Assembly (NCBI RefSeq): GCF_000364625.1
Contig: NZ_KB822603.1
Location: forward strand, 1-64,000
Direction: 5' to 3'
DNA: 64,000 nt
DNA from: Pseudomonas thermotolerans DSM 14292
GTDB lineage: Bacteria > Pseudomonadota > Gammaproteobacteria > Pseudomonadales > Pseudomonadaceae
Shown here piece by piece: positions 1 to 64,000 of the stretch (within the stretch, counting starts at the first letter, position 1; each line of letters opens with the position of its first letter). The notes below the pieces were generated by a model. That model did not search any database. It was not told the DNA's origin and saw nothing but the letters and a program-made list of their open reading frames with translations. Both the position numbers and the translations under genes were made by a program.

Positions 1-286
1 AAATCTGGTTTGCGCCATCGGTCAGAGACGGCGCCCGAAGATGGAAAGACTGGTACCGCCTGGCGATCGAAAGCGGCATCGCGCCGGCGATCGCCTTTGC
101 AAAGCGACTGCGAAAGTACCTGCGTGGCATCCTCGCCTCAGCCATCTTTCCCTTGAACACCAGCATTCTCGAGGGCGTCAACAACCGCATTAAGGTCATC
201 AAGCGTATGGCCTACGGGTTCCGGGATTCAGCCTATTTCTTCCTGAAGATCAAGGCCGCCTTCCCCGGAAAGGCGCGATGAACCAG
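1..286 (+). mobile_element. ISL3-family insertion sequence, 3' end
   Basis: This is the right end of an insertion sequence whose left part lies outside the window. It carries the transposase C-terminus up to the TGA at 279-281. The terminal bases 258-284 form a near-palindromic end (GCCTTCCCC ... GGCGCGATGAACC). The element stops just before the dcd terminator hairpin at 291-310, so it sits directly downstream of dcd. The same 27 bases recur with one mismatch at 11960-11986. The exact terminal base and any target duplication cannot be fixed without the other end. Confidence 0.75.
3..281 (+). CDS. ISL3-family transposase, C-terminal part (partial)
   Basis: The open frame runs in from the window edge and gives 92 residues ending ...FFLKIKAAFPGKAR. 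The segment LEGVNNRIKVIKRMAYGFRD is the conserved C-terminal region of ISL3-type DDE transposases; the Glu in LEGVNN is the likely third acidic catalytic residue. Transposition (cut and insertion at the inverted repeats) is the family role. Only the 3' part is visible, so it is unknown whether the full gene is intact. Confidence 0.8.
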   Translation: MWFAPSVRDGARRWKDWYRLAIESGIAPAIAFAKRLRKYLRGILASAIFPLNTSILEGVNNRIKVIKRMAYGFRDSAYFFLKIKAAFPGKAR

Positions 287-290
287 AAAA

Positions 291-310
291 AACCGGGCCG
301 CGGCCCGGTT
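291..310. terminator. rho-independent terminator of dcd
   Basis: A perfect 20-bp palindrome, AACCGGGCCGCGGCCCGGTT, lies 8 bases beyond the dcd stop. Read on the minus strand it is followed by TTTTCT. It also separates dcd from the insertion sequence reading towards it. Confidence 0.85.
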
Positions 311-318
311 TCCTCGTC

Positions 319-885
319 TCACGCCTTGGGCAGCGTCACCCCTGTCTGCCCCTGGTACTTGCCGCCGCGGTCCTTGTAGGACACCTCGCAGGCCTCGTCG
401 GACTGCAGGAACAGCATCTGCGCCACGCCCTCGTTGGCGTAGATCTTCGCCGGCAGATTGGTGGTGTTGGAGAACTCCAGGGTCACGTGGCCCTCCCACT
501 CCGGCTCCAACGGAGTGACGTTGACGATTATCCCGCAGCGCGCGTAGGTGCTCTTGCCCAGACAGATGGTCAGCACGTCGCGGGGGATGCGGAAGTACTC
601 GATGGTACGGGCCAGGGCGAAGGAGTTCGGCGGGATGATGCACACCGGGCCCTTGATGTCGACGAAGCTCTTCTCGTCGAAGTTCTTCGGGTCGACGGTG
701 GCCGAGTGGATGTTGGTGAACACCTTGAACTCGTCGGCGCAGCGCACATCGTAGCCGTAGCTGGACACCCCGTAGGAGATCACCCGGTCGTGGTCTGCGC
801 CACGCACCTGGCGCTCGACGAAAGGCTCGATCATGCCGTGCTCCAGAGCCATGCGGCGAATCCACTTGTCCGATTTGATGGTCAT
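319..885 (-). CDS. dcd: dCTP deaminase
   Basis: The enzyme deaminates dCTP to dUTP, the main route to thymidylate precursors in Gram-negative bacteria. The protein has 188 residues, the usual length, starting [12 protein letters not shown]. The ATG at 885 is preceded by AGGACAG; an in-frame upstream extension (34 residues from 987) has no family similarity and was not used. Family hallmarks are present: the nucleotide-binding stretch GKSTYARCG and the segment PLEPEWEGH with the catalytic glutamate, followed by EFSNTT. It is a single gene with its own terminator, leftward, next to the IS end. Confidence 0.96.
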
Positions 886-1081
886 ACGGGCCTGTCCTGA
901 CTGGGTTCTAGAGAAAACGGGAACGCATCTTACCGGGCCTGCGGCGCTCCTTCCAAGCGGCGCCGGTCTGCTGATCCAGATCAACATCCGCGCCCGGGTC
1001 TTTGCCTAGCCTCGCACGGCCATGCTCCGGCATGGCGCATGACATGGACACCACCAGAACAACAATAAGCAAGGAGGGAGG

Positions 1082-1534
1082 ATGACGACCCCCAAGATCG
1101 AATGGTCGAGCGACTTCGAGACCGGCATCGACCTCATCGACGATCAGCACAAGCGGCTCTTCGACTACTTCACGGACATTCAGCATTGCATCGAGCGGGG
1201 CGACGGCAGCCAGGTGGAGCCCCTGTGCCGCGGCCTGATCGACTACGTGCTCTCGCACCTGGTATTCGAGGAATCCCTGATGGAACAGGCCGGCTACCCG
1301 ATGTTCGAAGCCCACCGCCGGGTCCACGACGCCTTCCGCCGGCGGGTCGACGACTACTGGGCGAAGCTCAGCGGCGGCGCCGACCCGCTCAAGGTGGCCC
1401 GCGACATGCGCACCGACGTAGGCCTCTGGCTGATAAACCACATCAAGCACGAAGACAAGCACTACGTCGCCCAGGTGAAGAAGAACCTGGACCGCGGCTT
1501 CGCTTCGCGCCTGTTAGGCAAGCTGTTCGGCTGA
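1082..1534 (+). CDS. bacteriohemerythrin (O2-binding di-iron protein)
   Basis: This is a single-domain hemerythrin of 150 residues. All seven expected di-iron ligands are visible: His23, His59, Glu63, His78, His82, His120 and Asp125 (motifs DDQH, HLVFEE, HRRVH, HIKHED). Such proteins bind O2 reversibly and may buffer or deliver oxygen or sense it. There is no signal peptide, so it should be cytoplasmic. The ATG follows a very strong ribosome site, AAGGAGGGAGG, suggesting high expression. It stands alone between dcd and apbC, both leftward; the physiological role is not given by context. Confidence 0.92.
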   Translation: MTTPKIEWSSDFETGIDLIDDQHKRLFDYFTDIQHCIERGDGSQVEPLCRGLIDYVLSHLVFEESLMEQAGYPMFEAHRRVHDAFRRRVDDYWAKLSGGADPLKVARDMRTDVGLWLINHIKHEDKHYVAQVKKNLDRGFASRLLGKLFG

Positions 1535-1567
1535 GCGCGTCCGGGCCCGCCCCGGACGCGCGGCGGC

Positions 1568-2662
1568 TCAGTCGTCGCTGACCATGATGTTGGGCATCGC
1601 CGGGGCCGCCTGCTCGCTCAGAGCGATGCGCGCGCCCACGGTACGAGCCATCTGTTGGTAAATCATGGCGATCTGGCTTTGCGGATCGGCGATCACCGTC
1701 GGCTTGCCACCATCGGCCTGCATGCGGATGGCCATGGATAGCGGCAGCGAGGCCAGCAGGTCGACGCCGTACTGCGCCGCCAGTTTCTCGCCGCCGCCCT
1801 CGCCGAACAGGTGCTCGACATGGCCGCAGTTGGAGCAGACGTGCACCGCCATGTTCTCCACCACGCCGAGCACTGGGATGTTCACCTTGCGGAACATCTC
1901 CACCCCCTTCTTGGCGTCCAGCAGGGCCAGGTCCTGGGGCGTGGTGACGATCACCGCGCCGGCCACCGGGACCTTCTGCGCCAGGGTCAGCTGGATGTCG
2001 CCGGTACCCGGGGGCATGTCCACCACCAGGTAATCCAGGTCGTTCCAGGCGGTCTGGGTGATCAGTTGCAGCAGGGCGCCGGAAACCATGGGCCCACGCC
2101 ACACCACCGGGGTGTTGTCGTCGGTGAGGAAGGCCATGGACATCACCTGCACGCCATGGGCCTCGACCGGCACGAACCATTTCTGCTCGCGCACCTGGGG
2201 CCGGGTGCCTTCCGGCAGGCCGAACATGATGCCCTGGCTAGGGCCGTAGATGTCCGCGTCGAGGATGCCGACCCGCGCGCCCTCGCGGGCCAGGGCCAGA
2301 GCCAGGTTGGCCGCGGTGGTCGACTTACCCACACCGCCCTTGCCGGAAGCCACGGCGATCACGTTCTTCACGCTGGCCAGAGCCGGCACCTGAGCCTGGG
2401 CCTTGTGGCTGCCGATCACGCAGTCCACTTCGACGCTGGCCGCGTCGACCCCATCCAGGTTCTCCAGGGCCATCTGCAGCATCTGTGCCCAGCCGCTCTT
2501 GAACAGCCCGGCGGCGTAGCCCAGCTCCAGGCGTACACGGACCCTGCCGCCCTGGATGTCGACTTCGCGCAGGCAACCGGCGGACACCGGGTCCCGGTCA
2601 AGATGAGGATCAGTGAACTGACGCAGACAGGCTTCCACCGCTTCGCGGGTGATGGTGCTCAT
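1568..2662 (-). CDS. apbC: Mrp/ApbC iron-sulfur cluster carrier ATPase
   Basis: The protein has 364 residues. An N-terminal DUF59/MIP18-like domain (about 1-90) is followed by a ParA/MinD-type P-loop domain with the deviant Walker A GKGGVGKST and the downstream DIYGPSQG segment. A C-terminal CSNCGH motif supplies the two cysteines that bridge an Fe-S cluster in the dimer. The family carries [4Fe-4S] clusters to apoproteins. The chosen start is MSTITREAV at 2662, after GGAG on the minus strand; the longer frame to 2743 adds low-complexity residues. It lies divergent from metG, as in other pseudomonads. Confidence 0.95.
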   Translation of the reverse strand: MSTITREAVEACLRQFTDPHLDRDPVSAGCLREVDIQGGRVRVRLELGYAAGLFKSGWAQMLQMALENLDGVDAASVEVDCVIGSHKAQAQVPALASVKNVIAVASGKGGVGKSTTAANLALALAREGARVGILDADIYGPSQGIMFGLPEGTRPQVREQKWFVPVEAHGVQVMSMAFLTDDNTPVVWRGPMVSGALLQLITQTAWNDLDYLVVDMPPGTGDIQLTLAQKVPVAGAVIVTTPQDLALLDAKKGVEMFRKVNIPVLGVVENMAVHVCSNCGHVEHLFGEGGGEKLAAQYGVDLLASLPLSMAIRMQADGGKPTVIADPQSQIAMIYQQMARTVGARIALSEQAAPAMPNIMVSDD

Positions 2663-2836
2663 GGGGAGGACTCCAGAAAACCGAGCAAAACAGGCGGGCA
2701 TGATAGCAGCACCGGCCCCTTCCCGGGCCCTGCGACACGCCACCGCTGCCGGGTCGCGTCGCGCCGGTAGCCGCGGGGTCGCCGCTTCCCTTATAGTTGC
2801 TCACTTTCCCACCGCAATTCCGACTGCATAGCCATC

Positions 2837-4873
2837 ATGTCCGAAGCCCGCAAGATTCTCGTCACCAGCGCCCTACCCTACGCCAACGGTTCGATCCATC
2901 TCGGCCACATGCTCGAGTACATCCAGACCGATATGTGGGTGCGCTTCCAGAAGCTGCGCGGCAACCAGGCCATCTACGTGTGCGCCGACGATGCCCACGG
3001 CTCGGCGATCATGCTGCGCGCCGAAAAGGAAGGCATCACCCCGGAACAGCTGATCGACAACGTGCGGGCCGAGCACATGGCCGACTTCGCCGACTTCCTG
3101 GTGGACTTCGACAACTACCATTCGACCCACTCGGAAGAGAACCGTGAGCTGTCCAGCGCCATCTACCTGGCCCTGCGCGACAAGGGACACATCGCTACCC
3201 GCGCGGTGACCCAGTACTTCGACCCCGAGAAAGGCATGTTCCTCGCCGACCGCTTCATCAAGGGCACCTGTCCGAAATGCTCGGCCGAGGACCAGTACGG
3301 CGACAACTGCGAGAAGTGCGGCGCCACCTACAGCCCCACCGAGCTGAAGAACCCGAAGTCGGCGATCTCCGGTGCCACCCCGGTGCTCAAGGAATCCCAG
3401 CACTTCTTCTTCAAGCTCCCGGACTTCGAGGTCATGCTCAAGCAATGGACCCGCAGCGGCAGCCTGCAGGAGGCGGTGGCCAACAAGATCGCCGAATGGC
3501 TGGACAGCGGTCTGCAGGAGTGGGACATCAGCCGTGACGCGCCCTACTTCGGCTTCGAGATCCCGGGCGAACCGGGCAAGTACTTCTACGTCTGGCTGGA
3601 CGCGCCCATCGGCTACATGGCCAGCTTCAAGAACCTCTGCAGCAAGCGTCCCGAGCTGGACTTCGACGCCTTCTGGGGCAAGGACTCCACGGCCGAGCTC
3701 TACCACTTCATTGGCAAAGACATCGTCAACTTCCACGCCCTGTTCTGGCCGGCCATGCTGGAAGGTGCCGGCTACCGCAAGCCGACCGCGCTCAACGTGC
3801 ACGGTTACCTGACCGTCAACGGCCAGAAGATGTCCAAGTCCCGCGGCACCTTTATCAAGGCCAGGACCTATCTCGATCACCTGAACCCGGAATACCTGCG
3901 CTACTACTACGCCTCCAAGCTGGGCCGCGGCGTCGACGACCTGGACCTGAATCTCGAGGACTTCGTGCAGAAGGTCAACTCCGACCTGGTCGGCAAGGTG
4001 GTGAATATCGCCAGCCGCTGCGCCGGCTTCATCCACAAGGGCAACAACGGCGTACTGGTCGCCGCCGACCCCGAGCCGGAACTGTGGCAGGCCTTCCAGG
4101 CCGCCGCGCCGAGCATCGCCGAAGCCTACGAGGCCCGCGACTTCTCTCGCGCCATGCGCGAGATCATGGCCCTGGCCGACCGCGCCAACGCCTGGATCGC
4201 CGACAAGGCGCCCTGGGCGCTGAACAAGCAGGATGGCAAGCAGGCCGAGGTGCAGGCCATCTGTGCCCTGGGCATCAACCTGTTCCGCCAGCTGGTGATC
4301 CTCCTCAAGCCGGTGCTGCCCAACCTGGCCCGCGACGCCGAGTCCTTCCTCAACGTCGCCCCGCTGACCTGGGCCGACCTGGCCACGCCGCTGGCCGACC
4401 ACCAGCTGAATCCCTTCACCCCGCTGCTGACCCGCATCGACCCGGCGAAGATCGACGCCATGATCGAGGCTTCCAAGGAGGACCTGGCCAGCGAAGCGGC
4501 CACGCCGCAGGGCAATGGCGAACTGCTCAAGGACCCGCTGGCCCCGGAAATCGACTTCGCCACCTTCTCCGCGGTGGACCTACGCATCGCGCGGATCGAG
4601 AAGGCCGAGTTCGTCGAGGGTGCCGACAAGCTGCTGCGCCTGACCCTGGACATCGGCGACGCCAAGCGCAATGTGTTCAGCGGCATCAAGAGCGCCTACC
4701 CGGACCCCAGCCAGCTGGAGGGCCGCCTGACCCTCTACGTGGCCAACCTGGCGCCGCGCAAGATGAAGTTCGGCATCTCCGAAGGCATGGTGCTGGCCGC
4801 CGGCCCCGGTGGCAGCGAGATCTACCTGCTCAGCCCGGACGAAGGCGCCAAGCCCGGCCAGCGCGTGACCTAA
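2837..4873 (+). CDS. metG: methionyl-tRNA synthetase
   Basis: The enzyme charges tRNA-Met with methionine. It has 678 residues, the long dimeric form. The class I signature appears as HLGH near residue 22, with KMSKS starting at Lys331. A zinc knuckle is formed by Cys145, Cys148, Cys158 and Cys161. A C-terminal tRNA-binding (EMAP/Trbp111-like) domain begins near residue 575 ([15 protein letters not shown]) and is the dimerisation module. The stop TAA is followed by a hairpin at 4892-4913. Confidence 0.97.
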
Positions 4874-4891
4874 GCTGTTCAGACCGCGACT

Positions 4892-4913
4892 CCGGCAGCC
4901 CTGCGGCTGCCGG
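4892..4913 (+). terminator. hairpin after metG
   Basis: Arms CCGGCAGCC and GGCTGCCGG enclose a CTGC loop. There is no following T run, so it may be a weak terminator or an mRNA-protecting hairpin between metG and the rnf operon. Confidence 0.45.
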
Positions 4914-5012
4914 ACGCATTGACGCGCCGCCCCACTCGCGGCTATCGAACACAGATCACCGGTATCCGCCCATGCCGCTTCGTGCAGCTCTCCAGAGGGG
5001 AATCTGCCTAGC

Positions 5013-5597
5013 ATGACCGAACTTGCCCTGATCCTGGTCAGCTCGATCCTGGTCAACAACTTCGTCCTGGTACAGTTCCTCGGCCTGTGCCCGTTCATGG
5101 GTGTGTCGCGGAAGATCGAGACCGCCATCGGCCTGTCCCTGGCCACCACCTTCGTGCTCACCCTGGCGGCGATCTGCAGCTACCTGGTGCAGCACTACGT
5201 GCTCGCCCCGCTGGGCCTGGAGTTCCTGCGCACCATCGCCTTCATCCTGGTGATCGCCGTGGTGGTGCAGTTCACCGAGATGGTGGTGCACAAGAGCAGC
5301 CCTCTGCTCTACCGGGTACTGGGCATCTTCCTGCCGCTGATCACCACCAACTGCATCGTCCTCGGCGTCGCCCTGCTCAACGCCAACGACGCCGAGCTGG
5401 GCTTCCTCGGCGCCAGCCTGCAGGGCTTCGCCGCCGGCCTCGGCTTCTCCCTGGTGCTGGTGCTGTTCGCCGCGCTGCGCGAGCGCATCGCCATCGCCGA
5501 CGTGCCCAAGCCCTTCCAGGGCGCAGCCATCGGGATGATCACCGCCGGCCTGATGTCCCTGGCGTTCATGGGCTTCGCGGGGCTGGCCAAGCCATGA
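5013..5597 (+). CDS. rnfA: Rnf complex membrane subunit RnfA
   Basis: RnfA is an integral inner-membrane subunit of the ion-translocating ferredoxin:NAD+ oxidoreductase (RsxA in E. coli, where the complex also reduces SoxR). The protein has 194 residues with about six hydrophobic segments. It carries the conserved stretches [14 protein letters not shown] near the N-terminus and [11 protein letters not shown] mid-protein, paralogous to RnfE. In the family two cysteines in these half-helices hold a membrane-embedded Fe-S cluster, and both are present. It is first gene of rnfABCDGE, overlapping rnfB by 4 bases (ATGA). Confidence 0.97.
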
Positions 5598-6160
5598 GCC
5601 TGCTGCTCTGCGCGGTTCTCGCCCTGCTCGCCCTGTGCCTGCCGTGCGGCGCCCTGCTCGGCTACGCGGCGATCCGCTTCCGGGTCGAGGGCAACCCCAT
5701 CGCGGAACAGATCAACGCCCTGCTGCCGCAGACCCAGTGCGGGCAGTGCGGCTATCCCGGCTGCAGGCCCTACGCCGAGGCCATCGCCGCCGGCGACAAG
5801 ATCAACAAGTGCCCGCCCGGCGGCGAGGCGACCATCCAGGCCCTGGCCGACCTGCTCGACCTGGAGCCGGAGCCGCTGGACGCCGAGGGCGGCGAGAAGC
5901 CGCCGATGGTCGCCTACATTCGCGAGGCCGAATGCATCGGCTGCACCAAGTGCATCCAGGCCTGCCCGGTGGACGCCATCGTCGGCGCCGCGCGGCTGAT
6001 GCACACGGTGATCGCCAGCGAATGCACCGGCTGCGACCTGTGCGTCGAGCCCTGCCCGGTTGACTGCATCGAGATGCGCCCGCTCCCCGTAGCGCCGCGC
6101 ACCTGGAAATGGCAGCAACCCGAGCGGCTGATCGCCAGTGACCGGGAGCAGGCCGCATGA
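5594..6160 (+). CDS. rnfB: Rnf complex Fe-S subunit RnfB
   Basis: RnfB has 188 residues. An N-terminal hydrophobic anchor (about 1-25) precedes a four-cysteine cluster domain with CGQCGYPGC and a later KCPPGG. The C-terminal half is a 2[4Fe-4S] ferredoxin domain with [12 protein letters not shown] and [12 protein letters not shown]. It passes electrons from reduced ferredoxin into the Rnf chain at the cytoplasmic face. The start is the ATG overlapping the rnfA stop; a longer open frame beginning at 5087 only shadows rnfA. The stop overlaps the rnfC start (ATGA). Confidence 0.96.
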
Positions 6161-8418
6161 CCACCTTCAAGCTCTGGGACATCCCCGGCGGCATCCATCC
6201 GCCGGCCAACAAGCGCCAGTCCACCGTCCTGCCGATCCAGTATCCGCCGCTGCCCGGGCGGCTGATCGTGCCCCTCGAACAGCACGTCGGCGCGCCGGCC
6301 GATCCCCTGGTGCAGGTCGGCGAGCGAGTCCTCAAGGGGCAGAGGATCGGCGCCGCCACCAGTTTCATCAGCGCCCCGGTGCACGCGCCCACCTCGGGGA
6401 CAGTCAGCCTGGTCGGCCCGGCGCCCTACCCGCACGTCTCCGGCCTGCCGGCACCGGCCATCGTGATCGACAGCGACGGCCGAGACGAATGGTGCCCGCT
6501 GGAACCCTGCGCCGACTTCCGTGCCCTGCCACCCGCCGAGCTGCTGGCGCGCATCCGCGCCGCGGGAATCGCCGGGCTGGGCGGCGCCGGTTTTCCCTGC
6601 GAGGTCAAGCTCAGCGCCCGGCCGGCGGACAAGATCCACACCCTGGTGATCAACGGCGCCGAGTGCGAGCCTTACATCAGCGCCGACGACATGCTGATGC
6701 GCGAGCGCGCCGACCAGTTGGTCGGCGGCATCGAGATCCTCACCCACCTGCTCGAGCCCGAGCGGGTGTTGATCGGCATCGAGGACGACAAGCCGGAGGC
6801 CATCGCCGCGGTGCGCGCGGCCCTCGGCGAGCGTCCCTGGCAGCTCTGCGCGATCCCCACCAAGTACCCCTCTGGCGGCGAAAAGCAACTGATCCAGATC
6901 CTCACCGGCTGCGAGGTGCCCAGCGGCGGACTGCCGGCGGACATCGGCATCCTCTGCCAGAACGTCGGCACCGTGGTGGCGGTGTACCGCGCCATCGTCC
7001 ACGGCGAGCCGCTGATCACGCGCATCGTCACCCTCACCGGCGCGGCCCTGGAACGACCAATGAACGTCGAGGCACGGATCGGCACCCCGGTAGGCGAGCT
7101 GCTGGCGTTCGCCGGCCTGCACCCCGAGCGCCTGCACCGGCTGATCCTCGGCGGGCCGATGATGGGCTTCACCCTACCCTCCCTGGAAGTGCCGCTGATC
7201 AAGACCGGCAACTGCCTGCTGGCCGCCACCGCCGAGGAATTGCCGCCACCGCCGCCGGCCCTGCCGTGCATCCGCTGCGGCGAGTGTGCCGAGGTCTGCC
7301 CGGTCGGCCTGCTGCCGCAGCAGTTGCACTTCTTCGCCCTCGGCCAGGAGCACGAGCAGTTGCGCGCCCACCATCTGTTCGACTGCATCGAGTGCGGCGC
7401 CTGCGCCTACGTCTGTCCGTCGCACATCCCGCTGGTCCAGTACTACCGCGCCGCCAAGGCGGAGATCCGCGAGCTGGAGCAGAAGCAGCTGAAGGCCGAA
7501 CACGCCCGGCTACGCTTCGAACAACGCCAGGAGCGCCTGCGTCGCGAAGAGCAGCGCCGCGAGGCCGAACGCAAGGCGCGCCTGGAGCGAGCCGAACGGG
7601 CCCGCGCCCAGGCCTCCGCCAGCCCTGCGGCCGAGCCGTTGGCCCGGGTCCAGGCGCAGAAACCCAGCCTCAGCGAAGAGCAGAAGCGCCTGAAGATCGC
7701 CGCCAGCCTGGCCCAGGTGGCCCTGAAGAAGGCCGAGAAGCAGCTGGCCCTGCACGCCACGCCGGAGCTGGAGGCACAGGTGGCGGAGCTGCGCGCCGCC
7801 GCCGAGGAAGCCCAGCGCGCCTTCGAGGCCGCCCAGAGCACCGAGGCACCGCCCGCTCCGGCTCCTGCCCAGGCCGGCGAGGAAGAACGCAAGAAGGCCA
7901 AGATCCGCGCCGCCCTGCTGCGCGCGCAGCTGAAGAAGCTGGAAGAGGCCGCCGGCACGACGCCCAGCGCCGAGCAACAGACCGAGCTGCAGGCCATGCA
8001 CGACGAACTGGCCAGCCTGCAGCCGCTGCTGGAGAGCGCGCCGCCGCCCAGCGAGGGGCTGAACGCCCTGAAGCGCGCCAAGATCGAGCTGGCCAGCCGC
8101 CGCGCCGAACTCAAGAAGGCCGAGCAGGCCGGCGCCCCGGCCGAGGAGCTGGAGCGCCTGCGCGCCGCCCTGGCCGCCGCCGAACAGGCCCTGCATGCCG
8201 CCGAGGACGCCTCTGACAAGCCGGCGCCGCAGCTGGTGCGGGTCGACAAGCGTCCGGTGGACGCCCCCACCCGTGCCCTGAAGACCGAGCTGGCCTTCGC
8301 CCGCGCCGAACTGCGCAAGCTGGAGCGCGACCCTCAGGCCGACGCAGCGGCCCTGGACGCCGCCCGCGCGCGGCTGACCGAGGCGCAGCGCCGTCTGGAA
8401 GAGCACCAGCGCGAATGA
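6157..8418 (+). CDS. rnfC: Rnf complex NADH-side subunit RnfC with long repeated C-tail
   Basis: RnfC is the peripheral subunit that binds NADH and FMN and carries two [4Fe-4S] clusters. It has 753 residues. The catalytic core is residues 1-440, including the GLGGAGFP flavin/NADH loop and cluster motifs at Cys371 ([12 protein letters not shown]) and Cys410 ([12 protein letters not shown]). From about 445 to the end is a highly charged Ala/Glu/Lys/Arg-rich predicted coiled coil, with four loose repeats each built around an ALKKAEK-like core. Tail length varies widely between species in this family. The start overlaps the rnfB stop. Confidence 0.95.
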
Positions 8419-8501
8419 CCGAACGCCCCTGAACCCCAGCCGCACACGGCAAGCATGGCCCGGCCGCCGCCGGGCCCGGAAGGACGAATACCGGAGAACC
8501 C

Positions 8502-9533
8502 ATGGCCCTGCCCCGCATCACCTCGCCACACACGACCGGGAGCAACCGCACCCAGCGCGTCATGCTGCAGGTGCTGCTCGCCACCCTGCCCGGGGTGCTG
8601 ACCCTGACCTGGCTGTACGGCTGCGGCCCCCTGCTCAACCTGCTCTGGGCCAGTATCGTGGCCCTGAGCTGCGAGGCCGCGGTGCTGGCCGCCCGCAAAC
8701 GCCCGCTGCGCTTCTTCCTGAGCGATGGCAGCGCCCTGGTCAGCGCCGTGCTACTGGCTCTGGCCCTGCCACCCTACGCCCCTTGGTGGCTGACCCTGAT
8801 CGCCACCGGCTTCGCCATGCTGTTCGGCAAGCACCTCTACGGCGGCCTCGGGCAGAACCCCTTCAACCCGGCGATGATCGGCTATGTGGTGGTACTGATT
8901 TCCTTCCCCGGAGCCATGACTAGCTGGCCGCTGCCGGAGTTCGTCGGCCCCTGGGAAGCCCTGCAGCGCATCCTCGGTATCGCCATGCTACCCGACGGCT
9001 GGAGCCACGCCACCGCCCTGGACGTGCTACAGCACAACCACAGCCTGACCTTCGACGAGCTGCGCGCCAGCAGCCCGGCCTTCGGCCGCTTCGGCGGCAA
9101 CGGCCAGGAGTGGGTCAACCTGGCCTTCCTCGCTGGCGGCTGCTACCTGCTCCAGCGGCGCCTGTTCACCTGGCACGCGCCCCTCGGCATGCTCGCTGCC
9201 CTGGGTCTGATGAGCCTGCTGTTCTGGGGCGGCAGCGGCTCGGATTCCAATGGCTCGCCGCTGTTCCACCTGTTCAGCGGCGCCACCATGCTCGGTGCCT
9301 TCTTCATCGTCACCGACCCGGTCAGCGGCGCCACCAGCCGCCTCGGACGGCTGATCTTCGGCGCCGGGGTGGGCATCCTGGTCTACATCATCCGGACCTG
9401 GGGCGGCTATCCGGACGGCGTGGCCTTCGCCGTGCTGCTGATGAACCTGGCCGCGCCGACCATCGACTACTACACCCGTCCGCGGACCTACGGCCACCGC
9501 AAGGCCGAGCGCGGCTTCAGGATTGGGGAATGA
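8502..9533 (+). CDS. rnfD: Rnf complex membrane flavoprotein RnfD
   Basis: RnfD is a polytopic membrane subunit, 343 residues, homologous to NqrB. The segment Asp165-GWSHAT-Thr171 aligns with the E. coli DGISQAT site where ApbE attaches FMN covalently, so Thr171 is the likely flavin site. Other conserved stretches are [33 protein letters not shown] and a C-terminal [15 protein letters not shown]. An 83-base gap with a GC-rich hairpin separates it from rnfC, and a GGAG precedes the ATG. The stop overlaps the rnfG start. Confidence 0.96.
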
Positions 9534-10180
9534 AGGTGCCGAGCAACGAGATCACCCGTTCCATGCTGAAGAACAGCCTGATCCTCGGGCTGTTCGCCGT
9601 GGTCATCGTGGGCCTGGTCGCCGCTGTCCACCTGGCCACCGCCGAGCGCATCGAGCAGGCCGGCCGCGAGGCCAAGTCCCGCGCTCTCGGCGAGATACTC
9701 CCGGCCGGCAGCTACGACAACCAGTTGCTCGACAGCACGGTGCCGGCCTTCGATCCGGAACTGCTCGGCAAGCCGAAGCCGGCGCCGGCCTACGTCGCCA
9801 CCCTGCACGGCGAGCCCAGCGCGGTAATCCTCCAGGCCACCGCCCCGGACGGCTACAGCGGCGCCATCGAGCTGCTGGTCGCCGTACAGGCCGACGGCCG
9901 TCTGGCCGGGGTGCGTGTGGTCAAGCACAGTGAGACGCCGGGCCTCGGCGACAAGATCGAACTGGCCAGGGATCCCTGGATCCGAGGCTTCGAAGGTCGC
10001 GCCCTAGGCGACCCGGACGACGCCGGTTGGACGGTGCGCAAGGACGGCGGCCAGTTCGACCAGTTCGCCGGTGCCACCATCACCCCGCGCGCAGTGACCC
10101 ACGCGGTGCACCGCGCCCTGCAGTACTTCGACAAGCACCGCGACGAGCTGCTGGTAACGAGGAAAGACACCGATGGCTAG
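9530..10180 (+). CDS. rnfG: Rnf complex periplasmic flavoprotein RnfG
   Basis: RnfG has 216 residues with one N-terminal membrane anchor ([20 protein letters not shown]) and a periplasmic FMN domain. The C-terminal [10 protein letters not shown] fits the ApbE flavinylation pattern, with Thr183 as FMN acceptor. GLGDKIE and the following residues are also conserved. The start is the ATG overlapping the rnfD stop (ATGA); the longer frame from 9110 is a shadow of rnfD. Its last 8 bases overlap rnfE. Confidence 0.95.
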
Positions 10181-10880
10181 TTTCCGCGAGATCGCCACCA
10201 ACGGGCTGTGGAAGAACAACCCCGGCCTGGTGCAACTGCTCGGCCTCTGCCCGCTGCTCGGCACCAGCAACTCGGTGGTCAACGCCTTAGGCCTGGGCCT
10301 GGCCACCATACTGGTGCTGACCTGCTCCAACGCCGCGGTGTCGCTGATCCGCCGCAGCGTGCCGGACAGCGTGCGCCTGCCGGTCTTCGTGATGCTGATC
10401 GCCGGACTGACCACCTGCATCGAGCTGCTGATGCACGCCTGGACCTACGAGCTATACCAGATCCTCGGCATCTTCATCCCGCTGATCACCACCAACTGCG
10501 TGATCCTCGGCCGCGCCGAGGCCTTTGCCGCCAAGCACGGCGTGCTGCACGCCAGCTTCGACGGACTGATGATGGGCAGCGGCTTCGCCCTGGTGCTGGT
10601 GGCCCTCGGCGCCCTGCGCGAACTGCTCGGCACCGGCACGCTGTTCGCCAACATGCAGCTGCTGTTCGGCCCCGCCGCAGCCGCCTGGCAGCTCGAGCTA
10701 TTCCCCCAGGACCATGGCCTCTTGCTGGCCATCCTGCCGCCGGGCGCCTTCCTGGTCCTGGGCCTGCTGATCGCCCTGAAGAACCAGATCGACGCCCGGC
10801 TCGCCGCCCGCAGCGCCCAGCCGACGGTGTCCACGCCAGTGGCCGAACGCCGGGTGCGGGTCACCGGGGTGATCGAATAA
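10173..10880 (+). CDS. rnfE: Rnf complex membrane subunit RnfE
   Basis: RnfE, 235 residues, is the paralogue of RnfA and is inserted in the inner membrane with inverted topology. It shows [16 protein letters not shown] near the N-terminus and [17 protein letters not shown], which hold the shared membrane Fe-S cluster cysteines. The last 25 residues form a charged cytoplasmic tail. It closes rnfABCDGE and lies 50 bases before nth, the order also known from E. coli rsx-nth. Confidence 0.96.
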
Positions 10881-10930
10881 GCCGCTCACCGACGAGCCGA
10901 TACTCGCTTCCCAAGGACCACAGTTCCCGC

Positions 10931-11569
<639 letters not shown>

Positions 11570-11611
11570 CTGTCTTTAAGATTCTCTAAATTCCTGATTG
11601 AAAAAATCTTT

Positions 11612-11640
11612 TTTACCCACTCCGGAATTGTCTATATAAG
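11612..11640 (+). promoter_or_regulatory. candidate sigma-70 promoter of the 11681 gene
   Basis: TTTACC (11612-11617) and TATAAG (11635-11640) are separated by 17 bases. The region is strikingly AT-rich for this genome and lies 40 bases upstream of the small gene's ATG. Confidence 0.5.
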
Positions 11641-11680
11641 GTGCGCAAATGGCCCTGGTAGCCTGTCTGGAGTACGAATC

Positions 11681-11863
11681 ATGAGTGGTAAAGACGATAT
11701 CGATCTCGAAGACGACTTCACCGCCGATGACGCAGAGGACGCCGCCGAAGCGCCGGTCGTGGAGGTCGCCAAGACCAATCTGACCAAACGTCGCCTGATC
11801 GACAACTTGCTGGAAGAGCGCCGTCTCAACAAGCAGTTGGCCGAATACGACTTCGACCTCTAA
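11681..11863 (+). CDS. small acidic PA3496-family protein
   Basis: The protein has 60 residues, MSGKDDIDLEDDF..., with a very acidic N-terminal half and a basic, helix-prone C-terminal half (NLTKRRLIDNLLEERRLNKQL). It matches the short conserved Pseudomonas family named after PA3496, which databases label a putative envelope-integrity protein; that function is not visible in the sequence. No signal peptide or membrane segment is seen. It follows nth as in P. aeruginosa, but has its own promoter-like region and a strong terminator. Confidence 0.85.
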   Translation: MSGKDDIDLEDDFTADDAEDAAEAPVVEVAKTNLTKRRLIDNLLEERRLNKQLAEYDFDL

Positions 11864-11912
11864 GGCCGCGTAGCGTCCCCCATCCGGCTTCACGCGAACG
11901 CGGAAGCCAACG

Positions 11913-11945
11913 AAAAATCCGATGCCTCCCGGGCATCGGATTTTT
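11913..11945. terminator. rho-independent terminator after the PA3496-like gene
   Basis: Arms AAAAATCCGATGCC (11913-11926) and GGCATCGGATTTTT (11932-11945) form a 14-bp stem with loop TCCCG, followed by more T. It can act in both directions. Confidence 0.9.
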
Positions 11946-11949
11946 TTAT

Positions 11950-11986
11950 GGTTCATCGTGCCTTCCCCGAAAAGGCGCGATGAACC
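11950..11986. repeat. palindrome matching the ISL3 terminal sequence
   Basis: The arms GGTTCATCGTGCC (11950-11962) and GGCGCGATGAACC (11974-11986) pair at 12 of 13 positions. Bases 11960-11986 equal bases 258-284 of the insertion-sequence end with one mismatch. A T run (11987-11992) follows, so it could also work as a second terminator. It may be an IS-derived scar, a minimal MITE-like unit or an IS target. Confidence 0.65.
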
Positions 11987-12084
11987 TTTTTTGTACCTGC
12001 ACAGACACGGCCCCGGCGGGCAAAGCCGGATCGGCAGGAACAGGAGGAACGGATACGGGGATTCCGGGGGATGGCCGGGAAGGA

Positions 12085-12161
12085 TGGCGTCCCAGAGAGG
12101 AATCGAACCTCCAACCTTCCCCTTAGGAGGGGGATGCTCTATCCGATTGAGCTACTGGGAC
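12085..12161 (-). tRNA. tRNA-Arg (anticodon CCU)
   Basis: A full cloverleaf is seen on the minus strand. Acceptor stem GTCCCAG/CTGGGAC, D stem GCTC/GAGC, anticodon stem TCCCC/GGGGA with loop CTCCTAA (anticodon CCT), and T arm GGAGG-TTCGATT-CCTCT. The discriminator is G at 12088 and the CCA is encoded (12087-12085). It reads AGG codons, which are rare in this GC-rich genome. Confidence 0.97.
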
Positions 12162-12224
12162 ATTTTCGGCGTCGCCGGATACTTGGGCAACGGGGCGGCA
12201 TGTTAACGGGCGCGGAGGAATTTG

Positions 12225-12762
12225 TCATGCCATCCGGGGGCCAATCAGTTGGCAGAGATGCTCCAGCGTCCGGGCGAGGCTGCCACTGTTGTCCAGACTC
12301 GCCACATGGCCCAGGCCGTCGGGGAAGAGATCGTTGCGCGCCAGCCGCACCTCGATCTCCGCCGGCGTCTCGCGGCCCCGTGCCAGCAAGCGCCGACGCA
12401 GCTCCTCCCGGTCGACCGAGAGCAGCACGCCCTGGGCCCGCGGATAGCGACGCAGCGCCTCCGGCCAATAGCTGTGCGAGCCGTTGACCAGCACGTGCCA
12501 GCCAGTCGTTGATCTGCGTGGGAATGCCATAGGCCATGCCGTGGGCCCGCCAGCTCATGGCGAAGGCCCCGGCGCGCTCCAGCTGCACGAAGCGGGTGGC
12601 GCTGACGCACTGAGCGCCCTCTTCGCCCCGCGTGCTGCTGCGGGTGATCACCCGGCGGGCAATGCGGCAGCCGCGGGCAGATAAAATCTCCCGCGCAGCG
12701 CCAATCAGGCTATCCTTACCGGCCCCAGACGGTCCCATGAGGTAGATCTAGCGGCCAGGCAT
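12225..12762 (-). pseudogene. phnN: ribose 1,5-bisphosphokinase, broken
   Basis: PhnN makes PRPP from ribose 1,5-bisphosphate in phosphonate breakdown. The N-terminal part, with the P-loop GPSGAGKDS, is read from the ATG at 12762, but codon 5 is TAG (12750-12748). Translation could restart at the ATG at 12738. Near 12495 the frame breaks: INDWLA is in one frame and VLVNGSHSYWPEALRRYP in the next, with about 11 bases missing relative to the usual spacing (inference from family memory). The remaining C-terminus runs to the TGA at 12225. No other phn gene is in the window. It lies next to the tRNA-Arg gene. Confidence 0.85.
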
Positions 12763-12811
12763 CGCTGGCGGTAGATTGGTCACAATACGCCTCTGGCCGG
12801 ATTTGACCTGA

Positions 12812-12902
12812 CTTTTGCCCAACGCCACTCATTTCGGAGAATTAATGCTGGCAAAAGGCCTCCTCCTTGCCCACAATTCAGCGACATGAGTTTGGCGCCA
12901 AA
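12812..12902. promoter_or_regulatory. candidate AmrZ sites upstream of amrZ
   Basis: Three related motifs precede amrZ: TTTTGCCCAACGCC (12812-12825), TGGCAAAAGGCC (12849-12860) and the perfect palindrome TTTGGCGCCAAA (12891-12902). AmrZ is known to repress its own gene and to bind GGCAAAACGCC-like sites; the second motif differs from that core at one base. Assignment is by resemblance only. Confidence 0.4.
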
Positions 12903-13023
12903 AGTCCGAACGGTCTCGACACAAATTGCGATATTGGTGGAACCGTTCAGCACGGAAGCTTGTCGAACATGGCAACCCTGACGGCTCGGTGCCATCATCG
13001 ATTTCTCAACACATTGGTAATGT

Positions 13024-13350
13024 ATGCGCCCTATGAAACAGGCAACCTACTCCAGCCGCACGGCTGACAAATTCGTGGTCCGCTTACCTGAAGGCATGCG
13101 GGAGCGCATCGCCGACATTGCGCGCAGCCATCACCGCAGCATGAACTCGGAGATCATCGCCCGCCTCGAACAGAGCATGCTGCAGGAAGGCGCCCTGGAC
13201 GACGATCTCAGCCTGGCCAATGACCGTCCCGAGCTAACCCTGCACGAACGGGAACTGCTGCAGCGCTTCCGTCAGCTGTCCCGCCGCCAGCAGAACGCCC
13301 TGCTCGCTCTGATCGCCCATGACGCGGAGATGAACGCCGAACAGGCCTGA
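13024..13350 (+). CDS. amrZ: AmrZ ribbon-helix-helix regulator
   Basis: AmrZ is an Arc-type ribbon-helix-helix regulator controlling alginate, motility, c-di-GMP and its own gene. The protein has 108 residues. The N-terminal strand [11 protein letters not shown] (about 15-25) carries Lys16, Val18 and Arg20, matching DNA-contacting residues of P. aeruginosa AmrZ with a two-residue offset. The [18 protein letters not shown] helix-helix follows, and the C-terminal tetramerisation part is [15 protein letters not shown]. The start [12 protein letters not shown] matches the family although the ribosome site is weak. A strong terminator follows. Confidence 0.93.
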
Positions 13351-13416
13351 TCTGCGCTCCGCATCGCCAGGCCCGCCTGGCCCTGCTTCCCCACGCGGCT
13401 CGGGGAGGCCTTGCCG

Positions 13417-13447
13417 AAAATCCGATGCCAATGCCGGCATCGGATTT
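13417..13447. terminator. terminator after amrZ
   Basis: Arms AAAATCCGATGCC and GGCATCGGATTTT with loop AATGC; a further T and CG follow. The stem is nearly the same sequence as the terminator at 11913-11945. Confidence 0.9.
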
Positions 13448-13533
13448 TTCGTTTCTCCCGCCGCCCGCCGACGCCCTCCCTAGTCCCTCGTCGCGGCAGC
13501 GGTGCCCGGAAGGAGCTTCCGGGCGCGCCGGCA

Positions 13534-13926
13534 TCAGTCCTTGCGCTCGGGGGAGAGCAGCTCGATCTTGTAGCCGTCCGGGTCCTCGACGAAGGCGAGG
13601 ATGCTCGAGCCGTGCTTCATCGGGCCGGGCTCGCGGGTGATCTTGCCGCCACGGGCACGGATATCCTCGCAGGCCTTGTAGACGTCCTCCACTTCCAGAG
13701 CGATGTGGCCGTAACCGTTGCCCAGGTCGTATTTGTCGACGCCCCAGTTGTAGGTCAGCTCGATCACGCTGTTGTGCGCTTCGTCGCCGTAGCCGACGAA
13801 TGCCAGGGTGAACTGGCCTTCCGGGTAGTCCTTGCGACGCAGCAGCGTCATCCCGAGCACTTCGGTGTAGAAGGCGATGGATTTTTCCAGGTCTCCGACA
13901 CGCAGCATGGTGTGCAGCAGTCTCAT
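13534..13926 (-). CDS. gloA: lactoylglutathione lyase (glyoxalase I)
   Basis: The enzyme converts the methylglyoxal-glutathione hemithioacetal to S-lactoylglutathione. The protein has 130 residues, a short single-domain GloA with the two beta-alpha-beta3 modules. Metal ligands fit His5 (MRLLHTML), the Glu in SVIELTYN, the His in [12 protein letters not shown] and the Glu in GYKIELLSP near the C-terminus. A GAGGAG lies upstream of the ATG. It is downstream of argG but separated from it by a terminator. Confidence 0.95.
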
Positions 13927-13970
13927 GGGGTTGGTACTCCTCTCTCAGGCCCTATTCCGGGCTTCAAAAC

Positions 13971-13999
13971 ACGAACCCCGGCACGCGGCCGGGGTTCGT
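13971..13999 (-). terminator. argG terminator
   Basis: Arms ACGAACCCCGG and CCGGGGTTCGT with a 7-base loop. On the minus strand the hairpin is followed by GTTTTG. It separates argG from gloA. Confidence 0.85.
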
Positions 14000-14021
14000 C
14001 TGGCTCAGGCTGGCAAGCTTA

Positions 14022-15242
<1,221 letters not shown>

Positions 15243-15366
15243 GCCATCAGCTCCAGGAGGGGTATCACGAAAACCGTTGATTCTAGCGGGGCGGACAGCT
15301 TATTTACAGGGGCGCGACAGCTTGTGACGACGAGGCGACACTTTCTTGCAGCACCGCGACCTGGTC

Positions 15367-16296
15367 TCAGGAAGCCGGAGCGGCCGTCTTGTCCGCCGCG
15401 GCCTCCGGTCTGCCGGCAGCCTCCGATTCGTTCGCCTCGCTCTCCGGGACGCGCAGCAGCTGCACGGTGACCCGGCGGTTCTTCGCCCGGTTGGCCGCCG
15501 AGCTGTTGTTCACCAGCGGGTACTGCTCGCCGTGGAAGCGCACCTGGATGTGCTCCGCCGGGAAGCCCCTGGACTCGAAGTAGGCCTGCACCGCCAGCGC
15601 GCGGCGGCGCGACAGCTCGCGATTGAGCAGGCGACTGCCGCTGTTGTCGGAATGCCCGTCCAGTTCGATGCGGTTGACGCTGGGATCGGCGCGCATGTAG
15701 TCGAGGATGAGCTCCAGCTTGGCGCGGGCACGCTCGTCCAGTTCGGTGCCGCCGCCGGGGAAGCCGATCTGCACCTGCTTCACCTGGTCGAAGTTCACCG
15801 GCAGCAGCTTGGCGGTGCAGGCCAGGTATTCCTGGTAGGCCTGCTCGAAGTGCACCGGCAAGAGGCGCACCTCCAGCGGCTCGCCACCCTGCGGTGTGTG
15901 GTGGCGAACCACCGGGCTGCGTCCCTCCAGCAGGCCGCCGAGCAGCCGGACCGCTTGCGCCTGGGAGCTGTGGAAGGGAATCTCCCCGGCCACCACGGCC
16001 ACCGAGCCAAGGTTGATGTCGCCATGCCCGGGCTGCCAGGGTGCCGCGGCGGCCAGCAGGGTGGCCGAGCCGGTGCCCAACCAGCGCTCGCTGGCGCGCA
16101 GGCGGAAGGTCGGCTGCTCGCCGGCGCGGCGCACGAACTCGCCGCTGCCGAAGTTGGCGATGGGCTGCGCCAGCCGGCACTCGAACTGGTCGCCCGTCAC
16201 CTGCCACTCCGCCTTCTCCAGACGGGTCTGGAAGGTGATGGCCTGCGCCGGCAGGCAGGCCAACAGGCTGAACAGGGCGAGATAGCGCTGGCGCAC
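15367..16296 (-). CDS. motY: MotY-like OmpA-domain flagellar stator protein
   Basis: The protein has 309 residues. A signal peptide [18 protein letters not shown] lies at the N-terminus. An N-terminal MotY-type domain (about 20-160) is followed by an OmpA peptidoglycan-binding domain (about 165-285) with [23 protein letters not shown] and NRRVTVQLL. MotY forms the T-ring that anchors stators to the polar flagellar motor. The GTG at 16296 was chosen because TTGGAG lies 6 bases upstream and the signal peptide begins there; the frame is open further, but without such features. It is divergent from pyrC and has a charged Ala/Glu-rich tail after the OmpA domain. Confidence 0.85.
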
Positions 16297-16488
16297 GGCA
16301 AACTCCAAAGCAAGGACGGCGTCTTCCGAGGTATCGGTCGGCGCCGGGAAAACTTGAAGACCGTCCGCCGCGACATCTTCTGGCACACTGTTCCACGGGC
16401 TGACGGCCGTCCCCGGATGCGCCCTGAAGCCGACCGGCGCCTTTTTCAGGTACCATTCCGCCACGTTTCGCCCGCCTGGAAGCCCCCC

Positions 16489-17535
16489 ATGTCCGATCGC
16501 CTGACCCTGCTGCGCCCCGATGACTGGCACATCCACCTCCGCGATGGCGCTACCCTAACGCAGACCGTCGCCGATGCTGCGCGCACCTTCGGCCGCGCCA
16601 TCGTCATGCCCAACCTGGTGCCCCCGGTGCGCAACGCCGAGGAGGCCGACGCCTACCGCCAGCGTATCCTCGCCGCCCGCCCGGCCGGCAGCCGCTTCGA
16701 GCCGCTGATGGTGCTCTACCTCACCGACAACACCAGCCCCGAGGACATCCGTGCCGCCAAGAACAGCGGCTTCGTCCACGCCGCCAAGCTCTATCCCGCC
16801 GGGGCCACCACCAACTCCGCCTCCGGAGTGACCAGCATCGACAACATCTTCCCGGTACTGGAGACCATGGCCGAGGTCGGCCTGCCGCTCTTGGTGCATG
16901 GCGAGGTGACCCGTAGCGAGATCGACGTGTTCGACCGCGAGAAGGCGTTCATCGACGAACACATGAGCCGCTTGGTGACGCGCTTCCCGACCCTCAAGGT
17001 GGTCTTCGAGCACATCACCACCGCCGATGCCGCGCAATTCGTCCGCGAGGCGCCGGCCAACGTCGCCGCCACCATCACCGCCCACCACCTGTTGTACAAC
17101 CGCAATCACATGCTGGTCGGCGGCATCCGCCCGCACTTCTACTGCCTGCCGATCCTCAAGCGTAACGTCCACCAGGAGGCCTTGCTGGACGCCGCCACCA
17201 GCGGCAGCCCGAAGTTCTTCCTTGGCACCGACTCAGCCCCCCACGCCCGTCACGCCAAGGAGGCCGCCTGCGGCTGCGCCGGCTGCTACACCGCCTACGC
17301 GGCCATCGAGCTGTACGCCGAGGCCTTCGAGCAGCGTGGCGCGCTGGACCGCCTCGAGGCCTTCGCCAGCCACCACGGCCCGGACTTCTACGGCCTGCCG
17401 CGCAACCGGGAAACCATCACCCTGGTCCGCGAGGAATGGCAGGCCCCAGCCAGCCTGCCGTTCGGCGAACACGAGGTCATTCCCCTGCGCGCCGGCGAAC
17501 GGCTGCGCTGGCGGCTGCTGGAGGACGCCCAGTGA
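16489..17535 (+). CDS. pyrC: dihydroorotase
   Basis: The enzyme closes carbamoyl-aspartate to dihydroorotate in pyrimidine synthesis. It has 348 residues, the E. coli-type (class II) length. Metal-site motifs are present: [21 protein letters not shown] with the carbamylated lysine, LVHGEV, FEHITT and [13 protein letters not shown]. The ATG at 16489 gives [20 protein letters not shown]. It overlaps rnt by 4 bases (GTGA), implying cotranscription. Confidence 0.97.
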
Positions 17536-18203
17536 GCGAAGATTTCGACGAGGTACTCGACGGCAGCCTGCCGCCCGGCCCACGCCACCCCATGGCGGCG
17601 CGCTTCCGCGGCTACCTGCCGGTGGTGGTGGACGTCGAGACCGGCGGCTTCAACTGCGCCACCGACGCCCTGCTGGAGATCGCCGCGACCACCATCGGCA
17701 TGGACGAGAACGGCTTCCTCTTCCCGGAGCACACCTCCTTCTTCCGGGTCGAGCCCTTCGAGGGCGCCAACATCGAGCAGGCGGCGCTGGAGTTCACCGG
17801 CATCAAGCTGGACCACCCGCTGCGCATGGCGGTCAGCGAGGAGCATGCGCTGAACGAGATCTTCCGCAGCGTGCGCAAGTCGATCAAAGCCAACGGCTGC
17901 AAGCGCGCGATCCTGGTCGGCCACAACAGCAGCTTCGACCTCGGCTTCCTGAATGCCGCGGTGGCTCGCTGCGGCATCAAGCGCAACCCCTTCCACCCCT
18001 TCTCCAGCTTCGACACCGCCACCCTGGCGGGCCTTGCCTACGGGCAGACGGTGCTGGCCAAGGCCTGCCAGGCGGCCGGCATCGACTTCGACGGCAAGGA
18101 GGCGCACTCGGCGCGTTACGACACCGAGAAGACCGCCGAACTGTTCTGCGGCATCGTCAACCGCTGGAAGGAAATGGGCGGCTGGATCGACGACTACGAC
18201 TGA
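17532..18203 (+). CDS. rnt: ribonuclease T
   Basis: RNase T is a DEDD 3'-5' exoribonuclease that trims tRNA, 5S and 23S rRNA 3' ends. It has 223 residues. Catalytic residues are visible in [10 protein letters not shown] (Asp, Glu), HNSSFDLGF (Asp) and [14 protein letters not shown] (His, Asp). The start is the GTG overlapping the pyrC stop, giving (M)[10 protein letters not shown]; the longer frame from 17436 is a pyrC shadow. It converges on the ABC transporter gene 6 bases away. Confidence 0.95.
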
Positions 18204-18209
18204 CCGCCG

Positions 18210-19988
18210 TCAGTGCTGCAGGTGGCCGTACAACTGGGCGTACAGGCCGCCTTCGGCGATCAACTGCTGGTGGTCGCCGTCCTCGGCGATGTGCCCACCA
18301 TCGAACACCAGGACCCGGTCGGCCTGCTTCACCGCGCTCAGGCGGTGGGCGATGATCAGCGTGGTGCGGCCGTTGAGGAAGCGCCTCAGAGCCTGGTGCA
18401 GGGCATATTCGGTAGCCGCGTCGAGAGCCGAGGTGGCCTCGTCGAGGATCACCACCTTGGGCTCGGCGAGGATCATCCGGGCGATCGCCAGACGCTGGCG
18501 CTGCCCACCCGACAGACGCACCCCGGAACGCCCCACCACGCTGTCCAGCCCCTGCGGCAGGGCACGCACGGTATCCGCCAACTGAGCGATCTCCAGGGCC
18601 CGCCAGCAGTCCGCATCGCTGCGCTCGCGGCCGAGGGTCAGGTTGGCACGCACGCTGTCGTTGAACAGCGCCGGATGCTGGAGGACCACCGCCACGTTGT
18701 CGCGCACCCGCTCCAGGCCGATCTCCTCCAGGCTGCTGCCGCCGAAGCGGATGCTCCCGGCCTGCGGCGTGTAGAGGCCGAGCAGCAGTTGCACCAGGGT
18801 ACTCTTGCCGCCGCCGCTGGCGCCGACGATGGCCACCTTCTCGCCCGGCGCAATGGACAGGTCGAGACCGTTTAACACGGGCTCGTCGCGGTAGGCGAAG
18901 GTCAGCCCGCGCACCTCGATACCCACCGTCTCGCGGCCGCGGAACGGATCCACGGTCCCCTCGTGCTGCTGTTCGTCGGCCCGCGCCAGGAGCTCGTTGA
19001 TGCGCTTCAGGGCGCCGCCGGCGGCGTAGAAGGCGTACTGCAGACCGAGCAACTGTTCCACCGGGCCGATCATGAACCACAGGTAGCTGAACACCGCCAG
19101 CATCTGGCCGATGGACAGGTCGGAGAACAGCACGGTGAGCATGGCCGCAGCGCGGAACACGTCGATGCCGAACTGGAACAGCAAGCCGCTGGCCCGCGCC
19201 GCGGCGTCGCTTTTCCATTGTGAGGCCACCGCGTAGTCGCGCACCTCGCGAGCGCGCAGGCCGAGGCGGCCGAGGAAGTAGCCCTGGCGGTTGCCGGCGC
19301 GCACCTCCTGGATCGCCTCCAGGGTCTCGGTGAGCGCCTGGGTGAAGCGCGCAGTGCTGTCGTTCTCCAACTTCTTCAGATGCTTGACGCGCTTGCCCAG
19401 CTGAACAGTGGCGAAGATCACCAGCGGGTTGAACAGCAAGATCAGCAGCGCCAGCTGCCAGTGCATCCACAGCAGGATGGCAGCGGTGCCGGCCAGAGTC
19501 AGCGCGGCGACCAGGAATTTGCTGAGGGTCTCGCCGACGAACCTGTCGATGGTGTCCAGGTCGGTGACCAGGTGGGTGGTCACCGTGCCGCCACCGAGAC
19601 TCTCGTACTCGCCCAGGGAGATACGTTTGAGGCGCTCGATCAGACGGATCCGCAAACGGTACACCACGTCCTTGGAAAGCCGCGCGAACAGCCGCGCCTG
19701 CAGCACGTTGAAAGCCAACGCGGCGCCACGCAGGCTCAGGGTGAGCAGCAACATCAGGCCGATGTAGCCGACCGGCCCCTGCCAGCCAGTCGGCAGGAAC
19801 AGGTCCATCACCTTGAGGGCCGCGTCGCCCTGGCCGAGCAGCACCTCGTCGACCAGCAGCGGCAGCAGCAGAGGGATGGGTACGCTGCACAGGGTGGCCA
19901 GCACCGCGATCAGGTTGGCCAGCACCAGGGCCTTGCGGTGGCGCAGCGCCAGACGGTGGATTTCCGCCCAGCTCAGCCGGTCAGGCAT
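18210..19988 (-). CDS. ABC exporter, fused membrane and ATPase domains
   Basis: This is a half-size type IV ABC exporter of 592 residues. Six membrane segments occupy about 1-310 and the ATPase domain 340-592, with Walker A GASGGGKST, signature LSGGQRQRLAIARM, Walker B VVILDEATSALD and a switch histidine in IIAHRLS. It should act as a dimer exporting a lipid, drug or peptide; the substrate is not shown. The ATG at 19988 gives MPDRLSWAE; a GTG two codons earlier (19994) is possible. The start lies inside the last codons of the DsbA-like gene, implying translational coupling. Confidence 0.9.
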   Translation of the reverse strand: MPDRLSWAEIHRLALRHRKALVLANLIAVLATLCSVPIPLLLPLLVDEVLLGQGDAALKVMDLFLPTGWQGPVGYIGLMLLLTLSLRGAALAFNVLQARLFARLSKDVVYRLRIRLIERLKRISLGEYESLGGGTVTTHLVTDLDTIDRFVGETLSKFLVAALTLAGTAAILLWMHWQLALLILLFNPLVIFATVQLGKRVKHLKKLENDSTARFTQALTETLEAIQEVRAGNRQGYFLGRLGLRAREVRDYAVASQWKSDAAARASGLLFQFGIDVFRAAAMLTVLFSDLSIGQMLAVFSYLWFMIGPVEQLLGLQYAFYAAGGALKRINELLARADEQQHEGTVDPFRGRETVGIEVRGLTFAYRDEPVLNGLDLSIAPGEKVAIVGASGGGKSTLVQLLLGLYTPQAGSIRFGGSSLEEIGLERVRDNVAVVLQHPALFNDSVRANLTLGRERSDADCWRALEIAQLADTVRALPQGLDSVVGRSGVRLSGGQRQRLAIARMILAEPKVVILDEATSALDAATEYALHQALRRFLNGRTTLIIAHRLSAVKQADRVLVFDGGHIAEDGDHQQLIAEGGLYAQLYGHLQH

Positions 19989-20619
19989 GGGCACCGCGCT
20001 CCAGCCAGCGGGCCAGCAGCGGCGCCAGCTCCTCCAACGGCTGGTAGCCGTTGGTCAGCAGCGCCAGCTGGCCGTTACGCTCGGCCAGCAGGGTGGGAAA
20101 GCCGGCGGTGCCGAGGTCCTGCACCCAAATGAAGTCGGCCGCGGTGGAGGCACGCATCTCCTGGCTGTCGAAGACCTCGACGAAGGTCCGCCGCGGCAGG
20201 CCGACGGCCTCCGCCAGTTCGGCCAGTACGCCCGGCTGGCCGACATCACGACCCTCGGCGTAGAAGGCGTGCTGGATGCGCTTGACCAGCGGCCAGGCCA
20301 ACTCCGCCGCCAAGCTGCGCGCGGTGACCAGGGCCCGGCAGGCCGGCTCGGTGTCGTAGACGAAGCCGCCCGGCATGGCCCCCTCGAAGCTGAACGGCTG
20401 GCCGGTGGTGCGCTGCACCTCCTGCCAGTGCTCGAGGATGTAGCGCCGAGTGGCGGGATCCAGCGCCGCCCCGCCCCCGGTACGCAGGCCACCGGCCACC
20501 AGATGCAGCGCCACCCCGGCGGCCCGCGCCTGCTCGGCGAGGGCCTCGACCACCGGCGCGAAGCCCCAGCACCAGGAACACATTGGATCCATCACGTACA
20601 GCAGGCGGGCTTGGGCCAC
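19981..20619 (-). CDS. DsbA-family (FrnE-like) thiol oxidoreductase
   Basis: The protein has 212 residues, a thioredoxin fold with inserted helical domain. The active-site CxxC is CSWC in YVMDPMCSWCWGF; the cis-proline loop is GTAGFPTLL. There is no signal peptide, so it is cytoplasmic, unlike DsbA proper. The GTG at 20619 was chosen because AGGAG lies 8 bases upstream; the GTG at 20628 overlaps that AGGAG. It lies 29 bases after trhO and overlaps the ABC exporter start, so the three may be cotranscribed. The substrate is unknown. Confidence 0.85.
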   Translation of the reverse strand: MAQARLLYVMDPMCSWCWGFAPVVEALAEQARAAGVALHLVAGGLRTGGGAALDPATRRYILEHWQEVQRTTGQPFSFEGAMPGGFVYDTEPACRALVTARSLAAELAWPLVKRIQHAFYAEGRDVGQPGVLAELAEAVGLPRRTFVEVFDSQEMRASTAADFIWVQDLGTAGFPTLLAERNGQLALLTNGYQPLEELAPLLARWLERGAHA

Positions 20620-20648
20620 GGGCTTCACTCCTGGTCTGGGGCCGCGGC

Positions 20649-21584
20649 TCAGGCCAGCGGCTGGCGCGGATCACGGCCGATGGGCAGGGGCAGATTGCGC
20701 GCCCTGGCCAGTTCGATCTGCTTCTGCCGCTCGCGGGCGCTCTCTCGTGTCCTTTCCGGCAGGGAGTCCCAGCAGTGCGGGCAGCTGATGCCGGGCACGT
20801 AGGACGCGGACTGGCGATCCTCGGCCGAGATCGGATTGCGACAGGCATGGCACAGGTCGTAATCGCCCCTGGAAAGATCGTGGCGCACGGTGACACGGTT
20901 GTCGAATACGAAGCACTCGCCGTGCCACTTACTCTGTTCTTCGGGCACCTCCTCCAGGTACTTGAGGATGCCGCCCTTGAGGTGGAAGACCTGCTCGAAG
21001 CCGGCCTCGAGCATGAAACTGGAAGCCTTCTCGCAACGGATGCCGCCGGTGCAGAACATGGCCACCTTCTTGTGCCGGGCCGGGTCGAAGCGGGCTCTGA
21101 CGAACTCGGGAAACTGACGGAACGACCGGGTCTCCGGATCGATGGCGCCCTCGAAGGTGCCGATGGCCACCTCATAGTCGTTGCGGGTGTCGATCAGCAG
21201 CACCTCGGGATCGGCAATCAGCGCGTTCCAGTCCTTCGGCTCGACGTAGGTGCCGACGCGGCGGTTGGGATCGACGCCGGGCACCCCCAGAGTGACGATC
21301 TCCTTTTTCAGCTTGACCTTGGTGCGGTAGAAGGGCTGCGCGTCGCAGTAGGACTCCTTGTGCTCGAGGTCGGCCAGGCGCGGGTCGCTCTTCAGCCAGG
21401 CGAGCAGCGAGTCGATGCCCTCGCGGGTACCGGAGACGGTGCCGTTGATGCCCTCCTCGGCGAGCAGCAGGGTGCCCTTGATGCCATTGGCGAGCATGGT
21501 TTGCAGCAGGGGTTCCCGCAGGGCGACGTGGTCCGTCAGGGTGACGAACTTGTACAGCGCTGCCACCACTATGTTCTGGGTCAT
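20649..21584 (-). CDS. trhO: tRNA uridine-34 hydroxylase (rhodanese-like)
   Basis: TrhO (YceA) makes 5-hydroxyuridine at the tRNA wobble position using O2 and prephenate-independent chemistry. It has 311 residues. An N-terminal acylphosphatase-like domain (about 1-100) is followed by a rhodanese domain with the loop [13 protein letters not shown] holding the catalytic cysteine. The C-terminal part has a zinc-like cysteine set (CHACRN ... CPHC). The ATG at 21584 gives [14 protein letters not shown]. Confidence 0.93.
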
Positions 21585-21701
21585 GGAGGGACTGGCTTCC
21601 GAAGCTCGCCCGGGACGGGGCGAGACACATTGCGAAGGACGCAGTTTAACAGAACTGACTCGACCAGCTCCGCCAGCGGACTAGCCAAAGACGTCAACCT
21701 G

Positions 21702-22073
21702 AAGTCAATAGCGGCAACATCTTCCGCGTAGGCGGGAACGGCACCGGCAGCCACTCAACTCTGGAGCCCTAAACGATTCGAGCTTCGTGCCCCTCGATGA
21801 CTGGATCGCCGGCCCCTGAGCATTACCGGCAACTACACCAGCAACGAACAAATGCACCAAGGCGATCGATGTCGCCGGCGCTTCGAACGACACCCTCAGT
21901 CTGCTTGGCGACCACAGCTACCAAGGCGAGCAGACGTAGGTCTCGGTGGTTCCTACAGCTGGAATGACGGCAAGTACACCCTGTTCGCGGAAGCCCTCGC
22001 CAACACCAGCCTCGACCACTTCGGCGACAGCTACGCCTACAAGGGGACCTTCGGCATCAGAGTGAAATGGTGA
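21702..22073 (+). pseudogene. autotransporter remnant
   Basis: The last in-frame part reads [16 protein letters not shown] and onward to GTFGIRVKW-stop: the final strands of an autotransporter beta-barrel, with the aromatic C-terminal residue that the outer-membrane assembly machinery needs. Upstream, in shifted frames, are passenger-like scraps: NSGNIFRVGGNGTGS (about 21711-21755), [13 protein letters not shown] and [20 protein letters not shown] (about 21861-21920). Stops and at least two frame changes separate them, and most of a normal 1000-residue gene is gone. No start codon or promoter was found. A hairpin at 22098-22135 is probably its old terminator. Confidence 0.75.
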
Positions 22074-22097
22074 TGAGCTGAGAGCTCCCGCCCCCAG

Positions 22098-22135
22098 AGA
22101 CCGCTCCTGCCAATCGTTGATGGCAGGAGCGGTCT
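22098..22135 (+). terminator. perfect hairpin after the autotransporter remnant
   Basis: Arms AGACCGCTCCTGCCA and TGGCAGGAGCGGTCT pair fully (15 bp) with an 8-base loop. The T run is poor (TGTCCC), so termination would be weak. Confidence 0.6.
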
Positions 22136-22217
22136 GTCCCGTCGGGCGGGCTGCCCTCACCGCTCGGAAAAACCGCAGCCGGGAGAGGGACGCGCCTCAC
22201 TCCTCGAGGGAAACGGG

Positions 22218-22520
22218 CTAGCCGTGCTTGCTGCCGCCGCGGCAGGTCGGCGAGTCCGGCGCCGCGCCCTGTTCCTCCCATTCCTCGGGAGTGTAGGTGT
22301 GCAGGGCCAGGGCATGGAACTGTCCCATCAGCTCGCCGAGGGTGGCATAGACCTTCTGGTGGCGGCGGACCAGGTTCAGGCCGGCGAACGCCGGGCTGAC
22401 CACCACCGCCTTGAAATGGGTCTCCAGCCCGCGGCTGTGCATATGGCTTTCGTCGAGGACTTCGAGGTATTCGGGCTCGAGGGCGGCCAGCGCCGCCCGG
22501 ATACGGTCACGCATGCTCAT
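22218..22520 (-). CDS. bolA: BolA-family protein
   Basis: The protein has 100 residues, a single BolA domain (MRDRIRAALAALEPEYLEVLDESHMHSRG ... HFKAVVVSPAF). BolA proteins pair with monothiol glutaredoxins in Fe-S handling and affect cell shape and biofilm genes. The conserved His in the QFHALALHTYTP segment is present. The ATG at 22520 has GGAAG upstream; the ATG at 22514 is a possible alternative. It lies 18 bases after the DUF2059 gene, so the two are probably cotranscribed. Confidence 0.92.
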   Translation of the reverse strand: MSMRDRIRAALAALEPEYLEVLDESHMHSRGLETHFKAVVVSPAFAGLNLVRRHQKVYATLGELMGQFHALALHTYTPEEWEEQGAAPDSPTCRGGSKHG

Positions 22521-22538
22521 GCAGTCTTCCACTCGCTA

Positions 22539-23048
22539 CTACTTCTTCTTGGCCGCCTGCGGGTCCAGCTCGGCGCTCATGTCGGAGAGCAGCTTGTTGA
22601 CCTCCGGCACCGCGCTCTCCAGCTTTTCCTGGGTCAGTTGGGCGGAGCGGGCGGTCAGCTCGGGCATCTTGGCGATCACCTTCTTGCCCAACGGCGACTC
22701 GTAGAAGGCCACCAGGTCCCGCAGCTCCTGCTCGGTGAAGCTGACAGTGTACAGCTTGATCAGATCCGGCTTGATCTTCTCCCAGCCCACTGCGCGGTCG
22801 AGGGCCGCGTTGGCCTTGGCCTGGTAGCTCTCCAGCACCGCCCGCTTGCTTTCCGGCGCCTGGGCCTGGGCGAAGCGCTGGGCGAACATCTGCTGGACCT
22901 GGGCGTAGACCGGCACGGTCAGCCGGTCGGCATTGGCCAGCTTGAGGAAACGTTCGGCATTGGCGGCGTGGCTGGCCGCGTCAGCCAGAACCTGGCCGCT
23001 CATTCCCACGAGGAGAACGGCAGTGCAAAGGGCGCGAATGGGAGTCAT
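22539..23048 (-). CDS. secreted DUF2059 protein
   Basis: The protein has 169 residues. A signal peptide (about 1-23, ending GQVLADA) precedes an all-helical DUF2059 domain with the typical FTEQELRDLVAFYESPLGKKV segment. The family is periplasmic and of unknown function. It sits just upstream of bolA in the same direction. Nothing unusual is seen. Confidence 0.85.
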   Translation of the reverse strand: MTPIRALCTAVLLVGMSGQVLADAASHAANAERFLKLANADRLTVPVYAQVQQMFAQRFAQAQAPESKRAVLESYQAKANAALDRAVGWEKIKPDLIKLYTVSFTEQELRDLVAFYESPLGKKVIAKMPELTARSAQLTQEKLESAVPEVNKLLSDMSAELDPQAAKKK

Positions 23049-23302
23049 GGGAGAAATCCTTGCGGTTGGGGAAATGAACGGCGGGAGGCCATTCTGCGCC
23101 CGCCCCAGACGGCACTCAAGCCGCGCAGATGACGGATGCTTGGCGCCATGAAACACGGATTGCCAAATGACCAGCACTTGCCCATCCTTCGATCGGGTCG
23201 GCATGCTTGCGGGACGTGACCTGCCCACTCACTGAATCGACCATGGGGCGGGCGGCGAGTTGCATGGGCCGCCCGAATCCCACGAACACATGGATGTGTC
23301 CG

Positions 23303-24301
23303 ATGACCAGTCTGCCCCCACCCATCCAGCCGCTGTGCGACGCCCGCGGCAACCTGCTGCCGGCAGCCGTCGGCTGGTCGACGCGCCCGCGCGTGCACTG
23401 CGCCCTGCGCGGTCACCTCGGCCGCCGCAAACGCTGGAACCACTGGTGCGTCACCAGCCCCCAGTGGATGCTCTCGCTGACCATCGCCGACCTGGACTAC
23501 GTCGGCTATGGCGCCGTGCACTTCCTGGACATGGACAGCGGCGAGGTGTTTTCCCGCTCCCAGTTCCGCGCCTTCGGCCAGGGCTGCACGCTGCCCGACA
23601 CGCCCCAGGAAAGCCACGCGTTCGACCACCCTAACCTGCAGCTGCGCGCCGACGCCCAGCCCAGGCGCCTGCGCCTGACCGCCATCGCTCCGGACCTCGG
23701 CAGCCAGCCGCTGGCCCTGGCCTTGGACATCCAGCGCCCGGCCCACCTGGAGTCGGCCAACCTGGTGGCCCCCTTCGGCCGCAAGGGTTTCCACGCCGCC
23801 TCGCGGCAGTTGGGGCTGCCAGCCAGCGGCAGTCTGCAGCTGGGCGAGCGCCAGTACCAGTGCCACGGCGGACAGAGTTTCGCCTCGCTGGACTTCGGCC
23901 GTGGTGTCTGGCCGCTGCGCAGTCACTGGACGCGCGCCACCTTCGCCGCACCAGGAGGCATCGCCGGCAACTTCGGCTCCGGCTGGGCGGAAGACGCCGG
24001 CTTCTCCGAGAATGCTCTGTGGTTCGGCGGCAGCCTGCTGCCCCTGGACTGCCCGGTACACATCGATCCGCTGCGCTCCGAGTCCCTGGCGCCCTGGCGG
24101 CTGAGTACCGACGACCAGCGCGTCGAGCTGATCTTCACCCCCCGCCAATACCACCACACCCAACCCTCCTTCAGCCCCTTCCACGTCACCACCGGCCAGT
24201 GGTTCGGCCATTTCGAGGGACTCCTGCGCAGTCCCGCCGGTGAGCGGGTGCCGGTGCGCAGCGCCCTCGGCTGGCTGGGCAGCAGCAACGCGCTCTGGTG
24301 A
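23303..24301 (+). CDS. DUF2804 protein
   Basis: The protein has 332 residues and matches the DUF2804 family: N-terminal PLCDARGNLLPAAVGWSTRP, a middle with RRKRWNHWCVTSP, and a C-terminal FGHFEGLLRSPAGERVPV. The function is not known; the beta-rich fold resembles lipocalin-like tandem domains (family-level knowledge, not seen here). No signal peptide is present. ATG 23303 and ATG 23294 (three residues earlier) are both possible, and neither has a strong ribosome site. Confidence 0.8.
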   Translation: MTSLPPPIQPLCDARGNLLPAAVGWSTRPRVHCALRGHLGRRKRWNHWCVTSPQWMLSLTIADLDYVGYGAVHFLDMDSGEVFSRSQFRAFGQGCTLPDTPQESHAFDHPNLQLRADAQPRRLRLTAIAPDLGSQPLALALDIQRPAHLESANLVAPFGRKGFHAASRQLGLPASGSLQLGERQYQCHGGQSFASLDFGRGVWPLRSHWTRATFAAPGGIAGNFGSGWAEDAGFSENALWFGGSLLPLDCPVHIDPLRSESLAPWRLSTDDQRVELIFTPRQYHHTQPSFSPFHVTTGQWFGHFEGLLRSPAGERVPVRSALGWLGSSNALW

Positions 24302-24378
24302 TCCCCCCTCCCGGGCATGCGGAACCCGGACCGGGTCAGGCAGCCTAAACTGCCGGAAGACCGTCAGGAGAAATCATC

Positions 24379-25765
<1,387 letters not shown>

Positions 25766-25773
<8 letters not shown>

Positions 25774-26392
25774 GGTGACGAAGCATGGCGCCACCCCCCT
25801 GGAAGGCGATGGCAAGCGCATCCTTCTGGTGCTCGGCACGCCGAAGAGCGACAGCCTCTGCCACGCCCTCGCCGAAGCCTATGCCCTGGGTGCGCGCCGC
25901 GAAGGCCACGTGGTGCGCCAGCTGAAGCTCGGCGAGCTGCGCTTCGACCCGGTGCTGCACGGCGGCTACGACCACAACCAGACCCTCGAACCCGACCTGC
26001 TCGAAGCACAGCGGCAGATCCACTGGGCCGAGCACCTGGTATTCGTCTACCCGGTGTGGTGGGGTGGCCTGCCGGCGCTGCTCAAGGGCTTCTTAGAGAG
26101 GGTGTTCCTGCCCGGCTTCGCCTTCCGCTACCGCGACCAGCGCCGCAGCCAGTCGTGGGACAAGCTGCTCAGCGGGCGCACCGCCGACCTGCTGGTCACC
26201 CTGGACACGCCGCGCTGGTACTTCCGCTGGATCTACGGCGCCCCGGCACACCGCCAGATGGTGCGCACCATCCTCGGCTTCTGCGGAATCAAGACCCGCC
26301 GGCTGGCGGAGTTCGCCCCGGTGCGCCCCTCCTCCGAGGCCCAGCGCCAGGACTGGCTGCGGCGCGCCGAGCAGCTCGGCAGCCGCGTCTGA
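25766..26392 (+). CDS. NAD(P)H:quinone reductase-like flavoprotein
   Basis: The protein has 208 residues with a flavodoxin-like fold of the MdaB/NQO1 type: beta1 [22 protein letters not shown], then [21 protein letters not shown], the FMN/FAD contact region of the family. It probably reduces quinones by two electrons with NAD(P)H. It overlaps fumC by 8 bases and so is likely translationally coupled to it. The partner and substrate are not given by context. Confidence 0.85.
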
Positions 26393-26401
26393 ATCCCCCC
26401 G

Positions 26402-27367
26402 TCAGAGGCTCTGCAACCCCGGCCTCGCCCGACGCGCCCGATAGCTGCGCAGCAGCGAGGGCGCCAGGGCGATGGTCGCCGAGCCCAGCACCACCAGCAG
26501 CGCGCCCAGATAAGCAAGCAGGTTGAGCGTCTCCGGTTCGACGTGTTCGGGCCATAGCACCGCGGCGCCGGCCACCGCGACGAAGGTCACCAGCGGGGTG
26601 ATGGCCAGGGTCGCGCTGACCCGCGACGCCTCCCAGTGAGCCAGGGCCTCGGCGAAGGCGCCGTAGGCGACCAGGGTGTTCAGGCAGCAGGCGAGCAGTA
26701 GCCAGCCCTGCAGCGGGCTCAGCTCCAGCACTTGGCGCGGCTGGGCCCAGGGGGTGAGCAGCAGGGCGCAGCCCAGATAGATCACCATCATGATCTGCAC
26801 CGAGTGCCAGACGGTGAGCAGTTGCTTCTGCGCCAGGCCGTAGAAGGTCCAGACGAAGGCCGCTCCGAGCACCACCAGCACCCCGGTCGTATAGCGGGTC
26901 ATGGAGCTGAACAGCTCGTCCAGGCGCTGGTTGAAGAACAGTCCGAAGCCGCCCAACATCACCAGCAAGCCGAGGCCCTGGCCGAGGCTGAAACGCTCGC
27001 GGAACACGAACAGGCTGCTGATCAGGAACAGCACCGGCGCCACCTGAATGACCAGTTGGGTAGTGCCCGGGCTGAGCATATCCAGGCCGAACAGGTAGAG
27101 CACGTAATTGCCGGTCAACCCGGCGATGGCCAGTCCCAGCAGCCAACGGCCGTTGCGGCCGAGGGCGGCGAAGCTGGGCAGGCGACGACTGGCGGCCAGG
27201 TAGAGGAACAGCAGGGCGCCGGAAACCAACAGGCGATACCAGGTCACGGTCACCGGGTCCATGACCCGCAGGACCTCCTTGAGCTTGATGGGCAGGATGC
27301 CCCAGAGCACGGCGGTGACCAGGGCGAGGAACAGGCCGTAGAGCCAACGGCCGGAGGAGATGTGCAT
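26402..27367 (-). CDS. EamA/DMT-family transporter
   Basis: The protein has 321 residues with ten predicted membrane helices in two EamA repeats (about 5-140 and 155-300). The N-terminal motif WGILPIKLKEV and the segment YGLAQKQLLTVW fit RhaT/RarD-like drug/metabolite transporters. The substrate is unknown. The ATG at 27367 gives MHISSGRWLYG; upstream in-frame residues are not family-like. It converges on the fumC-side genes. Confidence 0.87.
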   Translation of the reverse strand: MHISSGRWLYGLFLALVTAVLWGILPIKLKEVLRVMDPVTVTWYRLLVSGALLFLYLAASRRLPSFAALGRNGRWLLGLAIAGLTGNYVLYLFGLDMLSPGTTQLVIQVAPVLFLISSLFVFRERFSLGQGLGLLVMLGGFGLFFNQRLDELFSSMTRYTTGVLVVLGAAFVWTFYGLAQKQLLTVWHSVQIMMVIYLGCALLLTPWAQPRQVLELSPLQGWLLLACCLNTLVAYGAFAEALAHWEASRVSATLAITPLVTFVAVAGAAVLWPEHVEPETLNLLAYLGALLVVLGSATIALAPSLLRSYRARRARPGLQSL

Positions 27368-27641
27368 GGCAGACGTCCAGACAGGCAGGGCCGGCAGAGC
27401 CGGAAAAGGACTCATTCTAGACAGCCTGCTCCCAGCGGCACAGTAACAGCTCGGAAGGCTGATCGACCGCAACTGTATCGCTCGTCCTGCCGCATCACGA
27501 AGTCGGCGCCAAATTTATGCGAATGCCCTGGCAATTGTGCCGATCACGCGGATAACTGCGACCACTTGTCGACACCCATGGCAGCCCGCTAGAGTCCCGC
27601 CACAATTCCAATATCGCCCGTTTCGTAGACGAGGTATTGCC

Positions 27642-27851
27642 ATGTACGTACAGCGCGAGACCGACCTCGGTCCCGGCACCTACTACCGTAGCGGCCGGAT
27701 CAGCACGGTGAACGGCCAGCATTTCTTCTCCACCCGTGAAGGCACCCTGGAAGGTCCCTATTTCACCCGCTTGGACGCGGAGCGGGAGATCCAGCGCTAT
27801 ATCCTCCGCCAGCGCCAGGCCCAGGGCCTGCTGGAAAGCCGCAACTTCTGA
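27642..27851 (+). CDS. small DUF6316 protein
   Basis: The protein has 69 residues, MYVQRETDLGPGTYYRSGR..., of the DUF6316 family common in Pseudomonas. It is rich in aromatic and charged residues, with no signal peptide. The ATG at 27642 follows GAGG. A possible promoter (TTGTCG 27566, TAGAGT 27590, 18-base spacing) precedes it. Function unknown. Confidence 0.8.
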   Translation: MYVQRETDLGPGTYYRSGRISTVNGQHFFSTREGTLEGPYFTRLDAEREIQRYILRQRQAQGLLESRNF

Positions 27852-27869
27852 GCCCCTGAGCGGGCATGA

Positions 27870-27892
27870 GAAACCGCGCCCAGCGCGGTTTC
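27870..27892. terminator. hairpin between convergent genes
   Basis: Arms GAAACCGCGC and GCGCGGTTTC with a CCA loop lie between the DUF6316 gene and pap. T runs are short on both strands. Confidence 0.6.
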
Positions 27893-27909
27893 GTCGTTTG
27901 CGGAACGCT

Positions 27910-29397
27910 TCAATCCCGCGCCAGGGCCTTCTCCAGGGCCTCATTGATGGTGCGCAGCACCTTGACCCGCGCATGGCGCTTGTCGTTGGCCTCCACCAGG
28001 GTCCAGGGCGCCAGCGCGGTGCTGGTACGGTCCACCATGTCCTCCACCGCATCCACGTAGAGGTCCCACTTCTCGCGGTTGCGCCAGTCCTCGTCGGTGA
28101 TCTTGTAGCGTTTGAAGGGCATGCTCTCGCGCTCCTTGAAGCGCTGGTACTGGGTGTCCTTGTCGATCGCCAGCCAGAACTTCACGACGATCACGCCGTG
28201 CCGCTGCAGGTGTTCCTCGAAGTCATTGATCTCGCCGTAGGCGCGCATCCAGTCGGCTTCCGAGCAAAAGCCCTCGACCCGCTCCACCAACACCCGGCCG
28301 TACCAGGAGCGGTCGAAGATGGTGATCCCGCGCCTGGCCGGCACGTGCCGCCAGAAGCGCCACAGGTAGGGCTGGGCGCGCTCCTCCTCGGTGGGCGCGG
28401 CGATCGGCACGATGCGGTACTGACGCGGGTCCAGGGCCTCGGTGACGCGACGGATGGCGCCCCCCTTGCCGGCCGCGTCGTTGCCCTCGAAGACCAGCAC
28501 CAGCGCGTGGCGGCGGAAGCGCTTGTCGCGAATCAGGCCGTTCAGGCGGATCTGCTCGGCCAGCAGCTGCTCCCGGTACTCGTCCTTGCCCAGGCTCAGG
28601 GACAGGTCCAGGCTGTCCAGCAGGCCGCGCTGGTCGATACTGGAAACCAGCGGCGCGCAATGCGGATTGACCCTGTGGTGCCGACGGTTCTTGAGCGCCA
28701 CCTGCAGGCTGTCGAGGAGGATGCGCCCGACACTCAGGCTGCGGTAGCGCGGGTCCGCCCCGGCGATCACGTACCAGGGCGCGAAATCCTGGCTGGTGCG
28801 CCGCAGGACCAGCTCGGCGGTCTCCACGATCTTGTCGTAGACCTTGGCCTGGGCCCAGTCCAGCACGCTGATCTGCCAGCTCTGCCGGGGGTCGTCGGCC
28901 AGTTCTCGGAGGCGCCTCTTCAGCTGCTTCTTGGACAGGTGGAACCAGAACTTGAGGATCAGCGCGCCCTCGTCGCTGAGCATCCGCTCGACGCGGACGA
29001 TCTCCTCCATCGCCTGCTCCAGGCGGTCCTTCTTGATCCGCCCCTGGGCCCGGGCGACCAGCAGCTCGCTGTACCAGTTGCCGAAGAAGATGCCGATCTT
29101 GCCCTTCGGCGGCAGGCGCCGCCAGTAGCGCCACTGCGGCGGTCGCGCCAGCTCCTCGTCGGTGGGCAGCAGAAAGCCCTCCACCTGGATCTGCCGCGGA
29201 TCCATCCACTCGTTGAGCAGTTTGACCGTCTCACCCTTGCCGGCCCCCTCGATGCCGTTGATCATCAGGATCACCGGGAAGCGCGCCTGTTCCCGGAGTT
29301 CGAACTGGGCGGCGAGCAGCGCCTCGCGCAGCGTGGCGACCGCCTGCTCGTAGGTTTCCTTGTCGACGCTATGGCCGATCTCTGCTGACTCGAACAT
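27910..29397 (-). CDS. pap: polyphosphate:AMP phosphotransferase (class II PPK2)
   Basis: The enzyme phosphorylates AMP to ADP with polyphosphate. It has 495 residues built from two fused PPK2 modules. The first has the P-loop NGIEGAGKGET (about 46-56), the second EGNDAAGKGGA (about 302-312) followed by the lid-type FDRSWYGRVLVERVEGF. Tandem PPK2 of this length is the Pap form. It is divergent from mnmC and lies near the NAGGN genes, as in P. aeruginosa. Confidence 0.95.
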   Translation of the reverse strand: MFESAEIGHSVDKETYEQAVATLREALLAAQFELREQARFPVILMINGIEGAGKGETVKLLNEWMDPRQIQVEGFLLPTDEELARPPQWRYWRRLPPKGKIGIFFGNWYSELLVARAQGRIKKDRLEQAMEEIVRVERMLSDEGALILKFWFHLSKKQLKRRLRELADDPRQSWQISVLDWAQAKVYDKIVETAELVLRRTSQDFAPWYVIAGADPRYRSLSVGRILLDSLQVALKNRRHHRVNPHCAPLVSSIDQRGLLDSLDLSLSLGKDEYREQLLAEQIRLNGLIRDKRFRRHALVLVFEGNDAAGKGGAIRRVTEALDPRQYRIVPIAAPTEEERAQPYLWRFWRHVPARRGITIFDRSWYGRVLVERVEGFCSEADWMRAYGEINDFEEHLQRHGVIVVKFWLAIDKDTQYQRFKERESMPFKRYKITDEDWRNREKWDLYVDAVEDMVDRTSTALAPWTLVEANDKRHARVKVLRTINEALEKALARD

Positions 29398-29507
29398 GGA
29401 ACTCCCCCTGACTGGATCCCCCTAGCCTAGCGAAGTCGTCTCTGAACCGCTCGGCTCCGGCATGGGGCGGATCGGCTAGAATGCGCCTCCCGTCCATGAG
29501 GCCCGCC

Positions 29508-31481
29508 ATGTCCGAGACACCCGACACCTTCAGCCACGCCCGCATCGACTGGGACGAGCAGGGGCTACCCCATTCCCGGCAGTTCGACGACGTCTACTTC
29601 TCCCGCGCCGACGGTCTGGAGGAGACCCGCCACGTGTTCCTCGCCGGCAACCACCTGGCCGAACGCTTCGCCGCACTGCCCGAGGGCGGCCGCCTGGTGA
29701 TCGGCGAGACCGGCTTCGGTACCGGGATGAACTTCCTCTGCGCCTGGGAGCTGTTCGAGCGCACGGCGCCGGCCAGCGCCCGTCTGCACTTCGTCAGCGT
29801 CGAGAAGTACCCGCTGACCCGTGCCGACCTCGAGCGTGCCCTCGCCCTCTGGCCGCACCTGGCCCCCTACTCCGCGCGCCTGCTGGATCAGTACCGGGCC
29901 ATCCATCCGGGCTTCCAGCGCCTGCTGCTGGACGGCGGCCGGGTGGTGCTGACCCTGCTGATCGGCGATGCCCGGGACTGCCTGCGCCAGCTGGACGGGC
30001 ACATCGACGCCTGGTTCCTCGACGGCTTCGCCCCGGCCAAGAACCCGCAGATGTGGAACGCCGAGCTGTTCGCCGAGCTGGCTCGTCTCTCGGTCCCCGG
30101 CACCACCCTGGGCACCTTCACCAGCGCCGGCTTCGTGCGCCGGGGGCTGATCGCCGCCGGCTTCGACATGCAGCGCATTCCCGGCACGGGCAGGAAGCGC
30201 GAGGTGATGCGCGGGCGCTTCACGGGTAGCCCGGCGCCGGCCGGCAAGCCCTGGTTCGCCCGTCCGACATGGCCTGCGGCGCGCCGTGAGGCCCTGGTGA
30301 TTGGTGGCGGGCTGGCCGGCTGCGCCACCGCCGCCAGCCTGGCCGCCCGCGGCTGGCAGGTGAGCCTGCTGGAACGCCACGCTGGGCTCGCCGAGGAAGG
30401 CTCCGGCAACCCCCAGGGGGTGCTCTACCTCAAGCTGTCCGCCCACGGCACCCAACTGTCGCGGCTGGTGGTCAGCGGCTTCGGCTACACCCGCCGGATC
30501 GTCGAGCGCCTGCAGCGCGGCCAGGACTGGGACGCCTGCGGCGTGCTGCAGCTGGCCTTCGACGCCAAGGAGGCGGCACGCCAGGCCCGGCTGGCCGCAG
30601 CCTTCCCCGTCGATCTGCTGCGCGCGGTGAGCCGCGAGGAGGCCGAGACCCTGGCCGGCATCGGCCTGCCGGCCGGCGGGCTGTTCTTCCCCGAAGCCGG
30701 CTGGCTGCATCCGCCGGCGCTGTGCCGGCTGCTGGCGACACACCCGAACATCCGCCTGCTACCCCATCAGGAAGCAGTGGAACTACGTCGCGACGGTGAC
30801 CGCTGGCAGGCCCTGGACGGCGAGCGCCTGCTCGCCGAGGCGCCGGTGGCGGTCCTGGCCGGCGCCGCCGAGGTCGGCCGCTTCCCGCAGGCCGCCGGCC
30901 TGCCGCTCAAGCGCATCCGCGGGCAGATCACCCGCCTGCCGGCCAGCGCAGAGTCCCGGGCCCTGCGCACCGTGGTCTGTGCCGAGGGCTACGTCGCGCC
31001 ACCGCGCAACGACGAGCACACCCTCGGCGCCAGCTTCGACTTCGTCGGCAGCGAACCGATCCCCACCGTCGCCGAACACGTCAGCAACCTGACCCTGTTG
31101 GAGGAGATCTCCGCCGACCTGGCTCGCCGCGTGGGCGCCGAGCAGCTCGTCCCCGAACACCTGGAGGGCCGCGCCGCCTTCCGCTGCACCAGTCCGGACT
31201 ACCTGCCCATCGTCGGCCCGCTCGCCGATGCCGAGGCCTTTGCCGCCGCCTACGCGGTGCTCGCCCGGGACGCCCGCCAGGTGCCGGACACCCCCTGCCC
31301 CTGGCTGGACGGCCTGTACGTCAATACCGCCCACGGCTCCCGCGGGCTGATCACTGCGCCACTGGCCGCCGAGCTGCTGGCCGCCTGGCTGGACGACGAA
31401 CCGCTGCCCCTGCCGCGCGAGGTGGCCGAGGCCTGCCACCCCAACCGTTTCCTGCTGCGCAAGCTGATCCGCGGCCAATGA
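29508..31481 (+). CDS. mnmC: bifunctional tRNA mnm5s2U34 synthesis enzyme MnmC
   Basis: MnmC finishes the 5-methylaminomethyl group at U34 of several tRNAs. It has 657 residues. The N-terminal methyltransferase (MnmD-like, about 1-235) has the SAM loop GETGFGTGMNFL and FLDGFAPAKNPQMW. The C-terminal FAD-dependent oxidase (about 260-657) begins with VIGGGLAGCATAASLA. The ATG at 29508 (MSETPDTFSHARIDW) was preferred over 29481, which only adds unrelated residues. Confidence 0.95.
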   Translation: MSETPDTFSHARIDWDEQGLPHSRQFDDVYFSRADGLEETRHVFLAGNHLAERFAALPEGGRLVIGETGFGTGMNFLCAWELFERTAPASARLHFVSVEKYPLTRADLERALALWPHLAPYSARLLDQYRAIHPGFQRLLLDGGRVVLTLLIGDARDCLRQLDGHIDAWFLDGFAPAKNPQMWNAELFAELARLSVPGTTLGTFTSAGFVRRGLIAAGFDMQRIPGTGRKREVMRGRFTGSPAPAGKPWFARPTWPAARREALVIGGGLAGCATAASLAARGWQVSLLERHAGLAEEGSGNPQGVLYLKLSAHGTQLSRLVVSGFGYTRRIVERLQRGQDWDACGVLQLAFDAKEAARQARLAAAFPVDLLRAVSREEAETLAGIGLPAGGLFFPEAGWLHPPALCRLLATHPNIRLLPHQEAVELRRDGDRWQALDGERLLAEAPVAVLAGAAEVGRFPQAAGLPLKRIRGQITRLPASAESRALRTVVCAEGYVAPPRNDEHTLGASFDFVGSEPIPTVAEHVSNLTLLEEISADLARRVGAEQLVPEHLEGRAAFRCTSPDYLPIVGPLADAEAFAAAYAVLARDARQVPDTPCPWLDGLYVNTAHGSRGLITAPLAAELLAAWLDDEPLPLPREVAEACHPNRFLLRKLIRGQ

Positions 31482-31528
31482 CCGCAGGCTGACGCGACGA
31501 ACGACGGTTGCCTTTTTTGGCATCCAAC

Positions 31529-31561
31529 ATATACTCCACCCAGTATATTGATAGGGAGTAT
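31529..31561. promoter_or_regulatory. candidate operator of the persulfide operon, site 1
   Basis: ATATACT (31529-31535), six bases, AGTATAT (31542-31548) is a perfect inverted repeat. It overlaps a second pairing, ATACTCC (31531-31537) with GGGAGTAT (31554-31561), next to the first gene's ribosome site. TACTCC/GGAGTA recurs at site 2. DUF156 (CsoR/RcnR/CstR) repressors bind GC tracts flanked by ATAC/GTAT-type ends. Confidence 0.55.
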
Positions 31562-31565
31562 GCCG

Positions 31566-32111
31566 ATGCGCCTGTTCACCACCCTGCTCTGCTGTGCCCC
31601 GCTGCTCGCCCAGGCCGCCGACCTGGCACAGCTGCGCGGCGAGGCCGAAGCCCTGATCCCGCCGTTCCAGCAACAGCTGCTGGCCAGCGTGCAGACCGCG
31701 GTCGCCGCAGGCGGTCCGATACAGGCCGTCGAAGCCTGCCGCCAGCTGGCCCCCGGCATCGCCCAGCAGCACAGCGTCGCCCCCTGGAAAGTGGGGCGAA
31801 CCGCCCTGCGCCTGCGCAACCCGGACAACCGCCCGGATGCCTGGGAGCAGGCCGTGCTGGAAGATTTTCAGCGCCGCAGCCAGGCCGGCGAGTCTGTCGC
31901 CAGCCTGAGCCGTGCCGAAGTGGTGGACGGCGAATTCCGCTACATGCGTGCCATCGCCACCGGCGAGCCCTGCCTGGCCTGCCACGGCAGCGCGATCAAA
32001 CCCGAGCTGGTGAGGCTGCTCGACCGTCACTACCCGCAGGATCAGGCCCGCGGCTTCGCCGCCGGCGAACTGCGCGGCGCCTTCACCCTGCGCCGCCCCC
32101 TGGAGCCCTGA
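31566..32111 (+). CDS. periplasmic c-type heme (DUF3365/Tll0287-like) protein
   Basis: The protein has 181 residues. A signal peptide (MRLFTTLLCCAPLLAQAA) is followed by a mainly helical domain and one c-type heme site CLACH at Cys136, Cys139 and His140. The fold family (Tll0287-like heme domain) is found alone or in sensors; its role in this operon is unknown. The ATG at 31566 is preferred to that at 31560 because GGAG lies 7 bases upstream. It is first in the five-gene operon and ends one base before the repressor gene. Confidence 0.82.
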   Translation: MRLFTTLLCCAPLLAQAADLAQLRGEAEALIPPFQQQLLASVQTAVAAGGPIQAVEACRQLAPGIAQQHSVAPWKVGRTALRLRNPDNRPDAWEQAVLEDFQRRSQAGESVASLSRAEVVDGEFRYMRAIATGEPCLACHGSAIKPELVRLLDRHYPQDQARGFAAGELRGAFTLRRPLEP

Positions 32112-32112
32112 G

Positions 32113-32379
32113 ATGACTACCCCCAACACCCAGCAGCAGGACGCCATGCTCAAGCGCCTGGCCCGCGTCGAGGGCCAGATCCGCGGCATCCAGGCGATGA
32201 TCCGCCGCGGCGAGGAATGCGAGGCCATCGCCCAGCAGTTCGCCGCCGCGCGTAAGGCCCTGGACAAGGCCTACCAGGAGATGCTCGCGTGCCTGCTCGA
32301 GGAAACCGTGCTCGACCCCGCGCGCGACGATGCCGAGACCCTGGCCCGCGTGCGCGCCATCTTCACCAAATACACCTGA
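32113..32379 (+). CDS. CsoR/CstR-family (DUF156) repressor
   Basis: The protein has 88 residues, all helical, with the DUF156 signature RLARVEGQIRGIQAMI. It has two cysteines, Cys36 and Cys60. Aligned by eye to B. subtilis CsoR, the first matches the conserved ligand; the copper ligands His and Cys at +25 and +29 are Leu61 and Thr65 here, and Cys60 is at +24. It is therefore unlikely to be a copper sensor. Neighbouring rhodanese, TauE and persulfide dioxygenase genes point to reactive sulfur sensing (inference). Paired inverted repeats lie at 31529 and 32380. Confidence 0.88.
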   Translation: MTTPNTQQQDAMLKRLARVEGQIRGIQAMIRRGEECEAIAQQFAAARKALDKAYQEMLACLLEETVLDPARDDAETLARVRAIFTKYT

Positions 32380-32395
32380 TACTCCTGGGGAGTAC
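32379..32395. promoter_or_regulatory. candidate operator of the persulfide operon, site 2
   Basis: TACTCC (32380-32385), TGG, GGAGTA (32389-32394) is a perfect inverted repeat within ATACTCCTGGGGAGTAC. It fills the 22-base gap between the repressor and rhodanese genes and shares TACTCC/GGAGTA with site 1. Confidence 0.6.
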
Positions 32396-32401
32396 CTAAA
32401 G

Positions 32402-32944
32402 ATGAGCGACGACATCCGCCTGATCGACGCCTCGCGTTTCGCCACTGCCCGCCAGGAAGGCCGCGTGCGCTTCCTGATCGACGTGCGCAGCCCGGCGGAA
32501 TTCCGTGCCGGGCATGTCGCCGGTGCCCGCAACGTGCCCCTGGACCGCCTCGATCCGGCACGCCTGGTCGCCCAGCTCCGCGCCGAGGGCCTGCAAGCCG
32601 GCGACGAGCTGTACCTGGTCTGTCAGCGGGGCCAGCGCGCCCGCCAGGCCGCCGAACGCCTACACGGCCTGTTGCCGGGAGTGCAGGTGATCGAAGGCGG
32701 CACCGAAGCCTGCCTGGCTTGCGGTTTGCCGGGCGAAGGCAGCGGTGGCGGCGTGATCGGATTGCAGCGCCAGGTACAGATCGCTGCCGGCAGCCTGGTG
32801 TTGCTCGGGGTAATCCTCGGCACCTGGCTGCACCCGGGCTGGTACGGCCTCTCCGCCTTCGTCGGCGCCGGGCTGACCTTCGCCGGGCTCAGCGGCACCT
32901 GCGGCCTGGCTCTGTTGCTGGCGCGCATGCCCTGGAACCGCTGA
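32402..32944 (+). CDS. membrane-anchored rhodanese (YgaP-like)
   Basis: The protein has 180 residues. The rhodanese domain (about 5-105) has the active loop CQRGQRA with Cys74. Two membrane helices follow (QIAAGSLVLLGVILGTWL and a final hairpin), the DUF2892-type arrangement of YgaP. It should move sulfane sulfur at the inner membrane. ATG 32402 begins MSDDIRLID; the earlier frame from 32330 overlaps the repressor gene. Its stop overlaps the TauE start. Confidence 0.9.
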   Translation: MSDDIRLIDASRFATARQEGRVRFLIDVRSPAEFRAGHVAGARNVPLDRLDPARLVAQLRAEGLQAGDELYLVCQRGQRARQAAERLHGLLPGVQVIEGGTEACLACGLPGEGSGGGVIGLQRQVQIAAGSLVLLGVILGTWLHPGWYGLSAFVGAGLTFAGLSGTCGLALLLARMPWNR

Positions 32945-33681
32945 TGTTCCTCGAATCCCTCGGCATCGGCGCACTGCTCGGCCTACTGCTCGGCCTCACC
33001 GGCGCCGGCGGTTCGCTGGTCGCCCTGCCGCTGCTGCTCAGCCTGCATCTGCCGCTGCGCGATGCCATCGGCGTCAGCCTCGGCGCGGTGGCCCTCACCG
33101 CCCTGATCGGCGCCATGCCGCGTGCCCGCCAGGGTCAAGTGGCCTGGCTGCCGGTGCTGTTGCTCAGCCTCGCCGGCCTGCCCGGCAACGCCTTCGGCCA
33201 GTGGCTGGGGCGCTTCGTCCCCGAAGCCGCGCTGCTGGTGGCGTTCTGCGTCCTGGTGCTGTGGTCGGCATGGCGCCTGTGGCGCAGCGCCGAGCTGCCG
33301 CGCTCCGGCAACGGACCGCTGCGCAGCCTGCCACTGCTCGCCATCGGCCTGGGGGTCGGCGTACTGTCGGGACTGATGGGTGTCGGCGGCGGTTTCCTGA
33401 TCGTGCCGGCGCTGCTGTGGTTCACCCCGCTGTCGATACTCGCGGCGGCGGCCACCTCGATGGCGGTGATCGCCCTGGTCTCCGGCGGCGGCTTCCTGCT
33501 CTACCTGACCCATGCCCACCCGTCACCGCTGCTGCTCGGCAGCCTGGCGGCCGGCGGCGCGCTCGGCGTACTGCTCGGCAACCAGTTGGCGCTACGCCTC
33601 GGCGGCCCGCTGCTGCAACGCATCTTCGCCCTGCTGCTGGTGGCCGCCAGCCTAACGCTGGCCGGACAAAAACTGTTCTAG
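32944..33681 (+). CDS. TauE/SafE-family permease (sulfur-compound exporter)
   Basis: The protein has 245 residues with about eight hydrophobic segments in two repeats, each opening with a Gly-rich motif (LLGLTGAGGSLVALP and LSGLMGVGGGFLIVP) typical of TauE/SafE. Family members export sulfite or sulfoacetate; here export of sulfite or thiosulfate from persulfide oxidation is the likely job (inference from context). The ATG overlaps the rhodanese stop. Confidence 0.88.
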   Translation: MFLESLGIGALLGLLLGLTGAGGSLVALPLLLSLHLPLRDAIGVSLGAVALTALIGAMPRARQGQVAWLPVLLLSLAGLPGNAFGQWLGRFVPEAALLVAFCVLVLWSAWRLWRSAELPRSGNGPLRSLPLLAIGLGVGVLSGLMGVGGGFLIVPALLWFTPLSILAAAATSMAVIALVSGGGFLLYLTHAHPSPLLLGSLAAGGALGVLLGNQLALRLGGPLLQRIFALLLVAASLTLAGQKLF

Positions 33682-33693
33682 GAGGGATTCGAA

Positions 33694-34386
33694 ATGCTGT
33701 TCCGCCAACTCTTCGATAGCACCAGCTCGACCTACACCTACCTGCTCGCCGACCGGGGCGAGGCGCTGCTGATCGACCCGGTCAAGGACAAGCAGGACGA
33801 TTACCTGCGCCTGCTCCGCGAACTGGACCTGCGCCTGCTGCTGGCGCTGGATACCCATACCCACGCCGACCACATCACCGCCCTCGGCGACCTGCGCGAC
33901 GCCACCGGCTGCCGAACCGGCATCGGCGCGCAGAGCGGCAGCGCCTGCGCCAGCTTCACCTTCGTCGAAGGCCAGCGCCTGGCCTTCGGCGGGCGGGAAC
34001 TGGTCGCCTGGCACACACCGGGACACACCGACGACTCCTACTGCTTCCTGCTGCCAGGCGACGCCCGGGAGCCGGCGAAGCTGTTCTCCGGCGACACCCT
34101 GCTGATCCGTGGCACCGGCCGCACCGACTTCCAGAACGGCGACGCCCGCGCCCAGTGGGCCAGCCTGCAGCGCCTGTTGGCGCTGCCCGGCGACACCGAG
34201 GTGTGGCCGGGCCATGACTACAAGGGCTGGACCCGTTCCAGCATTGCCGAGGAAGCCGCCCACAACCCGCGCCTACAGGTGGCGGACGTCGAGGCCTACG
34301 TCGAGCTGATGGCCAGCCTGAAGCTGCTGCCCCCCGAGCTGATGGACATCGCCGTGCCGGCCAACCGGGCCTGCGGCCAGGTCTGA
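33694..34386 (+). CDS. persulfide dioxygenase-like metallo-beta-lactamase protein
   Basis: The protein has 230 residues of the ETHE1/Blh type. The metal motif THTHADH gives His55, His57, Asp59 and His60; further hallmarks are HTPGHTDDSY, LFSGDTLLIRGTGRTDFQ and WPGHDYKG. The family oxidises glutathione persulfide to sulfite with one mononuclear iron. GGAGGG precedes the ATG. It is the last gene of the operon, 12 bases after the permease. Confidence 0.92.
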   Translation: MLFRQLFDSTSSTYTYLLADRGEALLIDPVKDKQDDYLRLLRELDLRLLLALDTHTHADHITALGDLRDATGCRTGIGAQSGSACASFTFVEGQRLAFGGRELVAWHTPGHTDDSYCFLLPGDAREPAKLFSGDTLLIRGTGRTDFQNGDARAQWASLQRLLALPGDTEVWPGHDYKGWTRSSIAEEAAHNPRLQVADVEAYVELMASLKLLPPELMDIAVPANRACGQV

Positions 34387-34408
34387 AGCGCCGGATACCG
34401 CGGTCACG

Positions 34409-34445
34409 AAAAGTTCCGCATATAACGAATCGATCTAAACGATTC
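34409..34445 (+). promoter_or_regulatory. AT-rich upstream region of the NAGGN operon
   Basis: The 133-base gap before the amidotransferase gene holds an unusually AT-rich stretch and the inverted repeat GAATCG-7 bases-CGATTC (34427-34445). The operon is osmotically induced in related bacteria; a precise promoter could not be assigned. Confidence 0.35.
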
Positions 34446-34519
34446 AGGAAGATGCCGGTCGGACCCTTACTGCCTGCATAAGCAAGCGGTATCCCCAACG
34501 GCAAAACCGGTAAGGAACA

Positions 34520-36292
34520 ATGTGCGGAATAGCTGGAGAACTACGCTTCGACCAACGACCGGCCGACCTGGCCACCCTTGAAAGAATCACCCACCACATG
34601 GCCCCCCGCGGTCCGAACGCCTGGGGCTTCCACAGCCAGGGCCCGATCGCCCTCGGCCATCGCCGCCTGAGGATCATGGAGCTGTCCGACGCCTCGGCTC
34701 AGCCGATGACCGATAACGATCTGGGCCTGGCCCTGACCTTCAACGGCGCCCTCTACAACTACCCCGAACTGCGCCTCGAGCTGGAACGGCTCGGCTATCG
34801 CTTCCATTCCGACGGCGACACCGAAGTGCTGCTCAAGGGCTACCACGCCTGGGGCGCCGACCTGCTGCCGCGCCTGAACGGCATGTTCGCCTTCGCCATC
34901 TGGGAGCGCGATCGCCAGAGCCTGTTCGTCGCCCGCGACCGCCTGGGCGTGAAGCCGCTGTACCTGGCCGCCGACGAGCGCCGCCTGCGCTTCGCCTCGA
35001 GTCTGCCGGCACTGCTCGCCGGCGGCGACCTAGATACCCGCCTCGATCCCGTGGCGCTGAACTTCTATCTCAACTTCCACGCCGTGGTGCCGGCGCCGCG
35101 CACCATCCTCGCCAGCGTGGAGAAACTGCCGCCGGCCACCTGGCTGCGCGTCGACGCCCAGGGCCGCCGCGAGCAGCACTGCTGGTGGGCGCCGACCTAC
35201 GGCCCGCGCGAGGAGGAGCGGGCATTCGAACTGGCCGACTGGCGCGAGCTGACCCTGCAAACCCTGCGCTCGGCAGTAGCAATCCGCCAGCGCGCGGCGG
35301 TGGAGGTCGGCGTACTGCTCTCCGGTGGGGTGGATTCCAGCCTGCTGGTCGGGCTGCTCCGCGAGGCGGGCGTCGCGCAGCTGTCCACCTTCTCCATCGG
35401 CTTCGCGGACGCCGGCGGCGAGCGCGGCGACGAGTTCGTCTACTCGGACCTGATCGCCAACCACTACGCCACCCGCCACCACCAGTTGCGCATCGCCGAG
35501 AGCGAGATCATCAAGCAGTTGCCGGCGGCCTTCCGGGCCATGAGCGAGCCGATGGTCAGCCACGACTGCATCGCCTTCTACCTGCTCTCGCGGGAAGTCT
35601 CGAAGCACTGCAAGGTGGTGCAGAGCGGCCAGGGCGCCGACGAGCTGTTCGCCGGCTACCACTGGTACCCGCAGGTGGACGGCGCCGAGGACCCTGTCGC
35701 CGCCTACCGCACGGCCTTTTTCGACCGTGATCACGACGAGTACGCCGCCTGCGTGCAGCCGGCCTGGCTCACCGACGACCATGCCGGCGCCTTCGTCCGC
35801 GAGCACTTCGCCCGCCCCGGCGCCAGCGCCGCGGTGGATAAGGCACTGCGCCTGGACAGCACGGTGATGCTGGTCGACGACCCGGTGAAGCGCGTCGACA
35901 ACATGACCATGGCCTGGGGGCTGGAAGCCCGCACTCCGTTCCTCGACTACCGCCTGGTGGAGCTTTCGGCGCGCATCCCGGCGCGCTTCAAGCTCCCCGA
36001 CGGCGGCAAGTACGTGCTCAAGGAGGCAGCGCGCAAGGTCATCCCCCACGAGGTGATCGACCGCCCCAAGGGCTACTTCCCGGTGCCCGGACTCAAGCAC
36101 CTGCAGGGTGCCACCCTCGACTGGGTGCGCGACCTGCTCCTCGACCCCAGCCAGGACCGCGGCCTGTTCGAGCCACGCATGCTCGACCGGCTGCTCAGCG
36201 ACCCCGAGAGCCAGCTCACCCCACTGCGCGGTTCCAAGCTCTGGCAGCTCGCTGCCCTCAACCTGTGGCTCAGCGAACAAGGAATCCACTGA
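34520..36292 (+). CDS. asnO: N-acetylglutaminylglutamine amidotransferase
   Basis: This asparagine-synthetase-like enzyme forms the terminal amide of the osmolyte N-acetylglutaminylglutamine amide (NAGGN). It has 590 residues. A class II glutaminase domain starts at Cys2 (MCGIAGELRF), and a synthetase domain has the PP-loop LLSGGVDSSLLVGLL (about 270-285) and SGQGADELFAGY. AAGGA precedes the ATG. It overlaps the synthetase gene by one base (TGATG) and is followed by the M42 gene, the known NAGGN order. Confidence 0.93.
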   Translation: MCGIAGELRFDQRPADLATLERITHHMAPRGPNAWGFHSQGPIALGHRRLRIMELSDASAQPMTDNDLGLALTFNGALYNYPELRLELERLGYRFHSDGDTEVLLKGYHAWGADLLPRLNGMFAFAIWERDRQSLFVARDRLGVKPLYLAADERRLRFASSLPALLAGGDLDTRLDPVALNFYLNFHAVVPAPRTILASVEKLPPATWLRVDAQGRREQHCWWAPTYGPREEERAFELADWRELTLQTLRSAVAIRQRAAVEVGVLLSGGVDSSLLVGLLREAGVAQLSTFSIGFADAGGERGDEFVYSDLIANHYATRHHQLRIAESEIIKQLPAAFRAMSEPMVSHDCIAFYLLSREVSKHCKVVQSGQGADELFAGYHWYPQVDGAEDPVAAYRTAFFDRDHDEYAACVQPAWLTDDHAGAFVREHFARPGASAAVDKALRLDSTVMLVDDPVKRVDNMTMAWGLEARTPFLDYRLVELSARIPARFKLPDGGKYVLKEAARKVIPHEVIDRPKGYFPVPGLKHLQGATLDWVRDLLLDPSQDRGLFEPRMLDRLLSDPESQLTPLRGSKLWQLAALNLWLSEQGIH

Positions 36293-38034
36293 TGCGTACC
36301 CATTCCCAGATCAGCCAGCGCCTGCAGCGCATTCAGACGCCGTCCTACGATCGCCTGCTGGCGCGCTTCGCCGAGGACGGTCGCGCGCACCCCGAGGAGC
36401 CGGTGGCCCTACACTGCGGCTGGGGCCGCCTGCTGGTCGGCCACACCTTCCCCGACTCGCGCAGCCTGGCCGACGAACTACTCAGGGAGCGGCCCGGCGA
36501 ACGCGACATCGCCCTCTACGTGGCCGCGCCGCAAAAGGTGCTGTCCTACGCGCCGCAGCAGCTGTTCCTCGATCCCTCCGACACCCTGCGCCTGTGGTTC
36601 AGCGACTACCGCCCGGCGACCCGCACCTTCCGTGGCTTCCGCATCCGCCGCACGCATCAGGACAGCGACTGGGAGGCGATCAACTGCCTGTACCAGAGCC
36701 GCGGCATGCTGCCGGTCCAACCCGCACTGCTCACCCCGCACCACCTGGGCGGACCGGTCTACTGGCTGGCCGAGGACGAGGACAGCAACGCGGTGATCGG
36801 CAGCGTCATGGGCATCGACCACCGTAAGGCGTTCAACGACCCGGAGGCAGGCAGTAGCCTGTGGTGCCTGGCAGTGGACCCGCAGTGCACCCGCCCGGGG
36901 GTGGGCGAGAGCCTGGTGCGCCACCTGATCGAGCACTTCATGGGCCGCGGCCTGGCCTGCCTGGACCTCTCGGTGATGCACGACAACCGCCAGGCCAAGG
37001 CGCTGTACGCCAAGCTCGGCTTCCGCGAGCTGCCGACCTTCGCGGTCAAGCGCAAGAATGTGTTCAACGAACCGCTATATCTCGGCCCGGACCCGGCGAC
37101 GGAGCTCAATCCCTACGCCCGGATCATCGTCGACGAGGCACGCCGGCGCGGCATTGAGGTGCAGGTCGACGACGCCGAAGGCGGCATCTTCACCCTCAGC
37201 CACGGCGGCCGCCGGCTGCGTTGCCGGGAGTCGCTGTCGGACCTGACCAGCGCGGTAAGCCTGACCCTCTGCCAGGACAAGCAGCTCACCCACCGCACCC
37301 TCGCGCGCGCCGGCCTCTGCCTGCCAGCCCAGCGCCTGGCCGGCACCCCGGCGGAGAACGCCGCGTTCCTCGCCGAGCACCGCCGGGTGGTGGTCAAGCC
37401 GGTAAACGGCGAGCAGGGCCAGGGGGTGGCCGTCGACCTGCGCGGCGAGGAGGAGCTGCAGGCCGCCATCGAGCAGGCCCGCCGCTTCGACCGCCGGGTA
37501 CTGCTGGAGAGCTGCCACGACGGTAGTGACCTGCGCATCCTGGTGATCGGCTTCGAGGTGGTGGCCGCGGCCCTGCGCCGCCCGCCGGAAATCGTCGGCG
37601 ACGGCCGGCACAGCGTCGCCCAGCTGATCAAGGCCCTGAGTCGCCGCCGGCAGGCCGCCACCGGCGGGGAAAGCCGCATCCCGCTGGATGCCGAGACCCG
37701 GCGCACCCTGCACGCCGCCGGCTACGGCTACGACAGCGTGCTGCCGGCCGGCGAGCGCCTGGCCGTGCGGCGTACCGCCAACCTGCACACCGGCGGCAGC
37801 CTGGAGGACGTCACGGCCCTCCTCCATCCCGCCCTGGCCGAGGCGGCGATCACCGCGGCGCGGGCCCTGGACATCCCGGTGGTCGGCGTCGACCTGCTGG
37901 TGAAGGCCGCCGACCAGCCCGACTACGTGTTCATCGAGGCCAACGAACGCGCCGGCCTGGCCAATCACGAGCCGCAGCCGACCGCCGAGCGCTTCATCGA
38001 TCTGCTGTTCCCGCTGAGCAAGGGAGTCGGCTGA
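36292..38034 (+). CDS. ngg: N-acetylglutaminylglutamine synthetase (GNAT/ATP-grasp fusion)
   Basis: The enzyme makes the N-acetylated Gln-Gln dipeptide backbone of NAGGN. It has 580 residues. A GNAT acetyltransferase domain (about 115-260; SLWCLAVDPQCTRPGVGESLVRHL is its acetyl-CoA region in shorter pieces) is fused to a C-terminal ATP-grasp domain (about 320-575) with VVVKPVNGEQGQGVAVD and a final VFIEANERAGLANH. ATG 36292 overlaps the asnO stop. Confidence 0.92.
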   Translation: MRTHSQISQRLQRIQTPSYDRLLARFAEDGRAHPEEPVALHCGWGRLLVGHTFPDSRSLADELLRERPGERDIALYVAAPQKVLSYAPQQLFLDPSDTLRLWFSDYRPATRTFRGFRIRRTHQDSDWEAINCLYQSRGMLPVQPALLTPHHLGGPVYWLAEDEDSNAVIGSVMGIDHRKAFNDPEAGSSLWCLAVDPQCTRPGVGESLVRHLIEHFMGRGLACLDLSVMHDNRQAKALYAKLGFRELPTFAVKRKNVFNEPLYLGPDPATELNPYARIIVDEARRRGIEVQVDDAEGGIFTLSHGGRRLRCRESLSDLTSAVSLTLCQDKQLTHRTLARAGLCLPAQRLAGTPAENAAFLAEHRRVVVKPVNGEQGQGVAVDLRGEEELQAAIEQARRFDRRVLLESCHDGSDLRILVIGFEVVAAALRRPPEIVGDGRHSVAQLIKALSRRRQAATGGESRIPLDAETRRTLHAAGYGYDSVLPAGERLAVRRTANLHTGGSLEDVTALLHPALAEAAITAARALDIPVVGVDLLVKAADQPDYVFIEANERAGLANHEPQPTAERFIDLLFPLSKGVG

Positions 38035-38036
38035 GC

Positions 38037-38125
38037 GCCGCCCTCTCCCCGGACCTTTCCCAGAGACAGAGGGAGTGCCGTCTCCCCTCTCCCGCTCACG
38101 GGCGAGGGGCCGGGGGTGAGGGCAC
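38037..38125. repeat. REP-like imperfect inverted repeat
   Basis: GCCCTCTCCCC near 38039 and GGGGTGAGGGC near 38112 face each other, with inner CCCTCTCCCGC/GCGAGGGG pairing. Related CCCTCACC and GGGAGAGGG words occur at 22152-22190. It lies between two genes of the same operon and may form a stable mRNA hairpin. Confidence 0.5.
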
Positions 38126-38151
38126 GAGCCGTCGCCCCCCGAGGAGCCCAT

Positions 38152-39342
38152 ATGCCCAAAAGCCCCGAACCCGACCTCGACTACCTCAAGCGCGTGCTGC
38201 TCGAACTGCTCGCCATCCCCAGCCCTACCGGCTTCACCGACACCATCGTGCGCTACGTCGCCGAGCGGCTCGAGGAACTGGGCGTGCCATTCGAGCTGAC
38301 CCGCCGGGGCAACATCCGCGCCACCCTGGCCGGCCGCCAGTCCAGCCCGGACCGCGCGGTGTCGGCGCACCTCGACACCATCGGCGCCATCGTCCGCGAA
38401 CTGAAGGACAACGGCCGCCTCGGACTGGCGCCGGTGGGCTGCTGGTCGAGCCGCTTCGCCGAGGGCAGCCGGGTCAGCCTGTTCACCGACAACGGCCTTC
38501 TCCGGGGTAGCGTGCTGCCGCTGCTGGCCTCCGGGCACGCCTTCAACACCCGGGTGGACGACCTGCCGGTGAGTTGGGACCACGTCGAGCTGCGCGTCGA
38601 CGCCTACTGCGCCACCCACGCCGACTGCGAGGCACTGGGCATCGCGGTCGGCGACTTCGTGGCCTTCGACCCGCTGCCGGAGTTCACCGAGAGCGGCCAC
38701 ATCAGCGCCCGCCATCTGGACGACAAGGCCGGCGTCGCCGCCCTGCTCACCGCCCTCAAAGCCCTGCTGGAATCCGGCCAGGAGCCGCTGATCGACTGCC
38801 ACCCGATCTTCACCATCACCGAGGAGGTGGGCTCCGGCGCGGCGGCCACCCTGCCCTGGGACGTCAGCGAGTTCGTCGGCATCGACATCGCCCCGGTGGC
38901 CGCCGGCCAGCAGTCCAACGAGCACAGCGTCACCGTGGCCCTGCAGGACTCCGGCGGGCCCTACGACTACCACCTGTCCCGGCACCTGCTGAAGCTGGCC
39001 CGCGAGCAGGATATCCCGGTGCGGCGCGACCTGTTCCGCTACTACCACAGCGACGCCCAGTCGGCGATCACCGCCGGCCACGACATCCGCACCGCGCTGC
39101 TGGCCTTCGGCTGCGACGCCACCCACGGCTACGAACGCACCCACATCGACAGCCTGGCCGCCCTCGCTCGCCTGCTCGCCGGCTACCTGCTCAGCCCGCC
39201 GGTGTTCGCCAGCGACGCCCAGGTCACCCAGGACTCCCTGGAGAGTTTCAGCCACCAGCTGGAGCACGACGCGCAGATGGAAAGCGAGACCCGCGTCCCA
39301 CCGGTGGAAGCCGTGGTCGGGCAACGCGATCCGGAGACTTGA
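38152..39342 (+). CDS. NAGGN-associated M42-family peptidase
   Basis: The protein has 396 residues of the M42/M20-like metallopeptidase type reserved for NAGGN operons. Metal-binding stretches are visible: SAHLDTIGA, ARHLDDKAGVAALL, ITEEVGSGAA and GYERTHIDSL. It probably trims or degrades the osmolyte or its precursors, but the activity is not established. GAGGAG lies upstream of ATG 38152. Confidence 0.9.
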   Translation: MPKSPEPDLDYLKRVLLELLAIPSPTGFTDTIVRYVAERLEELGVPFELTRRGNIRATLAGRQSSPDRAVSAHLDTIGAIVRELKDNGRLGLAPVGCWSSRFAEGSRVSLFTDNGLLRGSVLPLLASGHAFNTRVDDLPVSWDHVELRVDAYCATHADCEALGIAVGDFVAFDPLPEFTESGHISARHLDDKAGVAALLTALKALLESGQEPLIDCHPIFTITEEVGSGAAATLPWDVSEFVGIDIAPVAAGQQSNEHSVTVALQDSGGPYDYHLSRHLLKLAREQDIPVRRDLFRYYHSDAQSAITAGHDIRTALLAFGCDATHGYERTHIDSLAALARLLAGYLLSPPVFASDAQVTQDSLESFSHQLEHDAQMESETRVPPVEAVVGQRDPET

Positions 39343-39436
39343 AGAGAAGCGCGCAGAAGAGCAAAGTGCCATCAATGGTCACAGAGGCCGTCGACAGTTG
39401 CCCTGAACGGCCACCAGAAACACTAGAGGATCAGGG

Positions 39437-42187
39437 ATGCCTCGACTTTGCCTGGTGTTGCTGCTGCTCTGCTGCGCTCTGCCCTCCTGGGCCTCTCCCC
39501 TGGCACGGCTGGACAGCCATGACGTCCGCCTGTCGCTGGGGCCGCACCTCAGCTATCTGGAAGACCCCGACGGCAGCCGCTCCCGCGATGCAGTGCTGGC
39601 CCTGCCGGATAGCGCCTTCACGCCGGTCAGCGGGGTCCACGCCAATCTGGGCAAGAACGACTCCATCTGGTGGCTGCGCACCCGCCTGAACAACCTCAAC
39701 GGCCACCCGCTGCACGGCTACCTGGAGATCGACTATCCGCTGCTCGACGACTTGCGCATCGAGCTGATCCGTCCCGACGGGCGCAGCCAGCTGTTCACCG
39801 CCGGCGATCGCTACCCCTTCACCCAACGCCCGGTGCAGGTGCGCCACTTCTGGTTCCCCCTGGAGGTGCCTCCCGGGGTCAGCACCCTGCTGATCCGCGT
39901 GCACAGCACCAGCACCCTGTTCCTGCCGGTCTACTTCAGCACCTACGACGCCAGCGCGGCAGCCCAGGAACCGCTGATGGGCCTCAATGGCGCCTTCTAC
40001 GGGGTGCTGTTCGCCATGTTCGTCTACAACCTGTTCCTGTTCGTCTCGCTGCGCGAGCGCAGCTACTTCTGGTACCTGGTGTACATCCTCAATGTCGGCC
40101 TGATGTCCATCAGCTTCGACGGCCTGCTGTTCCGTTTGCTGCCCGACTGGGTGAGCCTGCAGGCCCACGGCATCTACCTGTTCGTCTACCTGCACTGCCT
40201 GGCCGCCCTGCAGTTCAGCCGACACTTCCTGCACACCCAGCAGGTCTCCGCGCACCTCGACCAGAGCCTGCGCGTGCTGATGCTGCTGGTGGCGGCCTGC
40301 CTGATCGGCGGCCTGCTACTCGATCTGCGCTCCTGGGGCGTGCTGTCCAGCCTGGCGGCCCTCCTGACCTCCCTGTACCTGCTGCTGTGCGGCCTCTACG
40401 TGTGGCGCCAGGGGCTGCGCTACGGCATCTACTACATCCTGGCCTGGGGCATCCTGTTGTTCGCCTTCGTGCAGATCACCGGCGACTCCCTGGGCCTCGG
40501 CCTGCTCGGCATCTACGGCGCGGCGGTGGTGAAGATCGGCGTGACCATCGAGCTGATGACCCTGTCCATCGGACTCGCCGACCGCATCAATCTGCTCAAG
40601 GAGGAAGGCTTCCGCTCGCGTCAGGCAGCCGCCCAGGCGGACAGCGAGAACAAGGCCAAGAGCCGCTTCCTGGCCAAGATGAGCCACGAGATCCGCACCC
40701 CGCTGAACGGCGTGCTGGGCATGCTGCACCTCCTGAAGGAAACCCCACTGGACCGCACCCAGCGCTTCTACGTGGACACCATCTCCAGCTCCGGCAGCTC
40801 GCTGATGACGGTGATCAACGACATCCTCGACTACGCGCGCATCGAGTCCGGCAAGCTGCACCTGGAACACATCGACTTCGACCTCGAAGAGCTGCTCTCC
40901 GACACCCTCAGCCTGTTCACGGCCCAGGCCCTGGCCAAGAACCTGCGCCTCTACCTGAGCCTGGAGGCCGGTGTGCCGCGCCACCTGCGCGGCGACCCGA
41001 CACGCCTCAAGCAGGTGCTGATGAATCTGCTCAGCAACGCCCTGAAGTTCACCCAGGAAGGCTACGTGGCGATCAACGTCTGCCGCCGCTCCAGCCTGGA
41101 CGATTCAGAACGCCTGGTGTTCTCCGTCAGCGACAGCGGCATCGGCATTCCCCGCGAGGCACAGCTGCACCTCTTCGAGTCCTTCGCCCAGGGCGACTCC
41201 AGCACCACCCGGCGCTACGGCGGCAGCGGCCTCGGCCTGGCGATCAGCAAGGAGCTGGTGGAAATGATGAAGGGCTGCATCGAGGTACACAGCACCCTGG
41301 GCCAGGGTACCCGCTTCACCTTCGACATCCCCCTGGATGCCCGGGAGGCCGAGGAGGACGAGCTGGTACGTCTGCTGCGCGGCCAGAGCGCCCTGCTCTG
41401 CTCCCTGGACGGCCTCGGCCTCGATGCCCTGGAACGCCTGCTGGCCCGCTGGGGGATGCGCACCGCGCGCTGCCAGAATCCCGAGCGCCTGCTGGAGTGC
41501 TTCGACGACTTCCCCAGCCCGCCGCTGCTGGTGCTGATGGCGCCCTGGCCGGGCAGCGCCGAGCACTGGCTGGACACCCTGCTGCCGCGCCTGCAGCTCG
41601 ACCAGCGGATTCTGCTATTGTGTCCGCCGGATCAGGGCATGAGCCTGCCCGCTCAGCGCAGCCTACGCGCGCAGGGCCTGACCCTGCCCCTCAGCCTACG
41701 CCCCTTACGGGAAACCCTCATGGAGCTCTACGTAGAGCGCCGCCGGACGCCGCGTCCGGCCCAACCGGACAGCCTCGGCGAAGGTGTCGAAGCGCCCTGC
41801 ATCCTGGTCGCCGAGGACAACCTGGTGAACCAGATGGTGGTCCAGGGCTTCCTCAAGAAGCGCGGCTACCAGGTGCGCCTGGTCAACAACGGCCGCGCCG
41901 CCCTGGAAGAGTACCGGCGCACCCCTGAGGCCATCCGGCTGATCCTCATGGACTGCGAAATGCCGGAGATGGACGGCTTCGAGGCCACCCGGCAGATCCG
42001 CCAGCTGGAGCGGGAACGTCAGCTATCGCCGGTACCGATCATCGCCCTGACCGCGCACATCTTCGACGAGCACCGCCAGCAGGGCATGGAGGCCGGCATG
42101 GACGACTTCCTCGGCAAGCCGCTGGACGGCGAGCTGCTCTACGCCACCCTGGACCAGCACCTAGCCAGGCAGCCCCTGGAGAGCTGA
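39437..42187 (+). CDS. 7TMR-DISM hybrid sensor histidine kinase
   Basis: The protein has 916 residues. A signal peptide (1-20) is followed by a 7TMR-DISMED2 periplasmic domain (about 35-165), seven membrane helices (about 185-385), HisKA with His417 ([12 protein letters not shown]), HATPase_c (about 520-640; GSGLGLAIS) and a C-terminal receiver (about 788-905) with Asp839 in [13 protein letters not shown]. Between kinase and receiver (about 645-760) lies a receiver-sized segment without a phosphorylatable aspartate. It starts 95 bases after the NAGGN peptidase, the same neighbour as in P. aeruginosa, suggesting an osmotic or envelope signal (inference). Confidence 0.92.
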
Positions 42188-42244
42188 GGCGCAGCACCAC
42201 TGCGGACCTGCTAGTATCCGCGCGCCGTCCCGGAGACCATCGCC

Positions 42245-42475
42245 ATGCTGATCCCCCACCACCTGCTGGAACCCGATACCCTGACCCGCCTGATCGAAGA
42301 CTTCGTCACCCGCGACGGCACCGACAACGGCGACGAGACGCCGCTGGCCACCCGCGTCGAACGGGTCCGCCGGGCATTGGAAAAGGGCGAGGCGGTGATC
42401 GTCTACGACGCAGCCAGCAGCCAGTGCCAACTGGCCCTGAAGCGCGAGGTGCCGAAGGAGTGGCTGGAGGACTGA
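42245..42475 (+). CDS. YheU-family small protein
   Basis: The protein has 76 residues, MLIPHHLLEPDTLTRLIEDF..., of the YheU family (Pfam UPF0270): conserved N-terminal MLIPHHLL and EDFVTRDGTDNG segments. Acidic, cytoplasmic, function unknown. It starts 57 bases after the hybrid kinase. Confidence 0.88.
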   Translation: MLIPHHLLEPDTLTRLIEDFVTRDGTDNGDETPLATRVERVRRALEKGEAVIVYDAASSQCQLALKREVPKEWLED

Positions 42476-42509
42476 AGGCTGCACGCCGCGGAACGCGCGG
42501 CTGCCACGC

Positions 42510-42842
42510 TCAAGGCTGCGAGAAGCGCGGGCCGAACAGCACTATGCTCGCGCCCAGCACGCAGAGCGCGGCGCCCAGCCAGTCGCTGGCCAGCGGCCGG
42601 GTTCGCTCGATGCAGGCCAGCCAGAGCAGCGACGAAACGATGTAGATGCCGCCGTAGGCCGCGTAGGCGCGCCCCGCGTAGCTGGCCTCGACACGGGTCA
42701 GCAGCGCCGCGAACAGCGCCAGACTGAGCAGCGCGGGGGCCAGCCACCAGACGCTGCGGCCCAGGCGCAGCCACATCCAGAAGGCATAGCAGCCGCCAAT
42801 CTCGAAGAGCGCGGCGAGGAAGAACCACAGGTAGTTGATCAT
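42510..42842 (-). CDS. YnfA-family small membrane protein
   Basis: The protein has 110 residues and four hydrophobic helices, the exact YnfA/UPF0060 size and pattern ([34 protein letters not shown]). The family resembles small multidrug-resistance proteins; the substrate is not known. ATG 42842 gives [16 protein letters not shown]. Confidence 0.92.
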
Positions 42843-42852
42843 CGGCTCGGGG

Positions 42853-43278
42853 TCATCCGTGCAGGCTACCTTCACGCTCCCAGGCGCAGCGCACGCGCAG
42901 GCTGTCGTGGGGGGAATGGAAGCCCTTCTCCGACTCCCAGCGGAAAGTGTGGTTGCCGTTCAACTCGGTCTCCAGGTGGACCACCGCGCTGGCCCAGTAG
43001 AGGCGCCGCAGCAGCGCCTCGAACTGCTCGACCCACAGCTTCCACTCGTACTCCACCGCCTGGTAGCTGGCGCCGAAGTGGATCAGCTGGGTCTGGTACA
43101 TGCCCTGGCCGGGCACCTCGCAGAAAGAGAACATCTCACGACCGAGGAAGGGCCAAGCCTCTCCGCGCGGTAGCGCATCCAGCGCGCGGCGGTTGCTGTC
43201 GCGACGCTGGCGGCGCTGCTCGGGATCGGCCGAAGGCCAGTCGCGGATGCAGCCATAGACGAAGGATTCGGATTCCAC
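42853..43278 (-). CDS. hypothetical protein
   Basis: The protein has 141 residues, not recognised as any named family. It is rich in Trp, Glu and Arg ([45 protein letters not shown]), with no signal peptide or membrane segment. The GTG at 43278 is chosen because AGGGAG lies 7 bases upstream. It ends 11 bases before the ynfA-like start in the same direction, so the two may be cotranscribed. Confidence 0.75.
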
Positions 43279-43373
43279 GGATTCACTCCCTGCCAACTTC
43301 CAGCCGCAAGCTTACTCCGTGGACGGGACACGGGTCGTGGACTGCCCGACAACTCCGTGCCCCGGGTCGCGCC

Positions 43374-44846
43374 TCAGCCCACGAAGCGCGTGGCAATCCA
43401 GAACAGCCCGGCGGCCAGGCCCATAGACACCGGCAGAGTGAGCAGCCAGGCCATCAGGATGTTGCGGATGGTGCCACCCTGCAGACCGCTCTTGTTGGCG
43501 ACCATGGTACCGGCGACGCCCGAGGAAAGGACGTGGGTGGTGGACACCGGCAGGCTGAACAGGTTGGCCATGCCGATCGCGCAGGTCGCGGTGATCTGCG
43601 CAGACATGCCCTGGGCATAGGTCATGCCCTGCTTGCCGATCTTCTCGCCAACGGTGAGCACCACGCGCTTCCAGCCGACCATGGTGCCGATGCCGAGGGA
43701 CAGGGCGACCGCTAAGATCACCCAGAAGGGCGCGTACTCGGTGGTGCCGGTGAGGTCCTTGCGCAGCTTGTCGAGGTCAGCACGCTCGCGGGACGGCAGT
43801 TCGCTCAGCTTGCCGACCTTCTTCGCGGTGTCGTCCAGGCACAGCAGATAGCGCCGCACTTCGATGCGCTTCTCGGGGTCCAGCATGTTGTAGTCGGTGA
43901 TGCCCTTGAGGTCTTCAAGCAGGGCCTCGATGGTGACCTCGGTCTGCTTGGGATCGCAGCGGAACAGCGCCGGCATCTCCCCCTCGTGGGCCTTGCCGAG
44001 GGCCAGGTACTCGCTGAGGGTGGCGCTGTTGCGCTGGTAGAACTGGCTGAGATGCAGCGTGGCGTCTCGGGTCCGCTCGATCTGGTAGGTGGTGCTGTTC
44101 AGGTCCAGCACGAAGAGTCCGGGAACGATGCCGATCAGCACCAGCATGATCATGCCGATGCCCTTCTGGCCGTCGTTGGAACCGTGCACGAAGCTCACCG
44201 CCATGGCCGAGAGCACCAGCACCAGGCGGTTCCAGAACGGCGGGTGCTTCTTGCCCTTGATCTCCTTGCGGGTCTCCGGAGTGTTGTGCATCTTCGAGGT
44301 CGGCAGCCACCACTTCAGGCCCAGCAGCAGCAGCGCGGCGACCAGGAAGCCGGCCAGCGGCGAGACCACCAGGGAGATAGCGATGTCGATGGCCTTCTGC
44401 CAGTTGACCCCGTCGGCCAGCGGCACGTCGGTGATCAGCGCGTTACCCAGGCCGACGCCGAGGATCGAACCGATCAAGGTGTGCGAACTGGAGGCCGGAA
44501 TGCCCAGGTACCAGGTGCCCAGGTTCCAGGCGATGGCCGCAGCCAGCAGCGAGAACACCATGGCCAGGCCATGCCCGGTGTTGACGTTGATCAGCAGTTC
44601 GACCGGCAGCAGATGGACGATGGCGTAGGCCACCCCGACACCGCCGAGCAGTACACCGAGGAAGTTGAAGATCCCGGACAGGATCACCGCCGTGTAGGCG
44701 GACATGGCCTTGGTGTAGATGACCGTGGCTACCGCGTTGGCAGTGTCATGGAAGCCGTTGATGAACTCGAAGAAGAGCACGAAAGCGAGCGCCAGAACGA
44801 GACTCGCCAGCACCCAGGCATCGAGCCCGAGGATGAGGTCGAACAT
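43374..44846 (-). CDS. pit: low-affinity inorganic phosphate transporter (Pit family)
   Basis: The protein has 490 residues with about ten membrane helices. The two Pit signatures are GFHDTANAVATVIYTKAM near the N-terminus and the inverted repeat near residue 400 (AQITATCAIGMANLFSLPVSTTHVLSS in pieces). A soluble, helical central loop (about 255-370) is present. It imports metal phosphate with protons. It is a single leftward gene. Confidence 0.94.
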   Translation of the reverse strand: MFDLILGLDAWVLASLVLALAFVLFFEFINGFHDTANAVATVIYTKAMSAYTAVILSGIFNFLGVLLGGVGVAYAIVHLLPVELLINVNTGHGLAMVFSLLAAAIAWNLGTWYLGIPASSSHTLIGSILGVGLGNALITDVPLADGVNWQKAIDIAISLVVSPLAGFLVAALLLLGLKWWLPTSKMHNTPETRKEIKGKKHPPFWNRLVLVLSAMAVSFVHGSNDGQKGIGMIMLVLIGIVPGLFVLDLNSTTYQIERTRDATLHLSQFYQRNSATLSEYLALGKAHEGEMPALFRCDPKQTEVTIEALLEDLKGITDYNMLDPEKRIEVRRYLLCLDDTAKKVGKLSELPSRERADLDKLRKDLTGTTEYAPFWVILAVALSLGIGTMVGWKRVVLTVGEKIGKQGMTYAQGMSAQITATCAIGMANLFSLPVSTTHVLSSGVAGTMVANKSGLQGGTIRNILMAWLLTLPVSMGLAAGLFWIATRFVG

Positions 44847-45035
44847 GAGGTTGTCGCAGCAATCAAAAGGGTGCGCGATTATGCCAGATTCGGCGGGGGT
44901 TCATCTTCCCGAATTGTAGATGGATCGTCCCCCCCGCCGCGCCACCAAGCCCGGAAGGAGCCGGATTCCGGGCCTTTTCGGCAATAAATCGCAACATTTG
45001 CGCAGGCGGATCTTCCTGCCGACGGTGACGAAATG

Positions 45036-46220
45036 TCACGCCCCGGCGGGCGCTTGCGGTGCGGCGGAACGCGGCGACGCCTTCAGCCGCCAGGCCAGGA
45101 AACTCATCAGCAGAGCCAGCAGGGTCAGTACCAGGAAGGGCAGCCGGTAGCTGCCGGCCAGGTCGCGACCGAGGCCGGCGAGCACCGGGGTGAGGCTGCT
45201 CAGGCAGTAGCCGACGAACAGCATCATCGCCGTCCAGCGGCTCACCTCCAGGGGCGTGTCCGTCTCGAAGAGCGGCAGCGACATGGACAGCGCGAAGGAC
45301 CCGGTCAGGCTGAGGCCGAGCAGCAGCGCCCAGAGCTCGGGGAGGAAACCCGGCGCGAAGGTGATCATTCCCAGACAGAGAGCCGAGGACAGACTGCAAC
45401 CCATCAGCAGCAGGTAGCGGTTGCCGAAGCGCTGAGTCAGCCAGGGCAGCACGAAGGCGCTGACCAGACCGACCATCATGAACAGGCTGAACAAGGTGTT
45501 GCTGCGCAGCACGCTGAGCCCCGCCTCGTGGTAGCGCGCCACCAACCAGGTGGCCAGGGCGTAGAACAGCCCGGCCTGCAGGGCGAAGAAGCCGGTGACC
45601 AGCCAGGCCCGCGTCACCCGCCAGGGCAGCCCGCCGGTGGCGGCCTCGTGGGCGCTCTCGCGGACGTTGGGCACGCGCAGCCAGAGCAGCGCGGCAAGCA
45701 GCGCCGGCAGTGTCCAAAAGGCCAGGCCGAAGGCCCAGTCGCCCCCCAGCAACTGGGTGACCGGCAGAGTGAGCACCGCTCCCACGGTGCCGCCGATGGT
45801 CATCCCCAGGGAGTACCAGCCGATGATCTGGCCGACCTGGCCGACGAAGTGGCGCTTGATGAACCCGGAAAGCAGCGGCCCGGCCACTGCGATGCCCATG
45901 CCGACCAGCGCCGCGCTGCCGATCAGCAGACCGCTGGAATGGCCGAAGGCGCGCAGCATCAGGGCCAGGGCGATCAGCAGCAGACAGCCGAGCACCGTGC
46001 GCTCCAGACCGAAGCGCACCGCCAGGCGCGGCGCCAGGGGCGCCAGCAGCCCCATGCAGAGCACCGGTAGGGCGGTGGTCAGGCTGATCAGGCCGCGGCT
46101 CAGGGCCAGCTCCTCGGCGATCCGCTCGATCAGCGGGGCAAGGGAGGTAATGCCGGGACGCAGGTTGACGGCCGCCAGCAGCAGAGCGGCCAGCAAGGCA
46201 AGGCGGGGCAAGGCTTTCAC
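45036..46220 (-). CDS. CynX/NimT-family MFS transporter
   Basis: The protein has 394 residues with twelve predicted membrane helices. NLRPGITSLAPLIERI near the N-terminus is typical of the CynX/NimT (cyanate or nitroimidazole) branch. The start is GTG at 46220 with AGGAG 5 bases upstream. The substrate is unknown; no cyanase gene is near. Confidence 0.88.
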   Translation of the reverse strand: MKALPRLALLAALLLAAVNLRPGITSLAPLIERIAEELALSRGLISLTTALPVLCMGLLAPLAPRLAVRFGLERTVLGCLLLIALALMLRAFGHSSGLLIGSAALVGMGIAVAGPLLSGFIKRHFVGQVGQIIGWYSLGMTIGGTVGAVLTLPVTQLLGGDWAFGLAFWTLPALLAALLWLRVPNVRESAHEAATGGLPWRVTRAWLVTGFFALQAGLFYALATWLVARYHEAGLSVLRSNTLFSLFMMVGLVSAFVLPWLTQRFGNRYLLLMGCSLSSALCLGMITFAPGFLPELWALLLGLSLTGSFALSMSLPLFETDTPLEVSRWTAMMLFVGYCLSSLTPVLAGLGRDLAGSYRLPFLVLTLLALLMSFLAWRLKASPRSAAPQAPAGA

Positions 46221-46311
46221 AGCGACTCCTGAGGTCAGTTGCCAGCGCGGTACGGTCGGAGCCGGCCCACCCTACCCCGCCGGCGTCGCGCCGGGCAACC
46301 CCTCACGCCGC

Positions 46312-47118
46312 CTATCGCCCGCTCTTGGCGCGCATCTTCTCGGCCATGCGCGCCATCTCCGCGTAGATCGCCTGGGGGTTCTGGCGCTTGAGCTGCCAGG
46401 CCGCGCGGCCCAGCTCGTGGGGCAGGATGAGGAATTCGCCTCTGGCCACTGCCTGGTAGATGTATTCGGCGATGTCCGCTGCGCTGATCGGCGAGCCGGC
46501 CAGCAGCTTGCCGATCTGCTCCTTCATCTCCGGGTTGGGGCCGCGGTAGGAGTCCAGCAGGTTGGTCTGAAAGAACGACGGGCAGACCACGTGCACGGCA
46601 ATCCCGCGCTGCCCGAGCTCGACCAGCAGGCTTTCCGAGAGGGCCAACACGCCGGCCTTGGCGACGTTGTAGTTGCTCATCGCCGGGCCCTGCATCAGTG
46701 CCGCCATGGAGGCGATGTTGATGATCCGCCCCTTGCTGCGTTCGAGCAGCGGCAGGAAGGCCTTGCAGCCCTTGACCACACCCATCAGGTTGATCGACAA
46801 CTGCCAGTCCCAGTCCTCCAGGGAAAGGTCCTCGAAGAAGCCGCCGGAAGCCACCCCGGCGTTGTTGACGATGATGTCTATGCCGCCGAAACGCGCCTCG
46901 CAGCTTTCCGCCAGGGCCACCAGCTGGCTGTAGTCGCGCACGTCGCAACGCTGTGTGAAGCCGTCACCGCCCACCGCACGGACCAGCTCCAGGGTTTCCC
47001 GAAGGCCGGCCTCGTTGATGTCGGCTAGGGCCAGGCGGCTGCCCTCGCGGGCCCAGCGCAGGGCGATTTCGCGGCCGAGGCCGGAACCGGCCCCAGTGAT
47101 CATGATGCGGTTCTGCAT
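46312..47118 (-). CDS. short-chain dehydrogenase/reductase
   Basis: The protein has 268 residues of the classical SDR type. NAD(P) loop TGAGSGLGRE is at about 7-16, NNAG is present (IIVNNAGVASGG), and the catalytic Ser-Tyr-Lys are in INIASMAAL and YNVAKAG. The C-terminal tail is long and basic. Substrate unknown. It is divergent from the DUF3309 gene across a 319-base gap. Confidence 0.9.
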   Translation of the reverse strand: MQNRIMITGAGSGLGREIALRWAREGSRLALADINEAGLRETLELVRAVGGDGFTQRCDVRDYSQLVALAESCEARFGGIDIIVNNAGVASGGFFEDLSLEDWDWQLSINLMGVVKGCKAFLPLLERSKGRIINIASMAALMQGPAMSNYNVAKAGVLALSESLLVELGQRGIAVHVVCPSFFQTNLLDSYRGPNPEMKEQIGKLLAGSPISAADIAEYIYQAVARGEFLILPHELGRAAWQLKRQNPQAIYAEMARMAEKMRAKSGR

Positions 47119-47437
47119 GGCACTGCCTTGTTGTCATTCGGGAAGATGGACGCAGTGTAGCCAAGCCCATGCGACGCACTGCCCACTATCAGCCGTCTGA
47201 ATGACCGTGAAAAAACCGCTGGCCGCCCTCCCACGACCCTCACCGTGCCGCAGGCCGGCGCGACATGCAGCCGGCGGATGCCGCCGGGCAGCGCCCCGCG
47301 CTTCATTCCCGGCGGCACGCCCGGGCGCTTGGTGCTGTACTTAAGGAAACGGCATCTCCCCGCCCGGCGCGACCGAGCCTGCCCCAGGCAGTCCCGGCAG
47401 ACGGGCCCCGCCCGAATCACCCACCGGAGTTCCCGCC
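47119..47437. promoter_or_regulatory. divergent intergenic region with a sigma-S-like promoter
   Basis: The gap between the SDR and DUF3309 genes has no gene. It contains CTGTACTTAAGG (47335-47346), very close to the CTATACTTAA extended -10 used by sigma S, about 90 bases before the DUF3309 ATG. No convincing -35 was seen, as is usual for that class. Nothing else was recognised. Confidence 0.4.
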
Positions 47438-47596
47438 ATGAGTCTAGGCACCATCGTCCTCGTCATCCTGATCCTCCTGCTGATCGGGGTCCTGCCGATC
47501 TTCCCTCACGCCCGTGGCTGGGGCTTCGCCCCCTCGGGGCTGATCAGCACGGTGCTGATCGTGGTGCTGATCCTGGTCCTGCTCGGCAAGCTCTAG
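47438..47596 (+). CDS. DUF3309 small membrane protein
   Basis: The protein has 52 residues: MSLGTIVLVILILLLIGVLP, a short polar loop (FPHARGWGFAPSG), and a second hydrophobic helix ending LVLLGKL. This is the DUF3309 pattern. It should be an inner-membrane hairpin; function unknown. CCGGAG lies upstream of the ATG. A sigma-S-like promoter suggests stress or stationary-phase expression. Confidence 0.85.
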   Translation: MSLGTIVLVILILLLIGVLPIFPHARGWGFAPSGLISTVLIVVLILVLLGKL

Positions 47597-47633
47597 GCGC
47601 CGGCGGCGGGATCGAGGAAGGATTTCCCGACGC

Positions 47634-48233
47634 TTACAGGCTGATCGGCCTGCGGCCGGCCAGGGCATGGGCCAGGGTGCCACCGTCCACCAGCTCCAGC
47701 TCGCCACCCAGCGGCATGCCGTGGGCGATGCGCGAGGTGACCAGGCCCTTGTTGGCCAGCAACTGGGCGATGTAGTGGGCGGTGGCCTCGCCCTCGACGG
47801 TAGGATTGGTGGCGAGGATCACCTCGCTGAAGCGGCCCTCGTCGATGCGCTTGAGCAACTCCGGCACGCCGATGGACTCCGGGCCCAAGCCGTCCAGCGG
47901 CGAGAGGTGGCCCTTGAGCACGAAGTAGCGGCCGCGGTAGCCGGTCTGCTCCACCGCGTAGACGTCCATCGGCCCCTCCACCACGCAGAGCAGGCTGTCG
48001 TCGCGGCGCTCGTCGCGGCACAGCGCGCAGACCTCCTCCTCGCTCAGGGTCCGGCAGCGCTGACAGTAGCCGACTCCCTCCATGGCCTGGGTCAGCGCCT
48101 GGGCCAGACGCAGCGCCCCGCTGCGGTCGCGCTCGAGCAGGTGCAACGCGGTGCGTTGGGCGGTCTTCTGCCCTACGCCGGGCAGGATGCGCAGGGCGTC
48201 GATCAGTTGGCGGATCAGCGGACTGAAGCTCAT
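47634..48233 (-). CDS. recR: recombination mediator RecR
   Basis: RecR works with RecF and RecO to load RecA at gaps. It has 199 residues: N-terminal HhH ([14 protein letters not shown]), the C4 zinc site [16 protein letters not shown], and a Toprim domain starting [14 protein letters not shown]. It is the last gene of dnaX-ybaB-recR. Confidence 0.96.
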
Positions 48234-48320
48234 CGGGGACTTCTCGCAGGGCAGCGGCTAGCAGCGATGGGGGCAGGTCAGGCCCGCCCCTGCGGCGGTT
48301 TTCGCGAAGCGGGCGGGACC

Positions 48321-48647
48321 TCAGAACGGCAGCTTGAAGCCGGGCGGCAGCTGCAGGCCGGCGGTCATGCTGGCCATCTTCTCCTGGTTGTTCTGCTCGA
48401 TCTTGCGCACGGCGTCGTTGACCGCGGCGGCGATCAGGTCCTCGAGGATCTCCTTGTCCTCCTGCATCAGGCTGTCATCCAGGCTGACGCGCTTGACGTC
48501 GTGGCGGCCGTTCATCACCACGCTCACCAGACCGGCGCCGGACTGGCCGGTGACCTCGGCATTGGCCAGCTCTTCCTGCATCTTCTGCATCTTTTCCTGC
48601 ATTTGCTGGGCCTGTTTCATCAGACCAGCCATGCCACCTTTGATCAT
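48321..48647 (-). CDS. ybaB: YbaB/EbfC nucleoid-associated protein
   Basis: The protein has 108 residues, the usual length, with the coiled N-terminal [18 protein letters not shown] and the core [18 protein letters not shown]. It binds DNA as a dimer. ATG 48647 ([12 protein letters not shown]) has GAGGTG upstream; the GTG three codons earlier is less likely. It lies 18 bases after dnaX. Confidence 0.93.
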
Positions 48648-48665
48648 GGGATTCACCTCGGATTG

Positions 48666-50759
48666 TCAGGGAGTGACGGGAGTGTCGACGGGTTCGATGC
48701 TGCCCTCGCGGATCACCGCGGAGAACTGCTGGATCATCTGCTGCACCAGGGGGTCGTTATGGATCGACGCCTCGGCGCACTTCTGGCGTTCGGCCCGCTT
48801 GCGCGCGGCGGCCTGGGCCGGGGTTTCCTGCTCGGGGCGGCGCAGCTCGATCTCCAGCTTCAGCGGACGTCCGTGGTACTGGTTGAGAGCCTCGTTGAGC
48901 CGCCGCTGCTGGGTGGCGTTGAACAGCGCGCCCTGGGCCGGGTCCAGGTGCATCTTCCAGGTATCGCCGTCCACCGCCACCAGGGTGCAGTTGGCGGCGA
49001 TGCTGGCGGTCAGGCCGCTGATGCCCAGGCGCGGGAACAAGTCCAGCCACTCCGCGGCCAGGCCGGTGGCCGGCGGCACGTCGGGCAGCGGCTCGGGCTC
49101 GGCCGGAGCCTGCTCGGCGGCGGCGAAGTCGTAGTCGTAGGCCTCGGGGTCGACCTCGTAGTAATCGTAATCGCCGGGCGGCGGCTCATCGTCGTCCTCG
49201 TCGGCGGCCGGGACAGCGGCAGCGCTGGCGGACGCCGCAGGCTCGACGGCCGGTTCGACAGGCGCCGCGGCCACGGGCGGCGGCGCGGAGACCGGCGCCG
49301 ACTCGACGGGAGCGGCCGGCATCTCGGGCGGCGGCGTGGTCTCGGCGAGCGGGGCCCTGGGCTCTTCCCAGGGCAGGTCCACCGTCGCTTCAACAGCTGC
49401 CGGAGCTTCCACTGACGGTGCTTCAACGGCCGCTGGCGACTCGACTGGTTCAGCCACGGGCACCCCGACTGGCGGCTGCGCCGACGACTCGGCGAGCGAC
49501 GCAACGGCGGCGGGCGGCGCGGGAGGGGTCACGGGGGCCGAAGGAGCGACATCGCCGGAAGCAGCAACGACCGGCGCCGCCAGAGCGGCGCCGGCCACTG
49601 GGGTTGCGTCGGAATCAGCCGTGGCCCTGCCGATTCCCGGATCCTTTAAAGGCGATCGCGGCGCGTTGCCAGCATCTCCGGGACGGAACGCCAGCATGCG
49701 CAGCAGGACCATCTCGAAACCGCTACGCGGATCCGGCGCCAGCGGCAGGTCGCGACGGCCGATCAGGCCCATCTGGTAGTAGAACTGCACGTCCTCGGCC
49801 GGCAGCGCCTGGGCCAGAGCCAGCACCTTGTCGCGGTCGCCCTGGCCGTTGTCCACCGCCTCGGGCAGCACCTGGGCCACCGCCACGCGGTGCAGCACGT
49901 TGAGCAGTTCGGCGAGCAGGCCGTTCCAGTCTGGGCCCTGCTCGGCCAGCTGACGCACCGCGTCCAGCAGGGCGCGGGCGTCGCCTTCGAGCAGCGCATG
50001 CAGCACGCCGTAGACCTGGCCATGGTCGAGGGTGCCGAGCATGGCGCGCACGTCGGCGGCCAGCACCTTGCCCTCGCCGAAGGCGATGGCCTGGTCGGTG
50101 AGGCTCATGGCGTCGCGCATCGAGCCATCAGCGGCGCGGCCGAGCAGCCACAGGGCGTCTTCCTCGAAGGGGATGTTCTCGGCGGTCAGCACATGGCTGA
50201 GGTGCTCCACCACCCGCTCCGGTGGCATGTTCTTCAGGGCGAACTGCAGGCAGCGGGAAAGAATGGTGACCGGCAGCTTCTGCGGGTCGGTGGTGGCGAG
50301 CAGGAACTTGACGTGCGGCGGCGGCTCTTCCAGCGTCTTCAGCAAGGCGTTGAACGAGTGCGTGGATAGCATGTGCACTTCGTCGATCAGGTAGACCTTG
50401 TAGCGGCCCCGGGTCGGCGCGTACTGCACGTTCTCCAGCAGTTCGCGGGTGTCCTCCACCTTGGTGCGACTCGCGGCGTCCACCTCAATCAGGTCGACGA
50501 AACGGCCCTCGTCGATTTCCCGGCACACCGAGCACTTCCCGCACGGGGTGGAGCTGATGCCGGTCTCGCAGTTCAGGCACTTGGCGATGATCCGCGCGAT
50601 GGTGGTCTTGCCCACCCCGCGGGTGCCGGTGAACAGGTAGGCGTGGTGCAGGCGCTGGCTGTCGAGGGCGTTGATCAGGGCCTTGAGCACGTGGGTCTGC
50701 CCAACCATCTCGCGGAAGGTGCGCGGGCGCCATTTGCGGGCAAGAACCTGATAACTCAT
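48666..50759 (-). CDS. dnaX: DNA polymerase III subunits tau (and probably gamma)
   Basis: DnaX is the clamp-loader ATPase and holoenzyme organiser. The full product has 697 residues. Domains I-II have Walker A GTRGVGKTT, the zinc site CLNCETGISSTPCGKCSVC, the DEVH box and the arginine finger region; domain III ends near 365. A low-complexity Ala/Pro/Glu linker (about 380-555) precedes the tau-specific C-terminal domain V (about 565-690), which contacts the polymerase. At codons 371-372 a T-TTA-AAG slippery site with a hairpin predicts a -1 shift to a 381-residue product. Confidence 0.96.
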   Translation of the reverse strand: MSYQVLARKWRPRTFREMVGQTHVLKALINALDSQRLHHAYLFTGTRGVGKTTIARIIAKCLNCETGISSTPCGKCSVCREIDEGRFVDLIEVDAASRTKVEDTRELLENVQYAPTRGRYKVYLIDEVHMLSTHSFNALLKTLEEPPPHVKFLLATTDPQKLPVTILSRCLQFALKNMPPERVVEHLSHVLTAENIPFEEDALWLLGRAADGSMRDAMSLTDQAIAFGEGKVLAADVRAMLGTLDHGQVYGVLHALLEGDARALLDAVRQLAEQGPDWNGLLAELLNVLHRVAVAQVLPEAVDNGQGDRDKVLALAQALPAEDVQFYYQMGLIGRRDLPLAPDPRSGFEMVLLRMLAFRPGDAGNAPRSPLKDPGIGRATADSDATPVAGAALAAPVVAASGDVAPSAPVTPPAPPAAVASLAESSAQPPVGVPVAEPVESPAAVEAPSVEAPAAVEATVDLPWEEPRAPLAETTPPPEMPAAPVESAPVSAPPPVAAAPVEPAVEPAASASAAAVPAADEDDDEPPPGDYDYYEVDPEAYDYDFAAAEQAPAEPEPLPDVPPATGLAAEWLDLFPRLGISGLTASIAANCTLVAVDGDTWKMHLDPAQGALFNATQQRRLNEALNQYHGRPLKLEIELRRPEQETPAQAAARKRAERQKCAEASIHNDPLVQQMIQQFSAVIREGSIEPVDTPVTP
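49611..49650 (-). other. programmed -1 frameshift signal in dnaX
   Basis: On the minus strand the heptamer T TTA AAG (49650-49644, in the 0 frame Leu371-Lys372) fits X XXY YYZ. Six bases later, 49637-49629 (GGAATCGGC) pairs with 49619-49611 (GCTGATTCC) in a 9-bp stem (one G-U) around a 9-base loop. The -1 frame adds nine codons and stops at TGA (49617-49615), inside the 3' arm, giving a 381-residue gamma-like protein. Confidence 0.75.
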
Positions 50760-50906
50760 TGAAAAACCGTCGCGGATGGGAAGCTGAAGTGGGCTAATCC
50801 TAGGGGCTGACGAGGTTTTGGCGCAAGGTCAATCGGCCGCGACCGACCGGGCCGCCCAGGAGATGGGGCGCAGGAGGAAAGGGAAAAAGCGTGGCCCGAA
50901 AATGGA

Positions 50907-51016
50907 GGTGGCCCCACCAGCCACACCCCGGCACACGATGTCACCGCTACGGCTGCTCCCTTCCGGGCCTGACCGGGTTCACGGCTGATCGTTGCGGGGG
51001 GACCGATGGAGCCACC
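50907..51016 (-). ncRNA. ffs: 4.5S signal recognition particle RNA
   Basis: The minus strand carries the SRP hairpin core GTCAGGCCCGGAAGGGAGCA, the preceding CCCGCAACG, and the distal GTGTGCCGGGG. The 5' GGTGGC (51016-51011) pairs with GCCACC (50912-50907), defining about 110 bases. It guides membrane-protein targeting with Ffh. The position beside dnaX is typical of pseudomonads. Exact ends are set from pairing only. Confidence 0.92.
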
Positions 51017-51046
51017 ATGACGATACCCGTCGTAACGGGCCGCGTC

Positions 51047-51074
51047 ATTGTACCGGCCTCGCCGCAACTTACAA
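51047..51074 (-). promoter_or_regulatory. promoter of the 4.5S RNA
   Basis: On the minus strand TTGTAA (51074-51069) and TACAAT (51052-51047) are 16 bases apart. The -10 lies 30 bases before the RNA's mature 5' end, so a short leader is removed, as by RNase P in E. coli. Confidence 0.6.
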
Positions 51075-51113
51075 CCTCTTCAAGCACTTAGCTGCAGCGA
51101 ATGGCCTTGGCCG

Positions 51114-51491
51114 TCAGCGCTCCTCGACCAGCCCAGGCGGCAGCGGCTGGGTGCTGACGCTCAGATCCGGAGCCAGGTAGAGGTCCAGGCTGGCGTAGCC
51201 GGGCCGGGTGCTGAAGCTGGTGTAGCGCTCATTGCCCTGGTTGAAGCGGAAGGCCACCCGGTAGTCGTCGCCGCGCCACAGCCGTAGAGGGAACTGGAGT
51301 ACCTCGCCGGGCTGGATCTCGCCGGCGAGGCGCTCCTCGTCATTCTCCAGGAAGCTGTAGCGCACCACGGCGCTGCCCTGCTGCGCATAGTGCAGGACGA
51401 TCTGCGGCCGCTCGCTCCACGCCAGGTAGGCGGCGAACAGCAACACCAGGGCCAGCACGCCGAGCAGGCGCTGCCGTCTCGTGCGCTCCAT
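51114..51491 (-). CDS. small membrane-anchored hypothetical protein
   Basis: The protein has 125 residues. One N-terminal hydrophobic segment (LLGVLALVLLFAAYLAW, about 9-26) acts as anchor or signal, followed by a beta-rich periplasmic domain (QIVLHYAQQGSAVVRYSFL ... RPGYASLDLYLAPDL). There is no lipobox. I do not recognise the family. It starts 4 bases after the HU-like gene stop and is probably cotranscribed with it. Confidence 0.75.
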   Translation of the reverse strand: MERTRRQRLLGVLALVLLFAAYLAWSERPQIVLHYAQQGSAVVRYSFLENDEERLAGEIQPGEVLQFPLRLWRGDDYRVAFRFNQGNERYTSFSTRPGYASLDLYLAPDLSVSTQPLPPGLVEER

Positions 51492-51495
51492 GGCT

Positions 51496-51774
51496 TCAGT
51501 TCAGGCCGTCGACCAGCGCCTTGGCCGGCACCAGGCGCACGCTCTTCTTCGCGGCGATCTGGATCGGCTGGCCGGTCTGCGGGTTGCGCCCGGTGCGCGC
51601 GGCACGCTCGACCACCTTCAGCTTGCCGATGCCCGGCAAGGTCAGTTCACCGTCGTTCTCCAGGCAGTCCTGGGCGATCTGCGCCAGCTGTTCGAACACG
51701 CCGCGCACCGCCGTCTGGGTCAGGTCGAGGGATTCGGCGATGTCGCGCACCAGTTGTTCCTTGCTCAAAGCCAT
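51496..51774 (-). CDS. HU-family DNA-binding protein
   Basis: The protein has 92 residues, one HU/IHF domain. The DNA-binding arm reads RTGRNPQTGQPIQIAAKKSVRLVPAKAL in pieces, with the usual RNPQTG motif and GIGKLKVVERAAR before it. HU proteins bend and bundle DNA. It is a variant, not the main HupA or HupB sequence. The ATG at 51774 gives MALSKEQLV. It lies downstream of ligA in the same direction. Confidence 0.92.
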   Translation of the reverse strand: MALSKEQLVRDIAESLDLTQTAVRGVFEQLAQIAQDCLENDGELTLPGIGKLKVVERAARTGRNPQTGQPIQIAAKKSVRLVPAKALVDGLN

Positions 51775-51835
51775 ATGGCCACTCCCCTTGCAGATAGGTT
51801 GAGGGAACGCCGGACAGCCCGACGCTCCAGGGTCA

Positions 51836-54241
<2,406 letters not shown>

Positions 54242-54260
54242 TCAAGCGGCGAGCGGCAAG

Positions 54261-54305
54261 AAAAAACGAAGCCCCAGGCCAAGCGCGTGGCTTGCAGCTT
54301 GGGGC
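54261..54305 (-). terminator. terminator after zipA
   Basis: Arms GCCCCA (54271-54276) and TGGGGC (54300-54305) with partial inner pairing. On the minus strand the hairpin is followed by TTCGTTTTTTC. Confidence 0.7.
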
Positions 54306-54324
54306 TCGCCAGGCTGACGGCAGG

Positions 54325-55179
54325 TCAGCGCTTCTGGTTGAGCAGGCGGTTGCGCTCGAACTCGACGATGCGCTGGCGGTAATGCTCGATGGTCTGCGCG
54401 GTCAGCACGCTGCGCTGGTCGTCCTTCAGCTCGCCGTTCAGCTCGTGGGCGAGCTTGCGGGCGGCGGCGACCATCACGTCGAAAGCCTGTTTCGGGTGGC
54501 GCGGCCCCGGTAGACCGAGGAAGAAGCTCACCGCGCGAGTCCGGAAATGGTCGATGTCGTCCAGGTCGAAAGTGCCCGGCTTGACGCCGTTGGCCATGGA
54601 GAACAGCACCTCGCCGTTGCCGGCCATGCTCTCGTGGCGGTGGAAGATGTCCATCTCGCCGAAGCGCAGGCCGCTCTCCAGGATGTTCTGCAGCAGCGCC
54701 GGGCCGCTGAAACCTTCCTCGCTGCGCGACACCACGTTGATGACCAGCACTTCCTCGACCGGCTGCAGCGACTTCTTGCCCTTCTCCTCGCCGTCGCCCT
54801 TGTCCTTCTTGCCCTTGCCGCGCTTCTTGCCGTCCTCCTCGTCCTCGACGGGAGTCAGCAGGGTCGGCGGATCGTCGTCCAGGCCCAGCTCCAGGTCGCC
54901 CTGGCGCGGTTCCACGTGGACGCCACGGCGGCGGTTCAGCTCGCGGGCGCTCATCGACGGCAGTTCTTCCTCGTCGAGCTCGGGCTCCTTAGGCCGCACG
55001 CGCGCCGGACCCAGCACGTCCGGATCGCCGTCGTCGTCCGGCAGGTTGGAGAAGCTGTGGTCCAGCTTGAACTTCAGCTTACCCTTGCCGCCCCGCATAC
55101 GCCGCCAGCCATCGAAGAGAATGCCGGCGATGACGATGATGCCAATGACGATCAGCCACTCGCGCAGACCGATATCCAT
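54325..55179 (-). CDS. zipA: cell division protein ZipA
   Basis: ZipA anchors FtsZ to the membrane at the division site. It has 284 residues: an N-terminal membrane helix ([17 protein letters not shown]), a charged linker (about 30-145, with an acidic/Lys-rich [18 protein letters not shown] run), and the C-terminal FtsZ-binding domain (about 150-284; [19 protein letters not shown]). ATG 55179 gives MDIGLREWL. It lies between smc and ligA. Confidence 0.95.
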
Positions 55180-55360
55180 GTAATGCCTCAACCCCGAAAA
55201 AAAGATGAATGACCCAGGGCATCCCGCCCCTGATGAAAATGCGGTTAACTGTACGTTTCTACAGGTATTTAGCCGCCCATGAAAAAGTCTGGCCTAAGCT
55301 AGCACGACGAACGGTTAATTTGCACCGGGCGACTGCAATGTTATGGCCCAACGGCCCTGC

Positions 55361-58300
55361 TCAGGCGTCCACCATCGCCAGCGCTTCCTCCACGTCCACC
55401 GCCACCAGGCGCGAGCATCCGGGCTCGTGCATGGTCACCCCCATCAACTGGTCGGCCATCTCCATGGCGATCTTGTTGTGGGTGATGTAGATGAACTGCA
55501 CCTTCTCCGACATCTCCTTGACCAGCCTGGCGTAGCGGCCGACGTTGGCGTCGTCCAGCGGCGCATCCACCTCGTCGAGCATGCAGAACGGCGCCGGATT
55601 CAGCTGGAAGATGGCGAACACCAGAGCCAGTGCGGTCAGCGCCTTCTCGCCGCCGGAGAGCAGGTGGATGGTGCTGTTCTTCTTGCCCGGCGGCCGGGCC
55701 ATGATGGTCACACCGGTATCGAGTAGATCTTCGCCGGTAAGTTCCAGATAGGCATTGCCGCCGCCGAAAACCTTGGGGAACAGTGCCTGCAGGCCGGCGT
55801 TGATCTGGTCGAAGGTTTCCTTGAAGCGGTTGCGGGTTTCCCGGTCGATCTTGCGGATCACATTCTCCAGGGTTTCCAGCGCTTCCACCAGGTCGGCGTC
55901 CTGGGCGTCCAGGTAGCGCTTGCGCTCGCTCTGCTGCTGGTACTCGTCGATGGCCGCCAGGTTGATCGGCCCGAGGCGCTGGATGCGCGCAGCGAGCTGC
56001 TCCAGCTGGACCTCCCAGGCGTTCTCCGCGGCCTCCGGAGGCAGGCTGGCGAGCACTCCGTGAAGGTCGTAGCCGTCCTCCAGCAGCTGGTCCTGCTGGG
56101 CCTTGCGGCGCACCGTGAGGGCCTGCCACTCGAGACGCTGCTGCTCCAGCTGGCTGCGCAGCAGCTGAGCCTGCTGCTCGGCCTGGCCGCGACGCCTCTC
56201 CGCCTCGCGCAGCTCGCGGTCGGCGTCCTCGAGGGCCAGGCGCGCCTGGCGCAGCTCCTCCTCGACGCCCATGCGCTTCTCCAGCAACTCCTCGAGCTTC
56301 ATGCGCAGCTCTTCCAGCGGCGCGGCGCCCTCCTCCAGATTGAGGCTGAGCTGCTCGCGGCGCTCGTTGAGGCGCTCGGCCTGCAGTTGCAGGCGCTCCA
56401 AGGCCTGGCGGGTGGAGTCGTGCTGGGCGCGCAGCGAGCCGATGCGCACCGCCAGTTGATGGGCCTGTTCCTTGTGCTGGCGGGCCTCGCCGCGGATCCG
56501 CTCGAGGCGCTCGCGCAGGCTGTCGCGCCGGGCCAGCAGGCGCTCGCGCTGCTCGGTGTCGCTGGCCATGCTGTCGAGGGCGGCTTCCAGGGTCAGGCGC
56601 GCCTCGCCGAGCTGCTCCAGTTCCAGGGCCCGCTGCTCCTCCAGCTCGCGCAGCTCCTCGTCGAGACGGCGGCGGCGCAGGGCCAGTTGCTCCACCTTGG
56701 CCTGCCCGGCGGACAGCTGGGCCTTCAGCTCGCCGAGCCGACGCGCCTCGTCCTGGGCCAGGCGGCGCTGTTGCTCGCGGGCTTCCTCCTGGCGGCGCTG
56801 CTCGTCGCGCAGCTGCAGCAGCCGTTCTTCCAGGTCGGCCAGCACCGCCTCGCGTTCGGCGCGCTCGGCGGCCAGCCGCTCCAGCTCCTGGCCACGGGCC
56901 AGCACGCCGCTTTCCGCCTCGCCGGCCCGCCGCACGCGCAGGAAGTTGCGCCCCACCCAGTAGCCGTCGCGGCTGATCAGGCTGTCGCCGTCTGCCAGTT
57001 GGGCACGCCGGGCCAGGGCCTCGTCGAGGCTGTCCACCGGACGCACCCGGGCCAGCCAGGGGGCCAGGTCGTGGCGCGATTCGACCTTGTCAAGCAGGCT
57101 GCCGGAGCTGCGGGTGTCGCCAGCACCGGCCTGCACCAGGCGCAGCTCGCCCTGGGCGAAGCCGGACAGGTCGAGGCCGGCGAAGTCGTCGAGCAGCACC
57201 GCCTGCAGGTCGGCGCCGAGCACCGTCTCCACCGCCAGCTCCCAGCCCGGTTCGACGCGCAGCCCTTCGGCGAGCCGCGGCCGGGCGTGGAGGCCCTGTT
57301 CGCGCAGCCATTCGGCGGCACCCTTGCCGGGGTTCAGGGCCGCCTGCTGCAGGGCCTCCAGGGAGGCGATGCGCCCGTTCAGGCGCTGCAGTTCGCCCTG
57401 GGCCTGCTGCTGGGCCTGGCTGGAGCGCTGCAGTTCGCCGCGCAGCTGCTCGAGGCGCTCGGCCTGCTCCTGCTCGGCGGCGTGCAGTTCCTCGAGGTGC
57501 AGCTCGCTGGCGGCGATCCGTTCGGCCAGTTCGAGGATCGCCGCATCTTCCGGGTCGGCGCTGAGCTGGGCCAGTTCGTCAGTGAGCCGGCGCTGGCGTT
57601 CGGCCAGGCGCTCCAGGCTGTGCTCCAGCTGCTGGATGCGGCTCTGCTGCACCTCTGCCTGACGACGGGGCTCGGCGGAGCTCTGGTTGAAGGCGTCCCA
57701 CTGCTCCTGCCAGGCGTGCATGGCGGCCTCCGCCTCCTCCAGCTGGGCGGCGGACTCCTCGGCGGCCTCCTCGGCGCTGGCCCGCTCCGGCTCGAGCATG
57801 GCCAGCTCCTCGGCGAGGGTGGCCAGCAGGGTGCGGTCGTGGCCGACGTGGGATTCGGTCTCCTGGCGCGCCCGCTCTGCCTCGCGCAGGTCGTCCTGCA
57901 GCTGGCGCAGGCGCTGCTGGCCGTGCTGGATGCTCTGCTCGACTCGGGCGATGTCGCCGCCCACCGAGTAGAAACGTCCCTGCACCTGATTGAAGCGCTC
58001 GGCCAGGTCGTGGTGGCCGTCGCGCAGGCGCTCGATGCTGGCGTCGGCGTTGCGCTGCTCGGCGATCAGCGCCTCCAGGGCCACCTCCTGGTCGCCGATG
58101 ACTTTCTCGCGCTGGCCGACCAGCTCGTTCAGCGCCCGCCAGCGCAGGGCGGTGAGCTGGGCCTTGAGCTGACGCTCCTCGGCCTTGTATTCCTGATACC
58201 TCTCCGCCGCCTGCGCCTGGCGGTGCAGGCGCTCCAGCTGGCGTTCCAGCTCCTCGCGCAGGTCGGTCAGGCGCGCCAGGTTCTCCTGGGTGCGGCGGAT

Positions 58301-58849
58301 GCGGTTCTCGGTCTCGCGGCGGCGCTCCTTGTACTTGGAAATGCCGGCGGCTTCCTCGATGTAGTTGCGCAGGTCCTCTGGCTTGGCCTCGATCAGCTTG
58401 GTGATCATGCCCTGCTCGATGATCGAGTAGCTGCGCGGGCCCAGGCCGGTGCCGAGGAAGATGTCGGTGATGTCGCGGCGGCGGCACTTCACGCCGTTGA
58501 GGAAGTAGGCGTTCTGCCCGTCGCGGGTCACCCGGCGGCGGATGGAGATTTCCGCGAACCTGGCGTACTCGCCGCCGAGGCTGCCGTCGCTGTTGTCGAA
58601 AATCAGTTCGATGCTCGCCTGGGTTACCGGCTTGCGGGTGTTGGAGCCGTTGAAGATGACGTCGGTCATCGACTCGCCGCGAAGGTTCTTCGCGGAACTT
58701 TCGCCCATCACCCAGCGCACGGCGTCGATGATGTTGGACTTGCCGCAGCCGTTGGGGCCGACCACGGCGGCCATGTTGCTCGGGAAGCTGACGGTGGTGG
58801 GGTCGACGAAGGACTTGAAGCCCGCCAGCTTGATGCATTTGAGGCGCAT
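55361..58849 (-). CDS. smc: chromosome segregation ATPase Smc
   Basis: Smc compacts and segregates the chromosome. It has 1162 residues: N-terminal ATPase half with GPNGCGKSNIIDAVRWVMGE (about 32-51), long coiled coil, hinge (about 500-660), second coiled coil, then the C-terminal half with LLSGGEKALTALAL and Walker B FCMLDEVDAPLDD. The ATG at 58849 (MRLKCIKLAGFKSFVDPT) is standard. It lies 10 bases after gntR and is followed by zipA after 181 bases. Confidence 0.97.
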   Translation of the reverse strand: MRLKCIKLAGFKSFVDPTTVSFPSNMAAVVGPNGCGKSNIIDAVRWVMGESSAKNLRGESMTDVIFNGSNTRKPVTQASIELIFDNSDGSLGGEYARFAEISIRRRVTRDGQNAYFLNGVKCRRRDITDIFLGTGLGPRSYSIIEQGMITKLIEAKPEDLRNYIEEAAGISKYKERRRETENRIRRTQENLARLTDLREELERQLERLHRQAQAAERYQEYKAEERQLKAQLTALRWRALNELVGQREKVIGDQEVALEALIAEQRNADASIERLRDGHHDLAERFNQVQGRFYSVGGDIARVEQSIQHGQQRLRQLQDDLREAERARQETESHVGHDRTLLATLAEELAMLEPERASAEEAAEESAAQLEEAEAAMHAWQEQWDAFNQSSAEPRRQAEVQQSRIQQLEHSLERLAERQRRLTDELAQLSADPEDAAILELAERIAASELHLEELHAAEQEQAERLEQLRGELQRSSQAQQQAQGELQRLNGRIASLEALQQAALNPGKGAAEWLREQGLHARPRLAEGLRVEPGWELAVETVLGADLQAVLLDDFAGLDLSGFAQGELRLVQAGAGDTRSSGSLLDKVESRHDLAPWLARVRPVDSLDEALARRAQLADGDSLISRDGYWVGRNFLRVRRAGEAESGVLARGQELERLAAERAEREAVLADLEERLLQLRDEQRRQEEAREQQRRLAQDEARRLGELKAQLSAGQAKVEQLALRRRRLDEELRELEEQRALELEQLGEARLTLEAALDSMASDTEQRERLLARRDSLRERLERIRGEARQHKEQAHQLAVRIGSLRAQHDSTRQALERLQLQAERLNERREQLSLNLEEGAAPLEELRMKLEELLEKRMGVEEELRQARLALEDADRELREAERRRGQAEQQAQLLRSQLEQQRLEWQALTVRRKAQQDQLLEDGYDLHGVLASLPPEAAENAWEVQLEQLAARIQRLGPINLAAIDEYQQQSERKRYLDAQDADLVEALETLENVIRKIDRETRNRFKETFDQINAGLQALFPKVFGGGNAYLELTGEDLLDTGVTIMARPPGKKNSTIHLLSGGEKALTALALVFAIFQLNPAPFCMLDEVDAPLDDANVGRYARLVKEMSEKVQFIYITHNKIAMEMADQLMGVTMHEPGCSRLVAVDVEEALAMVDA

Positions 58850-58859
58850 GCCGCTCTCC

Positions 58860-59519
58860 TCAGCGTTCGGCCAGGGCAGCCAGCACCAGCTGGCTGTTGT
58901 GGCGGCCGTAGTCCAGAAGCACCTCGCGGATGACCGCCTCGTCGCGGTCGATCACCGCCTGCAGCAGGCGGGCGAAGCTGTCGAGGAACTGGCTCATCTC
59001 GCTTTTGCGCCGTTCCAGGGCCAGGTGATAGGTGCGGCTGATGGCCGGCAGCAGGTTCTCCACCGTCTCCTGCAGGTAGGGGTTGGCGGCGAAGGGGAAG
59101 GCCGCGCGCATGATGTCGAAGCTGGACTCGACGAAGGCGTCGATGTCGCCGCGCTGCAGGCTTTCCAGCAGGCGCTGCTGAATGGCGCGGAACGGCTGCA
59201 GGTCGCCCTCCTCGCGCCAGGTCCGCGCCACCGCGCTGGCGAGCATGATGTACAGCTCCATGACCAGGCCGTAGAGGCTTTCCACGTGGCTGGCGGACAG
59301 CTCCGAGACCTGCGCGCCGCGGCGCGGCAGTATCACCACCAGGTGGCGGCGTTCGAGGATCAGCAGCGCCTCGCGCACCGAGCCACGGCTGACGTTCAGG
59401 GCTTGGGTGACCTTCTGCTCCTGGATGCGTTCGCGTTCCTTGAGCTCGCCCCGGATGATGCGTTCGGCGAGGTGGTGGGCAATCTGCTCAGCCAGGCTGT
59501 CCGGGGCCTTGAACGTCAT
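58860..59519 (-). CDS. GntR/FadR-family transcriptional regulator
   Basis: The protein has 219 residues. The N-terminal winged helix (about 10-75) contains LKERERIQEQKVTQALNVSRGSVREALLILERRHLV, and the C-terminal FCD ligand domain spans about 85-210, with metal-binding candidates in HVESLYGLVMELY and the later RTYHLALERR. The effector is unknown. It is divergent from alkB, with perfect palindromes between them, and lies just upstream of smc. Confidence 0.92.
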   Translation of the reverse strand: MTFKAPDSLAEQIAHHLAERIIRGELKERERIQEQKVTQALNVSRGSVREALLILERRHLVVILPRRGAQVSELSASHVESLYGLVMELYIMLASAVARTWREEGDLQPFRAIQQRLLESLQRGDIDAFVESSFDIMRAAFPFAANPYLQETVENLLPAISRTYHLALERRKSEMSQFLDSFARLLQAVIDRDEAVIREVLLDYGRHNSQLVLAALAER

Positions 59520-59571
59520 GGGTGTCCTTATCGCTGGAGGGCTGATGGAATGGGGCTTGCGGCCGCGAAGT

Positions 59572-59588
59572 GTAACACAGGGTGTTAC
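59572..59588. promoter_or_regulatory. palindrome upstream of gntR
   Basis: GTAACAC-AGG-GTGTTAC is a perfect 7-bp inverted repeat, 53 bases from the gntR start. It could serve as an operator of that gene. Confidence 0.45.
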
Positions 59589-59656
59589 CCGGCAACGCCC
59601 CGGTCAAGGGGCTCGACTGAACGAAGGTTGGTGCGTACGAAGAAAGGATTGGGCGC

Positions 59657-59675
59657 AGGATTGTCTGACAATCCT
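59657..59675. promoter_or_regulatory. candidate GntR operator before alkB
   Basis: AGGATTGTCTGACAATCCT is a perfect 19-base palindrome centred on 59666, ending 20 bases before the alkB ATG. The core TTGTC-T-GACAA fits the TNGTNNNACNA type bound by FCD-class GntR regulators. Confidence 0.6.
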
Positions 59676-59695
59676 ACAACGAGGAGAATCGCGCC

Positions 59696-60829
59696 ATGTT
59701 CGCCTTCCTTTCCCCTGCCTGGATGCTGCGCCTGAAGAAGGTCGGCTACTGGATCTGGCTGGTGCCGGTGTTCGGCATTCCGCTGAGCTACTGGTGGTCC
59801 TACGGCAGCGACCACCCCAACGCCTGGGCCTGGTTCGTCATCGCCGTGGTGTTCCTGGTCATCCCCGTGCTCGACGCCATCGTCGGCCGCGACCCGGCCA
59901 ACCCCGACGAGGCCAGTGAAGTGCCAGTACTGGAGCGCGAGGGCTACTACCGCTTCCTCAGCCTGATGACCGTGCCGCTGCTGCTGGGCATGCTGGTCTA
60001 CGGCGGCTGGGTGATCACCCACTACGAGGCGTGGAACTGGGTGGGCAAGCTGGGCTGGATCCTCTCGGTGGGCACGGTGATGGGCGCCATCGGCATCACC
60101 GTGTCCCACGAGCTGATCCACAAGGACTCGCAGCTGGAGCAGCGCGCCGGCGGCCTGCTGCTGGCGGCGGTGTGCTATGCCGGATTCAAGGTGGAGCACG
60201 TGCGCGGCCACCACGTGCACGTTTCCACCCCGGAGGACGCCTCCTCCGCGCGCTACGACCAGAGCCTGTACGCCTTCCTGCCCCACGCCTACAAGCACAA
60301 CTTCCTCAACGCCTGGCGCCTGGAGGCCCAGCGCCTGAAGCGCAAGGGCCTGCCGGCGCTGCACTGGCGCAACGAGCTGATCTGGTGGTACGCCGTCAGC
60401 GCCCTCTTCCTGCTCGGTTTCAGCCTGGCCTTCGGCTGGCTCGGCGCGGTGTATTTCCTCGGCCAGGCGGCCATGGCCTTCACCCTGCTGGAGATCGTCA
60501 ACTACGTCGAGCACTACGGCCTGCACCGCCGGCGCCTGGACGACGGCCGCTACGAGCGCATCACCCACAAGCATTCGTGGAACAGCAACTTCCTGCTGAC
60601 CAACCTGTTCCTCTTCCACCTGCAGCGCCACTCCGACCACCACGCCTACGCCAAGCGCCGCTACCAGGTGCTGCGCCACTACGACGACAGCCCGCAGCTG
60701 CCCAACGGCTACGCCGGAATGATCGTCCTGGCGCTGTTCCCGCCGCTGTGGCGCGCGGTGATGAACCCCCGCGTGCGCGCCTACTACGCCGGCGAGGAAT
60801 ACCAGCTGAGCGATACCCAGCGCGCCTGA
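59696..60829 (+). CDS. alkB: alkane 1-monooxygenase
   Basis: AlkB is a membrane di-iron enzyme that hydroxylates n-alkanes at the end carbon, using rubredoxin as electron donor. It has 377 residues with about six membrane helices. All histidine boxes are present: SHELIHK, EHVRGHH, NYVEHYG and LQRHSDHHA. GAGGAG lies upstream of the ATG. It corresponds in setting to the P. aeruginosa alkB gene next to a GntR gene. No rubredoxin gene is in the window. Confidence 0.96.
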   Translation: MFAFLSPAWMLRLKKVGYWIWLVPVFGIPLSYWWSYGSDHPNAWAWFVIAVVFLVIPVLDAIVGRDPANPDEASEVPVLEREGYYRFLSLMTVPLLLGMLVYGGWVITHYEAWNWVGKLGWILSVGTVMGAIGITVSHELIHKDSQLEQRAGGLLLAAVCYAGFKVEHVRGHHVHVSTPEDASSARYDQSLYAFLPHAYKHNFLNAWRLEAQRLKRKGLPALHWRNELIWWYAVSALFLLGFSLAFGWLGAVYFLGQAAMAFTLLEIVNYVEHYGLHRRRLDDGRYERITHKHSWNSNFLLTNLFLFHLQRHSDHHAYAKRRYQVLRHYDDSPQLPNGYAGMIVLALFPPLWRAVMNPRVRAYYAGEEYQLSDTQRA

Positions 60830-60852
60830 GCCCATCGCGTTCCACGCCTTTG

Positions 60853-60886
60853 CGGCAGCCACGTACCCCCGGCTGCCGTTTTTTTT
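60853..60886 (+). terminator. alkB terminator
   Basis: Arms CGGCAGCC and GGCTGCCG with a 10-base loop, followed by eight T. Confidence 0.9.
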
Positions 60887-60900
60887 GCGCCTCCGGGAGC

Positions 60901-61029
60901 GTAGGGCGCATAACGCCTACGGCGTTATCCGCCGCCTGGCCTTGGTTCCCGGCGGCTCCGGGGCTGACCTGGGCGTTGGCTCTGGCCTCGGTGTATCGGC
61001 GGATAACCGCGAACGGTTATTCGCCCTAC
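60901..61029. repeat. large imperfect inverted repeat
   Basis: GTAGGGCG (60901) pairs with CGCCCTAC (61022-61029), and inner GCGTTATCCGCCG pairs with CGGCGGATAAC-type bases near 61007. It fills most of the 437-base gap between alkB and xdhA and resembles repeated intergenic elements of Pseudomonas. Confidence 0.6.
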
Positions 61030-61062
61030 GTTACTGCGCTGCATCAGCCATGGCATACCCAT

Positions 61063-61109
61063 GTAGGAGCGCGCCCTGCGCGCGAATCGCGGGCAGGGCC
61101 CGCTCCTAC
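61063..61109. repeat. REP-like palindrome
   Basis: GTAGGAGCGCGCCCTGCGCGC faces GCGGGCAGGGCCCGCTCCTAC around a short centre; the arms differ at a few positions. A half copy, CCCGCTCCTAC, follows at 61131-61141. This is the GTAGGAGCG class of Pseudomonas REP sequence. Confidence 0.7.
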
Positions 61110-61189
61110 ACCTGCCGGTAAACACAATGCCCCGCTCCTACGAAAAAGCGCTCTGCCGGAAATAGCTGACCGAAAGATCAGAATTTTTG

Positions 61190-61218
61190 TTGACTTAAAA
61201 GTCAGCTTTTCCTAGATT
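61190..61218 (+). promoter_or_regulatory. xdhA promoter with overlapping palindrome
   Basis: TTGACT (61190-61195) and TAGATT (61213-61218) are 17 bases apart. TGACTT-AA-AAGTCA (61191-61204) covers the -35, and AGCTGAC (61164-61170) faces GTCAGCT (61201-61207). This suggests a repressor or activator site for the purine genes. Confidence 0.6.
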
Positions 61219-61266
61219 CACCTCCATCGCGCCCCGCCCAACAACAAGAAAGCCTGGAGGCATGCC

Positions 61267-62718
61267 TTGATCAGGTTCCTGCTCAACCGCGAGCTGCGTG
61301 TCGAAGACCGCCTCGACCCGAATCTCACCGTGCTCAACTACCTGCGCCAGCACCTGGGCAAGACCGGCACCAAGGAGGGCTGCGCCTCCGGTGACTGCGG
61401 CGCCTGCACCGTGGTGGTGGGCGAACTGGTCGGCGCCGAGGGCGCTGAGCGCATCCGCTACCGCACCCTCAACTCCTGCCTGACCTTCGTTTCCGCCCTG
61501 CACGGCAAGCAGTTGATCGTGGTCGACGACCTCAAGCACCGCGGCGAACTGCACGGCGTGCAGCAAGCCATGGTGGATTGCCACGGCTCGCAGTGCGGCT
61601 TCTGTACCCCGGGCTTCGTGATGTCCATGTTCGCCCTGCAGAAGAACTGCAACGACTTCGACAAGGCCGAGGCCCTGGAGGCCATGGCTGGCAATCTGTG
61701 CCGTTGCACCGGCTACCGGCCGATCCTGGATGCCGCCCGGCAGGCGTGCAGCCGAAAGCAGCCCGACCAGTTTGACGCCGCCGAGGCGGAGACCGTCGCC
61801 CAGCTCAAGGCCATCGCCCCGCGCGAGACCGCCGAGCTGAACAGCGGCGACAAGCGCTGCCTGCTGCCGCTCACCGTCGCCGACCTGGCCGATCTCTACC
61901 AGGCCAACCCGCAGGCTCGCCTGCTGGCCGGCGGTACCGACCTGGCCCTGGAGGTCACCCAGTTCCATCGCGAGCTGCCGGTGATGATCTACGTCGGCCA
62001 CGTCGAGGAGATGAAGCGCATTGAGATCCGCGACGACGTCATCGAGATCGGCGCCGCCACTCCGCTGACCGACTGCTACGAGGTGCTGGCCGGCGAATAC
62101 CCGGACTTCGGCGCCCTGCTGCACCGCTTCGCCTCCCTGCAGATCCGCAACCAGGGCACCCTGGGCGGCAACATCGGCAACGCCTCGCCGATCGGCGACT
62201 CGCCGCCCCTGCTGATCGCCCTGGGCGCCAGCCTGGTACTGCGCAAGGGCAGCCGCACGCGCACCCTGCCGCTGGAAGACTTCTTCCTCGACTACCGGAT
62301 CACCGCCCGCGAGGAAGGCGAGTTCATCGAGCGGATCATCGTCCCGCGCGCCCACTCCAGCCAGGCGTTCCGCGCCTACAAGGTATCCAAGCGCCTGGAC
62401 GACGACATCTCCGCGGTCTGCGCGGCCTTCAACCTGGACATCGCGGACGGCCGGGTACGCAGCGCACGCATCGCCTTCGGCGGCATGGCGGCAATCCCCA
62501 AGCGCGCCGCCGCCTGCGAAGCCGCCCTGCAGGGCGCTGCCTGGACCCAGGCCAGCATCGAACAGGCCTGCGAGGCGCTGGCCGCGGACTTCACCCCGCT
62601 CAGCGATTTCCGCGCCAGCAAGGAGTACCGCCAGCTGACCGCCCAGAACCTGTTGCGCAAATTCTTCCTCGAGCTGACCGCTCCCGAAGTCGAAACCCGG
62701 GTGACCGCCTATGTCTAA
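61267..62718 (+). CDS. xdhA: xanthine dehydrogenase small subunit
   Basis: The subunit carries electrons from the molybdenum centre to NAD+ in hypoxanthine/xanthine oxidation. It has 483 residues: two [2Fe-2S] domains (CASGDCGACTV; CGFCTPGF and CRCTGYRP, about 1-165) and an FAD domain (about 185-470; LLAGGTDLALE, TLGGNIGNASPIGD). The start is TTG at 61267: GGAGG lies 6 bases upstream, and the nearby ATG at 61262 meets a stop after one codon. It overlaps xdhB by 8 bases. Confidence 0.94.
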   Translation: MIRFLLNRELRVEDRLDPNLTVLNYLRQHLGKTGTKEGCASGDCGACTVVVGELVGAEGAERIRYRTLNSCLTFVSALHGKQLIVVDDLKHRGELHGVQQAMVDCHGSQCGFCTPGFVMSMFALQKNCNDFDKAEALEAMAGNLCRCTGYRPILDAARQACSRKQPDQFDAAEAETVAQLKAIAPRETAELNSGDKRCLLPLTVADLADLYQANPQARLLAGGTDLALEVTQFHRELPVMIYVGHVEEMKRIEIRDDVIEIGAATPLTDCYEVLAGEYPDFGALLHRFASLQIRNQGTLGGNIGNASPIGDSPPLLIALGASLVLRKGSRTRTLPLEDFFLDYRITAREEGEFIERIIVPRAHSSQAFRAYKVSKRLDDDISAVCAAFNLDIADGRVRSARIAFGGMAAIPKRAAACEAALQGAAWTQASIEQACEALAADFTPLSDFRASKEYRQLTAQNLLRKFFLELTAPEVETRVTAYV

Positions 62719-64000
62719 CCATCTGCCCATCAAGAGCCAGGAAGAGCTGGCCGCCCTGTTCCGCCAGGACATCGCCACCGGCGTCGGCAAGAGCGTCAGG
62801 CACGAGAGCGCCGCCAAGCACGTTAGCGGCGAAGCCGTGTACGTCGACGACCGCCTGGAGTTCCCCAACCAGTTGCACGTCTACGCCCGACTCTCCGACC
62901 GGGCCCACGCGCGCATCCTGAGTATCGATACCACGCCCTGCTACCAGTTCCCGGGGGTGGCCATCGCCATCACCGCCAAGGACGTGCCCGGCAAGCTGGA
63001 CATCGGCGCCGTAGCGGCCGGCGACCCGCTGCTCGCCGACGGCAAGGTGGAGTACGTCGGCCAGGTGGTCCTGGCGGTCGCCGCCGACAGCCTGGAGACC
63101 GCGCGCAAGGCCGCCCAGGCGGCGATCATCGAATACGAGGACCTGGAGCCGGTGCTCGACGTGGTGGAGGCCTACCGCCGGCAGCACTACGTGCTGGAAC
63201 CGCACCAGCACAAGCGTGGCGACTCCGCGGCGGCGCTGGCCAGGGCCAAGCACCGCCTGCAAGGCAGCCTGCACATCGGCGGCCAGGAGCACTTCTACCT
63301 GGAGACCCAGATCTCCTCGGTGCTGCCCACCGAGGACGGCGGCATGTACGTCTACACCTCCACCCAGAACCCCACCGAGGTGCAGAAGCTGATCGCCGAG
63401 GTACTCGGCGTGCCGATGAACAAGATCGTCATCGACATGCGCCGCATGGGCGGCGGCTTCGGCGGCAAGGAAACCCAGGCCGCCGGCCCGGCCTGCCTGT
63501 GCGCGGTGATCGCCCGCCTCACCGGGCGGCCGACCAAGATGCGCCTGCCGCGCATGGAAGACATGACCATGACCGGCAAGCGCCATCCCTTCTACGTGGA
63601 GTACGACATCGGCTTCGACGACGACGGCCTGCTGCACGGCATCGAGCTGCAGCTGGCTGGCAACTGCGGCTACTCGCCGGATCTCTCCGGGTCCATCGTC
63701 GACCGCGCCATGTTCCATGCGGACAACGCCTACTTCCTCGAAAATGCCACCATCACCGGCCTGCGCTGCAAGACCAACACCGCCTCGAACACCGCCTACC
63801 GCGGCTTCGGCGGCCCGCAGGGGATGGTCGCCATCGAGGAGATCATGGAAGTGATCGCCCGCCACCTCGGCAAGGATCCGCTGGAGGTGCGCAAGCTGAA
63901 CTACTACGGCAAGGACGAGCGCAACGTCACCCACTACTACCAGACCGTCGAGCACAACATGCTCGCCGAGATGACCGCCGAGCTGGAGGCAAGCGCCGAG
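62711..64000 (+). CDS. xdhB: xanthine dehydrogenase large subunit (partial)
   Basis: This is the molybdopterin-binding subunit; 430 residues are in the window and the C-terminus is cut off by the window end. Visible are the aldehyde-oxidase a/b hammerhead start (GKSVRHESAAKHVSGEAVYVDD), QNPTEVQKL, the molybdopterin loop MRRMGGGFGGKE and the TAYRGFGGPQGM segment. The ATG overlaps the xdhA stop. An xdhC maturation gene would be expected downstream. Confidence 0.94.
   Translation, partial: MSNHLPIKSQEELAALFRQDIATGVGKSVRHESAAKHVSGEAVYVDDRLEFPNQLHVYARLSDRAHARILSIDTTPCYQFPGVAIAITAKDVPGKLDIGAVAAGDPLLADGKVEYVGQVVLAVAADSLETARKAAQAAIIEYEDLEPVLDVVEAYRRQHYVLEPHQHKRGDSAAALARAKHRLQGSLHIGGQEHFYLETQISSVLPTEDGGMYVYTSTQNPTEVQKLIAEVLGVPMNKIVIDMRRMGGGFGGKETQAAGPACLCAVIARLTGRPTKMRLPRMEDMTMTGKRHPFYVEYDIGFDDDGLLHGIELQLAGNCGYSPDLSGSIVDRAMFHADNAYFLENATITGLRCKTNTASNTAYRGFGGPQGMVAIEEIMEVIARHLGKDPLEVRKLNYYGKDERNVTHYYQTVEHNMLAEMTAELEASAE

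What the first reader, a model, noticed from the sequence alone, without database searches (positions are those of the whole stretch)
49611..49650. A complete -1 frameshift cassette inside dnaX
The minus strand has T TTA AAG in the right frame at codons 371-372, a 6-base spacer, then a 9-bp stem (one G-U) with a 9-base loop. The -1 frame ends nine codons later, with the stop inside the stem's 3' arm. Position matches the end of domain III, just where a gamma product should stop. E. coli dnaX uses A AAA AAG with a similar spacer; this heptamer is different, and the predicted short form has 381 residues. I cannot tell whether it has been described in this lineage.
Basis: partly seen in the sequence, partly recalled or inferred. 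Interest (0 to 1): 0.65.

Follow-up and report, generated by a model that had tools for sequence, protein, structure and literature searches.

The report
Conserved frameshift switch in Pseudomonas dnaX
Inside the replication gene dnaX of this bacterium and most sampled members of its family lies a conserved signal that very probably makes some ribosomes slip back one letter, so that the cell makes a shorter clamp-loader protein as well as the full-length one.

Summary
Relatives show that it is selected, and change its anatomy. Of 150 motif-bearing Pseudomonadaceae dnaX rows only 8 have the full T_TTA_AAG; A_AAG is invariant (150 of 150). Leu codons ending in A make up 98.7% of this column and at most 9.2% of 54 others. 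The stem covaries. The loop's GCCAC has a downstream GTGGC in 146 of 150, suggesting a pseudoknot. A -1 stop follows within nine codons in 150 of 150, against 20% at random positions. A covariance model finds the element in 361 of 398 family genomes. Best reading: programmed -1 frameshifting that makes a gamma-like DnaX of domains I-III. Frameshifting was not measured, and a review says that P. aeruginosa dnaX gives only tau in E. coli (PMC3290774). New variant of a known kind.

The parts
48666..50759 (-). dnaX, full-length tau reading frame, 697 aa
   Evidence: ORF; Pfam delta2, ATPase lid, gamma3 (match ends at residue 357), tau_5 (570-688)
49644..49650 (-). slip site T_TTA_AAG, codons 371-372; invariant core A_AAG at 49647-49644
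   Evidence: A then AAG in 150 of 150 motif-bearing rows; full heptamer in 8 of 150
49638..49643 (-). 6-nt spacer GATCCG
   Evidence: same length in the 82 distinct aligned cores, but the amino-acid motif used to pick rows fixes that spacing
49629..49637 (-). stem 1, 5' arm GGAATCGGC
   Evidence: 5 of its 9 pairs show changes on both sides
49611..49619 (-). stem 1, 3' arm GCTGATTCC
49621..49626 (-). loop segment GGCCAC, predicted stem 2 5' arm
   Evidence: codon GCC in 150 of 150; zero third-base changes on the tree
49593..49598 (-). GTGGCC, predicted stem 2 3' arm (pseudoknot), 12 nt after stem 1
   Evidence: GTGGC in 146 of 150 within 23 nt after stem 1; a 5-bp partner within 22 nt in 144 of 150, against 38, 27 and 11 of 150 in stretches further on
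49615..49617 (-). -1 frame stop TGA ending the 381-residue product
   Evidence: a -1 stop 4, 5 or 9 codons on in 150 of 150 and 9 codons on in 25 of 25 genus-g26 loci
49617..50759 (-). DNA coding for the predicted short product (0 frame to codon 372, then -1 frame); contains domains I-III
   Evidence: Pfam domain III match ends at 357; E. coli gamma chain 1jr3_A has 373 residues and aligns with residues 1-362 (the query was the 0-frame translation)

Best explanation
This is a programmed -1 ribosomal frameshift cassette in dnaX, shared by most sampled Pseudomonadaceae. A ribosome with Lys-tRNA(UUU) on AAG is held up by a downstream stem-loop, probably closed into an H-type pseudoknot by loop GGCCAC pairing with GTGGCC. 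The tRNA re-pairs one base back on AAA. In this window the P-site Leu-tRNA can also re-pair (TTA to TTT), because CCT TTA AAG makes a full heptamer. Shifted ribosomes stop nine codons later and release a 381-residue DnaX holding domains I-III (a gamma-like clamp-loader subunit without the polymerase-binding end); the others make full-length tau. Shown here: sequence, frame, conservation, covariation of stem 1, conserved -1 stop, and tRNA-Lys(UUU) as the only tRNA-Lys found in the draft genome. Inferred: that the pseudoknot forms, that frameshifting occurs, its rate (my guess is a few to tens of per cent) and the role of the short form.
For: Slip site: the codon before AAG ends in A in 150 of 150 (CTA 132, TTA 15, TCA 2, GGA 1) and AAG is in 150 of 150, rows chosen on amino acids only; A-ending Leu codons are 98.7% here against at most 9.2% in 54 other Leu columns. 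A survives change of the amino acid: TCA (L124, L209), GTA (L188), GGA or GAA in genus g26 (24 of 25 loci by a locator that asked only for AAG and missed L324; 25 of 25 by one that itself asked for A_AAG). Stem 1: 7 to 9 of 9 pairs in each of 82 distinct cores; cells with changes on both sides reached by 0 of 500 shuffles. Stem 2. -1 stop: 150 of 150 within nine codons, background 20.1%; the four rows that lost the stem's TGA (L134, L161, L164, L165) all have an earlier -1 stop. On a tree, third-base changes at the element's Leu, Lys, first Ala and Val columns are the fewest among columns of that residue. The 54 tRNA matches of the genome include tRNA-Lys only with anticodon TTT. A_AA.G is the most shift-prone tetramer in E. 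coli with the IS3 pseudoknot (range up to 5.6%; PMC4066793 section 16).
Against: No frameshifting was measured. PMC3290774 (passage) says that P. aeruginosa dnaX gives only full-length tau when expressed in E. coli, and that most bacteria lack frameshift signatures in dnaX. Tetramers gave at most 5.6% in E. coli even with a strong pseudoknot, so the product may be minor. Folding energy is ordinary. Stem 2 rests on conservation, hardly on covariation. Synonymous quiet is not unique to the element: the eight-column window over it is third lowest of 343, two windows at codons about 119-129 being lower. Five of 19 family genera have no model match at E 0.01. The genome is a draft and tRNA-Ile(GAT) was not found either, so absence of a second tRNA-Lys is not proven.
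Confidence: 0.9

Rival explanations
1. An RNA element in the coding region with another task (ribosome pausing for folding, mRNA cleavage, protein or sRNA binding), the A_AAG and -1 stop being by-products.
For: Stem 1 is strongly conserved and covaries; the TGA is largely dictated by the stem sequence.
Against: A_AAG lies outside the stem and is kept with five different amino acids before Lys. A -1 stop is always there, by three solutions (4, 5 or 9 codons), and the four rows that lost the stem's TGA have another. Where the slip region is apparently duplicated, only the copy 6 nt before the stem has A_AAG (L088; L124, L209).
Confidence: 0.06
2. A conserved linker peptide (LKxxGISxATADS) in the protein, with no RNA function.
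For: The amino acids are conserved in an otherwise drifting linker.
Against: Rare synonymous codons are fixed: Leu ending in A, Gly GGR 100% (next Gly column 68%), Arg AGR upstream. In genus g26 the residue before Lys became Gly or Glu while the RNA features stayed.
Confidence: 0.02
3. Chance heptamer plus chance hairpin, private to this genome.
For: Fold energy z -0.67; the full heptamer T_TTA_AAG is absent from 142 of 150 rows.
Against: The element as a whole is found in 361 of 398 family genomes by model.
Confidence: 0.01
4. Transcriptional slippage as in Thermus dnaX.
For: dnaX is known to use slippage in Thermus (PMC5009743 and PMC3711429 passages).
Against: The site holds only three A in a row; the dnaX runs ascribed to slippage have seven to ten.
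Confidence: 0.01

Closest known systems
Escherichia coli dnaX -1 frameshift element (A_AAA_AAG, Shine-Dalgarno-like stimulator, stem-loop; gamma)
   Same: Same gene; -1 shift that ends soon after; Lys AAG as A-site codon; downstream structure; upstream Shine-Dalgarno-like sequence in most relatives; the short product keeps the clamp-loading domains. E. coli sequence read.
   Different: Slip core is A_AAG (T_TTA_AAG here), not A_AAA_AAG; 58 codons earlier (AAG at codon 372 against 430 in E. coli); a pseudoknot is predicted instead of a hairpin; the window lacks the Shine-Dalgarno-like part; no Rfam match at the site.
IS3-family tetramer frameshift cassettes (A_AA.G with the IS3 pseudoknot)
   Same: A tetramer slip site used with a 3' pseudoknot (PMC4066793, passages and sections 16-17).
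   Different: In IS elements the shift makes a longer transposase product (recalled); here it would make a shorter replication protein. No sequence relationship was tested.
Thermus thermophilus dnaX transcriptional slippage and Caulobacter tau proteolysis
   Same: Other ways to make gamma from one dnaX gene (PMC5009743 passage).
   Different: Slippage on a long A run, or cleavage of tau; neither is a slip tetramer with an RNA structure.

Membership tests
Programmed -1 ribosomal frameshift cassette | In-frame Z_ZZN or X_XXZ_ZZN slip motif, conserved | tested here: met
   A_AAG in 150 of 150 motif-bearing rows; T_TTA_AAG in the window
Programmed -1 ribosomal frameshift cassette | 3' RNA structure a few nt downstream, supported by covariation | tested here: met
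   6-nt spacer; stem 1
Programmed -1 ribosomal frameshift cassette | H-type pseudoknot stimulator (not required, but predicted) | tested here: inconclusive
   GTGGC in 146 of 150, but little covariation and no probing
Programmed -1 ribosomal frameshift cassette | Reduced synonymous variation at the site | tested here: met
   one other patch of the gene is as quiet
Programmed -1 ribosomal frameshift cassette | Defined product in the -1 frame | tested here: met
   -1 stop after 4, 5 or 9 codons in 150 of 150
Programmed -1 ribosomal frameshift cassette | Measured frameshifting above a slip-site mutant | not testable with these tools
   needs a reporter or profiling
E. coli-type dnaX frameshift element | A_AAA_AAG heptamer | tested here: not met
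   T_TTA_AAG here; G_CTA_AAG in 110 of 150 rows
E. coli-type dnaX frameshift element | Match to a known RNA family at the site | tested here: not met
   cmscan of 48300-51200 with E up to 5 lists no dnaX element
E. coli-type dnaX frameshift element | Shine-Dalgarno-like stimulator upstream | tested here: not met
   none in the window; AGR in 92 of the 108 rows with Arg at codon -3; 17 of 150 rows have no match of 3 nt or more
DnaX gamma subunit | Short product keeps domains I-III and lacks the alpha-binding domain V | tested here: met
   Pfam gamma3 match ends at 357, tau_5 at 570-688; E. coli gamma chain of 373 residues
DnaX gamma subunit | Two DnaX proteins in the cell | not testable with these tools
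   PMC3290774 reports tau only for P. aeruginosa dnaX in E. coli

The most novel reading that the evidence does not exclude
Pseudomonadaceae make a gamma subunit after all, by a distinct dnaX cassette: single-tRNA slippage on A_AAG with an H-type pseudoknot, whose strength is tuned in evolution by gaining a full heptamer (T_TTA_AAG in this window and other lineages, G_GGA_AAG in genus g26) and by gain or loss of a Shine-Dalgarno-like stimulator.
Probability: 0.72. Interest if true: 0.75.

Novelty: new variant of a known kind. Interest (0 to 1): 0.7.

Why it matters
Whether gamma belongs to bacterial replicases in general has been disputed (PMC5009743, passage, speaks of considerable controversy for E. 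coli). A review counts P. aeruginosa among bacteria whose dnaX gave only tau (PMC3290774, passage). A selected frameshift signal across most sampled Pseudomonadaceae would mean that this group too keeps a short clamp-loader subunit, by a differently built signal. It makes the question of what gamma does testable outside E. coli with one synonymous base change (CTA to CTG). It also offers a chromosomal gene with dozens of natural variants (82 distinct cores, 20 more) of a slip-site-plus-structure signal.

Tried and rejected
Heptamer as the conserved unit: rejected; no X_XXZ_ZZN heptamer starts at codon 371 in any of the 80 loci (codons 330-470). Fold energy as evidence: not informative. Rfam: only the small SRP RNA upstream reached its gathering score. 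+1 frameshifting: the +1 frame of CTA AAG or TTA AAG has TAA, but the codon before varies and TCA or GGA AAG rows lose that stop, so not favoured. Protein-only constraint, slippage and chance: see rivals. Covariation of stem 2: little signal, because it hardly varies and the linker before it is 9 or 12 nt, which one ungapped alignment cannot register. Stem 2 in genus g26: the partner reduces to GGCC, present within 25 nt in 22 of 25 loci, background 22%; only suggestive. On the tree not every column of the element is quietest: Asp is second of 23, Gly third of 25, Thr (loop) ninth of 16, the second Ala ninth of 38. Heptamer as compensation for a lost Shine-Dalgarno-like part: not supported as a rule, since four T_TTA_AAG rows (L118, L119, L205, L208) still have AGG.

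Rows set aside: of 192 family loci 176 were distinct, and 26 of those scored under 7 on the amino-acid motif. Of the 26, ten have slip candidates with a -1 stop within 12 codons: L188, L220, L222, L223 (A_AAG), L053, L162 (G_GGA_AAG), L215, L216, L219 (A_AAA_AAA, and A_AAG or A_AAA_AAG) and L218 (C_CCA_AAA); sixteen have none. In one search the six rows without a 5-bp stem 2 are L009, L011, L036, L091, L197, L224. A2 holds 76 of the 107 rows at hand (56 of the 82 of A1, 20 of 25 g26), picked by hand to drop near-duplicates. In one search three of 150 rows were misaligned at the site, hence 98.7% beside 150 of 150. Two g26 genomes (G351, G361) had no model match, yet their loci L222 and L220 hold GAA AAG with a -1 stop after nine codons.

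Papers: passages seen in PMC8879598, PMC5009743, PMC3711429, PMC3290774, PMC2720974, PMC3197488, PMC10850973 and PMC4066793 (of the last also sections 16 and 17 whole). The Jarvis 2005 paper was not seen; it enters only through PMC3290774. That I found no description of a Pseudomonas dnaX cassette rests on the listings and on those passages; the library is open-access only.

Full report
Observation. The cassette is in the sequence exactly as described: dnaX on the minus strand, T_TTA_AAG at codons 371-372, 6-nt spacer, 9-bp stem with one G-U, 9-nt loop, -1 stop TGA within the 3' arm, 381 residues. Thermodynamics alone do not single it out: -15.2 kcal/mol, z -0.67. So the question was whether relatives keep it.

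First look at relatives. One search gave 80 named loci and searched 57 genomes, of which 30 were fetched. They were read around the end of domain III (where nine loci missed the anchor and show protein only). None of the 80 has a heptamer at codon 371. Instead all 47 Pseudomonas-like loci whose DNA is printed (L005-L020, L022-L035, L037-L051, L055, L069) read N CTA AAG, with CTA, a rare Leu codon, followed by GGR ATY. The conserved unit is thus a shorter slip site with a stem.

Systematic count. In these 150 the codon before AAG is CTA 132, TTA 15, TCA 2, GGA 1: always ending in A, always followed by AAG. Over whole genes, the site included, Leu codons ending in A are 3.2% (CTA 2.3%, TTA 0.9%), and none of 54 other conserved Leu columns exceeds 9.2%. 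Gly in the stem is GGR in all rows with Gly, next best Gly column 68%. Arg at codon -3 is AGR in 92 of 108, though AGR makes up 3% of Arg codons overall. On a tree of the domain I-III region, third-base changes at the element's Leu, Lys, first Ala and Val columns are the fewest among columns of that amino acid (1, 0, 0, 0). Asp is second of 23, Gly third of 25; Thr in the loop and the second Ala are ordinary. By this measure the eight-column window over the element is third lowest of 343; two windows at codons about 119-129 are lower, but there mostly common codons are kept, here rare ones.

Natural experiments. In L088, L124 and L209 an apparent five-codon duplication gives two copies of the site. 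The copy 6 nt before the stem has A_AAG (CTA AAG or TCA AAG); the other reads TTG AAA or TTG AAG. In genus g26 the residue before Lys is Gly or Glu and the element lies about 14 to 44 codons after domain III. Of its 25 loci, 24 show a codon ending in A before AAG by a locator that asked only for AAG; a locator that asked for A_AAG finds all 25, with 8 or 9 of 9 stem pairs; all 25 have a -1 stop after nine codons. These loci were found with the model, so part of the agreement is by selection. In 20 of the 25 the site reads G_GGA_AAG (counted by eye), one of the three most efficient heptamers in E. coli (PMC4066793 section 17). T_TTA_AAG stands in 8 of 150 rows, with six changes of state on the tree. 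So tetramers and full heptamers alternate in evolution, and the window is one of the heptamer cases.

Structure. Stem 1 forms 7 to 9 of 9 pairs in all 82 distinct cores. Changes on both sides occur in 5 of its 9 pairs; for the whole structure none of 500 shuffles reaches any of the five measures, and slid partners fall to 19-52% paired. With g26 added (76 rows) the result repeats, with U-A and C-G replacing A-U at one pair; one of 500 shuffles reached one measure. The loop's GCCAC finds a 5-bp partner within 22 nt in 144 of 150 (GTGGC within 23 nt in 146 of 150), at 9 or 12 nt from stem 1 in 143 of the 144. The same search further downstream gives 38, 27 and 11 of 150. Lengths (9-bp stem 1, 3-nt first loop, 1-nt second, 9 or 12-nt third) suit an H-type pseudoknot; that is inference from known geometry.

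Product. A -1 stop follows after 9 (127), 4 (18) or 5 (5) codons, 150 of 150; at random positions of the same genes 20.1% have a stop within nine codons and the median is 31. The four rows that lost the stem's TGA (L134, L161, L164, L165) are all among the 23 with an earlier stop; by hand arithmetic that coincidence has odds of about 4 in 10,000, ignoring kinship. The short product keeps domain III (Pfam gamma3 match ends at 357) and lacks the alpha-binding domain (570-688); the E. coli gamma chain solved in 1jr3 has 373 residues.

Decoding. The genome has 54 tRNA matches. All were typed, and tRNA-Lys occurs only with anticodon TTT, in two genes. The assembly is a draft and tRNA-Ile(GAT) is missing from it too, so this is good but not final evidence. 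One such tRNA for AAA and AAG is linked to shifting on AAG in E. coli (PMC5009743 passage). A_AA.G heads the tetramers in E. coli with the IS3 pseudoknot, in a range up to 5.6%.

Range. A covariance model of the element has one strong match in this genome, at dnaX (E 9.8e-11; next best 0.375). At E 0.01 it matches 361 of 398 family genomes and 14 of 19 genera (it was trained on some of them). Of 244 genomes of the order 10 match, all in this family. Other members of the order have A_AAA_AAG elsewhere in dnaX (for example L057, L059, L074, L078), so the family's cassette may be a remodelled older one; not tested further.

Against. No frameshift was measured. The review PMC3290774 says that P. 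aeruginosa dnaX gives only tau in E. coli and that most bacteria lack frameshift signatures. Two readings fit both: the efficiency is low and was missed, or E. coli ribosomes respond weakly.

Verdict. A selected -1 frameshift cassette for a gamma-like DnaX, new in its slip site and probable pseudoknot, known in kind.

Noticed in passing
window 50912-51008 (-): Bacterial small SRP RNA (RF00169, 78.9 bits) just upstream of dnaX.
   Followed up: no
window 47634-48656 (-): ORFs after dnaX look like ybaB and recR, the same order as annotated in E. coli.
   Followed up: no
window about 50373-50405 (-): A second stretch of few synonymous changes in dnaX, codons about 119-129 (RYKVYLIDEVH in the window); mostly common codons, with GAA for Glu in 142 of 150.
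   Followed up: partly
L056, L057, L059, L062, L065, L068, L074, L075, L078, L084: Other members of the order carry in-frame A_AAA_AAG in dnaX at codons 385-465; possible ancestral or parallel cassettes.
   Followed up: no
L053, L162 and L215, L216, L219: Family members without the element have other slip candidates: G_GGA_AAG with a -1 stop one codon on (L053, L162) and A_AAA_AAA with a -1 stop one to three codons on (L215, L216, L219).
   Followed up: partly
L088, L124, L209: Apparent five-codon duplication of the slip region in which only the copy next to the stem has A_AAG.
   Followed up: yes
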